Source: Nitrospirota bacterium (GTDB lineage Bacteria; Nitrospirota; Thermodesulfovibrionia; Thermodesulfovibrionales; UBA6898). Taken from it: DNA of 57,698 nt. Location of the stretch: assembly GCA_016214855.1 (NCBI GenBank), contig JACRMT010000017.1, positions 1-57,698 of the forward strand, in the 5' to 3' direction. The translations under genes were made by a program, and so were the position numbers. Of the stretch, positions 1 through 57,698 are shown piece after piece (positions within the stretch are counted from its first letter, which is position 1; each line of letters opens with the position of its first letter). The notes under the pieces were generated by a model. The model ran no database searches and had not been told where the DNA came from. It was given only the letters and a program-made list of their open reading frames with translations.

Positions 1-1
1 A

Positions 2-139
2 TACATTGTTACAGATTCTCTCGATTACCCTTTTCGAGAAAATGTCTTTACAACAAGCACTTCAGACTATAGAAGAAAGATCAAATATGTTAGACAGCCA
101 AAACCAGTTGAATTTATTCAGTTCTTAACCGGACACTAG
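2..139 (+). CDS. C-terminal end of an unidentified protein (partial)
   Basis: An open frame enters from the left edge and runs 45 codons to TAG at 137-139. The peptide is basic and aromatic and ends in VEFIQFLTGH. The style resembles the end of an integrase-core transposase, but no catalytic motif is inside the window, so no function is assigned. The stop codon lies in a segment reading AACCGGACACTAGTG, which could be an insertion-sequence end; that is a guess. Confidence 0.35.
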   Translation, partial: YIVTDSLDYPFRENVFTTSTSDYRRKIKYVRQPKPVEFIQFLTGH

Positions 140-154
140 TGCTGAGGTATTTAT

Positions 155-160
155 TATAAT
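155..160 (+). promoter_or_regulatory. Possible -10 box directly before the DUF3786 gene
   Basis: A perfect TATAAT ends 5 nt before the ATG at 166. No convincing -35 box or Shine-Dalgarno sequence is visible. If used, the transcript would be leaderless or nearly so. Weak evidence. Confidence 0.25.
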
Positions 161-165
161 AATAG

Positions 166-798
166 ATGGATCTTATACCGATCAAGATCGAACACGGCGA
201 GGCTAAAGCATGGGAACTCGTCTGTGGGCTTTCCCGCGCTGATGTTTCAAAGAGGACCGGGACGGTTTATCATGAAAAGGCCGAGGCCTATATTCTCAGA
301 TCCTATGGTATTGATTTTCATGTAAATCCCTGCGAGATGCTGATCGCCTGCCCCTCGAACCCTGACTCGTTCTTCCTCGGAAAGCTGAATGATTTCTTCA
401 GAATGGCAGTACTCTGGTATATGTCCAATGCCAAGGATATCCCTCCGACCGGAAAGCTGATACGCCCGACAGATGTAAAAGGCGGTCACCGCTTCACCAC
501 CGGAACCCATGTACTGCCGGTCGACATGATCGCCGAGAGATTCGCACATGACAGCGAAGGCTTTATCAGCAAGGGTCGGGAATATGGCGCAGAGGTCGTT
601 GCAGGCTATGGAGACGCCTATCTGCGCTTTTATCCGCTGCCCCGTGTTCCGGTCACCATGATCCTCTGGCTTGAAGATGAGGAGTTCCCGCCGCGGGTTG
701 ACCTCTTCTTTGACTCAACCTGTGAGTTTCAACTTGCCCTTTCCGACGTTGTCTGGGCAGTCGCCATGATGACCTGCGTGGTCATGATCGATGGCTGA
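166..798 (+). CDS. DUF3786 domain protein
   Basis: A 210-residue soluble protein recognised as DUF3786 family from its C-terminal half, notably PLPRVPVTMILWLEDEEFPP followed by DLFFDSTCEFQLALSDVVWA. This family is common in anaerobes and sulfate reducers and has no established function. No signal peptide or membrane segment is visible. There is no good Shine-Dalgarno sequence before ATG 166, only a TATAAT 5 nt upstream, so the start is provisional. The next gene follows 33 nt downstream on the same strand, so co-transcription is plausible. The family call is from memory of conserved motifs; the cellular role is unknown. Confidence 0.75.
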   Translation: MDLIPIKIEHGEAKAWELVCGLSRADVSKRTGTVYHEKAEAYILRSYGIDFHVNPCEMLIACPSNPDSFFLGKLNDFFRMAVLWYMSNAKDIPPTGKLIRPTDVKGGHRFTTGTHVLPVDMIAERFAHDSEGFISKGREYGAEVVAGYGDAYLRFYPLPRVPVTMILWLEDEEFPPRVDLFFDSTCEFQLALSDVVWAVAMMTCVVMIDG

Positions 799-831
799 CA
801 GGACCGTATTGCCGGACAGGTATGCACCGTG

Positions 832-1752
832 ATGATCAGGGTGCTCATATCGCTTTTCATGGCGGGCTGCCTCTTCCCTTCACCCTATGCTCAGGCAACG
901 GAACCGCAAACCGCTGCCGTTAATTTTCTCCGCACCAAGTATCATAAGATCGAGGCGAAGTTACAGAAAAACTCTTTCAACATGCCTCTCTATATAGAAT
1001 CGCGGGAAGAAGAATTCAAGGCAGCCGTAGATGTTTACGGCATTGTAGATCATCCTTTCGAGATGGTAAGCCGTATGCTCGAAATACCGGCAAACTGGTG
1101 TGACATCGCACTGCTTCATATCAATGACAAAGCCTGTACCTATACGAAATCTGATAACACATGGCTCGTGACCCTCTATAGCGGCCGCAAGTTCTATCAG
1201 CCGCCTGAGGATGCGCATCAGCTGAACTACGTTTTCCGGGTCAGGACTCAGCAGCATGATTATCTTGCCCTGCAGCTCAATGCGGCTCAGGGTCCTCTCA
1301 GCACAAAGGACCACTGGATCAATGCCGAAATAATACCACTGGATAAGGACAAGACGCTCATACATCTCAGCTATGCATTCGGATACGGCCGTCTCGGACG
1401 CATGGCCATGAAGACTTACTTTGCAACGATCGGCCGCAGCAAGATCGGATTCAGCGCTGTCGGCACTGATGACCATGGCAATCCGGTGTATGTGGGCGGC
1501 ATAAAAGGCGCGATCGAGCGCAATGTCGTTCGGTACTACTCGGCAATACTGGCATATCTTGATTCGCTGAAATTTCCTGCTGACCAGCAGTTCGAAAGAC
1601 GCATCAGCCGTTGGTATGATCTGACCGACCATCATAAAAAACAGCTCCATGAGCTCGAAAAAGAACAATACCTTGCCAATAAAAGGCTGGAGCTGAAAAA
1701 TCAGATGCTGCTGAAGAAAGCTGCGGCACAGGAAGTGACGCGAAAACTGTAA
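832..1752 (+). CDS. Exported protein of unknown function, possibly START/SRPBCC-like
   Basis: About 306 residues. The N-terminus is a signal peptide: a basic start, hydrophobic core ISLFMAGCLF, then PYAQA. Cleavage after AQA or lipidation at the MAGC cysteine are both possible. The body contains alternating beta-type segments such as DHPFEMVSRMLEIPANWCDI and a tyrosine-rich DKTLIHLSYAFGYGRL stretch. The pattern recalls polyketide-cyclase or START-like lipid-binding folds, but that is only an impression. The C-terminal 50 residues are charged and probably coiled coil. GTG 829 and ATG 832 are both possible starts; AGG lies about 8 nt upstream. Cellular location is probably periplasm or outer membrane. 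Confidence 0.6.
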   Translation: MIRVLISLFMAGCLFPSPYAQATEPQTAAVNFLRTKYHKIEAKLQKNSFNMPLYIESREEEFKAAVDVYGIVDHPFEMVSRMLEIPANWCDIALLHINDKACTYTKSDNTWLVTLYSGRKFYQPPEDAHQLNYVFRVRTQQHDYLALQLNAAQGPLSTKDHWINAEIIPLDKDKTLIHLSYAFGYGRLGRMAMKTYFATIGRSKIGFSAVGTDDHGNPVYVGGIKGAIERNVVRYYSAILAYLDSLKFPADQQFERRISRWYDLTDHHKKQLHELEKEQYLANKRLELKNQMLLKKAAAQEVTRKL

Positions 1753-1914
1753 AAAAGACGTACACCGGCATACGATCCGTTCTCGGCACGGTCAGCCGGA
1801 TTCCTCCGCAGCAATGCTATCGCTGCAGTTCATAATTTCTTCGCTGAAGCATCTGTCCCGCCTGCTCCCCCCCACCACAGGATGTCGATTAACCGGATAC
1901 ATCTCAATTATTGT

Positions 1915-1943
1915 TTGACAGGCGATCTGACTTGAGGGAAAAT
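1915..1943 (+). promoter_or_regulatory. Candidate promoter of the ferritin-like gene
   Basis: TTGACA at 1915-1920 is separated by 17 nt from GAAAAT at 1938-1943. The -35 is perfect and the -10 is weak. It lies about 65 nt before the start at 2008. The rest of 1753-2007 shows no gene. Confidence 0.35.
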
Positions 1944-2007
1944 GGAACAAGAGAAAGCACACATTGCCTGAGTGTGAGCACCAAGGGCAGGCTGAAGGAG
2001 GGAGGAG

Positions 2008-2208
2008 ATGGAACAGCAGGAGCTTTTTGAGAAGATGAAACTGGCTATCGATAGAGAATATGAGGCCTATCTGCTCTATAAGGATATTGCAGAGAACAGT
2101 GGGGAACCGGAACTCAGGGTCATCTTCGACCGCATTGCCAGTGAGGAATATGAGCATCGTGAAATTATATTGAAGCGGTATAAGATTCTGAAAAAATTGA
2201 TTGACTGA
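2008..2208 (+). CDS. Minimal ferritin-like/rubrerythrin-type two-helix protein
   Basis: A 66-residue, highly charged helical protein. REYEAYLLYKDIAE and EEYEHRE resemble the EX(n)EXXH iron ligands of the rubrerythrin/ferritin-like superfamily. Only one helical hairpin is present, about half of a normal four-helix bundle, so a di-iron site would require a dimer. A strong Shine-Dalgarno GGAGGAG precedes the ATG. It stands alone, with a candidate promoter upstream and a convergent MBL gene downstream. A role in peroxide or iron handling is inferred from fold family only. Confidence 0.6.
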   Translation: MEQQELFEKMKLAIDREYEAYLLYKDIAENSGEPELRVIFDRIASEEYEHREIILKRYKILKKLID

Positions 2209-2239
2209 AGGCGGGCCGCTCCGGCGCGGCACGAACGCA

Positions 2240-3007
2240 TCAAATGCTCAGGATATCCGACGTCGTATATCTGCTCGCTATATAAAGCGGAAGCCTGGGG
2301 TGGACTACCTTCCGGTGTGTTGCAATGGCCAGTGACGCCTTGTTATTCTGTTCCGAGAGATGCGCCAGGCAGGCCCACTTCAAATTCCTCTGTGATGCGG
2401 CCCTGAGCAGCTCTGCGGCTTCGAGATTCGAAAGATGGCCTTCAGGCCCCCTGATCCTTTTTTGGAGAAAAGCGGTATAGGGCCCTCTTGCAAGCATGTC
2501 AGGATCATAATTGCTCTCGATAAAGACTGCATCAAGCGTGGCTATCACATCCTCAAGCCCGTCAAAGGCATGCCCCAGATCAGTCATGATACCCAGACGT
2601 TTATTGCCGGATGTTATGACGAATGCGGCCCCGTCTGCAGTGTCGTGGGGTGTTGGGATTGCATGAACAGTCACCTGTTCAAAATTGATCACGCCGTCAG
2701 ACTGAAAGAGCCGGACATCATGCAGCTTGCCCAGAGGATGCCGCTTGACCGATATATCGAGGGTCTTTTGTGTTACATACAGCGGCAGACCATATTTCCT
2801 CTGGTAGATACCTGCGTATCTGATGTGGTCTCCATGGTCGTGGGATATGATCACCGCATCGACATCGCGGATATCCCGGCCCTGAGCTGCAAGCTTCTTT
2901 TCCGCCTGAACACCATTTATGCCTGCATCGATAAGGAGCTTGACGCCGCCTGTTTCGACATAGATGCAGTTGCCGTTGCTTCCTGATTGCAGTGAAAATG
3001 CCAGCAT
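2240..3007 (-). CDS. MBL-fold metallohydrolase, YycJ/WalJ-like
   Basis: A 255-residue soluble metallo-beta-lactamase-fold enzyme. The N-terminal SGSNGNCIYVE is typical of the YycJ/WalJ group and is followed by the zinc motif HDHGDH at residues 56-61. Further ligands are probably in PTPHDT (about residue 120) and MTDLGHAFD. Members act on phosphodiester bonds, probably nucleic acid, but the substrate of this one is not shown. The gene follows the GGDEF gene with a 19-nt gap on the same strand. GGAGG lies some 14 nt before the ATG, farther than usual. Confidence 0.85.
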   Translation of the reverse strand: MLAFSLQSGSNGNCIYVETGGVKLLIDAGINGVQAEKKLAAQGRDIRDVDAVIISHDHGDHIRYAGIYQRKYGLPLYVTQKTLDISVKRHPLGKLHDVRLFQSDGVINFEQVTVHAIPTPHDTADGAAFVITSGNKRLGIMTDLGHAFDGLEDVIATLDAVFIESNYDPDMLARGPYTAFLQKRIRGPEGHLSNLEAAELLRAASQRNLKWACLAHLSEQNNKASLAIATHRKVVHPRLPLYIASRYTTSDILSI

Positions 3008-3026
3008 CGTAATTCCCGGCCGCCTC

Positions 3027-4034
3027 CTAAAGAGAGACTACGGTATTCCCTCCCAATTCTTCTGCCCTGCGAAGTGCTGCGTCAAGCTTTTTTATCAACC
3101 CGTCCTTGAACACCGAGTCAACAGGAAAGCTCGCTACGCCGATACTATATGTGATCATTCCGTTGGGCTGACTCTCAGACTCCCCGTCAAATCTGAGATT
3201 GCCGAGAGATCTCAGCAGTCTTTGCGCTGCAAAGACACCCCTCTCCTTATCGATGCCGGGAAGTATGAGGATAAACTCCTCTGCGCTGAAACGATACAGC
3301 CTGTCGCACATGCGGATACTGTATGCAAGGGTCTCTCCGGTCTTCCTGATGAGTTCATCGCCGCGCGCTGTCCCGTGGACCTTATGAAATTTTTTCAGGG
3401 AATCAACCGTGATCTTTACCAGCGACAGCGGCCTTCCATACCGTTCAGAACAGGGGATATCGATCTCGATATCATCATTGAACTTCTGCCTGTTATAACA
3501 GCCGGTAAGCTGATCCCTGACCGTTGCAGCATCAAGCGAGGACAGAAGGGACAAAAAATCCATCACCATGGCAAGTTCACCGGCGATGAGCTCTACCATG
3601 GCAAGGTCCTCGCGATGCAGCGCGTTCGGTTCCGACGAAAAGAGATAGATAAAGCCGCTCACCCTATCCCGCGTGATCACCGGGCTGCAGAGGAGCGACT
3701 GGGGCTTTTCTCCGGGGAAGAGCTCGGATATCCGGCACTGTTCAGGCCCGAAAAATATCCCCTCCCGGGCAAGGGCAAATTGTCTCATGAGAGGCATGTC
3801 CGATCCGTAATCAGACTCCCCGACCGTTCCCTGAATGCCGGCCGGAACAAGGAGCGAAGTCCCATCATCGCTGCTCAGGAAAATTATGCAGCCTGCCGGA
3901 TCAAATATCCGGGAAAGCTCCCCGGCATAGATGCCTGCCAGTTCAGGCAGTTCCGGCCGCGTGACGGCTTTTTCCCGGACAGCAGGTATCAGTGATGCAA
4001 TATCGCGCCACCTGCTTATCTCTCTATCAGGCAT
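3027..4034 (-). CDS. GAF-like plus degenerate GGDEF domain protein
   Basis: 335 residues. An N-terminal sensor region (about 1-165) looks GAF-like and is followed by a GGDEF domain (about 168-335) with DQLTGCYNRQKF at its start. The active-site loop reads SAEEF (250-254) instead of GGDEF. Both glycines needed for GTP binding are lost, so cyclase activity is unlikely. The inhibitory c-di-GMP-binding motif RxxD is kept as RMCD (241-244) at the canonical five-residue spacing. The protein is therefore more likely a c-di-GMP receptor than a synthase (inference). GAGG precedes the ATG at normal spacing. Confidence 0.85.
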   Translation of the reverse strand: MPDREISRWRDIASLIPAVREKAVTRPELPELAGIYAGELSRIFDPAGCIIFLSSDDGTSLLVPAGIQGTVGESDYGSDMPLMRQFALAREGIFFGPEQCRISELFPGEKPQSLLCSPVITRDRVSGFIYLFSSEPNALHREDLAMVELIAGELAMVMDFLSLLSSLDAATVRDQLTGCYNRQKFNDDIEIDIPCSERYGRPLSLVKITVDSLKKFHKVHGTARGDELIRKTGETLAYSIRMCDRLYRFSAEEFILILPGIDKERGVFAAQRLLRSLGNLRFDGESESQPNGMITYSIGVASFPVDSVFKDGLIKKLDAALRRAEELGGNTVVSL

Positions 4035-4184
4035 ACATCCTCTTTTTCATCGCCTGTTTATTATACGTGAACGCAATGAAAATCTACCCGATCGGAAGGA
4101 GAGGATCATACAAAACAGACAGAGTTATTGCCCTTATCTACAGGCAGCCTTTAGTCAGTTATTTCAGCAGAACGCGCCCTTCAG

Positions 4185-4212
4185 GCGGGTGCAGAATATT
4201 CCCTGCACCCGC
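4185..4212. other. Perfect 10-bp inverted repeat between the GGDEF and cytochrome genes
   Basis: GCGGGTGCAG (4185-4194) pairs with CTGCACCCGC (4203-4212) across an 8-nt loop. It lies 44 nt past the cytochrome stop on the minus strand. No T-run follows on either strand, so it is not a standard intrinsic terminator. It may be a 3' stabiliser or operator. Confidence 0.5.
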
Positions 4213-4256
4213 TCTGTACTATCATCAGAAGGGCCCTGGTTAGCTGCAGTTCTCCT

Positions 4257-5591
4257 CTACCTGGCTTTCCACTGATAGGCATGCGGCCAGCCGGCAGTAT
4301 TGGAAGAGACCTCGGTGTGGCAGATATGGCAGGCATTTCTCTGTTTTGGCGCTGCGCCGCCGTGCGTCTCTGCAAACTCTGAAAGGCCGTCGCCCCGGGA
4401 GCTCCTATGGCACGCGCCGCAGCTGCCGATGGTCTTTGCCTTTCCCTGATACTGTATCGCCTGATAATTATCAGAGGGCTGATCGGTCGGGACCATGGCA
4501 TGAGGGCTTCCGTGACAGCTTGCACAGAAAAGATTGCCGTGTCCCTTTGCATTTCTGTATAAGACTGAACCGGTGTTGACCCCGCTGACATTATGGCAGG
4601 ACAGGCACGTCGGTTCTGACACCCACGGCACCCTTCCTTTGGTAATCGAATCCGCAACCTGCTGCATACTGCCGTGGCAGGCAGTGCAGTTTCCGTCCTG
4701 AGCAGTATGCGCAGTGCTCCTGTTGCATTTCGTGACAGTCCCCGGGTGACAGTCATAGCAGGAAGCCCCTCGCGAAGCATGCGAATTGTGTATAGCGTAA
4801 GAAAGATACTTACCGGAAGATCCCGGCCCGCTCCTGCCCAGGACAGGACTGCCGTGGCAATTCTCACAGAGAACAGGTTTCTGCGTCATGAGCGACGTCC
4901 CATGCAGCTGGTCATGCCTTTGGAGCAGGTCATTGAAGGGGTCTGCTCCATGGCATTTCTGGCAGTTTATTTCGTCTGACGTCGGAACCGTCGCGCGGGT
5001 CGTTGCAAGAACTTTCCCTGATGCATCTCTAACGTTTATCTCTGCCACCTGATAGGGATTCCATTTTCCATCATCCTCAACAGGGGTCACCGGGATGCCG
5101 TCAGCCGCAAAATGATCTCCCTTTGCCAGCATCTGACCGGACAGTCCGTTATGAACGCCGGGGTCAACGAGATTGAGTCCTTTATCAATGGTCAGGTCAA
5201 CGCCAAACAGCAAGAGGGCATTGCTCCAGAACTGGGAAAAGATCGCGCCAAAGGAATCCTTTTTGCCGGAAGAATAGGTATTGTTCACTATCCGGTAGTC
5301 GACCGTTATCCCGCCGACAACGATCCTGGGAGGGTTGCCCTTCTGCACAACCTGGGCTACAAGATTATTGTAGGGCGGCAATATCACTGCCGTATCATAC
5401 GTCGGATTAAGACAGTGCATCCCCAGATCATTCCAGGCGAAGACCACATATTCGCCTGTTACTGCCGGGGGGACTGCCCCTGATCCGCCGGGTTCATTCT
5501 CTTTGCCGCCGCACCCAAACAGGACGAATGAAAAAAGAAACAACAGACAGACATATGGCGCACACCGATACATAACAGACATTCCCTTCAT
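4257..5591 (-). CDS. Octahaem c-type cytochrome lipoprotein
   Basis: 444 residues. The signal is a lipoprotein type: hydrophobic core, then LFGC as lipobox, leaving an acylated cysteine. Eight CxxCH haem sites are visible: CQKCH, CENCH, CYDCH, CTACH, CLSCH, CASCH, CGACH and CHICH, all in the C-terminal 250 residues. The N-terminal 200 residues are haem-free and beta-rich. Many other histidines could serve as distal ligands. The protein should sit in the periplasm or on the outer membrane and carry electrons. The partner and substrate cannot be read from sequence. The start is supported by GAAGGAG five to six nt before the ATG. Upstream genes gspA/gspB run in the same direction. Confidence 0.9.
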   Translation of the reverse strand: MKGMSVMYRCAPYVCLLFLFSFVLFGCGGKENEPGGSGAVPPAVTGEYVVFAWNDLGMHCLNPTYDTAVILPPYNNLVAQVVQKGNPPRIVVGGITVDYRIVNNTYSSGKKDSFGAIFSQFWSNALLLFGVDLTIDKGLNLVDPGVHNGLSGQMLAKGDHFAADGIPVTPVEDDGKWNPYQVAEINVRDASGKVLATTRATVPTSDEINCQKCHGADPFNDLLQRHDQLHGTSLMTQKPVLCENCHGSPVLGRSGPGSSGKYLSYAIHNSHASRGASCYDCHPGTVTKCNRSTAHTAQDGNCTACHGSMQQVADSITKGRVPWVSEPTCLSCHNVSGVNTGSVLYRNAKGHGNLFCASCHGSPHAMVPTDQPSDNYQAIQYQGKAKTIGSCGACHRSSRGDGLSEFAETHGGAAPKQRNACHICHTEVSSNTAGWPHAYQWKAR

Positions 5592-5759
5592 GCTATCTCC
5601 TTCATAACGTAATTATCGTAAAATCGTAACATAAAATTTGATCTGTAGAGTTAAATCAGTTTAATGCATGTGAATCTGCAAAACAGACCGGCCTGCGGAG
5701 CAGGAAAGGAACCTGGCAAGGGACAAGAAAACCGGATGAGGCTGCCGGCTTATAAAAAC

Positions 5760-6527
5760 CTATCTCTCGGCCCTTACAAGAAAACGGTATTTCCCATAAC
5801 TGAGGATCACGCCCACAGGGGTGATCTCTTCAAGAAACAGCCCATCCTCCATATTGTATCCTTCAGACATGATCCGGCCGTTTATGCTTACCAACCGGGA
5901 ATCCTTCCTGTACAGGTGGGAAGTGATCCTGATCTCCGGAAGATCTTTCCTTATTGCAAGAGGCAATTGTTTAAGCTCTGCAAGAGACCCGGCAGGATCG
6001 ATCCCGGCCGGAACTTCTGCCGGCGTACCCTGCGGCCTTTTCATTGCACTGGCCGGTCTCTCTGCCCCTGTCTGTTCGGGGACAGTGCGGTGTTTTTCCG
6101 GTACGGTCACAGACTTGCCTGTCTTCACTGCCCCTGCCTGTTTCTGCTCCTTTGCCGTGACCTTTATATCTGATACCCTCTCCTCCCGGGCAGGAGATCG
6201 GGGCGTTTGGACCGATGGAGATGCCAGCGGCTGCGCAGGCAGCTGAGAAGCCTCATGAACAAGGCCCTTTGCAGCAGGAACAACAGGAGGCCGCATCAAG
6301 GATGGCCCTTTGAGAAAGGCAGCAACCCCATATGCTGCAGCAACTCCCAGCAGGACTGCAACTGCAGCAACGAGCGTTTTCTTCGGACCGGCAGGAACCG
6401 GATCAACGTTCCGCTCAGGCAGAGGCTCGGCTGCTGCCGCTTCAGGCCTTTCTGCCTGCTTACGCAAAGCTGTTTCCAGTTCGCGCTGCTTGCCTGATCT
6501 TTTCAGCTGGTCAAGAATGAACGACAT
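5760..6527 (-). CDS. gspB: General secretion pathway protein B (GspB)
   Basis: 255 residues. The N-terminal MSFILDQLKRSGKQRELE is the usual GspB opening. One membrane segment (VAAVAVLLGVAAAYGVAAFL, about residues 52-71) is followed by a Pro/Ala-rich periplasmic linker. A C-terminal GspB domain contains LPEIRITSHLYRKDSR and SINGRIMSEGYNMEDGL. GspB works with the ATPase GspA to insert the type II secretion secretin into peptidoglycan. gspA lies immediately upstream with a 5-nt gap, confirming the pair. The rest of the type II secretion cluster is not in the window. Confidence 0.85.
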   Translation of the reverse strand: MSFILDQLKRSGKQRELETALRKQAERPEAAAAEPLPERNVDPVPAGPKKTLVAAVAVLLGVAAAYGVAAFLKGPSLMRPPVVPAAKGLVHEASQLPAQPLASPSVQTPRSPAREERVSDIKVTAKEQKQAGAVKTGKSVTVPEKHRTVPEQTGAERPASAMKRPQGTPAEVPAGIDPAGSLAELKQLPLAIRKDLPEIRITSHLYRKDSRLVSINGRIMSEGYNMEDGLFLEEITPVGVILSYGKYRFLVRAER

Positions 6528-6532
6528 TGCAG

Positions 6533-7942
6533 TCAGCCCTTTTGACGGCCGGCCCCTGGCCGGGATGCCTTGCGCTGAGACGCATCCGGAGGACCGATCT
6601 TTTCCAGTATTATATACTGCCCTGTCCAGCGGGATCGGATATCTGAGATATCAACCTCTTTCTCTGCATCGCCTATTCCGAGCAGCGCCTTTTCGTTCCT
6701 TACGGCCTTCATTACCACAAACAAACTTCCCCCGACAGTATCCGAAAGTCTCAGAACTGCGGGGAGCGGCAAAACCCATAGGTCACGTCCGGTTTCCCGG
6801 CGGTCCACGCATCGCAGATCGAACAATTCCATGTCAGGACAGAACGTATCTTCCGTCAGGGGACCTGAGGAATTATATGACAGCCCTTTCATTTCCAGAA
6901 GACCTTTGTACGCAGCATCCCTGCTTCGTTCCAGTTCAAGCCCTGCCGGCCACCAGACCGCGTGAGAGTCAGCGGATAATGCTGCTGCTTCGCGGTGTGC
7001 AGTCAATGGTGCCGCTTTCGGTGCAGGACCATCGTGTCTCGCAAAAAAAAGCAGGGCAGCCAGCATCCCGAATGCCGCACCCCCTGCCGCCCATCGAAGG
7101 CGGGGCAGGTTCTCCGGAAGTCTTCTGGAGCGCGTCTCCTGCAATACTTCACGCCCCGCTGCGATAAGGGTCGCACGGGTGACAACTTTTTCCTTTTTCA
7201 TACAGGCACCCAACAGCGCTCTGTCGCAGACCACATTGATAAGCCTCGGCACGCCGCGGCTCATCCGAAAGAGCGCTCTCATCGCAGACGGAGCAAATAC
7301 TCTGTCCTTTGCCCCTGCCAATGTCATCCGATGGCTGACATAGGCAGAGACATCCTTTGCTGACAGCGGACCTAAATGGTAGCGTGCCGTGATCCGTTGA
7401 GACATCTGTTCGAGCTCAGGTTCTGCCAGCTTATCCCTCAGTTCAGGCTGACCGAGCAGTATGATCCTGAGGAGCTTGCAATCCGCTGTCTCAAGGTTGG
7501 TCAAGAGCCTCAGATGGTCTATGACATCAGACGACAGATACTGTGCTTCATCAATAATCAGAAGGGCTTTATGCGCACGGGCGTGGACTGCAAGAAGGTG
7601 AGCGCTGATCAGGTCAAAAAGCTCCTTGGTGCCGGCCGCTGCCGGTGGATGCTCAATGCGGAACTCCTCGCAGATAGAAACAAGCAGTTCCTGCACCGTG
7701 AGCTTGGGGTTCATAAGAAAGGCAACATCAACATCAGCAGGCATCTGATCAAGAAGCAGACGGCAGAGGGTTGTCTTGCCGGTGCCGACCTCCCCGGTGA
7801 TCAGGACAAAGCCCCAGTCATCTGCAACACCATACATGAGATGCGCCATTGCTTCCCAGTGCTGCCGGCTCATATAAAGGTACCGGGGATCAGCAGCAAG
7901 GGAAAAAGGTTTTTCTCTGAGACCAAATGCTTCGCAGTACAT
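6533..7942 (-). CDS. gspA: GspA/ExeA-type AAA ATPase
   Basis: 469 residues. MYCEAFGLREKPFSLAADPR is the standard ExeA-family start. The Walker A is GEVGTGKTT (50-58) and the Walker B is LLIIDEAQ. The cytoplasmic ATPase portion ends near residue 275. A membrane helix with AAGGAAFGMLAALLFF is followed by a periplasmic region with an R/D-rich C-terminus, as in peptidoglycan-binding GspA proteins. It should form a complex with GspB, the next gene. There is no strong Shine-Dalgarno before the ATG. Upstream is the divergent HD-GYP regulator gene. Confidence 0.85.
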   Translation of the reverse strand: MYCEAFGLREKPFSLAADPRYLYMSRQHWEAMAHLMYGVADDWGFVLITGEVGTGKTTLCRLLLDQMPADVDVAFLMNPKLTVQELLVSICEEFRIEHPPAAAGTKELFDLISAHLLAVHARAHKALLIIDEAQYLSSDVIDHLRLLTNLETADCKLLRIILLGQPELRDKLAEPELEQMSQRITARYHLGPLSAKDVSAYVSHRMTLAGAKDRVFAPSAMRALFRMSRGVPRLINVVCDRALLGACMKKEKVVTRATLIAAGREVLQETRSRRLPENLPRLRWAAGGAAFGMLAALLFFARHDGPAPKAAPLTAHREAAALSADSHAVWWPAGLELERSRDAAYKGLLEMKGLSYNSSGPLTEDTFCPDMELFDLRCVDRRETGRDLWVLPLPAVLRLSDTVGGSLFVVMKAVRNEKALLGIGDAEKEVDISDIRSRWTGQYIILEKIGPPDASQRKASRPGAGRQKG

Positions 7943-8224
7943 GATCAGCCTGCCGACTGCCCTGCTGCGCTCACGCTGTCTCCGCCATATTCGGCTGTCA
8001 TGTAAGGATTATACCAATTTTTGTTCTCGGCAAAGGGGATTTATGGCCACGGGAATGTTCCCTGCCGGAGATCCTCCGGCTCGTCCTTAACTCCCGGCAT
8101 CTTCAGCTTCCCTGTCACGCTTGACATCGCCCGCTCCAGTCTGATAAAAGTACTTTGCGGGTTGATCCCGCAACATTTGCAGCTGACAACAACAAAAAAT
8201 AGAAGAAGGCAGAAGGCACATCTC

Positions 8225-9295
8225 ATGAACACCCTTGAAGAATATATTCTCGTAGTCGATGATGAAGAATCTATCCGCGTGTACCTCTCTGCACTGCTCA
8301 GGAAACACGGCCTGCCTGTCATTGCCTGCGAAAGCGCCGAGGAGGCGCTGGCCTATATACGGGATGAGCCGATCACGGTTGTGCTGACCGACATCAAGAT
8401 GCCCAATGTCTCGGGCCTTGAGCTCCTTCATGAGATCCGCCAGCTGAACGCCGAAATACCGGTCATCCTGATGACCGGCAATGCTGACCTCGATATCGCC
8501 ATTGAAGCAGTCAATAAGGGCGCTCTGAGCTTCCTGACCAAGCCCCTTAACCGGGAATATCTGATCAACGCCATTAACCGGGGGTTGGAACGCCGCCGGC
8601 TGATCGCGTCGGAAAAAAATTATCTGATCAACCTCGAAGATACCGTTCTCCGCAAGACCCGCGAGCTGGAAGATACCGCCATGATGGCTACAAACCTGAG
8701 CCTGGAGCTGATTCAGCGCCTCTCATCAGTTGCCGAAGCAAGGGACAGTTATACCGGCGCTCACATCGCCAGAATCGGCAATTACTCTAAACGCATTGCC
8801 GGGCAGATGCATATGTACAGGGAGTTTGTCGAAATCATTGGTGTTGCGAGCTCATTGCATGATATCGGAAAGATCGGCATTCCTGACAAGGTGCTCTTAA
8901 AAAAAGACGTGCTTACGAAAGAGGAACATGAGATCATAAAAGAACATACGGTCATGGGTCATGAGATACTCTCCGGCTCATCACATCCCACGATCCAGAT
9001 GGCAAGTTCCATTGCACTGCATCATCATGAGCAGTGGGACGGCAAGGGATATCCCAGCGGTTTAAAGGGCACGAAGATCCCCATCGAAGCGAGGATCGTC
9101 ATGCTTGCCGATCATTATGATGCACTCAGAAATGTGCGGCCGTATAAGCGTGCATTCAGTCATGAGGAAACATGCCGCATTATCGTAGAGGGTGACGGCA
9201 GGACCACTCCCGAGCATTTCGATCCTGAAGTGCTGGCCGTATTCGCCGAAATAGCGCCTCAGTTTGAGGAGATATTCATTACCTATCAGACATGA
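8225..9295 (+). CDS. Response regulator with HD-GYP phosphodiesterase output
   Basis: About 356 residues from ATG 8225. The receiver domain occupies residues 8-120 with acidic DD near 12-13, phospho-acceptor Asp in TDIKMP (about 56) and the FLTKP lysine. A short coiled coil leads to an HD-GYP domain with [26 protein letters not shown] and [13 protein letters not shown] proteins hydrolyse cyclic-di-GMP, here presumably under phosphorylation control. I prefer ATG 8225 to an upstream in-frame start at 8021 because the receiver fold begins right after it and the extra 68 residues look non-coding. No cognate kinase is adjacent. Confidence 0.9.
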
Positions 9296-9313
9296 TGTCA
9301 GAAGAGTGAAGGG

Positions 9314-12300
9314 TCATGAGACAGGCAGTGCCTGCCTCAAGGCATCAACAGCCTGATAGATATCCGCAAGCAGGGTCTCCGCATCCCGCTTCTTCATGTC
9401 GATCTCAAAACCGTCAGGCAGGAATTTCATGCGGCCCTGCCATGCCCCGTGCAGGTTAAAGACCATCTCCGGCTGAACAGGCGTGTCAGGGGAAAATACC
9501 ACTCTCACCCTGTCCTGGACCGACTGTATCTTCAGCGTCATAAGCTCCCGTGCTGCCAGTTTCAGCCTCATGACCGCAAGCAGATGGGATACTTCCTGCG
9601 GCGCCTGACCGAACCGGTCCCTCAGTTCCGCCGCAAGCTCCTCCATATTTTTTTCCGTTTTCAGGGATGAGATGCGGCGGTACAGGCCCATTCTGATCAT
9701 CACATCCTCAACATAGGTCTCGGGTATGAATGCCGAGATATTGAGGTCAATCACCGGATCTATCTCTTCCCTGATATCTTCGCCCCTGAGTTCGGCAACA
9801 GCCTTTTCAAGCATCTCGATATACAGGTCAAAGCCGATCTCATGGATATGACCTGACTGCTCAGGCCCAAAGATATTTCCGGCTCCGCGGATCTCGAGGT
9901 CCTTCATCGCAAGCCTGAATCCTGCGCCGAGATAACTCATCTCCTGCAGGGCCTGGAGCCGCTTCTTGGCCTCGTCGCTCATCAGCGATTCTCCGGGGAT
10001 GATGCAGAAGGCATATCCTCTGAGGTTGCCTCTTCCGACCCTTCCCCTGAGCTGATACAGATCGGCCAGCCCCATCTTGTCAGCCCTGTTGATGATGATC
10101 GTGTTCGCCCTGGGGATATCCAGCCCTGATCCGATAATGGATGTCGAGAGCAGGATATTGATATCCATCTCAAAGAACCGGTGCATGATATCCTCAAGCT
10201 CCCTGTCCGGCATCTGTCCGTGCGCAATGGCAAGCCGTGCCTCAGGTACAAGCATCTGAATGCGCTGGCCTATCTTGTAGATATCGCTGATCCTGTTATG
10301 CACGAAAAAGACCTGCCCGTTCCGCTCGAGTTCCCTGCTTACGGCATCCTTTATCAGCTTCTCATCATATATCGTCACGGTCGTCCTGACCGCAAGCCTC
10401 TCCTCAGGCGGTGTTTCGATCACACTGATCTCACGGATGCCGGAGAGCGCCATATGGAGGGTGCGCGGAATGGGCGTTGCGGTCATGTTCAGCACATCCA
10501 CACTGCGCGCAAGCTCCTTGATCCTCTCCTTCTGGCCGACGCCGAATTTGTGTTCTTCGTCAACGACCAGGAGGCCGAGAGCGTTGAATGCGAGTTTTTT
10601 GGAAAGAAGGGCATGCGTGCCAATCACAATATCCACTTCTCCGGAAGAGATCGCCTTCATGGTGTCATTGATCTCCTTGCGCGACCTGAACCTGCTGACA
10701 TGGTCGATCCTGATCGGAAATCCGGAAAACCTTTCCCTGAAATTGCGATAGTGCTGCTCTGCAAGGATCGTCGTCGGCACCAGCACTGCCACCTGCCGGT
10801 TATCGTACACTGCCTTGAATGCAGCGCGCATTGCCACCTCGGTCTTGCCGTACCCCACATCTCCGCAGAGGAGCCTGTCCATCGGTTTTTCCGACTCCAT
10901 ATCCCGTTTGATATCGGCTATGGCGGTCAGCTGATCAGGAGTCTCTTCATACGGGAAAAAGCCGTCAAACTCCCGGTGGAGCTCAGTGTCAGGGGTAAAG
11001 GTAAAACCGCGGGCGACCTTCCTGCCCGCATAAAGAGCAACAAGTTTTTCGGCCAGTTCATGGACCCTTTTCCGGGCCCGCTCTTTTTTCTTTTCCCAGG
11101 TCTTTCCGCCCAGCTTGTCCATGTTCGGGACAACGCCCTCTTCTGAACGGTATTTGGAGAGCGCCTCGATGTTCTGGATAGGGATGTAAAGTCTGCCGTC
11201 CTGATACTCAAGCTGCATCAGCTCAAGTTCTGTCGAGCCGCTCTGCCTTCTGACGATGCCGGAGAATTTGCCTACGCCGTGGTCACGATGAACAACAAAA
11301 TCGCCCGGCACTATATCATCGAGTGAGGCGAGAAGATTTGCGACCTTGGACCGCTTCTGCTGGCGATACACGCGGCGCTCGCCAAAGATCTCCCGTTCGG
11401 TGAGGATAAGCAGCCCTTCAACATGAAGACCGGAAGACAGCCTGCCTTCCGTAACCGAAAGCCTGCCCTCAAATGCAGCCAGTTCCTGCAAGGCAACACG
11501 CGGCAGGCCGATCTCCTGCTCCCTGAAAAGATCGCGCAGCCTTTCTGCCTGACCCTCGGAAGGCAGTATGATCATCACTCTCTGTTCCTTCGCGATCCCT
11601 GCAATGATCCCGGGCAAAGACTCGAGGCTCTTCCGCTCCTCCGGCAGGATACCAAGACCGCTCACCGAAACAAGTCCTGCATCGACCTGACGCATGACCG
11701 GCAGATCTGCCTCAGGAGCTTCGTCCGGCAGGACCCCTGCTTCAAAGGAATACCGGGAGAGGAATGTTGTCTGTTGGGGAAGAGCCTCTTTCTGATCAGG
11801 CGAAAAGAGACAGTACCAGCGCCTGTCACCGGCAATATCCTTGAATCCCCAGCTCAGTTCAGGCTCCTGCGCAGGAAAGATGGTAATATCGTCAACGTCT
11901 TTGATTGACTTCTGGCTTTCGAGATCGAACATCCTCAGCTGCTCAATCTCGTCGCCGAAGAACTCAATGCGGACAGGATATTCTGACGTTGAAGGAAACA
12001 CGTCGATGATCCATCCCCGCTGACTGTATTGCCCCTTCTCCGTTACCATGGAGGCAGTCCGGTATCCAAGGTCTATAAGAGCCTGTTCAAAGGCCTGCCG
12101 GTCCTGCTGCGCCTTAAGCCTTACCCTGAGCAGCTGCTCATCCAGCAGTTCCCGGTCCCAAAACCCTGCATGCAGGTTCTGAAACGATGTGACAAGGGAA
12201 TCCTCCGGCTTCAGGCTGAGGATGATCCCGGCACGCTCACCGGCAAACTCAGGCCCCTCTGCCTCAGGCATGAAGAGCACCTTCCTGCTGAAACAATCAA

Positions 12301-12604
12301 CACCCTCCCCTTCATCCCCTCCCCTCAAGGGAGGGGCAGTATTATTACCCTCTCCCGCCGTGGGAGAGGGCGAGGGTGAGGGGAATGCATTTATGAACTC
12401 CTTCTTTATCAGAAATAACTGCGCGTAGAAATCAATATCCTTTTTCAGTGCCTCTGCGCTCTGGCTGTCCTTCTCGATAGCAACAAAGGGGCCGGGCGCA
12501 AGGGCAAGCAGAAGCGCAGCAGATGATCCGGTGAGATTATAGACGCGGGCATTCCCCTCAAGGAAAGGCAGGAATCTCTTGTTCAGCAATGAATGGAGGT
12601 TCAA
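9314..12604 (-). CDS. mfd: Transcription-repair coupling factor Mfd
   Basis: 1096 residues, close to the family norm. It displaces stalled RNA polymerase and recruits UvrA. An N-terminal UvrB-like module is followed by the RNA-polymerase-interaction domain (DFVVHRDHGVGKFSGI) and a RecG-like translocase: LCGDVGYGKTEVAMRA, VVDEEHKFGV, TATPIPRTLHMAL and QLRGRVGRG. A C-terminal TRCF domain ends the protein. Residues about 73-101 are encoded by a palindromic repeat inserted in frame (12299-12388). They form a Pro/Ser/Gly-rich loop that is not part of the fold. The start appears to be TTG at 12604, 5 nt after the rfaE2 stop, without a clear Shine-Dalgarno; a different start is possible. Confidence 0.95.
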   Translation of the reverse strand: MNLHSLLNKRFLPFLEGNARVYNLTGSSAALLLALAPGPFVAIEKDSQSAEALKKDIDFYAQLFLIKKEFINAFPSPSPSPTAGEGNNTAPPLRGGDEGEGVDCFSRKVLFMPEAEGPEFAGERAGIILSLKPEDSLVTSFQNLHAGFWDRELLDEQLLRVRLKAQQDRQAFEQALIDLGYRTASMVTEKGQYSQRGWIIDVFPSTSEYPVRIEFFGDEIEQLRMFDLESQKSIKDVDDITIFPAQEPELSWGFKDIAGDRRWYCLFSPDQKEALPQQTTFLSRYSFEAGVLPDEAPEADLPVMRQVDAGLVSVSGLGILPEERKSLESLPGIIAGIAKEQRVMIILPSEGQAERLRDLFREQEIGLPRVALQELAAFEGRLSVTEGRLSSGLHVEGLLILTEREIFGERRVYRQQKRSKVANLLASLDDIVPGDFVVHRDHGVGKFSGIVRRQSGSTELELMQLEYQDGRLYIPIQNIEALSKYRSEEGVVPNMDKLGGKTWEKKKERARKRVHELAEKLVALYAGRKVARGFTFTPDTELHREFDGFFPYEETPDQLTAIADIKRDMESEKPMDRLLCGDVGYGKTEVAMRAAFKAVYDNRQVAVLVPTTILAEQHYRNFRERFSGFPIRIDHVSRFRSRKEINDTMKAISSGEVDIVIGTHALLSKKLAFNALGLLVVDEEHKFGVGQKERIKELARSVDVLNMTATPIPRTLHMALSGIREISVIETPPEERLAVRTTVTIYDEKLIKDAVSRELERNGQVFFVHNRISDIYKIGQRIQMLVPEARLAIAHGQMPDRELEDIMHRFFEMDINILLSTSIIGSGLDIPRANTIIINRADKMGLADLYQLRGRVGRGNLRGYAFCIIPGESLMSDEAKKRLQALQEMSYLGAGFRLAMKDLEIRGAGNIFGPEQSGHIHEIGFDLYIEMLEKAVAELRGEDIREEIDPVIDLNISAFIPETYVEDVMIRMGLYRRISSLKTEKNMEELAAELRDRFGQAPQEVSHLLAVMRLKLAARELMTLKIQSVQDRVRVVFSPDTPVQPEMVFNLHGAWQGRMKFLPDGFEIDMKKRDAETLLADIYQAVDALRQALPVS
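12303..12382. repeat. GC-rich palindromic repeat inside mfd
   Basis: Two hairpins, CCCCTCCCCTCAAGGGAGGGG and CCCTCTCCCGCCGTGGGAGAGGG, lie between C-rich and G-rich flanks that partly pair. The repeat lies wholly inside the mfd reading frame and preserves it. It is related in design, though not identical, to the elements at 13171, 30241, 41054, 42714 and 43782. Confidence 0.8.
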
Positions 12605-12609
12605 GGATG

Positions 12610-13068
12610 CTACGCTGACTCTAAGATCTTCTCTATGATCCGGGTGGTTGAAAGCCCTCTGACATAAGGAAGGCTGCGGGTCTCTTTTGCAATGTCCGAG
12701 CCGACGATATCCTCAGGCTTCCAGTCACCGCCTTTCACGAGTACATCAGGCATCACTGCCCTGATAAGATTGTACGGCGTCTTCTCGCGGAAGATCACGA
12801 CATGATCGACTGAAGCAAGGCCCGAGAGGACCTCTGCCCTGTTCTTTTCGGAATTGACCGGTCTGCCCGGCTTGATGCCGGAAACAGACGCATCAGAATT
12901 AAGCCCGACAATAAGGACATCGCCCAGCTTCTTCGCCTGCTTCAGATACCGCACATGACCGGCATGAAGGATATCAAAACAGCCGTTCGTAAAGACGATC
13001 TTCCTGCCGTCCTTCCTGAGCCTGTCGCAAATCTTTTTTATGCCCTGCCTGTCCTGTATTTTTTTCAT
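12610..13068 (-). CDS. rfaE2: D-glycero-beta-D-manno-heptose 1-phosphate adenylyltransferase
   Basis: 152 residues from ATG 13068. It is a nucleotidyltransferase with TNGCFDILHAGHVRYL containing the HxGH active site, then VGLNSDASV and VKGGDWKPEDIVG. It makes ADP-heptose for the lipopolysaccharide inner core and is the separate C-terminal half of HldE, without the kinase domain. ATG 13068 has GAGGA five nt upstream. An in-frame ATG at 13089 would start inside repeat DNA and is less likely. mfd follows after 5 nt, and the operon continues from dxr. Confidence 0.9.
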   Translation of the reverse strand: MKKIQDRQGIKKICDRLRKDGRKIVFTNGCFDILHAGHVRYLKQAKKLGDVLIVGLNSDASVSGIKPGRPVNSEKNRAEVLSGLASVDHVVIFREKTPYNLIRAVMPDVLVKGGDWKPEDIVGSDIAKETRSLPYVRGLSTTRIIEKILESA

Positions 13069-13082
13069 GGAGTCCTCAAGGT

Positions 13083-13268
13083 GTTGCAATGGTTTTCTTC
13101 ACCCCCCCTCCTTACCAAGAAGAGGGTTCGATTCCTTCCGCTGTCGCCAAAAGTTGCAATGGTTTTCTTCAACTCCCCTCCTTACCAAGGAGGGGTTGGG
13201 GGAGGTTATGACAAAATGCCTATTCAAACCCCACCTCGCCTCCCCTTGGTAAGGGGAGGGATAACCCC
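13083..13268. repeat. Palindromic repeat cluster upstream of rfaE2
   Basis: A 38-nt direct repeat beginning GTTGCAATGGTTTTCTTC occurs at 13083-13120 and 13153-13190. The second copy runs into a full two-hairpin element (13171-13268): CCCCTCCTTACCAAGGAGGGG and CCTCCCCTTGGTAAGGGGAGG. The first copy is truncated. The cluster occupies most of the rfaE2-Nudix gap (13069-13330). Confidence 0.8.
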
Positions 13269-13330
13269 ACTCGGGATGAATAGAGAAGTCACGCTGACCC
13301 TCTCTGAAATTATCTGCCATAGCGGCAGAA

Positions 13331-13777
13331 CTATGCCTGCATCTCCTTCAGCCTGGCGAATGCCTTCTCCAGGATCGAACGGTCGCCCCGGTAGCTGATC
13401 CTTTCAAAGGCACTGTCAAATGAAACCCATTCAGCCATTTCAACCTCTGCATCATGGTCTGAGGTCTCGCCCTTCACATACTCCATGAGATAAAAAGAGA
13501 CCGACTTCCTGCATTTCGTATTCTCATCTTTGATATAGTACCAGTAGCTGATGTCTCCCAGTTTATCTACGATCCTGCCGGTCAGACCTGTCTCTTCCCT
13601 GACCTCCCTGACCGCAGTCATCTCAGGCGTTTCTCCCTTATCAATAATGCCCTTTGGCAGGCACCAGGTCTTGCCGCCTTTGACAGAGACCAGGGCGATT
13701 TCAGTGCCGCCCGGGGTCCTCCTGAAGATTACCCCTCCGGCAGATGTCTGCTTGATCAGCGAAGCGGGTTTTATCAT
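13331..13777 (-). CDS. Nudix hydrolase
   Basis: 148 residues with a perfect Nudix box: GIIDKGETPEMTAVREV followed by REETGL, fitting GX5EX7REUXEEXGU. The start SAGGVIFRR and the LPKG before the box resemble Ap4A/NUDT2-type diphosphohydrolases, but the substrate cannot be fixed from sequence. The ATG overlaps the stop of the upstream ybgC by 4 nt (ATGA), so the two are translationally coupled. Part of the dxr-rseP-ybgC-nudix run. Confidence 0.9.
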   Translation of the reverse strand: MIKPASLIKQTSAGGVIFRRTPGGTEIALVSVKGGKTWCLPKGIIDKGETPEMTAVREVREETGLTGRIVDKLGDISYWYYIKDENTKCRKSVSFYLMEYVKGETSDHDAEVEMAEWVSFDSAFERISYRGDRSILEKAFARLKEMQA

Positions 13778-14181
13778 CCCTGACCCTCTTCGCTTACCGC
13801 CTGCATAATGTCCTGCCGCAGCCGCAAAGGTTTCATCGCCGGGTTCACACAGCCGAGCTTCACAACTGCCTGCACCAGACGTTCGTTGGTTGCATCGCGC
13901 CTGATCTCATGCCTGAAGCTTATGGATGCAGGACCGACCCGGTCAACAACGGTCTCTATGGCAAGGACATCGCCGTATCTTCCCGGTGAAAGGTATTTCA
14001 GGGATGCCTCGGCAACGACAAAAAAGATCTTGTCGTCAATAAGCTGCTTCATGCTTATGCCCTTTGATTCAAGGAACTCGGTCCGGGCCCGCTCGCAGTA
14101 TTTCAGATAGTTCGCATAATAGACGACATTGCCGCAGTCAGTATCTTCATAATAGATCCTGATCCTGAGAATATGGGCCAT
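13774..14181 (-). CDS. ybgC: YbgC/FadM-type acyl-CoA thioesterase
   Basis: 135-residue single hotdog-fold protein. The family motif IYYEDTDCGNVVYYANYLKY carries the catalytic Asp, followed by ERARTEFLES. It hydrolyses acyl-CoA or acyl-ACP; in Proteobacteria YbgC belongs to the Tol-Pal cluster and phospholipid metabolism, but no tol gene is seen here. It starts 2 nt after the rseP stop and overlaps the Nudix gene by 4 nt. Confidence 0.88.
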   Translation of the reverse strand: MAHILRIRIYYEDTDCGNVVYYANYLKYCERARTEFLESKGISMKQLIDDKIFFVVAEASLKYLSPGRYGDVLAIETVVDRVGPASISFRHEIRRDATNERLVQAVVKLGCVNPAMKPLRLRQDIMQAVSEEGQG

Positions 14182-14183
14182 GC

Positions 14184-15263
14184 TCAGAACGTCTTCCCGG
14201 TAATAAGCCTGACAATATCATTGTAAAAGGCAAAGGCCATAAGACTGAGCAGCAATACCAGCCCGATCTTCTGGGAGATGATGATCACCTTGTCGCTGAG
14301 CGGCTTTCTCCTGATCGCTTCAATGCCCATAAAAAGGATATGCCCGCCGTCGAGCACCGGGATCGGCAGCAGGTTCAGCACGCCCAGATTGATACTGATA
14401 ACAGCCATAAAGGTGAAGAAACTCATCGCCCCGTGGCTCGCCTGCTGGCCTGCCATCTGAAATATCATGATCGGGCCGCCGATCGTGTCGGCAGGAATGA
14501 TCCGCTGAACCAGCTTCACCATCGAAACCAGGGTCAGCACAGAAATATCCCATGTCCGAGAAACAGCAAGGGAAAAGGCGTTGACAATGCCTGTCTGCTT
14601 CACCTCAGTCCTGCCCGAAGGGGTTATCCCGATCAGGCCGACCTCTTTATCCTCGCCGAAAAGGTTCTTGACCACCTTCTTCTCCGGCCGCACCATAAGG
14701 GTAAGGATGCTTCCGCCTCTGTCGATTTTGATGGCCAGCTCTCTACCCGGCTGCTCATGGATCATCTCTGTCATCTCATCCCATCTGATGATCTGCCTTC
14801 CATCGACCTCAATGACCCGGTCCCCTTTCATGATCCCCTGCTGTGCAGCAGGAGAATTGGGCGTGATATCACCGACCTCGGCGAGCATGTACGGCACACC
14901 GTTCATGAACACCAGAAAGAAGATCAGCACGGCAAAACAGAGGTTGAAGAACGGCCCGGAAAAAACAACGGAAAACCGTTTCCAGATCGGCTGAGAATTG
15001 TACGCCCGGTGTTTTTCTTCTTCAGGAATAACCTCCTCCTCTTCAGGCGTGTCGGACTGGCCTAACATCTTCACATACCCGCCAAGAGGAAATGCGGAGA
15101 GAAGGTATTCTGTCTCGCCGTATTTCTTGCCGATCAGTTTCGGACCGAAACCCAAAGAGAATTTCAGCACCTTTATGCCAAGGGACTTTGCAAAGATAAA
15201 GTGGCCAAGCTCATGCACAAAGATGAGTATGCCTAACAGTACTGCCGCGTATACGAGCATCAT
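14184..15263 (-). CDS. rseP: Site-2 intramembrane zinc protease RseP
   Basis: 359 residues, a single-PDZ version of the family. The first membrane helix carries the zinc motif HELGH (about 18-22) with FIFAKSLGIKV after it. The central PDZ domain contains GIMKGDRVIEVDGRQI. The third zinc ligand lies in NLLPIPVLDGGH (LDG motif). It cleaves transmembrane anti-sigma factors and signal-peptide remnants in the inner membrane. ATG overlaps the dxr TGA (ATGATG), so translation is coupled. dxr-rseP adjacency is common in bacteria. Confidence 0.95.
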   Translation of the reverse strand: MMLVYAAVLLGILIFVHELGHFIFAKSLGIKVLKFSLGFGPKLIGKKYGETEYLLSAFPLGGYVKMLGQSDTPEEEEVIPEEEKHRAYNSQPIWKRFSVVFSGPFFNLCFAVLIFFLVFMNGVPYMLAEVGDITPNSPAAQQGIMKGDRVIEVDGRQIIRWDEMTEMIHEQPGRELAIKIDRGGSILTLMVRPEKKVVKNLFGEDKEVGLIGITPSGRTEVKQTGIVNAFSLAVSRTWDISVLTLVSMVKLVQRIIPADTIGGPIMIFQMAGQQASHGAMSFFTFMAVISINLGVLNLLPIPVLDGGHILFMGIEAIRRKPLSDKVIIISQKIGLVLLLSLMAFAFYNDIVRLITGKTF

Positions 15264-16414
15264 TTTTGTATCTCCTTAATAGAAGACCCGGCGGTAAGCC
15301 GGGCCCATCGGTCTGCCGCTATCACCCCATCAAGCGAGGGATGCAGAATTACTGCATGCTCCTTGACGGTCTTTCTGATGATCGCGGGAATATCGTTAAA
15401 TCCTATGTTCCTGTCGAGAAACGCATGCACAGCCACCTCGTTGGCGGCATTGAGCACGGCAGGCATGGTCCCTCCCTGCCGTATTGCTTCGTACGCATAT
15501 GTAAGGCAGGGGAAGCTGTCGTGATCAGGTTTTTTGAACGTAAGCGATCCGAGCCGGTCAAGCTCAAGCCCCTGCAGCGGGAGATCGAGCCGGTCAGGCC
15601 AGGAGAGCGCGTAAGCGATCGGTGCGCGCATGTCAGGCATGGACAGCTGGGCAAGAAAGGTCCTGTCCCTGAACTCTACCATCGAATGCACAATGCTCTG
15701 GGGATGGATCAGCACGTCAACATGGTCAGGGGAAAGATCAAAGAGCCAGCAGGCCTCGATAACTTCAAGCCCCTTGTTCATCAGCGTTGCAGAATCTATC
15801 GATATCTTCCTGCCCATGGACCAGTTCGGATGTTTAAGCGCATCCTCTGCAGTTATGTCGTCAAGCTCATCCTTTGCCTTGTTCACAAAAGGGCCGCCCG
15901 AAGCGGTCAGCACGATCCTCCTGACATCCTCTTTCCTGCGTCCTTCCAGGCACTGATAAACCGCTGAATGTTCACTGTCAACAGGGATGATCCTGACACC
16001 GTTCTTCTTTGCCTCAGCCATGACAATGCTGCCTGCCATAACAAGGGCCTCCTTGTTGGCAAGGCCGACATCCTTGCCTGCACGTATGGCAGTAAGGGTC
16101 GGCAGCAGTCCGGCAGCGCCGACAATGGCCGAGATCACGATGTCTGCGCTTTCGTAAGCAGCAGCCTGGTTGATGCCGTCAGGCCCGAAAAGGATCTTTG
16201 TATTGTTCACCCGCGCAGAAAGCTTTTCCGCCATCTTCTCGTCCTCAACAGCGACCACCTCGGGTTTGAATGCGCTGATCTGATCTTCAAGAAGGTCAAT
16301 GTTCCTGCCTGCTACAAGCGCAACTGCCCTGTAGTCTGAGCTGTTCCGGGAGATGACATCGAGAGTGCTCTGGCCGATCGAGCCGGTTGAACCGAGAATG
16401 GTGATGCGTTTCAT
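15260..16414 (-). CDS. dxr: 1-deoxy-D-xylulose 5-phosphate reductoisomerase
   Basis: 384 residues, normal length. The NADPH-binding start is ILGSTGSIGQSTLDVI. NKEALVMAG, the metal and substrate region PVDSEHSAVYQCLEG, SIDSATLMNKGLEVIEA and HPQSIVHSMVEF are all present. It performs the first committed step of the MEP isoprenoid pathway, which feeds UppS. A TATAAT sits about 10 nt before the ATG, suggesting a short leader now that the gene heads its operon. In many bacteria cdsA is immediately upstream; here cdsA lies 19 kb away across an accessory block. Confidence 0.96.
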   Translation of the reverse strand: MKRITILGSTGSIGQSTLDVISRNSSDYRAVALVAGRNIDLLEDQISAFKPEVVAVEDEKMAEKLSARVNNTKILFGPDGINQAAAYESADIVISAIVGAAGLLPTLTAIRAGKDVGLANKEALVMAGSIVMAEAKKNGVRIIPVDSEHSAVYQCLEGRRKEDVRRIVLTASGGPFVNKAKDELDDITAEDALKHPNWSMGRKISIDSATLMNKGLEVIEACWLFDLSPDHVDVLIHPQSIVHSMVEFRDRTFLAQLSMPDMRAPIAYALSWPDRLDLPLQGLELDRLGSLTFKKPDHDSFPCLTYAYEAIRQGGTMPAVLNAANEVAVHAFLDRNIGFNDIPAIIRKTVKEHAVILHPSLDGVIAADRWARLTAGSSIKEIQK

Positions 16415-16727
16415 ATAGCGGATATTATACTAAATGGGCACAGGTTTTATCCTTTCTCCTGCGGGAGCATGCGATACAGAAACGCCGCCAACGTGACTGC
16501 TGCCTCTGGTCTTTAATGCACATGTACCCTTCAGTTACAGATAGACAGTCACATGAAGCCCCTCCTTGCCAAGGACCAAAAGTAGGTGCTTTAAGCAGAA
16601 GTGGTTAATTTTCAGATACCCCTCCCGACCTCCCCTTGTAAAGGAGAGGTATAATGACCTTGACCGAAGCTTACCAGATTCCGTATCATAATCTTACAAA
16701 TATCTTACCTCTGAGGGAGATGCACAG
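16415..16727. other. Intergenic boundary region between dxr and vapB
   Basis: No gene is seen. It contains the divergent start regions of dxr and vapB. A worn copy of the C-rich two-hairpin repeat lies at about 16558-16652, with hairpins near CCTCCTTGCCAAGGA and CTCCCCTTGTAAAGGAGAG. This marks the left edge of the accessory block. I saw no integrase attachment duplication here. Confidence 0.6.
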
Positions 16728-16982
16728 GTGCAGACAACAAGACTGTCAAGTAAAGGCCAAATCATAATCCCCAAGGCATTGCGGATGCGGCATCACTGGG
16801 AACCGGGGCAGGAGCTTGTGGCTATCGATAGCGGAGACGGTATTCTTCTCAGGCCCACATCACCCTTCCCCGAAACTTCCCTGAAAGCCGTGGCCGCGTG
16901 CCTTCCCTACACAGGCAAGGCCAAGACCCTGGAAGAAATGGATGAGGCAATCAGGAAAGGCGCCAGAGATGACCGGCGTTGA
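16728..16982 (+). CDS. vapB: VapB-type antitoxin, AbrB/MazE DNA-binding fold
   Basis: 84 residues. The N-terminal swapped-hairpin AbrB domain is clear (TTRLSSKGQIIIPKALR, then GDGILLRP). The C-terminal tail (EEMDEAIRKGARD) should bind and block the toxin. The start is GTG 16728, preceded by GAGGGAGA at good spacing; the nearby ATG at 16720 is out of frame. The gene overlaps vapC by 14 nt. Such pairs autoregulate their promoter. Confidence 0.88.
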   Translation: MQTTRLSSKGQIIIPKALRMRHHWEPGQELVAIDSGDGILLRPTSPFPETSLKAVAACLPYTGKAKTLEEMDEAIRKGARDDRR

Positions 16983-17358
16983 CACCAATATCATTGTCCG
17001 CCTGCTGACCGCTGACGATCCTTCCCAGTCCGCAAAAGCACGCGCCCTGTTCAAGAACCACGATATATTCATATCAGACACGGTCATGCTCGAAACCGAA
17101 TGGGTTCTGCGGTATGCATATGGTTTTGAGCCGGCTGCCATACAGAAAGCGTTCTTCGACCTCTGCGGCCTGCCCAATGTGGTGCTGCCCCAGCCTCACC
17201 GCATGCTGAACGCTCTTCGATGGTTCTCAGAAGGTATGGACTTTGCCGATGCCCTGCATCTTGCTGCAAGTCAGGACTGCCGCACATTCGTCACCTTCGA
17301 CCAAAAGATGGCCAAGAGAGCGAAAGGCCTCGGTGACTGCAGTGTAAGAGAAGCATAA
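16969..17358 (+). CDS. vapC: VapC-type PIN-domain ribonuclease toxin
   Basis: 129 residues from ATG 16969. PIN catalytic acids are visible: Asp in GVDTNIIVRLL, Glu in MLETEWVL, Asp in DFADALHLA and Asp in TFDQKM. VapC toxins cleave tRNA or rRNA; the target here is unknown. I chose ATG 16969 over an upstream in-frame ATG at 16942 because MTGVDTN is the usual PIN start. Overlap with the antitoxin indicates coupled translation. Confidence 0.88.
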   Translation: MTGVDTNIIVRLLTADDPSQSAKARALFKNHDIFISDTVMLETEWVLRYAYGFEPAAIQKAFFDLCGLPNVVLPQPHRMLNALRWFSEGMDFADALHLAASQDCRTFVTFDQKMAKRAKGLGDCSVREA

Positions 17359-17387
17359 AGAGGGAACCGGCAAAACCAACTTTCAAC

Positions 17388-17837
17388 CTAATGGGGATGC
17401 TTATGCCTGCGCATGATCAGACCTGCATATCTATTCAGGAAATGTCTGCGGGGAAGAAAAGAGAGGACAGGCGGTTTTCGCATGCCGATCCGCTCCAGGA
17501 GTTCGGAGATCTCCGGGTCGTCTCCAAAAGAAAGCCCCCTCCGGAGAACTTCAAGACAGTCGGTCTTGCGTTCAGCCTTCAGGAAGACCTTCCCCAGATT
17601 GCGATAGTGAAGAGGATTGCCTGGGTCCTGCTCTATGGCCTCACGGCAAAGCGTTACAGCCTCTGATATTCTTCCTCTCTCGGTCGCAATGCAGAGGCCA
17701 AGACATGATTTAATGACCGGCGTCTTTTCGATGTTGTATGCTTTTTCAAAACAGGCAAGAGCAGTCAGGAAATTGCCGGTCCGCAGACAGGTCAATCCCT
17801 TTTCAAGCAGTTCATTCGCATCATTACAGGCGTTCAT
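17388..17837 (-). CDS. Small TPR-repeat protein
   Basis: 149 residues made largely of tetratricopeptide repeats. One repeat is GLTCLRTGNFLTALACFEKA, another contains GRISEAVTLCREAIEQDPGN, and a third PLHYRNLGKVFLKAERKTDC. The C-terminus is basic (RRHFLNRY, RRHKHPH). No signal peptide is visible. TPR units mediate protein contacts; the partner is unknown. A TATAAT lies about 12 nt upstream of the ATG. It is convergent with vapC and precedes the distal end of the CRISPR array. Confidence 0.7.
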   Translation of the reverse strand: MNACNDANELLEKGLTCLRTGNFLTALACFEKAYNIEKTPVIKSCLGLCIATERGRISEAVTLCREAIEQDPGNPLHYRNLGKVFLKAERKTDCLEVLRRGLSFGDDPEISELLERIGMRKPPVLSFLPRRHFLNRYAGLIMRRHKHPH

Positions 17838-17909
17838 TCGACATCTCTATTATAGTACACGTCAACAGTTTAGACCACAGGCAAATTTTCATATATTCGC
17901 ACAAGTAAT

Positions 17910-17929
17910 GGGATCGCCCTGACGATCCC
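17910..17929. other. 7-bp hairpin distal to the CRISPR array
   Basis: GGGATCG (17910-17916) and CGATCCC (17923-17929) form a perfect stem with a 6-nt loop. On the minus strand it lies 9 nt past the last repeat. No T-run follows, so its use as a terminator of the crRNA precursor is uncertain. Confidence 0.4.
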
Positions 17930-17938
17930 ACATGAAAA

Positions 17939-18507
<569 letters not shown>

Positions 18508-18798
18508 TCAAATGAATAAAGGGCCTTCCTGATCGAACGGCTTATTTGCACCAACATGCTCAACTTTGTGCTTCCAGTTCGATCCAAGATAATAAAATCT
18601 CAGGCTGTCCTTCTCCTTGCTTATCTCAGATTCCAGTCGCTCCTTCAGCACAGTCCATTGCGCAGGATCAACAATACATTCAAACACCGACTTTTGCACC
18701 CTCTGCCCGAAGTCCTCACACGCCCGCGCAACTCTTCGGAGACGGCGCTGACCTCCATCATCAGACGTAGCCACATCATAACTGACTATCACAAACAT
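18508..18798 (-). CDS. cas2: CRISPR adaptation protein Cas2
   Basis: 96 residues with the ferredoxin-like Cas2 fold. MFVIVSYDVAT carries the conserved Asp, and the RRVARACEDFGQRVQKSVFE stretch is typical of type I-C Cas2. With Cas1 it forms the spacer-integration complex. GAGGGG precedes the ATG by about 6 nt. cas1 ends 9 nt upstream. The leader and array follow directly. Confidence 0.95.
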   Translation of the reverse strand: MFVIVSYDVATSDDGGQRRLRRVARACEDFGQRVQKSVFECIVDPAQWTVLKERLESEISKEKDSLRFYYLGSNWKHKVEHVGANKPFDQEGPLFI

Positions 18799-18807
18799 AG
18801 TGTCCCC

Positions 18808-19839
18808 TCACTTCCATATAAAAGACGGATAACCATCTATATCTCCCCTCAGATAACGCGCCATTAACAGCGCCTGAGCATAGGGGAAAAGTCCAATTGC
18901 AATCTTCTCCTTAAGAAATGGGTGCTCAATCTCCTCCTGCTTACGCTTCTGATAGGCAACAAGAACCGTTTTTCTCGTCTCATCATCCATCAGCACTGCC
19001 CCTGATTCTTTTTTTGTAAATCCCTTGGCCTGCACCTGGCAAAGGTTAATCAACGAAAGCGTAAGCCGATCCACCAAAAAAGGCCGAAACTCCTCCATGA
19101 TGTCGAGCGCCAACCCATAACGTCCCGGACGGTCCCTGTGCAGAAAGCCGACTGCCGGGTCAAGACCGACAGATTCGAGTGCCGAGCGAACATCATGCAT
19201 AAGAATCGTATAGAGAAAAGAGAGGAGACAGTTCACATAATCCAGCGGTGGCCGCCGGTTTCGCTCATTAAAAGTAAAATCATCCTTCTGGCATGTTATC
19301 AGATGGTCGAATGCTCCAAAATAGGAATGTGCCGACTCTCCCTCAATCCCTCGCACAGTATCGAGGTCATGATCACCCTGTAATCTTCGCAACGAATTGG
19401 AAAGGACCTGTGATGCCCGCGATATTGCATCAGAATCCACCTTGTCGGCGTGGTCCCTCAACGATCTCTGAAGAACAGTGCGGCAGTTTGCGACTTTGCC
19501 GGTCACAACAGCACGAGCTATCGAGGCAGAAGTCTTCAGATCGTCCGCCTGCCGGTACTGTTCACGCCTGAGCAGGACATTGCCGGATACAGGCCCCTGA
19601 ACTTTTGCAAGGAACCCGCCGTTTTCTGTATGAAAGCTGATTGCAACACCCTTCTCTGCGCAAAAGCCCATCAAGTAGGGGCTGCATGAGACCTGTCCGA
19701 AGCAGACAATCCCGCCCAATGTATGCACAGGCAGACGCAGAGCGACTTCTCCGTCAACCTTCACGGCAACGGTCTCACCGTCCTTCTGAAGATAGGCCCC
19801 CTGCGTCGTGACGAACAGAGTATTAAGCAGCTTCTTCAT
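18808..19839 (-). CDS. cas1: CRISPR integrase Cas1
   Basis: 343 residues. Metal ligands of the Cas1 active site are visible: Glu in IEGESAHSYF, His in VGFLHRDRPGRYGL and the acidic LALDIMEEFRP. It integrates protospacers at the leader end together with Cas2 and, in I-C systems, Cas4 for PAM selection. It overlaps cas4 by 4 nt, so the adaptation genes are translationally coupled. Length and motifs show no sign of decay. Confidence 0.97.
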   Translation of the reverse strand: MKKLLNTLFVTTQGAYLQKDGETVAVKVDGEVALRLPVHTLGGIVCFGQVSCSPYLMGFCAEKGVAISFHTENGGFLAKVQGPVSGNVLLRREQYRQADDLKTSASIARAVVTGKVANCRTVLQRSLRDHADKVDSDAISRASQVLSNSLRRLQGDHDLDTVRGIEGESAHSYFGAFDHLITCQKDDFTFNERNRRPPLDYVNCLLSFLYTILMHDVRSALESVGLDPAVGFLHRDRPGRYGLALDIMEEFRPFLVDRLTLSLINLCQVQAKGFTKKESGAVLMDDETRKTVLVAYQKRKQEEIEHPFLKEKIAIGLFPYAQALLMARYLRGDIDGYPSFIWK

Positions 19840-20480
19840 TCCGCCTCCATCGCAGACAGCAGATATTTACTCGCTGACTTTGCTTTTGCACAGGTCTTGG
19901 GCATGCAGAGTTCAATCAATGAGCATTTATCGCATTTCTTCGCATATTCAGCTTTCGGTGTTACTCCGGCTTCAATAAGCTCATGCACCCTTTGGCTGAT
20001 TTCAGCCGTTTCCGCGCGAAGCCTATCGTCAAAGACAACATTCTCCCGGCGACGTGTCTGTCCATAGAAGAGCGCACCTGCCGGTATATCCACGTTCAGC
20101 ATTTCTTCAAGGCAGATTGCCTGAGCACAAAGCTGCACCCTGTCGCAGTCGTCCATCTTTGGCTTCCCGCGCTTGTATTCCACAGGAAACGGCAGCCAGG
20201 TTCCGTCATCTCTCTTGTGGAACTCGACCACATCAGCCTTGCCTATAAGCCCCAGTCTGAGCGACCGCATCGGCACGCTATAATCGATGCGGACATTCCC
20301 TCGCGATTCGAACTTGTTGCTGTCAGCCTTGTCGTGCATAATCCTACCCTCTGCTGTGAAAAGGTTCTCTGTCCATAGCTGTTCGATATGGATCAAAGCA
20401 CACTGCCGCTCGCAAAAAACAAAATGCTGCAAGGCAGAAAGCATGATGAGGTTGTCCTCACTATAGGACTTACTGGTCAT
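19836..20480 (-). CDS. cas4: Cas4 PAM-selecting nuclease
   Basis: About 214 residues from ATG 20480. It is a RecB-like nuclease with an iron-sulfur cluster. Cysteines occur in FCERQCALIH at the N-terminus and in KCDKCSLIELC at the C-terminus. Catalytic residues are in GKADVVEF and FPVEYKRGKP. It trims prespacers and defines their PAM end. An in-frame ATG at 20540 would overlap the four-helix-bundle gene; I prefer 20480, which gives the normal Cas4 N-terminus and follows that gene's stop by 7 nt. Confidence 0.93.
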   Translation of the reverse strand: MTSKSYSEDNLIMLSALQHFVFCERQCALIHIEQLWTENLFTAEGRIMHDKADSNKFESRGNVRIDYSVPMRSLRLGLIGKADVVEFHKRDDGTWLPFPVEYKRGKPKMDDCDRVQLCAQAICLEEMLNVDIPAGALFYGQTRRRENVVFDDRLRAETAEISQRVHELIEAGVTPKAEYAKKCDKCSLIELCMPKTCAKAKSASKYLLSAMEAE

Positions 20481-20487
20481 ATTTGAC

Positions 20488-21084
20488 CTATTTCTTCCTT
20501 CTCTCTGACCGCACCCGATAGAGCCTTTCCGTGAAGCCACCCTCTTCCAAAAACGCCTTCTCTAAGGCCTTCAGTTGTTGGTCAAGCAGGTAGTTTGTCT
20601 GATGGATCAGGCAGACCATGGTATTTGCAGCGGTTTCAGAGGGCGAAGCCTCCAGATAGGTCTTATAAGTCAAATAGGACCTATTCTTAGCATAGGCCAG
20701 CTTTCTGACAGCCTGGGCATCTGCGTGATCTTTTCCCCAAAGAGGAAGTCCTTTCTGCCTAAGATAATCCTTAAAGTCCAGAAGAAGTTCCTCAAGACTT
20801 GCCCGAGCAATTCCTACCAGCTTCAGTTCAGTCTTCTTGGAAGTGCCTGAGGCCATGCTCCCTTCGGCGATATTCTGTTTGCCGCTCCTCGCAGCCTGCA
20901 CCATCTGATCATGCGTGCGAGAGCGGATATTGATAAACCTGTTGCAGAACACCACCGTCGCGTCATAAACAATCTCCGCCATCTTGTAAGATTGCAGCTC
21001 CCGATAGCCGCCGTGCGGCGGGATGAGACATTCATCCTTATTTATTGAGGGCACGACGTTTATCTCCTTTTTCTCAGAATCCAT
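20488..21084 (-). CDS. Four-helix-bundle (S23/IVP-like) protein embedded in the cas operon
   Basis: 198 residues from ATG 21084. The middle (SRTHDQMVQAARSGKQNIAE, then GSMASGTSKKTELKL, then ARASLEELLLDFKDYL) matches the four-helix-bundle family that includes the 23S rRNA intervening-sequence protein and Avd of diversity-generating retroelements. The C-terminal NTMVCLIHQTNYLLDQQLKA and EEGGFTERLYR match the 'suffix domain' version. Family members are basic barrel-like pentamers that bind nucleic acid. The gene overlaps the cas7 stop by 11 nt and ends 7 nt before cas4, so it is translated with the cas genes. It is not a standard type I-C component and its role here is unknown. Confidence 0.85.
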   Translation of the reverse strand: MDSEKKEINVVPSINKDECLIPPHGGYRELQSYKMAEIVYDATVVFCNRFINIRSRTHDQMVQAARSGKQNIAEGSMASGTSKKTELKLVGIARASLEELLLDFKDYLRQKGLPLWGKDHADAQAVRKLAYAKNRSYLTYKTYLEASPSETAANTMVCLIHQTNYLLDQQLKALEKAFLEEGGFTERLYRVRSERRKK

Positions 21085-21913
21085 CAATTTCTTCCGGTTT
21101 CAACCCTTCGAGATTATCCAATCTATAAGTCCCATCCGGGTTTACTGACAATGTTTTGTGAACCTTTGCCGATGAATATTGACCTGGTCTGCTGTTATGC
21201 TGCCACCAGAACACCTTCTCAATAGCCATGCTCCCTTCAGGCCGGGCCGATGAGGCATCACCTTCGAACAGTTTTGGCAAGATGCCCTTGATGATTTCGG
21301 CATCATCGTTGCTAAACCCCGTTCTCTCGGCCAGTTGCGGATTCATGCTTCCGAAAGTGACATAGAAGGCCCGATCCACTCGGTGCTTCATTCCCATAGT
21401 ATCGGAACTCTTTTTGGTGCCATCGCCCTCGCCACTCACACTTTTTGTAATCTGGGTGCTGGTGACGCTAACCGGTTCAACGCTGAAAGCTGACTGAATA
21501 GTGACTGGCCCGCGAATCGGAATGGAAACCCCGTCTTTTTCCTCGCTTTTGAAGGCAAATAACTGACCAAATGACCTTACGTCCAACCATTTTTCGCAGG
21601 CCTTCTTAGCGGTGGTTTCAGGTGTTGTTCTCCTGATGTTGAATGCATCCTTTCCAAGACCATAATTATCGTCCTCTGCGCGGGCTTTTAGGCTGGGCAT
21701 GCCATCGGTCTTCTTTTCATCCGACTGAACGAATATCTCATGTTTGGCCTCCTGCATACGATCCCGAATCTTCCGTTTCAAACAGACATCACTGACTTCG
21801 CCATATCCGTCATAGTCTGTCCGGGGCCGATTGCCGTTCAAAGGGTCACCGTTAGGATTGGCGTTTTTCACACTGAAGATAACCGCAAAGTCAATTTTTC
21901 TGTCCAAGCTCAT
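21074..21913 (-). CDS. cas7: Cas7 (Csd2), type I-C Cascade backbone
   Basis: 279 residues. The start DRKIDFAVIFSVKNANPNGD followed by PLNGNRPRTDYDGYGEVSDV is the typical Csd2 signature. Several copies coat the crRNA spacer in Cascade. A good Shine-Dalgarno (AAGGAGAACA) lies in the 17-nt gap after cas8c. Its last codons overlap the start of the four-helix-bundle gene. Confidence 0.96.
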   Translation of the reverse strand: MSLDRKIDFAVIFSVKNANPNGDPLNGNRPRTDYDGYGEVSDVCLKRKIRDRMQEAKHEIFVQSDEKKTDGMPSLKARAEDDNYGLGKDAFNIRRTTPETTAKKACEKWLDVRSFGQLFAFKSEEKDGVSIPIRGPVTIQSAFSVEPVSVTSTQITKSVSGEGDGTKKSSDTMGMKHRVDRAFYVTFGSMNPQLAERTGFSNDDAEIIKGILPKLFEGDASSARPEGSMAIEKVFWWQHNSRPGQYSSAKVHKTLSVNPDGTYRLDNLEGLKPEEIDGF

Positions 21914-21930
21914 GATTGTTCTCCTTATGT

Positions 21931-22359
21931 TTATTTATTATCAAGCTCAATAGCTTCATCTTGCCCTTTTCGCACCCACTTCCCTTTTTCTAATTTGAAT
22001 TCCCTGAACCACTTTCGCTGGGAATGAAAACCTAACAAAAATTCACCGGACAAGGATTCTTTTGATTTGAATTCATTGACATCAAATGCGTCACACACAT
22101 CATCAAGCAATCTCTTATACGCATCGGCCAGTGGCGCTATATTGTTCTTTAGTCGTTCCTGATATGGGACAATTCCCTTTTCAATATTGAGCCATGTTGA
22201 AAATGGCCTATCGGCAAATCGTTGCATAAGCCTGCTGGCTACTGTTGACCGTGGCTTTTCATCAGCAATAATCATGGCCATCTCTTCAGTTCGCTCCGCT
22301 ATGGCCAAAAGACGACCATAAAGGTAATCCCGTGTGGTTCTGTCTTGTTCCAGTGTCAT
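21931..22359 (-). CDS. cas11c: Cas11c small subunit from an internal start in cas8c (predicted)
   Basis: Inside cas8c, in the same frame, AAAGGAGG (22369-22376, minus strand) stands exactly 9 nt before ATG 22359. Translation from it yields a 142-residue helical protein starting MTLEQDRTTRDYLYGRLLAI and ending at the cas8c stop. Type I-C systems are known to make the Cas11c small subunit in this way from the 3' part of cas8c. The near-perfect ribosome-binding site within a coding region is strong support. It would stabilise the crRNA-DNA hybrid as part of Cascade's inner belly. Confidence 0.75.
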   Translation of the reverse strand: MTLEQDRTTRDYLYGRLLAIAERTEEMAMIIADEKPRSTVASRLMQRFADRPFSTWLNIEKGIVPYQERLKNNIAPLADAYKRLLDDVCDAFDVNEFKSKESLSGEFLLGFHSQRKWFREFKLEKGKWVRKGQDEAIELDNK

Positions 22360-23991
22360 TGCATATGTCCTCCTTTGATTATTATTCGGATGTCTCCCGT
22401 AGAACCCGCGATACAGGGCACAGGCAACGCCTAAATTTCTCTCCCATTCCCAATGTTCACAACTATTACGATTACTGGCGCGCCTGACAGCCGCATTCAA
22501 AATATCGCGAGGAAAAGGCCTGCCATCAATAATGCACGGCAAAATACGTTCATGAAGATTCTTCCTCAGGACGTCATTGCTTTTCAGGATGTCGCCATAG
22601 GCAGCCTCGGTGATGGTCCTCGGGGCGGGTGAACTTACTGGCCAAATTATTTTGCTGACCGGTTTCTTGCCCTCTCTTGAACTTGGGACTTCGATTGTAT
22701 GCCGCTGAGGCCAGGCAAACTGGGTATGCCACTCTTCAAGTCTCTCGAAAAACTCACTTGCCATCAGCTCTCGATAGTACGTAACTGATAACCTTCCCTT
22801 AGTCGCAGCATCAAGTGCTAAGACGATAATAGATTCCGAGGGCTTTAAGTTTGCTGAATAACCTCTTATGTAATTGTTGAGTTGTAGAGCGAAAGATTGT
22901 CCGGCATCAATTGAATGATCTATTACGGGCTCGTCTATCCTGACTTCAGTAGACAGTCCGACTTCCTGATGCAATGCAACCCAAATATCTTCCATAAGTT
23001 CAGGAATCGGCTTCCCCGAGACAGCCCATGCGACAATTGCCTGTTCTCTGTTTTGATATCCTTGTCTGGCAATCAACCATCGCAATACATTGTGAGCTTT
23101 TTGGCTCACTTCGAATGAAAGTGCACATGCTTGATCCGCTTCAGTAAACCGCCCGCTAAAGGTTAAATAGGTGGAATCGGTTGGCACGGAAATCAATTTT
23201 GCGTCATTGATTTTTTTGATGATTCCTTTTGGGTGACTATCCACAATGAAGCTTGCCTTCCCCAGGAGCTGACATATGCCATTTTCTTGATTCCTATCCG
23301 CTGAAAAAGCTTGCCACTTCTCTATCAAGGCAGAATCGCCCCAGGTTTGGTCGGCCGGTTCTCCAAGACGTTGCACTCGCCAGCGAATCTTTGCATTTCC
23401 CTGCTCACCGCCACTAATTGCGTTGAGTAGTGGTGGTTTTGCTTGTTTTTTCTTCGAGTCTTTTCCGAAAGGCCCTTGTTTTGCCCAGTTGTTAATCAGT
23501 ATTTTGCTTCCGTCATCTTCATATGAGAACAAAATTCCTGCATAAAGCAAATCCCGAACTACAGTACCTTTTGCAACATATTTTTTTACCGCTTCAATTT
23601 TGGGATGAGTGAATTGAGAGGACGCCCATGAATCAAGAATCTCGTAATACTTCTCAAAATATGATGCCTTAGTTCCTCCGAAATCAGGGTAATCCTTTGC
23701 GACATATTGGATTTGCTCCGCTAAGGGATAGGGGGCAGGCCCATTCGTACGCCCTGTTAAACTCTTTGGGGTTATTGGGATAAGTGTTTCTTTCCCCTTC
23801 CAATAAGCCTGCTTGCCGTAAGTGACCTCATGGACAAGAGACTCTGCCCTTACAAAATTCCCTTCTCCATCAAGAATGATTTCTATATGGCATTGTTCGT
23901 TCTTGTGGTAAAACGGTTCTAACGAGTCATTTACTTCGTCGTTCGTGGAGACAGCCTCATAGGTTTCATACAACTTTGCGAGCCAGCTCAT
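21931..23991 (-). CDS. cas8c: Cas8c (Csd1), type I-C Cascade large subunit
   Basis: 686 residues, slightly longer than many Csd1 proteins. MSWLAKLYETYEAV is a typical opening, with VLRWLIARQGYQN and ARIL-style NLGVACALYRGFYGRHPNNN later. It recognises the PAM and recruits Cas3. It overlaps cas5 by 4 nt. The last 142 codons double as cas11c. No frameshift or lost segment is seen. Confidence 0.95.
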   Translation of the reverse strand: MSWLAKLYETYEAVSTNDEVNDSLEPFYHKNEQCHIEIILDGEGNFVRAESLVHEVTYGKQAYWKGKETLIPITPKSLTGRTNGPAPYPLAEQIQYVAKDYPDFGGTKASYFEKYYEILDSWASSQFTHPKIEAVKKYVAKGTVVRDLLYAGILFSYEDDGSKILINNWAKQGPFGKDSKKKQAKPPLLNAISGGEQGNAKIRWRVQRLGEPADQTWGDSALIEKWQAFSADRNQENGICQLLGKASFIVDSHPKGIIKKINDAKLISVPTDSTYLTFSGRFTEADQACALSFEVSQKAHNVLRWLIARQGYQNREQAIVAWAVSGKPIPELMEDIWVALHQEVGLSTEVRIDEPVIDHSIDAGQSFALQLNNYIRGYSANLKPSESIIVLALDAATKGRLSVTYYRELMASEFFERLEEWHTQFAWPQRHTIEVPSSREGKKPVSKIIWPVSSPAPRTITEAAYGDILKSNDVLRKNLHERILPCIIDGRPFPRDILNAAVRRASNRNSCEHWEWERNLGVACALYRGFYGRHPNNNQRRTYAMTLEQDRTTRDYLYGRLLAIAERTEEMAMIIADEKPRSTVASRLMQRFADRPFSTWLNIEKGIVPYQERLKNNIAPLADAYKRLLDDVCDAFDVNEFKSKESLSGEFLLGFHSQRKWFREFKLEKGKWVRKGQDEAIELDNK

Positions 23992-24692
23992 AACCGGGCC
24001 TCTTCCTGATCTACGGGGAGAACGTTCTTCTCCAGACCGAATTCCTTGGGAATCATCTCGCGAACGAACCGCTGGACCTCACACTCTTCCGGCCTCGGAA
24101 ACTCGATAATGCCTTTCCTCATAACGGCATGCCAGAACCGGCTGTGTAGCTCATTCGTACCGGTTTCATCCGGGTAGTCGAAACCGTGGAAAATCAGGCC
24201 GAAGCTGAGCTCGTCAATGCCATCATATGGGCTTTCACCCTCACCGAAGACACAGGGTTCGACATATCCTTGGCAGTCACGGGTACCGAGAAAGATGTCC
24301 TGCCGCCCACCTTTCTCAAGCATCCTTGTGACGATACTGAAATGCTTGCCGTCGATCCGATCTTTCTTTAGGGCGGGTTGCTGTTCATTCCATTCGAAAT
24401 GGGCTTTGACCTGGTATTCCACATCATGAAGGAAGGTATAGATGGCAAGGCTATTGCCACCGCCCCAGACCAGTGGTTTCGTGCCCTTGGTCTGTGTGCG
24501 CAGGGGCTTCATGACCCGAATCTTGTCAACGTGCCAGATGATCGTTGGTTTCCAGTAAATGGATTTCAGCACCCCTTTAATGGCCTCATAGGTAGGGACA
24601 TGATAGGAGCATTTCTCCCCGCCGATTTTGGTAACAGGGTCGGTAAACAGCGCATACCGCCCCCATAGCCGGAAACTGATGTCGTTCTTCAT
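23988..24692 (-). CDS. cas5c: Cas5c crRNA-processing endonuclease
   Basis: 234 residues. In type I-C, which lacks Cas6, Cas5c cuts the precursor crRNA. The catalytic residues described for Bacillus halodurans Cas5d (Tyr46, Lys116, His117) are matched at the same numbers here: Y46 in LKSIYWKP and K116-H117 in DGKHFSIV. Other motifs are LVWGGGNSLAIY and LGTRDCQGYVEP. It lies 12 nt after cas3 and overlaps cas8c by 4 nt. The array repeat has the matching 11-nt handle. Confidence 0.96.
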   Translation of the reverse strand: MKNDISFRLWGRYALFTDPVTKIGGEKCSYHVPTYEAIKGVLKSIYWKPTIIWHVDKIRVMKPLRTQTKGTKPLVWGGGNSLAIYTFLHDVEYQVKAHFEWNEQQPALKKDRIDGKHFSIVTRMLEKGGRQDIFLGTRDCQGYVEPCVFGEGESPYDGIDELSFGLIFHGFDYPDETGTNELHSRFWHAVMRKGIIEFPRPEECEVQRFVREMIPKEFGLEKNVLPVDQEEARL

Positions 24693-24704
24693 TCGATTTC
24701 CTCC

Positions 24705-27125
24705 CTAAGCGTTTAGAAATTCCATTGGGCCGATCTCTTCGGTGGATAAGCCGAAGTCCCGGCTGTAATACCGCTCGTCGAGATAATATATTTCCGCTCC
24801 TTTCTGGACAGGCCTCACAGCCTGAGCTTCCTTCAATTTCTGCATAACATTTGGAAACATATTGACGCTGTATTTCTGCGCTCTCTTTAGCAATTGATGT
24901 GCTTTTGTCGGTTCAAACGCCGCACAGAGACCGGTGATAATTTCCTTGCCCTCTCCGTAAGGGACGATGACTGCCTGAGTCGGGGCGTCAATCGCTTGGA
25001 AAATCTTTCCTGCTGTGCCGAAGGATTGTCTGAGTTGCAGCGGCTCTGTTCTTGCAATATTCCGGCGATTGTCGCTGAGAAGACTCAATAGGCTATCCTG
25101 TCGTCCGGCTTGTCGGGGGGAGACCGGATAATCCATCTCAGCCGCCCGGCTGTAAAAGTAATAGGAGAAATAGAGAGACATTACTTCAGGGTCTATCAAA
25201 TCGGTATCACCTTTTTCTGACAAGACCCGCAAGGCTTTATCACGGCCCTCCTTGATATCGTGGAGCATATCAATTGCCTCTTCCCGTGGGTTGACGACAT
25301 GCACGGTTGCCTGCGGCAATTTGCCGTTTCTATTGCAGCGCCCGGCCGCTTGGGCAATGGAGTCCATACCGGCCAGAAAGCGGATCACCGAGGCAAAATC
25401 CACGTCCACTCCTGCTTCGATTAATTGGGTGCTGATACACATTACGGGCAACTCATCGTCCAATCGTTGCCGAACCTGGTCCAGAATCACTTTACGATGG
25501 GCCGGACAGAGACTGGTACTGAGATGGAACAGGCTACCTGCCTCGACCTTGTCTTTGCACGACTCAAACAGAAGTTGCGCCCACTTTTTGGTATTGACTA
25601 CGACGAGGCAACTCCCCTTTTGTTCATATTCATCGACAGCCAGCTCGGTCAACTCGGATTCTGTCCATCCAGCTGGACGGACCTTGTTGCTGATTGCCAC
25701 TCTTTTGAGCTGTTCAAACAATTCGACAACATTTTCGACCAGCTCATTTCCTTTAGGAATGGCCAGTTGCCCTTTGTCGGGTGATTTCAACTTATCGAGC
25801 AACGGTTGCGTCGCAGTGCAAAGGACAACCGTGGTGCCAGCCTCTGAAACAAGAAAATTTACAGCATTACAGAAAAGATGGACGCAGTTGATCGGTAAGG
25901 TCTGAATCTCATCAAAAATCAGAACCGATCTTGCCAGCTGGTGCATCTTCCTGGCCCCGCGCGTTCCCCCGCTGAAGAGGGTGTCGAGAAACTGGACCAT
26001 GGTGGTAAAAACGATCGGTGCGTCCCAGTTCTCGGAAATGAGCTTGTCTCGCCAGGTCTGTCGTTCCGGCTCAAGATTAGAATGATGTTCGAGCACCCAG
26101 GGGTATTTGTCACCCTCAACCTCAAGCAAGTCGCGAATGGCCTGGGCATTTTGTTCGATGATCGAGGTATAAGGGATGATATAGATGATGCGATCAAGGC
26201 TGTGCTTCTGGGCATGGTGCAGGGCGTAACGTATGCTGGAATAGGTTTTGCCGCCACCGGTTGGCACGGTTAAGGTATAAATCCCCTGCGGATCAACTGC
26301 CCTTTCCTTGCACCGCTCCGAGATAGACCTGCGGATGGTGTCGATGTCATGCCGGACTGGTAGGTTAGTAAGCTTGGTTTCAAGGCGTTCAATGGCAACC
26401 GGCCAGTTAGCACGCCCCTGCGACCGCAAACTTTCATTGCCCGGGTTTTCAAAATCGGCGCTGTTAATTCTGTCCGCATCAATCAGGCAGCTGAACAAGA
26501 AACGAGTCCACAGACCAATACCGAAATGCCTGACGATCATGGATTGATATTTACCGGGATCAACCAACTTGAGAATTTGTTGCGAACATTCTTGAATGAG
26601 GCCCGGTGTAGCAAGAAGGTTAAGCTTCTTTAAAACCTCAGGATCTACAGACTCCATGCACTCCTGCAGATGGGTTTTTGCATCGGCCTTGCGTATCCTG
26701 GCAACAAATCCATTTACCCCATCCGGCTTCAAACAATCGATCAATCCAGCACCATGGTGAGAGGCAAGACAGAGCGCAAGTATTTGCCCTACCAGTTCCC
26801 CCTGCTGACCATATCGGCGAAAGTTTTCCCATATCCACTGTGCTCCGGCACTTGAATGATCAATTTTGCCCCTGAGTGTCACGGCATCGACGTAATCATC
26901 ATCTGCATCGGGGTTCAGTATTCCGGTTGCCGATTGGATGTAAGCCTGAAACTGTCTGCTGTACTTGCCAAAATCATGAAGCAAACCAAGTAACTCCCCC
27001 GCCTCAGGTATGCCAAGCTTGCCAGCCAAGCAGCGCGCAATTACCGCAGTGTTCATCAAATGTTCACTTACAGTTTGTTCCTCCCCGTCGTGTGTCCGAC
27101 GATGGGCTATGAAGAGGTCATTCAT
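24705..27125 (-). CDS. cas3: Cas3 HD nuclease-helicase
   Basis: 806 residues. The N-terminal HD nuclease (about 1-230) has SEHLMNTAVIARCLA, LLHDFGKYSRQFQAY and ASHHGAGL. The SF2 helicase has Walker A VPTGGGKTYSS, DEAH-type IFDEIQTLP, STQLIEAGVDVDF and QAAGRCNRNG. It unwinds and degrades DNA marked by Cascade. It is the first gene of the operon cas3-cas5c-cas8c-cas7-4HB-cas4-cas1-cas2. All motifs are intact, so interference should be functional. Confidence 0.97.
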   Translation of the reverse strand: MNDLFIAHRRTHDGEEQTVSEHLMNTAVIARCLAGKLGIPEAGELLGLLHDFGKYSRQFQAYIQSATGILNPDADDDYVDAVTLRGKIDHSSAGAQWIWENFRRYGQQGELVGQILALCLASHHGAGLIDCLKPDGVNGFVARIRKADAKTHLQECMESVDPEVLKKLNLLATPGLIQECSQQILKLVDPGKYQSMIVRHFGIGLWTRFLFSCLIDADRINSADFENPGNESLRSQGRANWPVAIERLETKLTNLPVRHDIDTIRRSISERCKERAVDPQGIYTLTVPTGGGKTYSSIRYALHHAQKHSLDRIIYIIPYTSIIEQNAQAIRDLLEVEGDKYPWVLEHHSNLEPERQTWRDKLISENWDAPIVFTTMVQFLDTLFSGGTRGARKMHQLARSVLIFDEIQTLPINCVHLFCNAVNFLVSEAGTTVVLCTATQPLLDKLKSPDKGQLAIPKGNELVENVVELFEQLKRVAISNKVRPAGWTESELTELAVDEYEQKGSCLVVVNTKKWAQLLFESCKDKVEAGSLFHLSTSLCPAHRKVILDQVRQRLDDELPVMCISTQLIEAGVDVDFASVIRFLAGMDSIAQAAGRCNRNGKLPQATVHVVNPREEAIDMLHDIKEGRDKALRVLSEKGDTDLIDPEVMSLYFSYYFYSRAAEMDYPVSPRQAGRQDSLLSLLSDNRRNIARTEPLQLRQSFGTAGKIFQAIDAPTQAVIVPYGEGKEIITGLCAAFEPTKAHQLLKRAQKYSVNMFPNVMQKLKEAQAVRPVQKGAEIYYLDERYYSRDFGLSTEEIGPMEFLNA

Positions 27126-27563
27126 TTATAACTCCTGATTCAGCCGTTCCTTCTAGATGCTCCCTCAGGGAATACACCCGGCCATCTGCAAATAAGCAAT
27201 CAGCGTTCAGCATTCAGTTCTTAGCTTCTTGATAAATAGGCAAATAGCCATCAGATATCGGCGATCAGCATGCATTGAATATTCCCCTCCATAAAGTCCA
27301 TCATATCACAGGACCACCCCCAAGGGATGTCCTACGTCTTCTGAGTTCTCAGCTTCTTCACAGCCTGAGGAGTCGTCAGATAGTTCTCTTTCGAGACAAC
27401 CTTCTTGCCCCTTCTTCTCCAGGTCTTTCCGTGCCTTCCAGAAACATTCAGCTGGTTTCATAATGTAACCAACTCTCTGTCGTCATTCTTTAAGCTGCCA
27501 ACCTGTGCTTTCCCTCTGCACAGCTGATTGACTTCGCCAATGCTGCGGTGATATAACTTAAGC
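27126..27563. other. Divergent intergenic region between cas3 and hicB
   Basis: 438 bp without a convincing gene. It contains runs of CAATCAGC/CATTCAG-like units (about 27203-27272) and one 76-bp direct repeat. On the minus strand 27345-27463 keeps a short coding-like tract. One frame starts MKPAECFWKARKDLEKKG; another contains SKENYLTTPQAVKKLRTQK. The frame switch suggests a decayed small gene, but this is weak. The cas3 promoter should be here; no clear boxes were found. Confidence 0.45.
27258..27333. repeat. 76-bp direct repeat, copy 1 (left of hicBA)
   Basis: Matches 28071-28146 at 72 of 76 positions in the same orientation. Both copies contain GATCAGCATGCATTGAAT and an imperfect hairpin AGGAC..TCCC/GGGA..GTCCT. 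The two copies bracket hicBA. Confidence 0.9.
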
Positions 27564-27791
27564 ATGAAAAAGATAATACAGGTCCATATGTACAAAGGGG
27601 ATGAATACTACGTGGCAGAGTGTACCGATCTGCCGGTTGTAACACAGGGAAAGACACTCGATGAACTGGTTGCCAATCTGAAAGAAGCCCTGGAGCTTCA
27701 TCTCGAAGACGAAGACCTGGCTGATTTCGACATTGCGCCTCATCCGTCAATTCTCGCGAACCTGGAAATAGACTCACCGGTGCATGCCTAA
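27564..27791 (+). CDS. hicB: HicB-type antitoxin
   Basis: 75 residues. The partial RNase-H-like HicB fold is clear: EYYVAECTDLPVVTQGKTLD followed by ELVANLKEALELHLED. It neutralises HicA by direct binding. It lacks the C-terminal DNA-binding domain of longer HicB proteins, so it may not bind its own promoter. It overlaps hicA by 8 nt. The order antitoxin-first is common outside enterobacteria. The Shine-Dalgarno is weak. Confidence 0.88.
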   Translation: MKKIIQVHMYKGDEYYVAECTDLPVVTQGKTLDELVANLKEALELHLEDEDLADFDIAPHPSILANLEIDSPVHA

Positions 27792-28029
27792 ACTTAAAGT
27801 CCTGTCTGGTCAGGACGTCATAGGCATACTTCTGCTCTTCGGGTTCGTCGTTGCCGGACAGAAAGGCAGTCACATCAAGGCAGCAAAAATCCTCGCCGAC
27901 GGCTCCCGGCAGACGCTCACCATCCCTAATCACCCTCATCTCGATAAGGGAACTCTCAAGGCCATTTACAGGCAGGCGTCCCGCTACGTCGCCGAAAGCG
28001 AACTGAAACCCCATTTTTATACTGAATAG
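27784..28029 (+). CDS. hicA: HicA-type mRNA interferase toxin
   Basis: 81 residues with the double-stranded-RNA-binding-like HicA fold. The catalytic histidine is in GQKGSHIKA; LTIPNHPHLDKGTLKAIYRQ is the conserved C-terminal motif. It cleaves mRNA when free of HicB. A strong intrinsic terminator lies 88 nt downstream within the second 76-bp repeat. Confidence 0.9.
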   Translation: MPKLKVLSGQDVIGILLLFGFVVAGQKGSHIKAAKILADGSRQTLTIPNHPHLDKGTLKAIYRQASRYVAESELKPHFYTE

Positions 28030-28070
28030 CATCAGTTCCGCTATACACATAGGCAATTAGCCAACAGCTT

Positions 28071-28146
28071 TCGGCGATCAGCATGCATTGAATAGTCCCC
28101 TCCATGAAGTCCATCATATCCCAGGACCTCCCCCAAGGGATGTCCT
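28071..28146. repeat. 76-bp direct repeat, copy 2 (right of hicBA)
   Basis: Second copy of the repeat at 27258-27333, with 4 mismatches. It starts 41 nt after the hicA stop. Its 3' part is the stem of the terminator at 28119-28154. Confidence 0.9.
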
Positions 28147-28154
28147 GGGTTTTG
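28119..28154 (+). terminator. Intrinsic terminator after hicBA
   Basis: CCCAGGACCTCCC pairs with GGGATGTCCTGGG (one mismatch) across a CCAA loop and is followed by TTTTG. Only copy 2 of the repeat has the extended stem and T-run; copy 1 lacks both. Confidence 0.7.
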
Positions 28155-28415
28155 CTATTTCAGTGGTTCGATTTTGTCCGGCATCTGATGATTCGTGGCC
28201 TGCTCCCAGGCCTTCAGAAGCTCAGACTGATGCATTGATGCCCATTCCATGACAAGGCCAAGGGCACGAGGCGACAAGTTGCCGGTAATGACACTCAGGG
28301 AAGGTATCTCGATGAGGATCTCTTCTTCGCCATACACGGCATGAAAATGAGGCGGGTTGTGCTCTCTGAAGTATAGGTAAATTACGATCCCGAAAAATCT
28401 GCTCAGTTCAGGCAT
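28155..28415 (-). CDS. DUF4160 domain protein
   Basis: 86 residues. GIVIYLYFREHNPPHFHAVY is the DUF4160 signature, followed by a helical C-terminus with ALGLVMEWASMHQSELLKAW. It overlaps the DUF2442 gene upstream by 8 nt. These two families are very often paired, and the arrangement resembles toxin-antitoxin modules, though activity is not established for this pair. It converges with hicA across the terminator. Confidence 0.85.
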   Translation of the reverse strand: MPELSRFFGIVIYLYFREHNPPHFHAVYGEEEILIEIPSLSVITGNLSPRALGLVMEWASMHQSELLKAWEQATNHQMPDKIEPLK

Positions 28416-28671
28416 GCGTTGCCGTCAAAATACCTTTACCCGTAAGTTCAGCATGAAGGGAATCGGGACAAAGATCTATGCCGCCGGGCCAGGCTATTGT
28501 ATGCGTATCAGGATTTACAAAAACAGCCCTGAATACCGACAGATCGTTCCACGCGGAAAAAACCCCCTTACCCGCAACATCGCCGAGATCAACGATTCCC
28601 TCCGCACTATCATTGAACCTGAGCCATACCTTATAATTGTCGAGCGGTTTTACTTCAACAATGCGATGCAT
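28408..28671 (-). CDS. DUF2442 domain protein
   Basis: 87 residues. VKPLDNYKVWLRFNDSAEGI and the C-terminal IAWPGGIDLCPDSLHAEL are hallmarks of DUF2442. Small beta-rich protein without membrane segments. First gene of the pair with DUF4160. Putative antitoxin or partner by analogy only. Confidence 0.85.
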   Translation of the reverse strand: MHRIVEVKPLDNYKVWLRFNDSAEGIVDLGDVAGKGVFSAWNDLSVFRAVFVNPDTHTIAWPGGIDLCPDSLHAELTGKGILTATHA

Positions 28672-28745
28672 TCGGCACCTCCTTGCTTATGCTCCATTCT
28701 ACTACAAAATATGCCGGCTGTCCCAAAAACCTGAGCATTGTTGAA

Positions 28746-28823
28746 CTACCCGATCACATTCAGGAAAAGGCAGCACCGGCAGAATACAGGGCAGGCAAAG
28801 TTGACACTCTCGATCTTGTCTTA
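28746..28823 (-). pseudogene. Remnant of the 3' end of a cdsA gene
   Basis: On the minus strand this encodes DKIESVNFACPVFC, then RCCLFLNVIG and TAG. It aligns without gaps to the last 25 codons and stop of the intact cdsA (35628-35705; DKIDSVTFAGPAFY, then WTCLFLNVIG), at roughly 84% DNA identity. Nothing of the rest of cdsA is present; homology stops within 10 nt of the efflux gene's stop codon. It marks a recombination or integration boundary. Confidence 0.8.
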
Positions 28824-28831
28824 GGCCCCCC

Positions 28832-30361
28832 TTACTCCCCGGCATCTCCTCCCAGTACCTTATAGAGCGTTGCCAGGTTGATAAGACGGGAAAGACGGAC
28901 CGAGATCAGCCCCTGCTGTGCATTGTACAGCGAGCGCTGCGCGTCCAGCACGTTGAGGTAGCTTGCTATGCCGCTGCGGTAACGCGCCTGGGATAAACGG
29001 TAGCTGGCGGCAGCTGCATCAGTCAGAGACTGCTGCGCCTCCATCTGATCGCCAAGCGTTCCAAATTGCGCCAGAGCATCTGACACCTCTTTGAATGCGA
29101 CCTGGATCGCTTTTTCATACCGGGCAAGGGAGATCTCGCGGTCGACTTCCGTAACTCTCAGGTTGGCCAGATTCCTCCCGGTGTCGAAGACCGGCAGAGT
29201 GATCTGCGGCGCAAAGCTCCATGCGCCGGTCCCATGATGAAAAAGACCCGACAACTCGGGGCTCGCAACACCAACGCTTGTCGTGAGAGTGATACGCGGG
29301 AAGAACGCGGCACGTGCTGCTCCGATGTTGGCGTTGGCAGCCCTGAGAAGGTGCTCAGCCTGCATGATGTCAGGGCGGCGCTGCAGTACATCAGACGGAA
29401 GGCCGGCGTTGAGCTCTTTCAGCGCAGTGATCTCACTGAGGCCTGCAGGTATGAGGTCAGCCGGTACGGGCGAGCCGATCACGAGCGCCAGTGCATTCTG
29501 GTCCTGGGCTACAAGGCCGGTGAAACGGGCAATGTCCACACGGGCTGCATCAACGCTTGTCTGCGCCTGACGGAGATCCAGCTCGGATGACGCGCCGGCT
29601 TCAAAGCGGCTTTTGATAAGCTTATACGAAGTCTGCTGACTTGCCAAAGTATCCTGCGCGATCTGCAGGTGTTCCTTATCAGCAGCAAGGGTCAGGTATA
29701 TGCCTGCAACCTCTGACACCAGACTGATCCGCAGACTGCGGCGTGCCTCCTCTGTCGCGAAATACTCCTCCAGTGCCTTGTCCTTAAGGCTTCGCACGCG
29801 GCCGAAAAGATCGAGTTCATAGGAGCTGAATCCGAGGTCAGCGCTGTATTGATGCACGTTCATGGTCTGACCTGTGGACGAGATGCCTGCAGGGACCCGC
29901 TGTTCGATCCCTCTGGCGGCCGCATTCACGGTCGGCAGGAGATCGGCGCGCTGGATCCTATACAAAGCCCGTGATCTCTCAATGTTCAGCGCAGCCACGC
30001 GCAGGTCGCGGTTATTCTCCAATGCAAGGCTGATCAGTTTCTGCAGCTGCTCCTGCATAAAGAAATCTTGCCATTTGATATCAGCAGCAGCCCTGTCAGA
30101 CAGCTTGCTCTCCTTGTAAGCCGGTCCGCCCGGCCAGTCACCCGGTACTGGCGCATCCGGACGTGCATATTTCGGAGCCATGGTACAGGCAGAGAGCGCG
30201 AGCAGGACAAAGGCAACAACTGCAGCACGGAGCCCAAAGAAAATCTCCCCTCGCCCCTCTTTGCCAAAGAGGGGTAATTCCTCCCTTTGAAAAAGGGAGG
30301 TGAGGAGGGATTTTATGTTCAAATATTTCATTTTGCGAGATACTCTCAATAGTCTTTTCAT
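28832..30361 (-). CDS. RND efflux outer-membrane lipoprotein (OprM/NodT family)
   Basis: 509 residues from ATG 30361. The mature start is at the lipobox LSAC, followed by TMAPKYARPDAPVPGDW, typical of NodT-family channels. Two OEP repeats form the beta-barrel and periplasmic tunnel. GGAGG in the pump gene's 3' end lies 9 nt before the ATG, which is 1 nt after the pump stop. The signal peptide is abnormal: about 25 residues (REELPLFGKEGRGEIFF and flanks) derive from a palindromic repeat at 30241-30314 inserted in frame before the hydrophobic core. The result is a very long n-region that could impair export. Confidence 0.9.
   Translation of the reverse strand: MKRLLRVSRKMKYLNIKSLLTSLFQREELPLFGKEGRGEIFFGLRAAVVAFVLLALSACTMAPKYARPDAPVPGDWPGGPAYKESKLSDRAAADIKWQDFFMQEQLQKLISLALENNRDLRVAALNIERSRALYRIQRADLLPTVNAAARGIEQRVPAGISSTGQTMNVHQYSADLGFSSYELDLFGRVRSLKDKALEEYFATEEARRSLRISLVSEVAGIYLTLAADKEHLQIAQDTLASQQTSYKLIKSRFEAGASSELDLRQAQTSVDAARVDIARFTGLVAQDQNALALVIGSPVPADLIPAGLSEITALKELNAGLPSDVLQRRPDIMQAEHLLRAANANIGAARAAFFPRITLTTSVGVASPELSGLFHHGTGAWSFAPQITLPVFDTGRNLANLRVTEVDREISLARYEKAIQVAFKEVSDALAQFGTLGDQMEAQQSLTDAAAASYRLSQARYRSGIASYLNVLDAQRSLYNAQQGLISVRLSRLINLATLYKVLGGDAGE
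30241..30314. repeat. REPIN-like palindromic element inside the outer-membrane efflux gene
   Basis: Hairpins CCCCTCTTTGCCAAAGAGGGG and CCTCCCTTTGAAAAAGGGAGG sit between AAATCTCCCCTC and GAGGAGGGATTTT, which also pair. It is the same design as 43782-43856 and lies within the coding frame of the signal peptide. Confidence 0.9.
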
Positions 30362-30362
30362 A

Positions 30363-33300
30363 TTATTGTCCCTCCGCAGTTGCGGGATCAGCAGGCGCTG
30401 CTGCCTGCGGTTTATGTTTTTTCCGGCCAAACATTCGTGATACCATCACAAAGAAAAAGGGAATAAAGATCAGGTCGATGAACGTAGCAGACAGCAGTCC
30501 GCCGGTGACAGCGGTGCCGATTGCATTCTGGGCTGAAGCACCCGCTCCCCTGGTCAGTGCCAGCGGCAGCGTGCCGAAGAAGAAGGCCAGGGAGGTCATG
30601 ATGACCGGTCGCAGCCTGATCCTGATCGCAGCCAGGGTTGCATCGACAAGCTCATGTCCCTGATGCATCTGCTCTTTGATAAACTGAATGATCAGTATGG
30701 CGTTCTTGGTCGAAAGGCCGATGGTGGTCAAAAGGCCGATCTGCAGATAGACGTCGTTGGGGAACATGCGCAGCTTGACCGCAGTCACCGCGCCGACCAG
30801 CCCCAGCGGCAGCATCAGCAGGTTCACTACGGGAATGGTCCAGCTTTCGTACAGGGCTGCCACTGCGAGAAATACGACCAGGAGCGAGATCGCATAGAGC
30901 GCCGGCGCCTGTGCGCCGGCATTCTTTTCTTCATACGAGAGTCCTGTCCACTCGTACCCGATCCCGGGCTGCAGCTCGCCCACCATCTTCTCCACTTCGG
31001 CCATCGCCTCGCCGGTGCTCACGCCGGGGGCTGCCTGCCCCAGGATCTCGACAGACGGAATACCGTTGTACCGCTCCAGCCGCGGCGAGCCGTATTGCCA
31101 GCGCGCAGTGGCAAAGGCTGAAAACGGCACCATGTCGCCGCTCTTATTCCTCACATACCAGCGGTTGATGTCCTCCGGCAGCATGCGCGACTGGGGTTCA
31201 GACTGGAGGTAGACCTTCTTGACCCTGCCGTTTTGGATAAAGTCGTTTACATAAGTGCTCCCCCAGGCAGTCGAAAGGACACTGTTGACGTCAGCCAGGG
31301 ATATCCCAAGGGCACCGGCACGCACGTCGTCGATATCCAGCTTGAACTGCGGGGAGTCATCCTGGCCGTTGGGCCGCACCGCGATCAGTTTCGGATTCTT
31401 CATGGCCATGCCAAGGAGCTTATTGCGGGCCTCCATCAGTTTCTCATGCCCCAGACCGCCTCTATCCTGTAATTGCAGGTCAAAGCCATTAGCCACACCC
31501 AGTTCAAGCACTGCAGGAGGCGAAAAGGCAAAGGCCAGGCCGTCGCGAAATTTGGAGAAGGCCTTCATGGCACGGCCTGCAACGGCCTGCGCCTTCAGGT
31601 CCGGGGTCTTGCGCAGCTTCCAGTCCTTCAGCCTGACAAATGCCAGTCCCATATTCTGGCCGCGACCGGCAAAACTGAAGCCGGCCACGGTTATGACACC
31701 TTCTACTGTTTTGCTCTCCTGCTCCAGGAAGTGCTTCTCCAACTGGCGTATGACCTGGATGGTCCGCTCCTGGGTGGCGCCTGCCGGCAGCTGGACCTGG
31801 CAGATGATGAACCCCTGGTCCTCATCGGGCAGGAACGAGGTGGGCAGATGCAGGAAGAACCAGACCATGACAGCCACGATAACGCCATAAACCAGCAGGT
31901 AGCGTACCGGCTTGCCAAAGGAGCGGCCTACAATTCCTTCATACTGTAATCTTCTGCGGTCGAACCAATTGTTAAACCAGCAGAAAAACGATTTTAACCA
32001 GCCGGAATCACCCGGATGACAGCCTTTTTGGATCGGTTTGAGCAGGGTGGAGCAGAGCGCCGGGGTCAGGATCATCGCCACGAACACAGACAGGATCATT
32101 GCAGAGATGATGGTGATCGCGAACTGCCGGTAGATAACGCCGGTGGAACCGCCGAAAAAGGCCATCGGTAAAAACACCGCAGTCAGCACCGTGGCAATGC
32201 CCCAGAGCGCGCTGGTGATCTGCCCCATCGACTTGATGGTGGCGTCATGCGGTGAAAGCCCCTCCTCGGACATGATACGTTCCACATTCTCGACAACAAC
32301 AATGGCATCGTCAACCAGCAGGCCGATCACTATGACCAGTGCAAACATGGTCAGGGTGTTGATCGAAAAACCGGCAGCAGCCAGCACGCCCATGGTCCCC
32401 AGGAGCACCACCGGGACCGCAATGGTCGGGATCAGCGTTGCTCGCAGGTTCTGCAGGAAGAGGAACATGATGATAAAGACCAGGAATACCGCTATGATCA
32501 GGGTCTCGACCACTTCCGCGATCGAGATCCTGACAAACGGTGTGGTGTCGTAAGGATAGACCACCTTCATACCCGGCGGAAAATACCGGGACAGTTCCTC
32601 CATCTTGGCCTTGACCCGTTCGCCGGTCTCAAGGGCGTTGGCGCCTGATGCAAGTCTGATCGCCATGCCGCCCAAGGGTTTGCCGTTGTAGTATGACTGA
32701 ACCTCGTAGTTCTCAGTGCCGATCCTGCTTTCGGCCACATCCTTCAGCTTTACCGTGGAGCCGTCCGGATTGGTACGCAGGATGACGGCATCGAACTGCT
32801 CCGTGTTCTGCAGCAGGGCCCTGGCATTGATGGTAGCGTTCAGTTGCTGTCCCTTGGGTGCGGGGACAGCGCCGAACTGACCGGCAGACACCTGGACGTT
32901 CTGGGCCTGCAATGCCGCGATCACCTCATTGGTGGTCAGGTGGTAATTATTCAGCTTGGACGGGTCCAGCCAGATCCGCATGGCGTTCTGGGTGCCGAAC
33001 AGCTGCAGTTCACCGACCCCCTCCAGGCGGCTGATGATGTCCTGAAGGCTGGAGACCATATAGTCGGTCAGGGCGTTCCTGTCCATCGAGCCGTCTTCCG
33101 ACACCAGACCGACGATCAGCAGAAAGTTTCGGGTGGATTTGACCACCTGGATCCCGGACCGCTGGACGATCTGGGGCAGGAGCGGTACCGCAAGCTGCAG
33201 TTTGTTCTGCACCTGCACCTGGGCGATGTTGGGGTCAGTGCCGGCCTTGAAGGTCAGGGTAATCGACACGGCCCCGGCCGAGTCGCTGGTGGAGGACATA

Positions 33301-33530
33301 TAGATCAGGTTATCGATACCGTTGAGCTTCTGCTCGATCACCTGGGTGACCGTATCCTGGACGGTCTGGGCCGAGGCGCCCGGATAGACCGCGTTGATGG
33401 CTATCTGCGGCGGCGCGATCGGCGGGTATTGGGAGACCGGCAGTTTCTTGATCGCCAGAAGTCCGGACAGCATGACCATGATGGCGATGACCCAGGCGAA
33501 GATGGGACGGTTTATAAAAAATCTTGGCAT
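30363..33530 (-). CDS. RND multidrug efflux pump, HAE1 (AcrB/MexB) type
   Basis: 1055 residues, full length for the family. [20 protein letters not shown] is the standard opening. The proton-relay acids are in [20 protein letters not shown] in transmembrane helix 4, and [20 protein letters not shown] occurs in the C-terminal half. Twelve membrane helices and two large periplasmic loops are expected. The trimer takes drugs or other hydrophobic compounds from the periplasm and inner membrane. It lies 12 nt after the adaptor gene and is followed directly by the outer-membrane channel. Confidence 0.95.
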
Positions 33531-33542
33531 GAAGGATCTCCT

Positions 33543-34763
33543 TTATTTTTTTGCCGGTGCGTTCGGCGCAGCAGCTGAAGTTCCTTCCACCTTGCTGCCG
33601 AAAGGAACGGTCTTGACCGGTGTGCCGGGCCGGGCCTTCTGCAGTCCTTCAAGGATGACACGGTCTCCGGTCTTCAGTCCTTCGCTGACCAGCCAGCTGT
33701 CGCCAACGGTTCTTGCGGCCTTGATGACACGCGGCTCCACCTTGTCTTCTGCCCCTACCACCATCACCATGGCATTGCCTGTCGGATTACGGGTCACGCC
33801 CTGCTGAGGAATAAGGATCGCCTGATCATGTATGCCTTCTTCAATGATCGCGCGAACGTACATTCCGGGCAGCAGCGTATGCTTCGGATTGGGAAAAACC
33901 GTACGCAGGGTGAGAGAACCGGTATTTTGATCTACCGTGACTTCCGAGAACTTCAGCAAACCTTCCAGCGGATACGGTGAGCCGTCTTCGAGGATCAGTT
34001 TCACCTTTGAATGGCCGGCAGCTCCTTTTTTAAGCTGGCCGCTCGCAAGGGCCTGCTTCAGACGCAGCATTTCAGCACTTGTCTGTGTAACATCGACATA
34101 GACCTGGTCCAGCTGCTGGATCGTTGCAAGAGCCGCGCCCTGATTCGCAGATACCAGAGCCCCCACTGTCACCGACGACCTGCTGATCCTTCCGGAAAGG
34201 GGCGCAGCAATACTGGTGTATGCCAGATTGATGCGCGCGGTCTCGACTGCGGCCTTGCCGGCCTCGATATCAGCCTCTGCCAGCTTAAGCGCCGCGCCGG
34301 CATCGTCGTAGTCCTGCCGGCTTACCGCATTGATCTGCACCAGTTCCTTATATCTCCCGGCCTTCAGCCGGGCAGGGATGACATTGGCCTCAGCCTTTGC
34401 AAGCAGGGCCTTTGCGCTGTTATACGCAGCCTGATACGAAGCAGGGTCGATCTGGTAGAGCACCTCGCCGGCCTTGACATCCGCACCCTCAGTAAAGAGC
34501 CGTTTCTGAATGATGCCGCCGACCTGCGGACGGATCTCGGCGATAAAGAAGGCAGCGGTGCGGCCGGCAAGTTCCGTGGTAAGCACAACACGCTGCGGTT
34601 TGACCACCACTATCCCCACTTCCGGGGGACCTGCCGGCGTCTGGCCGGTTGTTGCGTTCTTTTTCCCGCAACCGGTCAGGACAAGGCATGCGGCAAGTAT
34701 GCCGATGACAGCAATTATTCGGGCTCTGCGTAGAGGCTGTTTGCACATCTTTGGAAATGACAT
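33543..34763 (-). CDS. RND efflux periplasmic adaptor (membrane fusion) lipoprotein
   Basis: 406 residues from ATG 34763, which has GGAGG 8 nt upstream. The signal ends in the lipobox LTGC. The mature part has the lipoyl/barrel-sandwich segment (AAFFIAEIRPQVGGIIQKRL followed by FTEGADVKAGEVLYQID), an alpha-hairpin, and a beta-barrel with LLPGMYVRAIIEEG. It links the pump to the outer-membrane channel. A longer frame reaching 34907 overlaps tetR and is not credible. Confidence 0.92.
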   Translation of the reverse strand: MSFPKMCKQPLRRARIIAVIGILAACLVLTGCGKKNATTGQTPAGPPEVGIVVVKPQRVVLTTELAGRTAAFFIAEIRPQVGGIIQKRLFTEGADVKAGEVLYQIDPASYQAAYNSAKALLAKAEANVIPARLKAGRYKELVQINAVSRQDYDDAGAALKLAEADIEAGKAAVETARINLAYTSIAAPLSGRISRSSVTVGALVSANQGAALATIQQLDQVYVDVTQTSAEMLRLKQALASGQLKKGAAGHSKVKLILEDGSPYPLEGLLKFSEVTVDQNTGSLTLRTVFPNPKHTLLPGMYVRAIIEEGIHDQAILIPQQGVTRNPTGNAMVMVVGAEDKVEPRVIKAARTVGDSWLVSEGLKTGDRVILEGLQKARPGTPVKTVPFGSKVEGTSAAAPNAPAKK

Positions 34764-34849
34764 ATTCGATTCCTCCAAATTTCTGTAATAAAAATCAGTT
34801 CGCTCTTTTTTTGATCCTGACCTCCGGTCTCCATGCCGGCAGGACAAAT

Positions 34850-35458
34850 CTACTTCTGTAATCCCCGCAGCAATACATCGACCAGCGTATGCGCTACAAG
34901 TTCGCATCTATCCTTCGAAAAACCTGCGCAATAAATATTCTTCGCTATTACCCCGTGGGAAGCAATTGCGAGGGTATCGACTATGACATCCACATCGATC
35001 TCCCGCAGTTTCCCGGCGTCTATGCAGTCCTGCACGATCTCTTTAAACACGAAGTACGTGTTTCTCGCCATGGATTCCTTTTCGACCAATTCCTGACGGG
35101 TCCCGTAAACGCTCTTCGTGAAAAAGATCAGTTTGTATTGATTGGGGGTTTTAAGGCCGAATTCTATGAGGTAAAGCAGGGCCTGACGCAGAGTCTCGAC
35201 AGGGTCCTGAGAAACCGACCTGATATGGTTCAGCTGTGAAGAAAAATGCTCAAAGAACTCTTCACAGATGGCGAAGAGCAGATCGTCCCTGTCTTTAAAA
35301 TAAAGATAGATGGTGGTGGCAGAATAGTCTATTTTTTCGGCAAGCCTGCGCATCGAGAACTTTTCGTACCCCTCATTAATAAAAAGCTCCCGGGCTGCAT
35401 TGAGGATCTCCCGGCGAAATTCCTCTTTATTCTTTGCGCGTTTTTCCTTAATACCCAT
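34850..35458 (-). CDS. TetR-family regulator of the efflux operon
   Basis: 202 residues. The N-terminal helix-turn-helix reads SMRRLAEKIDYSATTIYLYF followed by KDRDDLL, with a variable ligand-binding C-terminal domain. TetR proteins usually repress the adjoining pump operon until a substrate binds. It is the first gene on the same strand, 86 nt before the adaptor. Its own upstream region (35459-35627) is A/T-rich and probably holds the promoter. Confidence 0.92.
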   Translation of the reverse strand: MGIKEKRAKNKEEFRREILNAARELFINEGYEKFSMRRLAEKIDYSATTIYLYFKDRDDLLFAICEEFFEHFSSQLNHIRSVSQDPVETLRQALLYLIEFGLKTPNQYKLIFFTKSVYGTRQELVEKESMARNTYFVFKEIVQDCIDAGKLREIDVDVIVDTLAIASHGVIAKNIYCAGFSKDRCELVAHTLVDVLLRGLQK

Positions 35459-35627
35459 GCAGATTCCTTATCATCGTTATTTATTCTTAACGGCGTTATC
35501 TTATCCTTCTTCCATAATTTTTTTCAACCATTTATTTTTTCGCCATTATAGCCAAAGAATGTTGCTTTCATATAAGAGGATGTTTCAAGAGAAGATTTTT
35601 GCAACAGGTGCTTCGGAGATGCGGAAC

Positions 35628-36419
35628 TTATCCGATCACATTCAGAAAAAGGCAGGTCCAGTAGAAGGCAGGGCCGGCAAAGGTGACACTGTCGATCTTG
35701 TCCAGAAAACCACCGTGCCCCGGCACAATGGAGCTCGAATCCTTTACGCCGGCGTCACGCTTGAACATGGACTCAACAAGATCGCCGAGGATCGTCGTGA
35801 AACTGACAACAAGCCCTAAGATAATAGCCGAGGAGAGCGGCATTACAGCAAGGATAGTAAATTTAATAAGCAGGACGCCGATGAGACCGCCTATGAAAGA
35901 ACCGACTGCTCCCTCGACCGTCTTGTTCGGGCTCATCTCGACATAGAGCTTTCTCCTGCCGATGCTCTTGCCGACATAGAGAGCCATGCTGTCAGAACCC
36001 CATACAGCAGCATAGAGCATTACCAGAAGCGGGGCCCCGGCCTTGATAATATCAAGCTGGAACGACAGAAGTCCCGGGATGTACAGAAGCCCGAATACGG
36101 CGGCTGTCGCCTCCCGGACAGAACCGGCAGCATCTCTTTTCAGAAAAAGCCGCAGGGTCAGCATCGTCAGAACCGCAATAAAGAGGGCCTCAGAAAAAAG
36201 CTGTCTTGCAAAGAACTGCATGGTCAGGATCACTGCACCGAAGAAGAGGCCCGAGTATTTCAGATGGCTGCCAATGCCCGCGATGGCATAGAACTCTGCA
36301 AGAGCGACCGTCGAGACTGCAGTTATCAGCAACAGGTAATACTGCGGAGGCAGGTACATGGTATAAAGGTACAGAACAGGGACAAGGATAAGAGCTACGA
36401 GCAGACGCTTAAGATGCAC
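35628..36419 (-). CDS. cdsA: Phosphatidate cytidylyltransferase
   Basis: 263 residues from GTG 36419, with GGGAGG 4 nt upstream. It makes CDP-diacylglycerol for phospholipid synthesis in the inner membrane. Multiple membrane helices are visible. The family signature is present near the C-terminus as SMFKRDAGVKDSS then IVPGHGGFLDKID (Lys replaces the usual Arg of DR). The gene overlaps uppS by 11 nt. The last 25 codons are duplicated, in decayed form, at 28746-28823. Confidence 0.94.
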   Translation of the reverse strand: MHLKRLLVALILVPVLYLYTMYLPPQYYLLLITAVSTVALAEFYAIAGIGSHLKYSGLFFGAVILTMQFFARQLFSEALFIAVLTMLTLRLFLKRDAAGSVREATAAVFGLLYIPGLLSFQLDIIKAGAPLLVMLYAAVWGSDSMALYVGKSIGRRKLYVEMSPNKTVEGAVGSFIGGLIGVLLIKFTILAVMPLSSAIILGLVVSFTTILGDLVESMFKRDAGVKDSSSIVPGHGGFLDKIDSVTFAGPAFYWTCLFLNVIG

Positions 36420-37128
36420 TGACCCTCCCGGAGATCTTGCCGAAGCGGCGCTCTCTTCCCTGAAAGTCCTGGATCGCAAGCATGAACTCTTCCCGGTCAA
36501 AGTCAGGCCAGAGCGTATCTGCAAAATAGAGCTCTGCGTACGCCGCCTGCCAAAGCAGAAAGTTCGAGAGCCTCCGCTCGCCGCTCGTCCTGATGATCAG
36601 ATCGGGCTGGGGAAGTCCTGCCGTATCAAGATATGCGTCAAAATCCTCTTCATGCAGTTCAGCCGGGTTCGTGCAGGAGTTCATCACTTTTCTGACAGCC
36701 CTGATGATCTCACTCCTGCCGCTGTAGCTGAGCGCAGCCACAAGGTTCAGCCCTTTATTGTTCTTTGTCTTATACTCTGTCTCCCTGATCAGGTCCTGAA
36801 TGTTCTCGGGCAGGCGCCAGGTCTCGCCAATGGCCCTGAAGACGACATCTTTTTTTATGAGAGCCTCAAATTCATTTTTCAGGTAGTACTCCAGGATCTT
36901 CATGAGCATGGAGACCTCTTCCTTGGGCCTCTGCCAGTTCTCGGTAGAAAATGCGTAAAGGGTCAGGCAGTTGATACCGAGCTCAATGGACAGATCGATC
37001 ACCTCGCGTGACCGCTCTGCGCCTCTGCGGTGGCCCTCGATGCGCGGCAGCCCTCTCAGCTCAGCCCATCTGCCGTTGCCGTCCATGATAATGCCCACAT
37101 GGCGGGGCATCCTTCCGTGCAGGTCCAA
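36409..37128 (-). CDS. uppS: Isoprenyl (undecaprenyl) diphosphate synthase
   Basis: 239 residues, normal length. HVGIIMDGNGRWAELRGLPR contains the catalytic Asp16; GHRRGAER, YAFSTENWQRP, IRTSGERRLSNFLLWQ and ELYFADTLWPDF are all conserved. It makes the C55 lipid carrier for cell-wall and LPS synthesis in the cytosol or at the membrane. cdsA follows with an 11-nt overlap. Confidence 0.96.
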   Translation of the reverse strand: MDLHGRMPRHVGIIMDGNGRWAELRGLPRIEGHRRGAERSREVIDLSIELGINCLTLYAFSTENWQRPKEEVSMLMKILEYYLKNEFEALIKKDVVFRAIGETWRLPENIQDLIRETEYKTKNNKGLNLVAALSYSGRSEIIRAVRKVMNSCTNPAELHEEDFDAYLDTAGLPQPDLIIRTSGERRLSNFLLWQAAYAELYFADTLWPDFDREEFMLAIQDFQGRERRFGKISGRVSAS

Positions 37129-37131
37129 GAT

Positions 37132-38796
37132 CTATCTTCCCCTTGCAGAGTAAATATACATATGCATTACCAGAGGGTTTTCACCCTTCAGAACATTTTC
37201 GAACTTAACGCCAAGGAACGGACTCGAAAGGACAACGATCTTATCACCCACCAATGCATAGTCAAAAAGCGTTCCCGGAACGTCGTCGATCAATACGCTC
37301 TCTTCCATAGAAAAACCTGACCACCGCAAGGTCTTGAGCAGAGACTTTTTATGTCCCAGCCCTTTTGCCATACCAACGATAGGGACCTTATGGATCACCA
37401 GGACCTCGTTGTTCCTCACGCTGAGCCTGTCCTTGACCGCCCATTCCGATTCCTGAATATAGGAAGCAGGGGACTTTTTCTTGAAGGTCGCGTTAAAGGC
37501 TCCCACACTGGTCGTGCTCTTCCATATCCGGATCCCCTTTTCGTCAAATACGCTCAGAAAACCCTTCTCATCATAGGCAACAACATGGTGTTCATTGCCG
37601 GGGCCTTCAAGGTCGATAAAATCATAGATATTGACGCCTTTCGGCAGTTTGAGCTTCTCACCTGCTTTATAGGTGCTGCCATCCCATATGACCGCAAACA
37701 CATCACCATCAAACCCCTCATCCTGAGAATATTTCTGGCCGATCAGGCCGTTGCCGGACCTCCGCATAAAGAACTTGCCTTCCCAGAGCTTCCTGAACTC
37801 GGCTCCTTCAAGCTCATGAATTGTCGAATAGACCTCTCCGTTTCTCATCAAAGTAATGATCAGTTCTTCTCTGCCGTTTCGGTTGAGATCCAGGGTATCG
37901 ATCCAGAGGTGATCGTCAGAAGCCTGGCCTTTCAGTTCCCAGAGGGGTTTAAGGTCAACTCCCGGCAGATAGGTCCGCAGGTCCTTTCCGGTGCTCAGAC
38001 CGATCTCCTGCTTTCCGTCTCCGTCAAAGTCTCCGGTCACAACAAAGCGGGCGCCAAAGGGAAGGTCGTAATTAAGGAGTGCCTCGCCTGACATGCCGCC
38101 AAAAAATTCACCCCCCAGTTTAAGGTCCTTGGTAAATGAAACATCGACCTTTACCTCTGCATCATAGAACCTTGAACCGTCGGATGCCCAGAAAGCCTGC
38201 TCCCTGAGCAGCGTGCTCTTGTCAGCCTCCTTTGCCGTAAGAAGAACGGCAACATCGGCATTGAGTTTTTTCGCCTCTTCGACCGCCCTTGTGCTGTCGC
38301 CCGTTTCAAGGGCTGTGTCAGACATCTCTACACGGCCTGTTGCCTTGAGCTTCCGGTACAGGTCATCGCCAAGGTGCCAATCTACCGTCTTGTCCTGGAC
38401 AAAGACCATCTTCACTTTTGTTTCTGAAAGTCTCAGTTTGTCGCCGACACGAACGGTTCCGTCAATAAGTGTACCGGTTATCTGATCGCCCTGAACAGTC
38501 ATGATCTCTGCCTTGCCTGCATGGGACTCAACCCTGCCGAGGATCTCACGGGTCACCGGATGCCTGAAGGGTTCACCTTCCTTCAGGATGTTGAGCCGCA
38601 TGCCGGTCCTGAGACCATCCTTCATGTTCATCTCGGCAGTGATCGAACTGCCCTCAACGCTCACGACCTTTCCGCTCACCGGCTTAAAGAACTGAAGCGT
38701 TTCGGTCGTCAGTCTTGCCAGAGGATCCTCTGCACCAAAGACCGCTGATGTCATCACCGCAAGATATGCAAAAACAATAAGTGTTCTTTTAATCAC
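37132..38796 (-). CDS. Exported FG-GAP/VCBS-repeat protein
   Basis: About 554 residues from GTG 38796, with GGAGG upstream. The signal peptide is VIKRTLIVFAYLAVMTSAVF cut after FGA. The N-terminal 150 residues resemble flagellar-assembly or FlgT-like beta domains (GLRTGMRLNILKEGEPF). The C-terminal half has calcium-type repeats such as TGDFDGDGKQEIGLS and DTLDLNRNGREELIITL, which build beta-propellers. Its start overlaps the GH57 stop (GTGA), so the two are co-translated. Probable periplasmic or surface location; function unknown. Confidence 0.7.
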   Translation of the reverse strand: MIKRTLIVFAYLAVMTSAVFGAEDPLARLTTETLQFFKPVSGKVVSVEGSSITAEMNMKDGLRTGMRLNILKEGEPFRHPVTREILGRVESHAGKAEIMTVQGDQITGTLIDGTVRVGDKLRLSETKVKMVFVQDKTVDWHLGDDLYRKLKATGRVEMSDTALETGDSTRAVEEAKKLNADVAVLLTAKEADKSTLLREQAFWASDGSRFYDAEVKVDVSFTKDLKLGGEFFGGMSGEALLNYDLPFGARFVVTGDFDGDGKQEIGLSTGKDLRTYLPGVDLKPLWELKGQASDDHLWIDTLDLNRNGREELIITLMRNGEVYSTIHELEGAEFRKLWEGKFFMRRSGNGLIGQKYSQDEGFDGDVFAVIWDGSTYKAGEKLKLPKGVNIYDFIDLEGPGNEHHVVAYDEKGFLSVFDEKGIRIWKSTTSVGAFNATFKKKSPASYIQESEWAVKDRLSVRNNEVLVIHKVPIVGMAKGLGHKKSLLKTLRWSGFSMEESVLIDDVPGTLFDYALVGDKIVVLSSPFLGVKFENVLKGENPLVMHMYIYSARGR

Positions 38797-40865
38797 GCTG
38801 TTTCCTCCCCACAATGAACCGTAAAAGCCAATTTTTTTCTGTCAAGGCACGGAAGCGGCAGAACGAACAGAAACGCGGTGCCCTGATAAAGCCGTTCCAC
38901 TCCCTGCTCTGAAAGGGAGATGGTCTCAACAGGATAGTGCCAGAGCTGTATATCTTCCGAGAAACTGAACTGCAGCCGCAGATTAAGGAACTTGTCCTCA
39001 ACAATAAACTCTCTGACCGGCTCATGCAGGGCCTTTGACCGCATCTGAAGCGTCCTGTCGTTGACCCTGATCAGCGCAAAGGGCGACCCCAGGAGAGAAA
39101 GGTTCATCTCCACGGCAAACAGGCCGGCAAAGTTCCCCTGGAGCCGGTATTCGACATTGATGCGCGATGCATGGGTAAGGTCGACCTTCTTTTTTAGATC
39201 AACCGTGTTCTGCCGGACAACGCCATCGCGGGAGAGCGTAAGACTGATGTCTCCTTTTTTGTATGACTGCGCCAGGGAATATATTCCAGTGGTAAAGTCA
39301 CCAAGCTCTTCATATTTTGATCCTGCCATGTCATCGAGGGTGGTTCCGGCAGGCAGAAAATGGTCGAGAAGCGATACGCGCCGCTGACGGTCATAGACGA
39401 GAAATTCGGACAGACCCTCCTCTTTAACGGTCAGCTGGTCATGAATGGTCCTGGTGCCGTCGCCGGCACCGGATGCCTCGGCCACCTTTGCATGATATGC
39501 CTCAGGCCGCCTCGTCAGGATATCGAGGATATTGACCGACTGTTTCCTGAGCGAAAGCTCGGTCAGGCATCCGCCCCTTTCCGTTGCCGCAAGGACCACC
39601 TGTTCCGTGCCGATAAGGATATCTTCAAATCCGTCGCAGTCAAAATCTCCCTGCTCGTTCTGTTTGTGGTCCCTGAGGATATCGCAGGCCAGAGATTCTG
39701 CCCTGAGCAGGTGTCGGTACAGCGCAGATCTCAGATGCGGCAGGTACAGGCCTCCGAAAATGCCATGCCAGTATGCGTCGTTGCACTGGCCTTTCCAAAG
39801 CTCGGACAGCGCCTCTTTTCCCTTCTTCGGGTTCGCACTGTTCGCCTCATGGACCTTCTGGCTGATCATGCGCATCCGCTTGTGGATATGATTTGACTCA
39901 GGATATTTCGTGAAGAAGGCCCGCCAGATGCCTCCCCGCAGAAGCTGTTTAGCCCTGTCGCCCGAGGTCTTCTCCAACCGTTCAAGGACCTGTTCATATT
40001 CGATAGCCCCTTCCGGCGGCAGTGTCCACTCTCCCATTTCCCGGTACGAGGCGGTCGGCAGATAGACCCTTCCGAGCGGCTGGAACCGGTCGTAATATGC
40101 GCTGAAGGTCGTGGTCTCAAGCCAGTCGCTGTTGTCCTCGATCGCAGTGAAGAACCGGTCGAGCCAGCGGTCCTCATAGCAGTGCTTGTAGGTATTCGGC
40201 CAGACGCCGAACTTCTCGCCGTCGTCAGCCATGGTAAGAAGCGGATTTCCGCCCTTCATCGATACTTCCCTGAAATAAGAGATCGTCTCTTCAACGGATC
40301 TGAACGGGATCAGGTACCGGAGCTTTTCGCTGCCCGGGAACACGCTCACGATATTGCCGTCTTCCTCGGTAATGTAGTACCCGAGAAGATCCCTGTCCTC
40401 AAGCCCGGTAAGCTTGAAGTGGTAGTCGTCGATCGGCAGGTATTCAATGCCTGCCTCTGCAATGAACTTCGGCATCTGCGGTTCCCATACGCGCTCGGCA
40501 AGCCACATGCCCTTTGGCGTATGCCCAAGGTTCTTTACAAGAAACTTCGAAAGCTCCTTTACCTGGAGCGGCCGGTCTTTTTCCGGCAGCACCGTAAGGA
40601 TCGGCTCATAAAAGCCTCCTGAAAGCAGTTCTATCCTCTGCTCTTTGACGAGATTACGGAGGATCTCTATTGCCTCGGGATGGTGATCGAGCATCCACGA
40701 AAGAAGATGTCCCGAATAATGGAGCACCACCTTCAGTTTTGGATGACCGAGCAGGGTTTCGAGGAACGGCAGATAGGACTTTGCATAACAGTCCTCGAGC
40801 ACATGATCGAAATTCCCTACCGGCTGATGATTATGAAATGCGAGAATAAGATGAAGTCTTGACAT
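38793..40865 (-). CDS. GH57 alpha-amylase/4-alpha-glucanotransferase
   Basis: 690 residues. LILAFHNHQPVGNFDHVLED is the GH57 opening. The nucleophile region is GMWLAERVWEPQMPKFI (Glu) and the acid/base region LLTMADDGEKFGVWP (Asp). The C-terminal domains resemble those of Thermococcus 4-alpha-glucanotransferase. No signal peptide, so it likely remodels intracellular glycogen or maltodextrin. The gene overlaps the FG-GAP gene by 4 nt, an odd partner for a cytoplasmic enzyme. Confidence 0.9.
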   Translation of the reverse strand: MSRLHLILAFHNHQPVGNFDHVLEDCYAKSYLPFLETLLGHPKLKVVLHYSGHLLSWMLDHHPEAIEILRNLVKEQRIELLSGGFYEPILTVLPEKDRPLQVKELSKFLVKNLGHTPKGMWLAERVWEPQMPKFIAEAGIEYLPIDDYHFKLTGLEDRDLLGYYITEEDGNIVSVFPGSEKLRYLIPFRSVEETISYFREVSMKGGNPLLTMADDGEKFGVWPNTYKHCYEDRWLDRFFTAIEDNSDWLETTTFSAYYDRFQPLGRVYLPTASYREMGEWTLPPEGAIEYEQVLERLEKTSGDRAKQLLRGGIWRAFFTKYPESNHIHKRMRMISQKVHEANSANPKKGKEALSELWKGQCNDAYWHGIFGGLYLPHLRSALYRHLLRAESLACDILRDHKQNEQGDFDCDGFEDILIGTEQVVLAATERGGCLTELSLRKQSVNILDILTRRPEAYHAKVAEASGAGDGTRTIHDQLTVKEEGLSEFLVYDRQRRVSLLDHFLPAGTTLDDMAGSKYEELGDFTTGIYSLAQSYKKGDISLTLSRDGVVRQNTVDLKKKVDLTHASRINVEYRLQGNFAGLFAVEMNLSLLGSPFALIRVNDRTLQMRSKALHEPVREFIVEDKFLNLRLQFSFSEDIQLWHYPVETISLSEQGVERLYQGTAFLFVLPLPCLDRKKLAFTVHCGEETA

Positions 40866-41053
40866 CTGCTCCTTATCCGGTTATACCCCTGCGAATAAAA
40901 TTATTAATGTATTCCTCCGGCAGCAGGCAGGCAATGGATTTTTGCTTACCAATATACCATAAACGACCGATACGGTGAAAGAATCCGGCCGCAAACAGAC
41001 TGACGTCAGCGGATCCCTGATACTGATAAGTGCATTAGTTATTTGTCATCAAT

Positions 41054-41117
41054 AAATCTCCCCTCACCCCTCGGGGCAGTTTTCCTCCCTTTGGCAAAGG
41101 GAGGATAGGAGGGATAT
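41054..41117. repeat. REPIN-like palindromic element
   Basis: AAATCTCCCCTC opens the element; a shortened hairpin CCCCTCGGGG and a full hairpin CCTCCCTTTGGCAAAGGGAGG follow. It lies in the 267-bp gap (40866-41132) between GH57 and nagZ, which otherwise holds no gene. Confidence 0.85.
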
Positions 41118-41132
41118 TATAATTGGACGTCT

Positions 41133-42593
41133 TCATACCTTTGAACTGCTTAGCAGAAATCCTGCTACTGTCTTCTGAGGCTGCGCGGCATCCCAATATG
41201 CATACAGACAGGGCGTTTTCCCGATCCCGTCAAGCAGGTACGGGCTGCCAAAAGAGATAAAAAGGTCAGCCCTGGACCTGAAGTGTCTGAGCATGCTGAA
41301 GAGCCAGATACTCGCGCCGCCCTTCCATGCCTTTGTCTCTGAAAATAGGGCAACGATCATAAACTCATCTTCCTGTTTACGAATACCCTGAGCCTTTGAG
41401 CCCGGTCCGAGCTCGAGCACCCTTATTCCCGGCATATGCTTCTTCATGATACGGCCAAAGCCCCTGCCCTTGTCCCCGGCGTCATCGTTAAGAATAATAA
41501 GCAGAGGGGTTCCCCTGATGCTGAATCTGCGTGAGGCCGTGACCGCATCATCGGTAAGCTGCCTGGACATGCCGGCATGAAGATCAAAAGCCGGTTCATT
41601 GCTGACGGCTGAAGGTCTTAACCTTTTTCGGAATTTAATCAGTCTCGCAGGATCAGACCATGGGTTCATTCTCTCCAGAGAGGCTGCAACTTTTTCTGCA
41701 TCCGACGGATGAAGCAGTATATCGACCCCTGCCTCCAGCGCCCGGAATGACGCCTCTTCCTCGGAAAAGTTGCCGATGCCGCCCATATTCAGCGCATCGG
41801 TAACAAGCAGGCCGTCATATCGCATTTCCCTGCGAAGGAACTGCACTGCATTCTTTGAAAAGGAGACCGGTGTTCCTGACGCATCAAGCGCAGGCACGCT
41901 CAGATGGCCTAACATGATCATCCTGACCCCTGCCTCTATTGCCGCTGCAAAGGGCTTCAGTTCATATCTCCGCAGCCTCTTCATATCCTGACGCAGGACC
42001 GGTAGCCTGATATGGGAATCGACCGAGGTATCGCCATGGCCGGGGAAATGCTTGCCGCAGGCTGCAATGCCGCTGCCCTGAAGAGCCTTGATCATTTCAG
42101 TGCCAAGCAGGGAGACGACCGCAGGGTCCTCGCCAAACGCCCTGACCGCGATGATCGGGTTCTTCGGATTGGTATTGATATCGAGCACCGGCGCAAAGAT
42201 CGTGTTTATGCCAACATACTTCGCCTCGACCGCCACTGCCTTAAACGACCTTCTCAGAAGGTTTATCGCTGACCGCTGACCGCCGCCGGCTGACCGCTGA
42301 TAGCTGATAGCTGATAGCTTTTTATACGCCGCCCCAAGCGCCATGGCAGGAGGGAAAAGCGTGCCGCCCTTCAGCTGCTGCCCCAGCCCCCGCTCAAGAT
42401 CAGAGGAGATGATCAGCGGAAGTTCTGCCTCTTCCTGAAGTCTTCTGACATAGGTCCGAACGGTCTGAAGATCGCCGCCAAAGATAATAAAGCCTGCGAT
42501 ACCTTTTCTGACGAGGGCACGGTACCGGGAGAAGTTCTTCCTGATCTCTTCCCCGTTCAGCCTCGGGATCATGAACTGGTAATAATTCTGCAT
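41133..42593 (-). CDS. nagZ: GH3 beta-N-acetylhexosaminidase (NagZ-like)
   Basis: 486 residues. GFIIFGGDL, KHFPGHGDTSVDSHIRLP (the His/Asp catalytic dyad loop of NagZ) and the nucleophile in LLVTDALNMGGIG are present. NagZ removes GlcNAc from peptidoglycan turnover products. The first 340 residues form the GH3 barrel; the last 150 form an extra domain. Residues about 91-111 (KKLSAISYQRSAGGGQRSAI) are encoded by a GCTATCAGC-type repeat inserted in frame and are not part of the normal fold. No signal peptide is visible. Confidence 0.88.
   Translation of the reverse strand: MQNYYQFMIPRLNGEEIRKNFSRYRALVRKGIAGFIIFGGDLQTVRTYVRRLQEEAELPLIISSDLERGLGQQLKGGTLFPPAMALGAAYKKLSAISYQRSAGGGQRSAINLLRRSFKAVAVEAKYVGINTIFAPVLDINTNPKNPIIAVRAFGEDPAVVSLLGTEMIKALQGSGIAACGKHFPGHGDTSVDSHIRLPVLRQDMKRLRRYELKPFAAAIEAGVRMIMLGHLSVPALDASGTPVSFSKNAVQFLRREMRYDGLLVTDALNMGGIGNFSEEEASFRALEAGVDILLHPSDAEKVAASLERMNPWSDPARLIKFRKRLRPSAVSNEPAFDLHAGMSRQLTDDAVTASRRFSIRGTPLLIILNDDAGDKGRGFGRIMKKHMPGIRVLELGPGSKAQGIRKQEDEFMIVALFSETKAWKGGASIWLFSMLRHFRSRADLFISFGSPYLLDGIGKTPCLYAYWDAAQPQKTVAGFLLSSSKV
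42261..42323. repeat. GCTGATAGC/GCTGACCGC repeat tract inside nagZ
   Basis: Tandem 7-8-nt units (GCTGACC, GCTGATA) occur at least six times. They are read in frame in nagZ. Similar tracts occur outside genes at 48989-49022, 27203-27272 and 28054-28080. Confidence 0.8.
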
Positions 42594-42713
42594 GACGGTA
42601 TTATACCTGCAACAAACCGATCTGTTTGTAAAGAATCATTACATGTTGGTATTCTAATCAAAGGCAGTTGCAGATGGTATCTCGTCAATTTCACGAGATT
42701 CGATTATAGTTCA

Positions 42714-42791
42714 AAAAATCCCTCCTAACCTCCCTTTGCCAAAGGGAGGGACAACACCCCTCTTTGACAAAGAGGGGCAAGGGGAGATTTT
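42714..42791. repeat. REPIN-like palindromic element (inverted orientation)
   Basis: Hairpins CCTCCCTTTGCCAAAGGGAGG and CCCCTCTTTGACAAAGAGGGG lie between AAAAATCCCTCC and GGGGAGATTTT. It sits in the divergent gap (42594-42848) before ftsY, so it lies in the ftsY leader or promoter region. Confidence 0.9.
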
Positions 42792-42848
42792 GTGATAATT
42801 GCCACCTGGTTCAGGGCAAACAAATTAACATTCAATACAGAGGTGCAT

Positions 42849-43754
42849 ATGGGATTATTTGATCGTCTAAAGCAGGGACTGACCAGGACCAAGCAGGGCT
42901 TTGTCGAAAAGGTCGAGTCGATCTTCAAGGGAAAGGCCATAGACAGCGAAACCCTTGAGGAACTGGAAGAGGCCCTTATCCTTGCAGACATCGGCGCAGG
43001 CAGCGCTTCCGAGATCGTTGAGCATCTCAGGGAGAAGGCAAGAAAAGGAGAGTTTGACGAATCCGGTTCTGTCAGGGATTTCCTGAAAAAAGAGCTCTCC
43101 AGCCTGTTAGGCAGAGGCCAGAAGCTGGTGCCCTTCGGAGAAAAGCCGTTTGTGATCCTGACCGTGGGCGTCAACGGCGCAGGCAAGACAACGACCATCG
43201 GCAAGCTCGCGAGCAGATTCAGGGACCAGGGGTATTCCGTGCTGCTTGCTGCCGGCGATACGTTCAGGGCAGCAGCGATCGAGCAGCTTGAGATCTGGGG
43301 GAACAGGACAAACGCCCAGGTGGTCAGGCATCAGAGCGGTTCAGACCCCTCGGCAGTGGCATTCGATGCGATCGAGGCTGCAAAGGCGCGGGGCACTGAC
43401 ATAGTGATCATCGACACCGCAGGCCGTCTGCATACCAAGAGCCCGCTCATGGAGGAGCTGAAAAAAGTGCGGCGCGTCTGCGATAAGGCAATGCAGGGTG
43501 CTCCGCATGAGGTGATGCTCATCGTTGACGCCACAACCGGCCAGAACGCGCTCAAACAGGCCCAGATCTTCAACGAGGCGGTCGGCGTGACTGCCATTGC
43601 CCTGACCAAGCTTGACGGCACTGCCAAAGGCGGCATCGTCTTTGCGATCAAGAAAGAGCTGAATATCCCGGTCAAGCTGATCGGTGTAGGTGAAAAAGTT
43701 GAAGACCTTCAGGATTTTGAACCGGATGAGTTCGTAAAAGCGCTGTTTGACTGA
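42849..43754 (+). CDS. ftsY: Signal recognition particle receptor FtsY
   Basis: 301 residues from ATG 42849, with AGAGG just upstream. The NG domain begins almost at once (MGLFDRLKQGLTRTKQGF), so the acidic A domain is absent, as in many bacteria. GTPase motifs: GVNGAGKTTTIGKLA, DTAGRLHTKSPLMEEL, TKLDGTAKGG. It docks ribosome-nascent-chain complexes at the SecYEG translocon. An in-frame ATG at 42792 lies next to the repeat and is not preferred. Confidence 0.96.
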   Translation: MGLFDRLKQGLTRTKQGFVEKVESIFKGKAIDSETLEELEEALILADIGAGSASEIVEHLREKARKGEFDESGSVRDFLKKELSSLLGRGQKLVPFGEKPFVILTVGVNGAGKTTTIGKLASRFRDQGYSVLLAAGDTFRAAAIEQLEIWGNRTNAQVVRHQSGSDPSAVAFDAIEAAKARGTDIVIIDTAGRLHTKSPLMEELKKVRRVCDKAMQGAPHEVMLIVDATTGQNALKQAQIFNEAVGVTAIALTKLDGTAKGGIVFAIKKELNIPVKLIGVGEKVEDLQDFEPDEFVKALFD

Positions 43755-43781
43755 CCGTTGATGCTTATGTCATCCATCAAT

Positions 43782-43856
43782 AAATCTCCCCACCCCCTCT
43801 TTGCCAAAGAGGGGCAGTTTTCCTCCCTTTAGCAAAGGGAGGGGAGGAGGGATTTT
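43782..43856. repeat. REPIN-like palindromic element (type copy)
   Basis: The clearest copy: AAATCTCCCC, hairpin CCCCTCTTTGCCAAAGAGGGG, spacer CAGTTTT, hairpin CCTCCCTTTAGCAAAGGGAGG, then GGAGGAGGGATTTT. The ends pair with each other, giving a three-armed fold. It ends 9 nt before the archease ATG and occupies its ribosome-binding region. Confidence 0.92.
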
Positions 43857-43865
43857 ATAGCTAAC

Positions 43866-44354
43866 ATGAAACAATTCGAACTCCTCGACATATCCGGTGA
43901 TGCAGGCATCAGGGCCTTTGGCAAAGACCTTCCTGAACTTTTCATCAACGCAGCCGCAGGCATGTACGGTCTTATCACTGATCTCAGGGATATTCAGGCA
44001 GGGAAGACGCTCGAAATTTCGGTGAAAGGCAGCTCGCTGGAAGGGCTCCTCGTCTCTTTTCTGAACGAACTGATCTTCCATTTCGACACGTACGGGTTTA
44101 CAGGAAAGAGTATCAGCATACAAAACTTCCAAGCTGGCAGGCCGGCAGGCCGGCACACTGGAGAGCCGGAAAGCGGTCAGGCTGACAAGCCGGCCGGCTT
44201 GCAGGCCTATAAGCTTAAGGCTGTAGTGACCGGCGAAGAGTTCGACCCTGAACGGCACAAGGGAAAATTACTGATCAAGGCCGCAACCTACCACAAACTG
44301 CTTATCGAAAAAACAGATGGGCTCTATCGGGCAGAGATTATTTTTGATATTTAG
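43866..44354 (+). CDS. Archease, RtcB ligase cofactor
   Basis: 162 residues. LDISGDAGIRAFGKDLPELF and NAAAGMYGLI at the N-terminus and KAATYHKLLIEKTDGLYRAE followed by IIFDI at the C-terminus are archease signatures. Archease speeds guanylylation and turnover of the RNA ligase RtcB. rtcB lies 3.2 kb downstream on the same strand. Residues about 88-116 (QAGRPAGRHTGEPESG and following) are an in-frame repeat insertion, which explains a length above the usual ~140. The insertion falls in a probable loop. The ribosome-binding region is supplied by the adjacent repeat, so expression may be affected. Confidence 0.85.
   Translation: MKQFELLDISGDAGIRAFGKDLPELFINAAAGMYGLITDLRDIQAGKTLEISVKGSSLEGLLVSFLNELIFHFDTYGFTGKSISIQNFQAGRPAGRHTGEPESGQADKPAGLQAYKLKAVVTGEEFDPERHKGKLLIKAATYHKLLIEKTDGLYRAEIIFDI
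44127..44213. repeat. GC-rich palindromic insertion inside the archease gene
   Basis: Built of GGCAGGCCGGC units on the left and GCCGGCCGGCTTGCAGGCC on the right, bounded by AAGCT and AAGCTT. The halves form a long imperfect inverted repeat. The sequence family differs from the C-rich elements. Length is a multiple of three and the reading frame is kept. Confidence 0.75.
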
Positions 44355-44376
44355 CTGTTCCAGCCCTGCCCGGCCA

Positions 44377-45021
44377 TTATTTTTTATAATATTCCGGATA
44401 TAATTTTTTTGCACAGCCCGGACAGATGCCATGGCTGAATTGGGCCTCAGAATGTTCATGGATATAGCTTTCGATCTGCTGCCAATACCCCTGGTCATCT
44501 CTGATCTTCTTGCAGGAAGCGCAGATAGGGAGAAAACCGCTCAATTGTTTGACCTTTGCAAGGGCGTTCTTGAGTTCTGATATAAGCATTTCCTTTTCTT
44601 CTTCCATGTTCTTTCGCACCGTAATATCCCGTGCAATATGGATACTGCCGACGACAGTGCCGGTAATATCGGTCCAGGGCGACGTTGTGACCAGGAACCA
44701 GCCCCCCAAATTCTGCTCGTAAACCTCCACGCTGTGGGTTGATCCATCCTGCAAAGTCCTGGTATGAGGACAAGAATCGGCAGGGCTCCCCTTCGCATGC
44801 ACTGCCTCATAGCATGTTGCGCCGATACATTGCTCTTGTGAAAGGCCTAATCGTCCGGACATCTCCTTATTGATCCGAACGATCCGGTATTTGCTGTCTA
44901 AAATGCAGGACGCATCCGGGATCGCATCGAACAGTTTCTGCCAGTTCTCATCAGGCAAAAAAAGCTCTTCCTCTTTTCGCTTGCCGTTTTTGATCTTTAA
45001 AGGCTCCCGGTTGTGTTCCAT
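44377..45021 (-). CDS. PAS-domain sensor protein without kinase
   Basis: 214 residues. A PAS domain (about 24-135) with FDAIPDASCILDSKYRIVRI and HIARDITVRKNMEEE is followed by a coiled coil. The tail LPICASCKKIRDDQGYWQQI ends in SHGICPGCAKKLYP. That cysteine-containing tail is widespread at the C-termini of PAS proteins in deltaproteobacteria and Nitrospirota and may bind a metal. No output domain is present, so it must act through protein contact. It converges with archease and is divergent from the hybrid kinase downstream. Confidence 0.8.
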   Translation of the reverse strand: MEHNREPLKIKNGKRKEEELFLPDENWQKLFDAIPDASCILDSKYRIVRINKEMSGRLGLSQEQCIGATCYEAVHAKGSPADSCPHTRTLQDGSTHSVEVYEQNLGGWFLVTTSPWTDITGTVVGSIHIARDITVRKNMEEEKEMLISELKNALAKVKQLSGFLPICASCKKIRDDQGYWQQIESYIHEHSEAQFSHGICPGCAKKLYPEYYKK

Positions 45022-45204
45022 AAAGATATTTTATCCTAAAATTATAATTATGAATAGCCGTAATGTGCACAGTTATCGTTGTTTTCTTTTATAATTGCAA
45101 AATAGCGGCAGCCTCGGTCAGGCGGATGGTATGATAGGATACAAATCAACAATGGGCTTATTTCAGCGTATGCATAAAAGCGTTATAAATTAAGGAGATA
45201 TCGG

Positions 45205-47496
45205 ATGCTGCAGGAACTGATCCTGATACTCACCCAATTCGGAGGCGGCCCGGGAGACCCGGCCAACAATGTCGTGCGTTTTCTTCTGGCTGCCTTTTTC
45301 TGGATCGTGCTTTTATTGGTCTCTTCCCGGATGTGGCGCACCTCAGCAGACCGCAGGCATCTTTATTTTTCGATCTCGGCCGCGGTCGGCGCCAGCAGGG
45401 AACTGTTCATGTTCAGTGCCGAATACGGCAGCTTCCGGGGATACATATCCTTCCCCACGATCTTCCGCTATTATCCGCCAATAGAGCACGCAGTTGCCAT
45501 ACTTTCGATCATCCTCATGGGGTACGCCTTTCTTCGCTTTTATTTCAGTTTTGAACGCCTCTCACGCATCTTCCTGATCTACAGTTCGCTCCTTACGGCA
45601 ATTGTCTATATCATTATTGCCCCTCTCTGGACAAGATTCCTGGACGCAACTGCGCGGGCCTCGCTTGATGGCGCACTTTTTATCGGCGCTGCATTCCATG
45701 ATTTTTCAGGGGACCTGATATTTCGTCTGTTAGGGGCACTTGTTTCCTTTCTGATCCTCGGCTCGTTCCTGTATTCAAAGACCGGAACAAAAAAGTTCCC
45801 GTGGCTGGCATTTATTGCATTCTTTTTCTTTTTTATGGATGACGCTCTTCAGGCGGTAAATGATCTGAACGCTGATCGTTATGCGCCTGTATTTGCCCCG
45901 CTGCGCCACAACCTTCATATTTGGGCCATCGCACTTCTTGTGGGGGTCTACTGGTGGGAGATCACTCAGGAGCTGAAAATTAAGCGGCAGTTCCTCCAAA
46001 GCATGCTGGATGCCATTCCTGACATGATCTTTTATAAAGACACTCAGGGCGCTTACCTGGGCTGCAACCAGAACTATGCCGCCACTATTATCGGCAGGCC
46101 AAAAGATCAGATCGTCGGCCGCGCCGAATCCGATTTTATTGCAGACCCTGAACTGGCACAGTTCCTCCGCAAGACCGATCTGGACTGTATCAGTACAAAT
46201 ACATCCCGCTCTGACGAACGGCTGCACACCCTGGCAGACGGCAGGAGAGTGCTCCTGGAGACCATCCGGACCCCATTTCTTGATAATGAGGGAAAGATAG
46301 GCGGCCTGATAGGCATCTCCCGCGACATCACCGAACGCAGACACCTTGAGGAACAGCTTCGCCATTCCCAAAAAATGGAGGTGATAGGACAGCTTGCCGG
46401 CGGGGTGGCCCACGACTTCAATAATATCCTCTCCGTGATCACCGGGTACGGCGAATTGGCGCTCATGCGCATAGAAAAGGATGATCCGCTGCGTCCTAAT
46501 ATCGAACATATACAGGCCGCGGCAGAGCGGGCAGCCCGTCTGACCGGGAGCCTCCTCGCGTTCAGCCACAAACAGCCGCTTAATGTTAAGGTATTCGATC
46601 TGAATCCGGTCCTCCATAATATTGAAAAGTGGCTTAAGAGGATCATCGGCGAAGATATAGACCTTAGTATAGCCTTCGCAGATGAACCCCTCACGGTTTC
46701 TGCCGACAGCGGCCAGATCGAGCAGATTATGATGAATCTGGCTGCCAATGCCAGAGATGCAATGCCGGGCGGAGGATCGCTGGTCATGCAATTGCAGCGC
46801 TATGAACTGGACTCCTCCTTTGTTGAAATCCACCGCTATGGAACGCCAGGGCAATATGCCATGCTCATCGTTTCTGACACCGGCAGGGGTATGGACGAAA
46901 CGACCCGGCAAAAGATATTTGAGCCTTTTTTTACCACCAAAGCGATGGGGAAAGGGACAGGTCTCGGCCTGGCTATCGTATACGGGATCGTCAAACAGCA
47001 CAACGGCTTTATTAATGTGTACAGCGAGTTAGGGAAAGGAACTGTATTCAAGGTCTATATTCCTCTTTGCGATGCCGGGATAAGCTATGAGGGCATTTTA
47101 GCCCCCTCCTTGCAATTGAAGGGCAGAGAAACAATCCTGGTTGCAGAAGATGACGAGCATGTGCGCGGAGTCGTGCTGGCGACACTGAAAAAATTCGACT
47201 ATGACATAATCCTTGCTGAAGACGGGCAGGATGCTGTTGAAAAGTTCAAGAAGAATGCTGACAGGATCCAGCTCATCCTGATGGACATCATCATGCCAGG
47301 GCTGAATGGCAAAGATGCGGCCGAACAGATCAGGCAGATCCAGCCGGATGCCGCAATTCTCTTTACCAGTGGATATACCGCGGACATCATTCAGGGGCGG
47401 GGAGAACTTGACGCAGGAGAAGAACTCATCATGAAACCGGTCAAACCTGCTGAACTGTTGCGAAGGATCCGGAAGATGCTCGATGATAAGCAATAG
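45205..47496 (+). CDS. Hybrid sensor histidine kinase with membrane domain, PAS and receiver
   Basis: 763 residues. About seven membrane helices fill the first 260 residues. A PAS domain follows ([20 protein letters not shown]). The HisKA box is [20 protein letters not shown] with the phospho-His, and HATPase motifs are [23 protein letters not shown] and [15 protein letters not shown]-terminal receiver domain has Asp in [12 protein letters not shown]. It is an HDFNNIL-type kinase; the signal is unknown. AAGGAGATATCGG precedes ATG 45205. It precedes rtcB by 38 nt, so co-transcription is possible. Confidence 0.93.
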
Positions 47497-47534
47497 ACTG
47501 CCTCATGAGAGAGATTTTCAAGAAAGGAGAACCC

Positions 47535-48980
47535 ATGTCTCTTGAAAAACTGAAACGGCTTGATGACACGAGACTTGAGGTGCCGGTCTCATACAGGGAC
47601 GGCATGCAGGTCCCCGGCATTATCTATGTTGACAGGACCCTTGAAAAGGATCTGGAGGCATCAGCCATCGAGCAGGTGGCGAATGTTGCCACGCTTCCCG
47701 GCATAGTCAGGGCATCCCTTGCCATGCCAGATATCCATAACGGGTATGGGTTTCCGATAGGCGGCGTTGCAGCCTTTGACCTGCAGGACGGGATTGTCTC
47801 GCCCGGAGGCGTCGGTTACGACATAAACTGAGGCGTCCGCCTCCTCAGGAGCAACCTGATGAAACAGGACCTGCTCCCGCGGATCAGGGACCTCGTCGAG
47901 GTCCTGTACAGGGAGATTCCCTCAGGTGTCGGATCCAAGGGCAAGATACGCCTCAGCCTCGGTGACGAGAAACAGGTGCTGATCAAAGGCGCACGATGGG
48001 CTGTAGAAAGCGGGTATGGTGAAGCATCCGACCTTGAACGTATCGAATCCCACGGCTGCATTGAGGGCGCTGACCCAACACTAATCAGCAGCAAGGCATA
48101 CGAGCGCGGACAGGCGCAGCAGGGAACGTTAGGTTCAGGCAACCATTTCCTTGAGATACAGTATGTTGACAAGATCTATGATGATCGGGCAGCTGACGGA
48201 TTTGGGCTTTTTGAAGGACAGGTAACGATCATGATCCATACAGGATCGAGGGGATTCGGCCACCAGGTATGCACTGACTTTCTGGAGGTGATGGAGCGCG
48301 CAGCAAAGAAATACCGGATCACGCTCCATGATAAAGAGCTTGCCTGTGCGCCGGTATCGAGTCCGGAAGCCCAGGACTATCTTGGCGCCATGCGTGCTGC
48401 CGCAAACTATGCCTGGGCCAACAGACAGTGCATCATGCATTGGACACGTGAGGCCTTTATGAAGGCATTGGGCGCCTCTCCCAGGGAACTTGGCATGCAG
48501 CTTATCTACGATGTTGCCCATAACATCGCTAAGATCGAAGAGCATACAGTACATGGTCAAAAGAAGAAGCTCGTGGTGCATAGGAAGGGAGCTACGCGGG
48601 CGTTCCCTCCGGGACATCCTGAACTGCCTGATGCATACCGGCATCTCGGCCAGCCGGTCCTGATCCCCGGCGACATGGGAAGGGCATCCTATGTTCTGTC
48701 AGGCACAGAAAAGGCAATGCAGGAGACCTTCGGTTCGACCTGCCATGGCGCCGGCAGAGTAATGTCGCGCCACCAGGCAATACGCCGCGCAAAGGGCCGT
48801 GCAATCTGGCGGGAAATGGAAGACAAGGGCATCATCGTGCGGTCAGCAGGAAGGGAGACGCTTGCTGAAGAGATGTCAGAGGCATACAAGGATATCTCAA
48901 ATGTCGTGGATGTGGTGCATAAAGCAGGGATATCGACAAAAGTGGCGCGCTTGCGGCCGATGGGAGTGGTGAAGGGATGA
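47535..48980 (+). CDS. rtcB: RtcB RNA ligase with in-frame TGA at the active-site Cys (probable selenoprotein)
   Basis: 481 codons including TGA 99 (47829-47831), the same length as archaeal RtcB. GVGYDIN-TGA-GVRLL replaces the family's GVGYDINCGVRLL, so the stop falls on the Mn-binding cysteine (Cys98 in Pyrococcus horikoshii RtcB). All other catalytic residues remain: His204 in GSGNHF, His235 in IHTGSRG, His329 in VAHNIAK and the GMP-accepting His404 in [10 protein letters not shown]. RtcB joins 2',3'-cyclic-phosphate or 3'-phosphate RNA ends to 5'-OH ends with GTP. AAAGGAG precedes ATG 47535. Selenocysteine insertion is inferred; the Sec machinery genes are outside the window. An alternative is restart at ATG 47859. 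Confidence 0.88.
47829..47883 (+). promoter_or_regulatory. Candidate bacterial SECIS element in rtcB
   Basis: Two competing folds follow the TGA. Fold A: TCAGG (47845-47849), loop AGCAA, CCTGA (47855-47859). Its loop begins 19 nt after TGA with G as second base, as bacterial SECIS models expect. Fold B: TCCGC/GCGGA, GGAGC/GCTCC and CCTG/CAGG (47836-47883) with loop ATGAAA. Both are within the known spacing range. Not tested by energy calculation. Confidence 0.55.
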
Positions 48981-48988
48981 AAAAAGAC

Positions 48989-49022
48989 AGCGGTCAGTTA
49001 TCAGCTGTCAGCTATCAGCATG
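48989..49022. repeat. GCTATCAGC-type repeat after rtcB
   Basis: CAGCGGTCAGTTATCAGC, then TGTCAGCTATCAGC. Same unit family as the insertion in nagZ, here in an intergenic position between rtcB and mqnA. Confidence 0.7.
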
Positions 49023-49113
49023 GCAACAAACCGCCTGCTTTGATCCATCGCCTTCTTGTTGTTTTCTCCATGCTGAATTCTGTCTTCTGTATTCTATATG
49101 CTAAGGTATTTTC

Positions 49114-49938
49114 ATGAAACTCAGAATCGGCAAGATCTCCTATGCCAATGTCTGGCCCATCTTTTATATGCTTGAAAAAGAGGCAGACTGCTCGTCCTAT
49201 GAGTTCCTTGAGGGCGTGCCCTCAGCCCTCAATCAGATGCTCAGGCAGGGCAGCATCGATATCAGCCCTTCCTCTTCCATCGAATATCTGAAGAACCCGG
49301 ACATATACGATATCATCGAAAACCATTCGATCGATTCGAACGGGCCGGTTGGAAGCGTCCTGCTCTTCAGCAAAAAACCGCTGGAAGAACTTGAAGGAGA
49401 GACGATCCTGACGACCTCCCAGTCTGAGACATCCATTGCCCTGCTTCAGATAATCTGCAGGAAATTTTACGGGCTCACCTGCAGCTATGCACCGTCAGCA
49501 GAACCGATCGGAAACGCGATCGCGACTCATGCAGCATATCTCCTGATCGGCGATGACGCACTCACCCAGTCAGGGAAGTGGCCTGACCTGCATATCTATG
49601 ATCTGGGGCAGCTCTGGACCGAACATACCGGACTTCCCTTCACCTATGCGCTCTGGCTTTTGAGAAAGGAAAGCCGCAGGGAAAAAGAAGCACTCATCAA
49701 AAGATTTGTGATCGATCTTGAAGGCGCCCGGCAGCGTGCGCTGGCCGATCTCGCTGGCATTGCAGCAGTATCGCCCTTCAGAGGCATACTCTCAGAGACG
49801 CAGCTCGTCGATTACTGGAGGGGCATATCCTATTCCTTCGGTGCCGACCATAAGAAAGGGTTCGATCTCTTCAGGCAGTACGCCTCAGAACTCGGCCTGC
49901 TTTCTCCTTCTTCCCGAAAAAGAAGCCTGTTTCCCTAA
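49114..49938 (+). CDS. mqnA: Chorismate dehydratase MqnA
   Basis: 274 residues. KLRIGKISYANVWPIFYML, GSIDISPSSSIEYL and GPVGSVLLFSKKPLEEL with TTSQSETSIALL are typical of MqnA, a solute-binding-protein-like fold. It converts chorismate to 3-enolpyruvyl-benzoate, the first step of the futalosine route to menaquinone. Other mqn genes are not in the window. No signal peptide, as expected for a cytosolic enzyme. Confidence 0.9.
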   Translation: MKLRIGKISYANVWPIFYMLEKEADCSSYEFLEGVPSALNQMLRQGSIDISPSSSIEYLKNPDIYDIIENHSIDSNGPVGSVLLFSKKPLEELEGETILTTSQSETSIALLQIICRKFYGLTCSYAPSAEPIGNAIATHAAYLLIGDDALTQSGKWPDLHIYDLGQLWTEHTGLPFTYALWLLRKESRREKEALIKRFVIDLEGARQRALADLAGIAAVSPFRGILSETQLVDYWRGISYSFGADHKKGFDLFRQYASELGLLSPSSRKRSLFP

Positions 49939-49987
49939 AGCGGAATTTTTCTCTTGCATAGCATGCCGTTTTTATTGTATTTTTTTA

Positions 49988-50003
49988 TGGCATAAAATTT
50001 GTA
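49988..50003 (+). promoter_or_regulatory. Possible sigma-54 promoter before the Lys/Ala-rich gene
   Basis: TGGCATAAAATTTGTA matches the -24/-12 pattern TGGCA-N-TTGC with GC replaced by GT; the GG to GT spacing is right (10 nt). It lies 65 nt before ATG 50068. A sigma-54 activator gene is 1.9 kb downstream. Confidence 0.3.
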
Positions 50004-50067
50004 ATTGTACTTATTGGATTACTTACTAAGCAGAGATTTATTCCAACATAAAAGGAGGTGAAGTATT

Positions 50068-50388
50068 ATGAAGAAAGTTTTGGCACTTATTATTGCTCTC
50101 ATGTTCGCATTTGCCGTCACAGCAGCTTTTGCTGCAGATGCTCCGAAGGCTGAGGAGAAGAAAGCTCCTGCAAAGGCTGAAGAGAAGAAAGCTGACGACA
50201 AGGCTGTAGACAAGAAAGCCGCAAAGAAGGCAAAGAAGACAAAGGATGCTCCGAAGGCTGAAGACAAAAAGGCTGCTGCTCCTGCAAAGGTGGAGGAAAA
50301 GAAGCCTGCTGCTCCTGCACCTGCTGCAGCTCCGAAAGCTGAAGAGAAGAAGCCCGCTGCTCCTGCAAAGAAGTCAGCCGGTTACTAA
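50068..50388 (+). CDS. Exported Lys/Ala/Pro-rich low-complexity protein
   Basis: 106 residues. A clear signal peptide (MKKVLALIIALMFAFAVTAA, cut after FAA) is followed by about 80 residues of APKAEEKK/PAAPAK repeats and a final SAGY. The mature protein is disordered and highly basic-acidic. It could be a periplasmic linker or envelope-binding protein, but no function is assigned. A very strong Shine-Dalgarno (AAAGGAGGTGA) and a strong terminator suggest high expression from a single-gene transcript. Confidence 0.75.
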   Translation: MKKVLALIIALMFAFAVTAAFAADAPKAEEKKAPAKAEEKKADDKAVDKKAAKKAKKTKDAPKAEDKKAAAPAKVEEKKPAAPAPAAAPKAEEKKPAAPAKKSAGY

Positions 50389-50411
50389 TTTTTATTGAGC
50401 CTCAAAACAGA

Positions 50412-50447
50412 AAGACCTTCCCGGAGCAGACGCTCCGGGAAGGTCTT
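50412..50447 (+). terminator. Strong hairpin terminator after the Lys/Ala-rich gene
   Basis: A perfect 16-bp stem: AAGACCTTCCCGGAGC (50412-50427), loop AGAC, GCTCCGGGAAGGTCTT (50432-50447), then CTCAT. The T-run is short but the stem is very stable, and it lies 24 nt after the stop. Confidence 0.8.
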
Positions 50448-50505
50448 CTCATACTAAGACCGTTCTGCATTGACAGACCGGAGCGGATTCCTTAACAATA
50501 ACACC

Positions 50506-51957
50506 ATGCAGATTATCAGAAACAGGATCCGGGACTATTTTCTCAGACTTTCCCTGAACCAGAAACTCGTGGCCATGATGTTGATGCTCAGCATCATATT
50601 GCTGACCATCTATTTCTTTCTCTATCTCCAGACAGAAAAGGCGATGTACCGCGAGTTCGAGAACCAGACCGTGGAACTGTCCAAGGCTATTCAGGTCGGC
50701 GTAGAAGAAGTGACCAGCACTGGCGCAACTGATGAAAAAAGGCTTCAGGACTATCTGAAGAAGCTGAATACACGGGGGGTCAAAGAGATCTCGATCATCA
50801 ACAACAGTTCTGACAAGATAATCTCCAGTACGAACCCGGTCAAGGTCGGGAAAGACGTTTCTGCCAAACGGAAAGAACTGATCGTCAAGGCCGAACTCGG
50901 AGAGACCGTTGCCGGCGAAGGCCATGCATATAATGTCATCATCCCTGTTGTTGCAGGAGAAAAGCATTTTGGCTATATCCATCTGACGATCAATACCGAC
51001 GATTTTTCTGCGTTTTCGCGAAAGCGTCTTTTTGCCAGGCTCTTCGCCGTCATTTTCGTCTTCGGCATCGGCATGCTCCTGACCGTGTACCTTGCCAAGA
51101 GCTATACCAAACCGATCGAAGAGGTTGTGCGGGTGGCTCAAAGCGTTGCAGCAGGCAATCTGAATCATGAGCTGAACGCTGACAGGAAAGATGAGATAGG
51201 GAAACTGGCACAGAGCTTCAATTTCATGGTCGAGCGTCTCAGAGAACAGCGCGACCTCGAGGAGAAGCTGAGAAAGGCAGAACACCTTGCAGGCATCGGT
51301 CAGTTCGCTACAAGCATTGCCCATGAGATCAAGAACCCGCTTAATTTTATCAGCCTTTCGATCGACCTGATCAGGGAAAAATATAAACCGGCGGACAGCG
51401 CTACGCAGGGGAATTTCGACTCCATGATCGTGAACATCAAAAAAGAGATCCAGCGGGTGAGCAGGTTTGCCGAGAGTTTCCTTGAATATGGAAGACCGCT
51501 TGAACTGAACCGCCAGTTGACCGACATGGGCAAGCTTATCGATGAAGTGATCGATCTTGTGACGGTCAAGGCACAGATGGAGAATATCGAGATCCGGAAG
51601 TCCTTCGAATCACTGCCGGAGCTTTTCGTTGACCCTGAGTTCATCAAGACCTGCCTGTACAACATCATCCTCAATGCGTTTCAGGCAATGCCGGCAGGAG
51701 GAATACTTGCCGTCACGACAAAACAGCATCTCAACAGTTTTCTCTTCATCATCGAAGATACCGGCATCGGCATTCCCGAGGACAGCATATCACGGGTCTT
51801 TGACCCCTTCTTTACAACAAAGACCACGGGGCTTGGACTGGGACTTGCCTTGACCAAAAGGGTCATTGAAGAACATAAGGGCAAGGTCGAAATAGAAAGC
51901 GAAAATGGCAGAGGCACCACCTTTACCATAACCCTGCCGTTGGAAAGAGAGGCATGA
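50506..51957 (+). CDS. Sensor histidine kinase, NtrB/AtoS-like
   Basis: About 483 residues from ATG 50506. A first membrane helix (KLVAMMLMLSIILLTIYFFL) and a periplasmic sensor region of about 150 residues are followed by a second helix (LFAVIFVFGIGMLLTVYLAK). HAMP, HisKA (SIAHEIKNPLNFISLSIDLI with phospho-His) and HATPase (NIILNAFQAMPAGG, GIGIPEDS, GLGLGLALTKRVIEEHKG) complete it. It probably phosphorylates the sigma-54 regulator that starts 2 nt after its stop. No good Shine-Dalgarno is seen; TTG 50470 is another option. Confidence 0.9.
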   Translation: MQIIRNRIRDYFLRLSLNQKLVAMMLMLSIILLTIYFFLYLQTEKAMYREFENQTVELSKAIQVGVEEVTSTGATDEKRLQDYLKKLNTRGVKEISIINNSSDKIISSTNPVKVGKDVSAKRKELIVKAELGETVAGEGHAYNVIIPVVAGEKHFGYIHLTINTDDFSAFSRKRLFARLFAVIFVFGIGMLLTVYLAKSYTKPIEEVVRVAQSVAAGNLNHELNADRKDEIGKLAQSFNFMVERLREQRDLEEKLRKAEHLAGIGQFATSIAHEIKNPLNFISLSIDLIREKYKPADSATQGNFDSMIVNIKKEIQRVSRFAESFLEYGRPLELNRQLTDMGKLIDEVIDLVTVKAQMENIEIRKSFESLPELFVDPEFIKTCLYNIILNAFQAMPAGGILAVTTKQHLNSFLFIIEDTGIGIPEDSISRVFDPFFTTKTTGLGLGLALTKRVIEEHKGKVEIESENGRGTTFTITLPLEREA

Positions 51958-51958
51958 T

Positions 51959-53338
51959 ATGGCAGTGATCCTCGTTGTTGACGACGAACCCCTGCAGCGG
52001 GATATCCTGAAGACAATCCTTGACGATGAGGGATACGAAACGCATACCGCGGCATCAGGAGAAGAAGCGCTCAGGACCATCGGGAAATTCCATCCTGATG
52101 TGATCCTCACCGATCTCAAAATGGAAGGCATGGGCGGCATAGAACTTCTTGCAGCAGCGCGGGCCGAGGACTCTTCTCTGACATTCATTGTTATGACAGC
52201 CCACGGCACAGTCGGCTCAGCGGTCGAAGCGATGAAAAAGGGCGCATTTGACTATCTCCAGAAGCCGCTCGAAAAGGACAACCTGCTCATTACCGTCAGG
52301 CGGGCAACTGAACATGCTGAACTCCTGAAAGAGAACCTGCAGCTCAAGAAAGAACTCTATGACCGGTTCAGGATGGAAGGCATTGTCGGCAGATCACCGA
52401 AGATGCAGGACGCGATCGAGATCATGAAGAAGGTCTCAGGCAGCCCGGCAACGGTGCTGATCATCGGGGAGAGCGGAACCGGAAAAGAGCTGATAGCACG
52501 GGCGATCCATTATAACAGCCCGCGTCGCACCAAGCCGTTTATCGCGCTGAATTGCGCTGCCATACCCGAGAATTTATTTGAGAGCGAGCTGTTCGGTTAT
52601 GAGCCGGGTGCCTTCACCGGCGCCTCGGCACGCAAGATCGGCCTTTTCGAGGCGGCAAACAACGGCACGCTCTTCCTTGACGAGATCGGCGATATGCCGC
52701 TCATGATGCAGTCAAAACTGCTCCGGGTCCTTCAGGACAGGGAGATCAGAAGACTTGGCGGCAAGGACCCCATCAAGATCGACGTCAGGATCATCACCGC
52801 AACGAACAAGGACCTGGTAAAGGAACTCTCGAAGGGAGGGTTCAGGGAGGATCTGTACTACCGGCTCAAGGTCGTTACGATCCAGCTTCCGCCGCTCAGA
52901 GAACGGAAGGAGGACATACCGGCGCTGGTGGAATTTTTCAGGGCAAAATACAACAGCGAGTTCGGCAAGCGTATAAAGGGTGTTGACCAGCCCTCGCTTA
53001 AGGCGCTTGTTGAATATTCCTGGCCGGGCAACATCCGGCAGCTGGAATCGGTCATCGAACGCGCAGTCATCATGAGCGATCATGATGCGATCAGCCTGAA
53101 AGATATAAAAAGCGAACTCGGTAATTCTCAGCCTGCCGAACTCTTTGATTTTGATCTCGGCGACAACGGCATTAATTTCGAAGAGCTCGAGAAGAACCTC
53201 TTGAAGAAGGCGATGGCCAGATCGAACGGAGTTGTTGCCAAGGCCGCAAAGCTTCTCGGCATGAGCTACAAGACCTTCTGGTACCGCTGGGAAAAGATCA
53301 GCATGGAGCCTGCCTCAAAAAAAGCTGCTGATGAATAA
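51959..53338 (+). CDS. Sigma-54-dependent response regulator, NtrC family
   Basis: 459 residues. Receiver domain with DDE at the N-terminus and phospho-Asp in [15 protein letters not shown]+ domain with Walker [17 protein letters not shown], the sigma-54-contacting GAFTGA, and Walker [13 protein letters not shown]-terminal Fis-type helix-turn-helix ([20 protein letters not shown]). It activates sigma-54 promoters when phosphorylated by the adjacent kinase. Targets are unknown; the TGGCA-like site at 49988 is one candidate. Confidence 0.95.
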
Positions 53339-54047
53339 TTCGGATCATCCCGCCCGGCTCATCTCAGACCAGCTCAGCCTCCCCTTTCTCCGCGATGAAC
53401 ATGCTCTGCGCTCTTCCCTGAAGAAACTGTTAGGAAAAGATATCGGGCTCACCCTTACCGACAACAGGACAAGCATGCTTTCAATAAGAAAGGAATCGGA
53501 AAAGCTCAGTCTCCGCATGCACCGAATATTTCTTGAAGCAGAAGAAGCTGTTATCCGGGCAGTTGCCGACTTTATCAAAAACAGGAGGTCTGCCCGTCCG
53601 GTGCTTCAGGCCTTTATTCGCGCTCAGAGCAGTTCACTGAGATCCCGGACACCGCGGAAAAGGACAGCCTTGCTCAGGACAGAAGGGGCCTGCCACTGCC
53701 TTGCGTCATTGTTCGATAATGTCAATGCCGCCTATTTTCAGGGAGAGATTACTGCCTCGATCACCTGGGGCAGGAGGGCGTCCGGCAGGAGAACCCGGCG
53801 CGTGACGCTTGGGAGCTATTGCCGGGATTCCGGAACCATCAGAATTAACCCTCTGCTTGACCGGCAGACCGTGCCGTCTTTCTTCCTTGAGTTCATCATC
53901 TACCATGAAATGCTCCATGCGTCCCTGGGCACGGTGGTCAGAAATGGAAGGCGCTCAGTCCATTTCAGGGAGTTCCGCCAACGAGAAAAGCAGTTCGCCG
54001 CCTATGAGCAGGCGATCGTCTGGGAGAAAGAACACCTCGCCAGGTGA
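53331..54047 (+). CDS. SprT-like zinc metallopeptidase-family protein
   Basis: 238 residues. FFLEFIIYHEMLHASLG carries a zinc HExxH-type motif (HEMLH), with a third histidine likely in RSVHFREFRQRE. NVNAAYFQGEITASITWGRR is the usual SprT-like lead-in, where the enzyme domain is about 120 residues. The N-terminal 100 residues are helical and basic. The start overlaps the response regulator gene by 8 nt, so the three genes form an operon. The substrate is unknown; SprT relatives act on DNA-protein crosslinks or as chaperone-like proteases. Confidence 0.75.
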   Translation: MNNSDHPARLISDQLSLPFLRDEHALRSSLKKLLGKDIGLTLTDNRTSMLSIRKESEKLSLRMHRIFLEAEEAVIRAVADFIKNRRSARPVLQAFIRAQSSSLRSRTPRKRTALLRTEGACHCLASLFDNVNAAYFQGEITASITWGRRASGRRTRRVTLGSYCRDSGTIRINPLLDRQTVPSFFLEFIIYHEMLHASLGTVVRNGRRSVHFREFRQREKQFAAYEQAIVWEKEHLAR

Positions 54048-54082
54048 TCTGCATTGTTCCTACTGAAGCTGCTCAGGTTGTT

Positions 54083-54172
54083 TAGACTGTAGTCTGTAAG
54101 TATAGACTAACGACTAAACAGTTTCAGACTAAAAACCTATTAGTCTAAACACCTACAGACTATCTACCTATC
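54083..54172. repeat. Cluster of AGACTA/TAGTCT motifs
   Basis: AGACT or its complement occurs six times in 90 bp, including the inverted pair AGACT-GT-AGTCT at 54084-54095 and AGACTA...TAGTCT flanking 54126-54146. The arrangement suggests clustered binding sites for a protein, or iteron-like sequence. Confidence 0.55.
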
Positions 54173-54276
54173 CTCTAACAAATTATGAAAAAAAGTTAAT
54201 CCAATATTCATCTCAACTTCAGAGAGATTGCATAACATATGTATCCGAGAATACCTCGGAACCCTCCATTACCCTC

Positions 54277-54305
54277 GGGCCCTGCAATGCAGGGCCCCTT
54301 TTTTT
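54277..54305 (+). terminator. Intrinsic terminator
   Basis: GGGCCCTGC (54277-54285), loop AAT, GCAGGGCCC (54289-54297), then C and seven T's. It is a near-ideal plus-strand terminator, 230 nt after the SprT-like gene. Confidence 0.9.
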
Positions 54306-54336
54306 GACTCACAGCGTTGAAAACCCCTTCATCTCA

Positions 54337-54948
54337 TCATGACATGGGTTGTCTGACAATCGTTTTCCACTTTTCCGGTGCTGCCCGTCTTATATCACTT
54401 AAATAGATTTCGTGGTGCTTGCCAACCCTGCTGCTGCCATTATCTTCTATGAACAGATGCACCTTCTCAATGGTCGGCCCCTCAGCTGAGAAGGGTCCAA
54501 TATGCATTATTTGCGCGGCCTTTCCCTCCCTGAACGTTTCGAATCTTACCAAAGACAGGGAAACAGGCTTTTTCTTCCTTTCCACCTCTTCCGTTGCCTT
54601 ATTGACCATTTTCAGTGTAATGAACGCCGGTTGCATGAGCATCAAAGTCCACTTCCAGGCAGCCTTGTTTCCTTTACTGAATGCGGACATATCATCAGAC
54701 CACCAAAGGGCTTCGAGCGGCAATACGCCATAGTCGACACCCATTTCGCCTTTTTTGACCATGAACTTCAGCGTGTAGGAAACAGAATAGAGCGCTTCGA
54801 TCGCATCACTGAATGCTTGCGAGGTGTTTGGGTCCCCCTCACCGTCAACCATTAAGAAGTTCATTTCAGGCACATTCACAATTTCAACTTTTTGGGCTGA
54901 TGGCCCATAGAGGTGTTTAAGCTGTTTTTTGTAGTCTATTTTTTCCAT
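54337..54948 (-). CDS. GyrI-like small-molecule-binding protein
   Basis: About 203 residues from ATG 54948 (in-frame ATG 54963 is also possible). VNVPEMNFLMVDGEGDPNTS, the central WKWTLMLMQPAFIT, and HEIYLSDIRRAAPEKWKTIV are typical of stand-alone GyrI-like domain proteins. Such domains bind hydrophobic or cationic compounds; some hydrolyse cyclopropanoids. The specific ligand is unknown. It lies directly after attC site 3 and may be the last cassette of the array or the first chromosomal gene; no attC follows it. Confidence 0.8.
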   Translation of the reverse strand: MEKIDYKKQLKHLYGPSAQKVEIVNVPEMNFLMVDGEGDPNTSQAFSDAIEALYSVSYTLKFMVKKGEMGVDYGVLPLEALWWSDDMSAFSKGNKAAWKWTLMLMQPAFITLKMVNKATEEVERKKKPVSLSLVRFETFREGKAAQIMHIGPFSAEGPTIEKVHLFIEDNGSSRVGKHHEIYLSDIRRAAPEKWKTIVRQPMS

Positions 54949-54983
54949 TTCCTTTGCCAACACGTCACATTCTCATTTTATAC

Positions 54984-55043
54984 TCCCAACGCCCGAAGTA
55001 ACTCGAGAGGCGAAGCCGAATCGGGTTGAGATATGTGTTATGC
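54984..55043 (-). other. attC: attC site 3 (integron recombination site)
   Basis: 60 bp. On the plus strand it begins TCCCAACGCCCGA and ends TCGGGTTGAGATATG and GTTATGC. L-boxes CAACgCCCGA and TCGGGTTG pair with one extrahelical G, the hallmark of attC. Layout and length match classical sites of resistance cassettes. It starts 7 nt after the stop codon of the preceding gene. Confidence 0.75.
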
Positions 55044-55049
55044 AGATTA

Positions 55050-55508
55050 TTATTCATTGTTGTCTGAAGTGCTCGGCAATACGTCGACTCGCCACGAGTC
55101 GCCTTCTTTGACAAGCTCAATTTTGCTTTTGTATTGAAATGCCTTTGACTCACCCGAGTAATATTCGTATAAAATTACCGGAAAGACAATTCGCTTCGAA
55201 TTTATTTCTTTGCCGTTCCCGATTTCGAAGGAAATGTGGCGCGGATTACTGAGGCCTGACATGTATTGTATGAACCAATCTTCATTATTTTCTTTCTTGA
55301 GTTTAGTTGATAGGTTCGCCGAAATAAGTTTATTGCCTGAATCGGCATCACGTTTTGACCATGCAACAAGAAAATCATTTGCCGTTTCCAATGCCTGGAC
55401 GTAGGTTGCTGAAACAATTGGCGCAGTCACTTTGCCTTCTGCGATAGGAACAAACAGAATCAGGCTGATTATTAAAATTGTCTTAGTTATCATATTATCG
55501 TTATGCAT
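55050..55508 (-). CDS. Small exported protein, cassette gene
   Basis: 152 residues (or 147 from the internal ATG 55493). Signal peptide ITKTILIISLILFVPIAEGK. The mature part (ALETANDFLVAWSKRDADSG, KIELVKEGDSWRVDVL) resembles NTF2-like or DUF4019-type small domains, only by general pattern. It is lower in GC than the housekeeping genes and lies between two recombination sites, so it is probably a mobile cassette gene. Function unknown. Confidence 0.7.
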   Translation of the reverse strand: MHNDNMITKTILIISLILFVPIAEGKVTAPIVSATYVQALETANDFLVAWSKRDADSGNKLISANLSTKLKKENNEDWFIQYMSGLSNPRHISFEIGNGKEINSKRIVFPVILYEYYSGESKAFQYKSKIELVKEGDSWRVDVLPSTSDNNE

Positions 55509-55632
55509 AATGCGGCAGTTGAGCGGCCCCGAAGGGGGTCTGACTCGAACTCCTGGTTCTCCCGAGCGTTAGCGAGCGGAAACCAGAAGTTCGTCCGCTC
55601 AACTGCCGCATTCTGCGCTCGCGAAGCGAGCG
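55509..55632. repeat. Large palindrome plus hairpin between cassettes
   Basis: Perfect 18-bp arms AATGCGGCAGTTGAGCGG (55509-55526) and its complement (55595-55612) enclose a second inverted repeat: GAACT.CTGGTT / AACCAG.AGTTC (55547-55592). A further hairpin CGCTCGC-GAA-GCGAGCG follows at 55615-55632. The arms contain GTTGAGC, which fits the integron core GTTRRRY. Confidence 0.8.
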
Positions 55633-55680
55633 GAGAACTGATGAGTTAAGCGGGTTCCCCGCTTGAACGATTGGTTATAG
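55632..55680 (-). other. attC: attC-like site 2 (degenerate R' box)
   Basis: Minus strand: CTATAAC, then CGTTCAAGCGGG, then CCCGCTTAACTCATCAGTT. The CGTTCAAGC and GCTTAACTC boxes are those of classical attC sites. The terminal core reads GTTCTCC instead of GTTRRRY; the true core may lie in the adjacent palindrome. It begins 42 nt after the stop of the gene at 55722. Confidence 0.6.
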
Positions 55681-55721
55681 ATAGTCATCCTTGTCCAATG
55701 TCGAGGTGCGACCCCTCTGCA

Positions 55722-56849
55722 CTATTCCACATCATCATTGTGAATAAATCCATAAAGAAATACGTCCTTTTCGTAATGGGTAACATGCCAATATGGCCCA
55801 TCGTCCTCAAACCCTTCTACTCGATAATCAGTTTCAATCTTTTGCATGCCCGGGGGTATTGCGCCGATTATTTTTGAGTTTCTATCAGCTTTTTCAAAGA
55901 CAGAAACATTATCTTGGCGTAATGTAAGTTGATAACGACCATATCCTGAAGTTCTAATGCCCTCACGCGTCTTATGAATAGCCAGAATGATATCTAAAGT
56001 TGCTGAAAAGATATATTCAAGCTTATCAGCGAGTAAGTCTCTATCTAACTTAGCGAAGTCATGTTTTACAATCCACTTGCCATCCGTAGTCTTGAATACT
56101 TCAGGTGTTAGCCTCCAAACATTCCAAAATGCGGTAGTATCGACGCCATTGGTTAGCAGCTCTTGGTTTATACGGCTATGGTCATAAACTATGTAGTCTG
56201 TAGGTTCTTTAACATTCTTATCAATATACTCCTTGTTTTGCGTGTAATAAGGTGCATATGTAAAGCCCGCAAGAAGCCCCATAGGCTTACCGTCCTTGTA
56301 TTCTGAAATGCTGTAATCTTTTTCGATTGCAAGAAAGATAGCCTTCCGACAGTTGATTGCACAATTTTCCATCTCATTTTTTTCAAGGTCAGCTTTTGCT
56401 TCCAGTAGCAAGGTTTTTGTCGCACCATCTTTCAGTAAATCGATTGCACATATTGTAGAGAATGACGCACCTAATAGCTCCAACGATACTTCGTCAAAAA
56501 ACTCATGAACTGCAACAGTCAGGCGCTCGCACTCATCACGCTCAGGTTGGATGCCATAGTGTTTCGAGTCTACTCTCAGTCTATTGAGACGCAACAACTT
56601 CACTCTAAATGGAAGTTCTTTTGGTGCAATTTTATCATTAATTGCAACAAAATATTTATCAAATTTAGTGTTCTGATCAATAGCGGCGTTTACGTGCTCA
56701 GCAACTGCAATTAAGAATGCCTCGACACTGTCTTGAAAAAGATTTACTGCAGAGAAAAGGTAAAGATCATTTTTTGAGCGAAGACTTGATAGTCCAAGTT
56801 CATACAAATGCCTTGCCAATGATATTCTACGTATTATCTCAATGTCCAT
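55722..56849 (-). CDS. Unknown protein with helical N-terminus and SH3-like C-terminus, cassette gene
   Basis: 375 residues with no signal peptide. The first 280 residues are helical. One segment (SAVNLFQDSVEAFLIAVAEH) and another (NEMENCAINCRKAIFLAIEK) recall HEPN-type or nucleotide-defence proteins, but no catalytic RxxxxH is clear. The C-terminal 80 residues (VFEKADRNSKIIGAIPPG, then GPYWHVTHYEKDVFLYGFI) look like a bacterial SH3 domain. A/T-rich compared with the housekeeping genes and bracketed by attC sites. Function not recognised. Confidence 0.7.
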   Translation of the reverse strand: MDIEIIRRISLARHLYELGLSSLRSKNDLYLFSAVNLFQDSVEAFLIAVAEHVNAAIDQNTKFDKYFVAINDKIAPKELPFRVKLLRLNRLRVDSKHYGIQPERDECERLTVAVHEFFDEVSLELLGASFSTICAIDLLKDGATKTLLLEAKADLEKNEMENCAINCRKAIFLAIEKDYSISEYKDGKPMGLLAGFTYAPYYTQNKEYIDKNVKEPTDYIVYDHSRINQELLTNGVDTTAFWNVWRLTPEVFKTTDGKWIVKHDFAKLDRDLLADKLEYIFSATLDIILAIHKTREGIRTSGYGRYQLTLRQDNVSVFEKADRNSKIIGAIPPGMQKIETDYRVEGFEDDGPYWHVTHYEKDVFLYGFIHNDDVE

Positions 56850-56867
56850 ATGTCTTTAATCATCTCA

Positions 56868-56956
56868 GGCTAACGCCGAGGCTAACCAGAGAGGGGGATA
56901 TGAATAATAAAAAAGTCCGACAGCTACCCCGAATCTGGTTGAGCCGTTTGTTAACT
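56868..56956 (-). other. attC: attC site 1 (integron recombination site)
   Basis: 89 bp. On the minus strand: R'' AGTTAAC, L'' GGCTCAACCAGA, variable loop, L' TCTGGTTAGCC and R' GCGTTAGCC. L''/L' pair over 11 bp with a single unpaired base, as in genuine attC sites. The stop codon of the preceding gene lies within R'', as is common in cassettes. Confidence 0.8.
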
Positions 56957-57445
56957 GCTTCCGTCATCTTTTTTCTTCACTTCAAAGGCGGCGGTATTTT
57001 GAAGAACCCGTAGAAATTCAGTCTGAATCTTCCCTTGCATCTCCGCTTGGTCAACGTGACCTTGTGGAATATAAAACTTATCAATGTCAGTCTGTTGTAG
57101 ATTTTTATAGCCCAAGTCTTCAGCAATCGCGGATAGCAGTTCAAGATATTTGTGCTTCTGATTCTCTAATGCCCTTGAATCAGGTATTGTTTGGCAGAGA
57201 AACTCATAATATTCATGCCAAAGTCGGATTACCTTATCATTGGCATGAAAAATTACATCCAGTGTATTCAGGGCCTCAACCAGGGCAAAGCTTATTGGGA
57301 TGGATTTGCGATGGCCCATTAAGGTCAGGAATACCTTATGTTTGATTTCCTGTTTTTCTTTTTGCCTTTGATAGGCCAGTGTAATGATGACGGCGATAAC
57401 CGGGCCAACAATGACCGCGATAATATTCATGGTTTGATTGTCCAT
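56951..57445 (-). CDS. Single-span membrane protein, probably DUF6680, cassette gene
   Basis: 164 residues. An N-terminal membrane helix (MNIIAVIVGPVIAVIITLAY) is followed by a cytoplasmic helical domain: HKVFLTLMGHRKSIPISFAL, VIRLWHEYYEFL. I recall this pattern as DUF6680, common in mobile and defence-rich regions, with no known function. Its stop codon overlaps attC site 1. Upstream (57446-57591) no attC or attI was recognised. Confidence 0.7.
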   Translation of the reverse strand: MDNQTMNIIAVIVGPVIAVIITLAYQRQKEKQEIKHKVFLTLMGHRKSIPISFALVEALNTLDVIFHANDKVIRLWHEYYEFLCQTIPDSRALENQKHKYLELLSAIAEDLGYKNLQQTDIDKFYIPQGHVDQAEMQGKIQTEFLRVLQNTAAFEVKKKDDGSS

Positions 57446-57591
57446 TATTTGCCTCCATTTTTATTTTTATTGCCAGTTAACAAGTTATTATCTAGTTACA
57501 GAAATGCATCTATATATAGATACATGCATCTACAGATATATGCTTGCATCTACCCGTAGAGAGGTCTTGTCAATAGGTGTGTAAAAAGCCA
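57446..57591. repeat. Intergenic region with TGCATCTA repeats
   Basis: TGCATCTA occurs three times between 57503 and 57555, spaced about 21 nt, with related palindromic TATATATAGATA between. A/T-rich, no gene. It may be the promoter or boundary region of the cassette array. Confidence 0.5.
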
Positions 57592-57698
57592 TCAGGCGGC
57601 CATCCTTTCAAGCACCTTCGATTCGCATTTCATAATCCCGTCGACAAACTGTTTTTCTTCGTAAACATTCTGCAATAACCCATAACCCTTCAATGCTC
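57592..57698 (-). CDS. C-terminal end of an unidentified protein (partial)
   Basis: An open frame entering from the right edge ends at TGA 57594-57592. The last 34 residues include GYGLLQNVYEEKQFVDGIMK and KVLERMAA. I do not recognise the family. It does not resemble the C-terminus of an integron integrase. Confidence 0.45.
   Translation of the reverse strand, partial: ALKGYGLLQNVYEEKQFVDGIMKCESKVLERMAA

Follow-up and report, generated by a model that had tools for sequence, protein, structure and literature searches.

A small gene lodged between the effector and adaptation genes of a type I-C CRISPR-Cas operon of a Nitrospirota bacterium encodes a four-helix-bundle (4HB) protein. We propose that this protein and the 9-bp repeats that accompany its gene form a mobile intercistronic cassette, which in CRISPR operons has become tied to the adaptation module, and we put the probability of this reading at roughly 45%. 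The gene was studied in a 57,698-nt stretch, hereafter the window (contig JACRMT010000017.1, positions 1–57,698, assembly GCA_016214855.1).

An ORF check confirmed the open frame at 20488–21084/21087 on the minus strand as real. Its product passed the NCBIfam cut-offs for TIGR04258 ("four helix bundle suffix", 83.1 bits against 40) and TIGR02436 ("four helix bundle protein", 30.9 bits against 24), and scored 29.3 bits with the Pfam model PF05635 (23S_rRNA_IVP), below the gathering score of 33.8. A chance reading frame is ruled out by these matches and by conservation across phyla, and a phage- or plasmid-borne gene was rejected as there was no phage record and a single distant plasmid match. 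The surrounding cas genes were each confirmed by models, giving the full type I-C order cas3-cas5-cas8c-cas7-4HB-cas4-cas1-cas2 adjoining a CRISPR array (Table 1). The initial annotation had described an S23/Avd-like four-helix-bundle gene embedded in a type I-C operon between cas7 and cas4, and both parts of that description were confirmed. Its 11-nt overlap with cas7 is true only of a start at ATG 21084. The likelier start is the in-frame GTG 21054, which stands behind AAGGAG at a spacing of 9 nt and would put 19 nt between cas7 and the 4HB gene; the resulting 189-aa product fits the CRISPR-associated relatives (188–192 aa). The 7-nt spacing to cas4 holds when cas4 is started as in its own relatives. 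Close to the CRISPR locus, at 16728–17358, lies what looks, as read by eye, like a pair of genes for an AbrB-type antitoxin and a PIN-domain toxin.

Table 1. Features of the type I-C locus and of the 4HB gene in the window.
Feature	Position	Strand	Remarks
Four-helix-bundle suffix gene (TIGR02436 + TIGR04258)	20488..21084	-	likelier start GTG 21054, alternative ATG 21084
TIGR04258 4helix_suffix domain	20494..20640	-	NCBIfam model
In-ORF 9-bp repeat array, TAGGTCCTATTTGACTTATAAGACCTA, peptide RSYLTYKTY	20657..20683	-	family-conserved as nucleotides
Junction 9-bp repeat array: 4HB stop, 7-nt gap, cas4 start and first codons	20464..20490	-	
cas4, start ATG 20480	19836..20480	-	model
cas1 (type I-C)	18808..19839	-	model
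cas2	18508..18798	-	model
cas7/csd2	21074..21913	-	model
cas8c/csd1	21931..23991	-	model
cas5c	23988..24692	-	model
cas3	24705..27125	-	model
CRISPR array, 1 degenerate + 5 intact 32-bp repeats (repeat given as + strand reading)	17939..18301	+	

The repeats occupy a variable linker ahead of the last long helix, where they run in frame with a 9-bp period. The units are dyad-symmetric, with GWC every 9 bp. Type A arrays (GWCNTATAN) encode the peptide RSYxTYKTY and type B arrays (GTCNGACNN) the peptide SDRSDKSD; rarer types were found at loci L048, L056, L063, L064, and L067. When array codons were compared with the remainder of the same genes in 85 type A members, tyrosine was encoded by TAT in 246 of 250 cases inside the array (283 of 534 elsewhere), arginine by AGG in 106 of 116 (171 of 1314), and lysine by AAG in 67 of 70 (545 of 1047). 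The in-ORF array is conserved as nucleic acid and not as peptide, and this codon usage rules out the repeats being a coding feature.

Similar arrays were observed within ~100 bp up- or downstream of many 4HB genes and were nearly absent from the rest of the fetched loci. Compared with distant flanks, arrays are enriched tens- to hundreds-fold or more inside these genes and up to 100 bp away. In all 38 cases in which both could be typed, the linker and flank arrays were of the same type, with no discordant case. The window has two arrays, both overlooked in the initial annotation, one inside the gene and one over the 4HB/cas4 junction, and these are the only three-unit pattern matches in the 3.3-Mb genome at ≤3 mismatches. 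As the reversed pattern also gave two matches, the evidence in this genome is the co-location of the two arrays and not their number. By a strict count, 20 of the 34 members of the CRISPR-associated clade that lie at the effector/adaptation border (see below) have a junction array.

There was no Rfam match for the repeats in six loci, so a known RNA family was rejected, and both hairpin propensity (mean z about -0.7 to -1.1) and covariation across arrays were weak on average beyond what the repeat composition gives. An in-ORF hairpin upstream of the array is striking in some members and absent in others, and was rejected as a universal feature. Perfect palindromes were observed just ahead of the linker array in L087, L080, L033, L098, L109, L127, and others, with differing sequences and two topologies (e.g., GCTGTACGCAGGCTTGCGTACAGC), and in L091, L099, and L119 the ORF contains another palindrome toward its 3' end. 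These are possibly template-switch products or structured RNA.

Dispersal of the arrays was examined in 296 sampled genomes of the phylum, 46 of which have TIGR04258. In some genomes with a 4HB gene, type A arrays are scattered widely, with 132, 63, 38, 33, and 21 pattern hits against 0–1 for the reversed control (overlapping matches inside one array were counted separately). Most of these dispersed arrays are solo and lie between genes or at stop codons. At least two type A pattern hits outside the 4HB gene were found in 16 of the 46 genomes with TIGR04258 and in 10 of the 250 without it (Fisher p ~2e-8, a statistic that ignores phylogeny). Genomes G186, G248, G002, G021, and G045, some of them incomplete, have many type A arrays and no TIGR04258 match; perhaps they encode four-helix genes that have no suffix, have lost the gene, or have missing contigs. 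Family members combine a repeat-flanked gene with further copies of the repeat scattered through the genome, whereas the window's own genome has the in-gene and flanking copies and no others.

The 4HB gene is also found at gene junctions that relatives leave empty. Genes identified by eye from their translations as selB and kdsB are adjacent in genomes G120, G303, and G301; this junction holds an array, a 4HB gene, and a second array in G188, and a solo array in the near relative G297. A further array in G188 stands alone, ahead of a gene resembling glutamine synthetase. No target-site duplication was recognized in the empty/occupied pairs (L086 versus L211, and selB-kdsB), and no recombinase was seen.

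The neighborhoods examined, those of 59 TIGR04258 matches and those of 80 named loci outside the phylum, fell into three kinds. In many genomes and phyla the gene lies between a cas effector gene and cas4-cas1-cas2, which is the recurrence that the initial annotation had set as a test of the window's arrangement. The second kind is a type I restriction operon, hsdM-hsdS-(fic)-4HB-hsdR. The third comprises many single sites, such as before argG, between selB and kdsB, after a P-type ATPase gene, and inside an apparent efflux operon (by reading). At L073, the type I HsdR encoded downstream of a 4HB gene (10813–14352) has a GIY-YIG domain that separates the nuclease part at its N terminus from the helicase part. 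The 4HB proteins of L040, L042, L048, L049, L051, L055, L064, and L065 are extended at the C terminus by a zinc-ribbon-like stretch (CPxCGxxMxxRTxKxGxxxGxxFWGCxGYPxC).

In a tree of 127 4HB proteins, the window's protein falls in a clade of 38 with 98% support, 34 of which are encoded at the border between effector and adaptation genes. Thirty-two of these lie at cas4-cas1-cas2, and two (L101 and L112) lie between the effector genes and cas1e in type I-E loci. The border placement covers I-C, I-C/I-B-like, and I-E loci in several phyla; the effectors of the window (I-C) and of L101 and L112 (I-E) were typed by models, while "I-C/I-B-like" is a reading from gene order and similarity. Such recurrent placement with cas1/cas2 across subtypes marks the gene as adaptation-associated by position. 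The same tree shows that other 4HB lineages arrived independently at the same cas junction. L090 has a type B and a type A copy on either side of cas4, and in L098 the 4HB gene separates cas4 from cas1.

One 4HB lineage is co-inherited with cas4-cas1-cas2. Among 32 loci of the CRISPR-associated clade, 4HB distances track those of cas1 (rho 0.36), cas4 (0.34), and cas2 (0.46; Mantel p 0.002–0.004 for the three genes), and are uncorrelated with those of the effectors cas7 (rho -0.10), cas5 (0.03), and cas3 (-0.01). The phylogenetic match with the cas genes that had been looked for is therefore found for the adaptation genes and not for the effectors. This favors the initial annotation's suggestion of a part in spacer acquisition over its suggestion that the protein binds crRNA. 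Modules of cas4-cas1(-cas2) whose Cas1 is ~64–85% identical to that of the window were observed with very different effectors (L035, L070, L084, L086, and L200–L213), which indicates frequent module exchange. The junctions of this module also hold other small genes, between cas4 and cas1 in L035, L202, L206, L208, and L209, and between cas1 and cas2 in L035 (12818–13204); these encode a protein of ~350 aa with no NCBIfam match and a GxxExxY protein.

The tie is not a fixed one. On the Cas1 tree, the presence of the 4HB gene switches about nine times; the gene is absent from 16 of the 53 sampled loci, close relatives included, and near-identical Cas1 proteins occur with and without it (L207/L209). 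Type A and type B genes swap at the same junction inside one Cas1 clade, and two loci have a decayed 4HB gene beside an intact cas4, with an internal stretch deleted in L209 and a split frame in L066. In addition, sister proteins of the CRISPR-associated clade are encoded before hsdR, argG, and kdsB. Given this repeated gain, loss, swapping, and decay, and the placement of the sisters, the 4HB gene is not a core Cas gene.

These same observations keep alive the possibility, also raised in the initial annotation, that the gene is purely a passenger, that is, a mobile gene that tolerates operon junctions, has no effect on CRISPR, and uses its arrays for its own spread or autoregulation. The turnover on the Cas1 tree, the decayed copies, the exchange of types, and the varied neighborhoods of its sisters (type I restriction, argG, selB-kdsB, efflux, and ATPase) would all be expected of such a gene. 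It is harder to reconcile with the fact that 34 of 38 clade members keep to the adaptation border in different phyla and subtypes, with co-divergence with cas1, cas2, and cas4 and not with effectors, and with a protein identity that is higher for 4HB (80%) than for Cas1 (73%). On balance we consider a pure passenger somewhat unlikely. Less probable still is that the 4HB protein is an adaptation accessory working physically with Cas4-Cas1-Cas2, for example by holding prespacer or leader DNA. Its position heading the adaptation genes of I-C and I-E loci or falling among them (between cas4 and cas1 in L090 and L098), the co-divergence described above, the listing of the 23S rRNA intervening-sequence protein (IVP) with adaptation modules in a figure legend (PMC10910872), and the binding of nucleic acid by its fold kin are consistent with such a role. 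However, the gene is missing from many loci on the Cas1 tree, the same family occurs in restriction and housekeeping operons, and a physical role in adaptation would leave the repeats wholly unexplained. A Cascade or crRNA-binding subunit is very improbable and was rejected, as the gene's position after cas7 is offset by the lack of co-divergence with cas7, cas5, or cas3 and by the occurrence of the same clade beside unrelated effectors.

The relationship of the 4HB protein to Avd was assessed by its predicted structure. The AlphaFold model (mean pLDDT 84) had as its top three structural matches two 23S-IVP structures, 2gsc (Z 16.3) and 2rld (Z 14.2), and 8ub8_C, the Avd subunit of a diversity-generating retroelement (DGR) ribonucleoprotein, with Z 12.2 compared to 11.6 for the best unrelated bundle. 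A search of the PDB by sequence gave no match. As modeled, the protein belongs to the 23S-IVP/Avd fold group, in line with the reported resemblance of PF05635 to Avd (PMC10053308). The fold thus upholds one half of the proposal that the protein might act as Avd does with reverse transcriptases. The other half fails, since the operon has no reverse transcriptase and RVT_1 matches in the genome were restricted to contigs C8 and C4, where they represent an intact maturase of a group II intron and a second copy that is interrupted. No DGR reverse transcriptase, template, or variable repeat was found. An Avd-like partner of a reverse transcriptase, of either DGR or RT-Cas1 type, is accordingly a remote prospect. 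With the 23S rRNA IVPs (PF05635), the TIGR04258/TIGR02436 proteins share sequence, fold, and the insertion of a small gene where relatives have none, but the genes described here lie outside any 23S rRNA intervening sequence, bear in-frame 9-bp arrays conserved as nucleic acid, and include one clade tied to cas4-cas1-cas2.

Our preferred reading, the protein-repeat cassette, would operate as follows. The 4HB protein, probably a basic ring like its fold relatives, would bind the 9-bp repeats. We infer that it is their nucleic-acid-binding partner because the repeats travel with the gene, are of the type found in its lineage, and show conservation of sequence. Gene and repeats would then act together as a mobile or exchangeable intercistronic cassette, one lineage of which may have settled semi-stably into the adaptation module of CRISPR operons. 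In the least certain step, the junction array might allow the 4HB protein, or the hairpin-prone RNA itself, to couple the translation of cas4-cas1-cas2 or to hold it down. Such control cannot be general, as ~40% of the loci of the CRISPR-associated clade have no clear junction array.

The nearest analogues are the pairs of REP sequences and REP-associated tyrosine transposases (RAYTs). These share with the 4HB system dispersed intergenic dyad repeats and a related gene that has copies of those repeats on its flanks. They differ in that the 4HB protein is a four-helix bundle with no match to a transposase family, including Y1/HUH, and in that the 4HB repeat also lies in frame inside the gene, with its 9-bp unit in tandem. 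An association of this family with adaptation modules is not in itself new, as Altae-Tran et al. (2023; PMC10910872) listed "23S rRNA IVP" in a figure legend among novel adaptation-module associations. That correspondence is by family name only, and the main text contains no mechanism, repeats, cross-subtype clade, or pattern of gain and loss. Nothing else on the suffix family was found beyond that paper and PMC10053308, and a narrow search of literature outside subscription papers found no description of the 9-bp repeats, which suggests that the protein-plus-repeat module was undescribed until now. We tentatively suggest, at somewhat lower confidence than for the cassette itself, that such elements, which pair a protein with repeats and are mobile or exchangeable, make up a class not described before. 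They would insert between operon genes, carry a recognition array in frame in their own gene, and seed solo repeats, and several separate recruitments would have brought them to the CRISPR adaptation border with an array over the cas4 start.

If this is correct, one of the commonest uncharacterized families of small genes would gain a concrete partner, the repeats, and an activity, array binding, and there would be a cause for a set of apparently undescribed dispersed repeats. A linked fourth gene would be added to the CRISPR adaptation modules of several phyla, and the miscellaneous appearance of the neighbors of 4HB genes would be explained.

Follow-up and report, generated by a model that had tools for sequence, protein, structure and literature searches.

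CALIN are traced in a review to off-target insertion, loss of intI or rearrangement (PMC8618304). The attI site has been described as immediately adjacent to intI (PMC9668308) and is poorly described outside class 1 (PMC9024848). Sequence derived from attI is found away from this usual place in delta-attI cassettes, resistance cassettes whose attC has given way to an attI fragment of 14-18 nt or more, in one case to the whole 65-bp site (PMC12901181). In attC sites, AAC and GTT are the only conserved bases, extrahelical bases and an unpaired central spacer are common to all, and a tested attC without extrahelical bases and spacer recombined drastically less (PMC2727003). On the usual view, IntI requires extrahelical bases and an unpaired spacer in addition to the GTT/AAC triplet. 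Promoter activity has been described for some gene-less cassettes (PMC11014356, PMC6557892). In the open-licence literature we found no report of several or orphan attI per genome or of the hairpin family described below, and for Nitrospira that literature held only two CALIN, in Ca. Nitrospira inopinata.

Here, we describe the right end of a contig of an uncultured Nitrospirota bacterium (C17, 57,698 bp), the whole of which is the window analysed; the genome comprises 3.3 Mb in 23 contigs and is listed as 100% complete. This contig end is an integron gene-cassette array. It resembles sedentary chromosomal integrons and CALIN in its attC-flanked cassettes on one strand, in its genes of mostly unknown function and in having no integrase beside the array, but it differs from them in having its own attI and in belonging to a family with several attI and one or few integrases per genome. 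Unlike in delta-attI cassettes, it is the whole attI with its leader that heads separate arrays here. The array also contains a gene-free unit of 127 bp between two crossovers, a likeness to the known ORF-less cassettes (PMC11014356, PMC6557892); whereas the Vibrio examples presented there were tested for promoter activity, the present unit belongs to a structured family with mostly ATT/AAT triplets. We consider it probable that the locus is a chromosomal integron array with its own attI and the sole intI elsewhere, in which the 127-bp unit behaves as a gene-less cassette.

The cassette array at the contig end

Read along the minus strand, on which all features of the array lie, the right end of the window starts with the end of an IS256/Mutator-family insertion sequence (57561-57698, the 3′ end of the transposase gene), where the contig breaks off. 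It is followed by an attI leader (57504-57553) that contains short TAGATGC/GCATCTA repeats and is homologous to the one found at the intI-linked attI of contig C4, and by the attI core CTGTAACTAGATAATAACTTGTT (57479-57501), with the crossover between 57481 and 57480. The first cassette gene encodes a DUF6680 protein of 164 aa (56951-57445; Pfam PF20385, E 2e-41) and is followed by attC1 (56868-56956). The second encodes a 375-aa protein without family match (55722-56849) and is followed by the short attC2 (55632-55680), whose R′ box extends into the start of the gene-less unit (55511-55637). Beyond this unit lie the gene of a 152-aa protein with a signal-peptide-like start and a weak, below-cut-off match to the NTF2-like MecA_N (55050-55508; 55493 may be an alternative start), attC3 (54984-55043) and the gene of a GyrI-like protein of 208 aa (54337-54963; Pfam PF06445, E 1.7e-14), to the left of which ordinary genes on the plus strand begin. 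The cassettes thus share one orientation and are followed by attC sites that are clear for attC1 and attC2 and weak for attC3. The GyrI-like gene is either the last cassette or the first gene past the array, and the attC scanner found no clear or strong attC-like match after it. At this far end, we noticed a cluster of short TAGACTA/TAGTCTA-type repeats (54088-54165) like the repeat leaders upstream of attI in relatives. PADLOC reported a weak partial CARF-type match for the DUF6680 protein (E 1.8e-5) and nothing else, and a defence role of the cassette genes is unsupported.

The initial annotation had proposed an integron gene-cassette array of three same-strand genes, each followed by an attC-like palindrome. 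The array and the common strand are borne out, while the number of genes has to be raised to four, and neither attI nor the gene-less element was among the listed parts. The suggestion that this might be the distal end of an array is not supported, since attI at the window end makes it the proximal one. No integrase lies in the window, as had been noted, and CALIN is a possible class; the contig breaks at the insertion sequence about 60 bp beyond attI, and a neighbour of this attI may therefore have been lost or left unassembled.

The canonical attC1 (AGTTAAC aaac GGCT[C]AACCAGA ... TCTGGTTAGCC tcggc GTTAGCC) has one extrahelical base and a score of 15.1, which was matched by none of 200 shuffles of the region, and in non-array DNA from this genome, 270 kb with both strands summed, no score reached 15.0. 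The shuffles and the non-array DNA together rule out chance palindromes. For attC2 (CTATAAC caatc GTT[C]AAGCGGG ... CCCGCTTAAC tcatca GTTCTCC), which lies exactly where it had been placed at first, we found 10 pairs, no mismatch and one extrahelical base. The third site proposed initially, attC3, is weak when taken alone, its score of 9.1 being within the noise, but its L''-to-L' segment, with a fully paired stem, recurs as a partial site where the array of a relative is cut off (L181). In all three sites, an interruption follows directly after the triplet. The two best attC-scanner scores in the whole window were those of attC1 and of a composite overlapping attC2; the top scorer, site 2b (55597-55651), was rejected as a separate attC, consisting of part of attC2 and the hairpin unit. 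In arrays beside intI in relatives, the scanner gave 28 matches on the expected strand, compared with 10, 7 and 6 in three control sets; with an earlier, looser scanner the signal was not separable from noise.

attI copies and the single integrase gene

A single integron integrase in the genome exceeds the family cut-off (383 bits). It is encoded on another contig, C4, with its own attI adjacent on the 5′ side, and the window contains none. The homologue at the window end is 79% identical to this intI-linked attI over 82 bp, leader and core included. In many relatives, intI has AATAACTGG|TT or a closely similar core at a distance of 131-292 bp (larger in two), and this proximity marks the core as attI. 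IntI itself (L011:9344-10849) has 501 aa, and its integron-specific match starts at residue 189, with 188 residues before it; the SAM-like domain profile gave a second matching stretch somewhere in the protein. Since its relatives match over residues 1-501, the N-terminal extension is a feature of the clade and not a peculiarity of this protein. The closest intI relatives are mostly from uncultured Nitrospirota, followed by those from Nitrospinota and Desulfobacterota, and on this basis the genome itself would be placed in Nitrospirota. Between intI and attI on C4 we noticed a 115-aa DUF5710 reading frame (L011:11055-11402), which gives an unusually long spacing.

Two further attI copies were found in the same genome. 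The third copy is located on contig C12 (C12:50550) beside hicB/hicA-like genes, as judged by eye from their translations; after it come a cassette gene and an attC-like site with a score of 16.4. The fourth copy differs by one change (AATCACTGG) and is found at C4:535,100, where a further hairpin unit follows directly. The exact pattern AACTNNNTAATAACTNGTT gave 24 matches in the 27 genomes of the family and none with the reversed control. Among 23 attI-core loci, including that of the window (L019), intI lay clearly within the examined flank in one (L185), a 60-aa match being all that was seen in L177; the flanks covered up to 1.5 kb and were shorter in some cases, and the result is thus a lower bound on the distance to intI, not proof of its absence. 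Attachment sites were distributed asymmetrically around these loci, with nine attC-like sites downstream and none upstream on the array strand. In one genome of the set (G007), five attI cores are located on five contigs, none of which is its intI contig.

The attI copies without nearby intI are best read, as far as their sequence and surroundings tell, as separate attI platforms, and a single IntI would then serve these remote sites in trans. If one integrase indeed serves several attI, some integrase-less arrays may be working platforms and not remnants.

The insertion sequence at the window end suggests another arrangement. The same 138-139 bp IS256/Mutator-family end occurs at six contig ends (C4, C5, C10, C17, C21 and C22), and the copy on C10 runs into a Transposase_mut reading frame (E 1.1e-47); beyond that copy, C10 carries a third cassette array. 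As C4 and C17 both terminate in this insertion sequence, reached from an identical end, and their orientations would fit two inverted copies of it, the array of the window and that beside intI on C4 could be one integron that was broken and rearranged by insertion sequences, leaving no independent attI platform here. A junction of C4 and C17 through one insertion sequence was rejected, both contigs entering from the same end, which a single copy cannot join. We regard a broken integron as possible but rather unlikely, given that the attI on C12 lies far from any contig end with ordinary genes on its flanks, and that the five cores of G007 are spread over contigs other than its intI contig.

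Structure and distribution of the gene-less unit

With separate attI platforms as the preferred reading, we turn to the unit that follows attC2. The 127-bp unit (TTCTCC...GCA, 55637-55511) contains most of a 22-nt inverted repeat (55505-55616), the longest of the region, which was rejected as a terminator for want of a T run. It is composed of a 5′ hairpin (55611-55637), a long stem (55595-55610 paired with 55511-55526) and an inner branched part between the two arms. A covariance model built from four copies, and then from eight, recovered the unit in integron arrays of the intI relatives and of the same genome, and in 11 of the 27 family genomes; a later stem-only model detected it in 22 of 176 genomes of the order, and the 5′ hairpin was present in all but one of 30 stem-only matches inspected. 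The family ranges from 118 to 140 bp in length and has a conserved secondary structure across many genera. In an alignment of 33 copies, 41 of the 47 pairs were changed on both sides and 87.5% of the cells were paired, compared with 68.6% in shuffled and at most 48% in slid controls of the same alignment; this alignment was built with the model and therefore leans to the structure, yet the slid controls were far lower all the same.

The stem forms an unbroken helix from the crossover base onwards, with 16 bp in the window copy and mostly 16-17 bp in the family. As a long imperfect palindrome with a branched tip that ends at the crossover base it resembles the VCR-type attC of Vibrio (PMC2727003), but it differs from that site in having neither extrahelical bases nor an unpaired central spacer, and in mostly carrying AAT/ATT instead of AAC/GTT. 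The window copy has AAT/ATT, as do 35 of the 42 copies with the 5′ hairpin (among them L160, L168 and L164), the other seven having AAC/GTT and none a mixed pair. For these reasons we do not count the stem among canonical attC sites; by its position, the unit is cassette-like. Left out of the count was L165, a gene-bearing or truncated copy without the 5′ hairpin, which ends in GTT and directly adjoins the hairpin of another unit, and this junction suggests that the stem is usable as a recombination site. Should a widespread cassette family without the expected features be real, some integrases would accept other sites, or integrons would carry miniature parasites, and standard attC search models may miss such units.

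The same triplets could mark the unit as the dead end of an attC-type cassette, locked to the next cassette by a G-to-A change at the crossover and immobile on its own. AAT/ATT is expected to impair recombination, and copies with AAC/GTT also exist. We think a dead cassette end improbable, however: AAT/ATT predominates across several families of the order, and identical AAT/ATT copies occupy more than one position within a genome, as in G004 (two positions) and in G055.

Position and proposed movement of the unit

The reading of the unit as a gene-less cassette draws on its boundaries. The left neighbour was G in 36 and A in seven of 43 copies (42 with the 5′ hairpin), and the bases after the unit were TT in all 43, followed by A or G in 39. 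At the right end, A|TT or G|TT, the next cassette starts, and 14 copies stand directly after an attI core. The 42 copies bounded by two integron crossovers are complemented by pairs of empty and occupied sites. The attI leader common to L158 and L188 comes with the unit in one locus and without it in the other; L164 and L181 share a gene and its attC, after which L181 continues with CGCG|TTGATT, and L164 with CGCA|TTCCCC and the unit. Furthermore, a cassette starting with TTARACCTTC comes after an attC in L188, and in L158 and L169 after units that differ from each other. The unit copies of the window and of C10 differ at 2 positions.

In many copies, the start codon of the following gene comes shortly after the unit, and compensatory changes preserve the structure, features that would suit a structured RNA leader which regulates the expression of that gene and moves only with it. 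To this reading we assign a small chance. Downstream flanks are unrelated in nearly all copies, identical or near-identical copies stand in unrelated surroundings, different genes follow identical units, and the ends of the unit coincide with crossovers. Departures from pairing are balanced between G-T and A-C, an argument that selection acts on the DNA and not solely on an RNA. The unit gave no promoter-like or terminator-like match, and Rfam 15 no family match up to E 1 for 54000-57698. Judging by sequence comparison, we read the unit as a miniature integron passenger rather than a regulatory RNA.

Upon excision, the 5′ end of such a passenger (A|TTCTCC) would complete an R box with the internal GNAGAAT arm, and IntI may then insert it at an attI or attC crossover despite the ATT/AAT triplets, as its positions suggest. 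The arrangement G|TTCTCC...GCA|TT is that expected after a circle with the core A|TTCTCC inserts into G|TT. Some features count against the cassette reading: all copies have the same orientation, though the stem is without an obvious strand mark, the triplets are mostly ATT/AAT, six hairpin-bearing copies have A on their left, and the stem lacks extrahelical base and unpaired spacer, the two features whose loss drastically reduced recombination of a tested attC (PMC2727003).

A 2-bp TT target duplication would leave an identical sequence, and with TT at both ends a MITE-like element, moved by another transposase that prefers integron crossovers, would look the same as a unit inserted by IntI; one copy (L201) is located outside an array. 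We nevertheless judge such an element very unlikely, as almost all of the 42 copies occupy crossovers of attI or attC, and IntI is all that these two kinds of site have in common. For the gene-less cassette, we tentatively extend our reading, with somewhat more doubt than confidence, to hairpin cassettes that have spread through the integrons of Nitrospirota and their neighbours with ATT/AAT triplets and without extrahelical bases, and to one integrase that serves several attI platforms in trans.

In six hairpin-bearing copies (L153, L146, L164, L167, L168 and L201), the left crossover base is A and not G, a difference that simple insertion leaves unexplained. The copy outside any visible array (L201, G137:C26:12602-12702) lies in the middle of an inverted repeat, TAACCATA/TATGGTTA.
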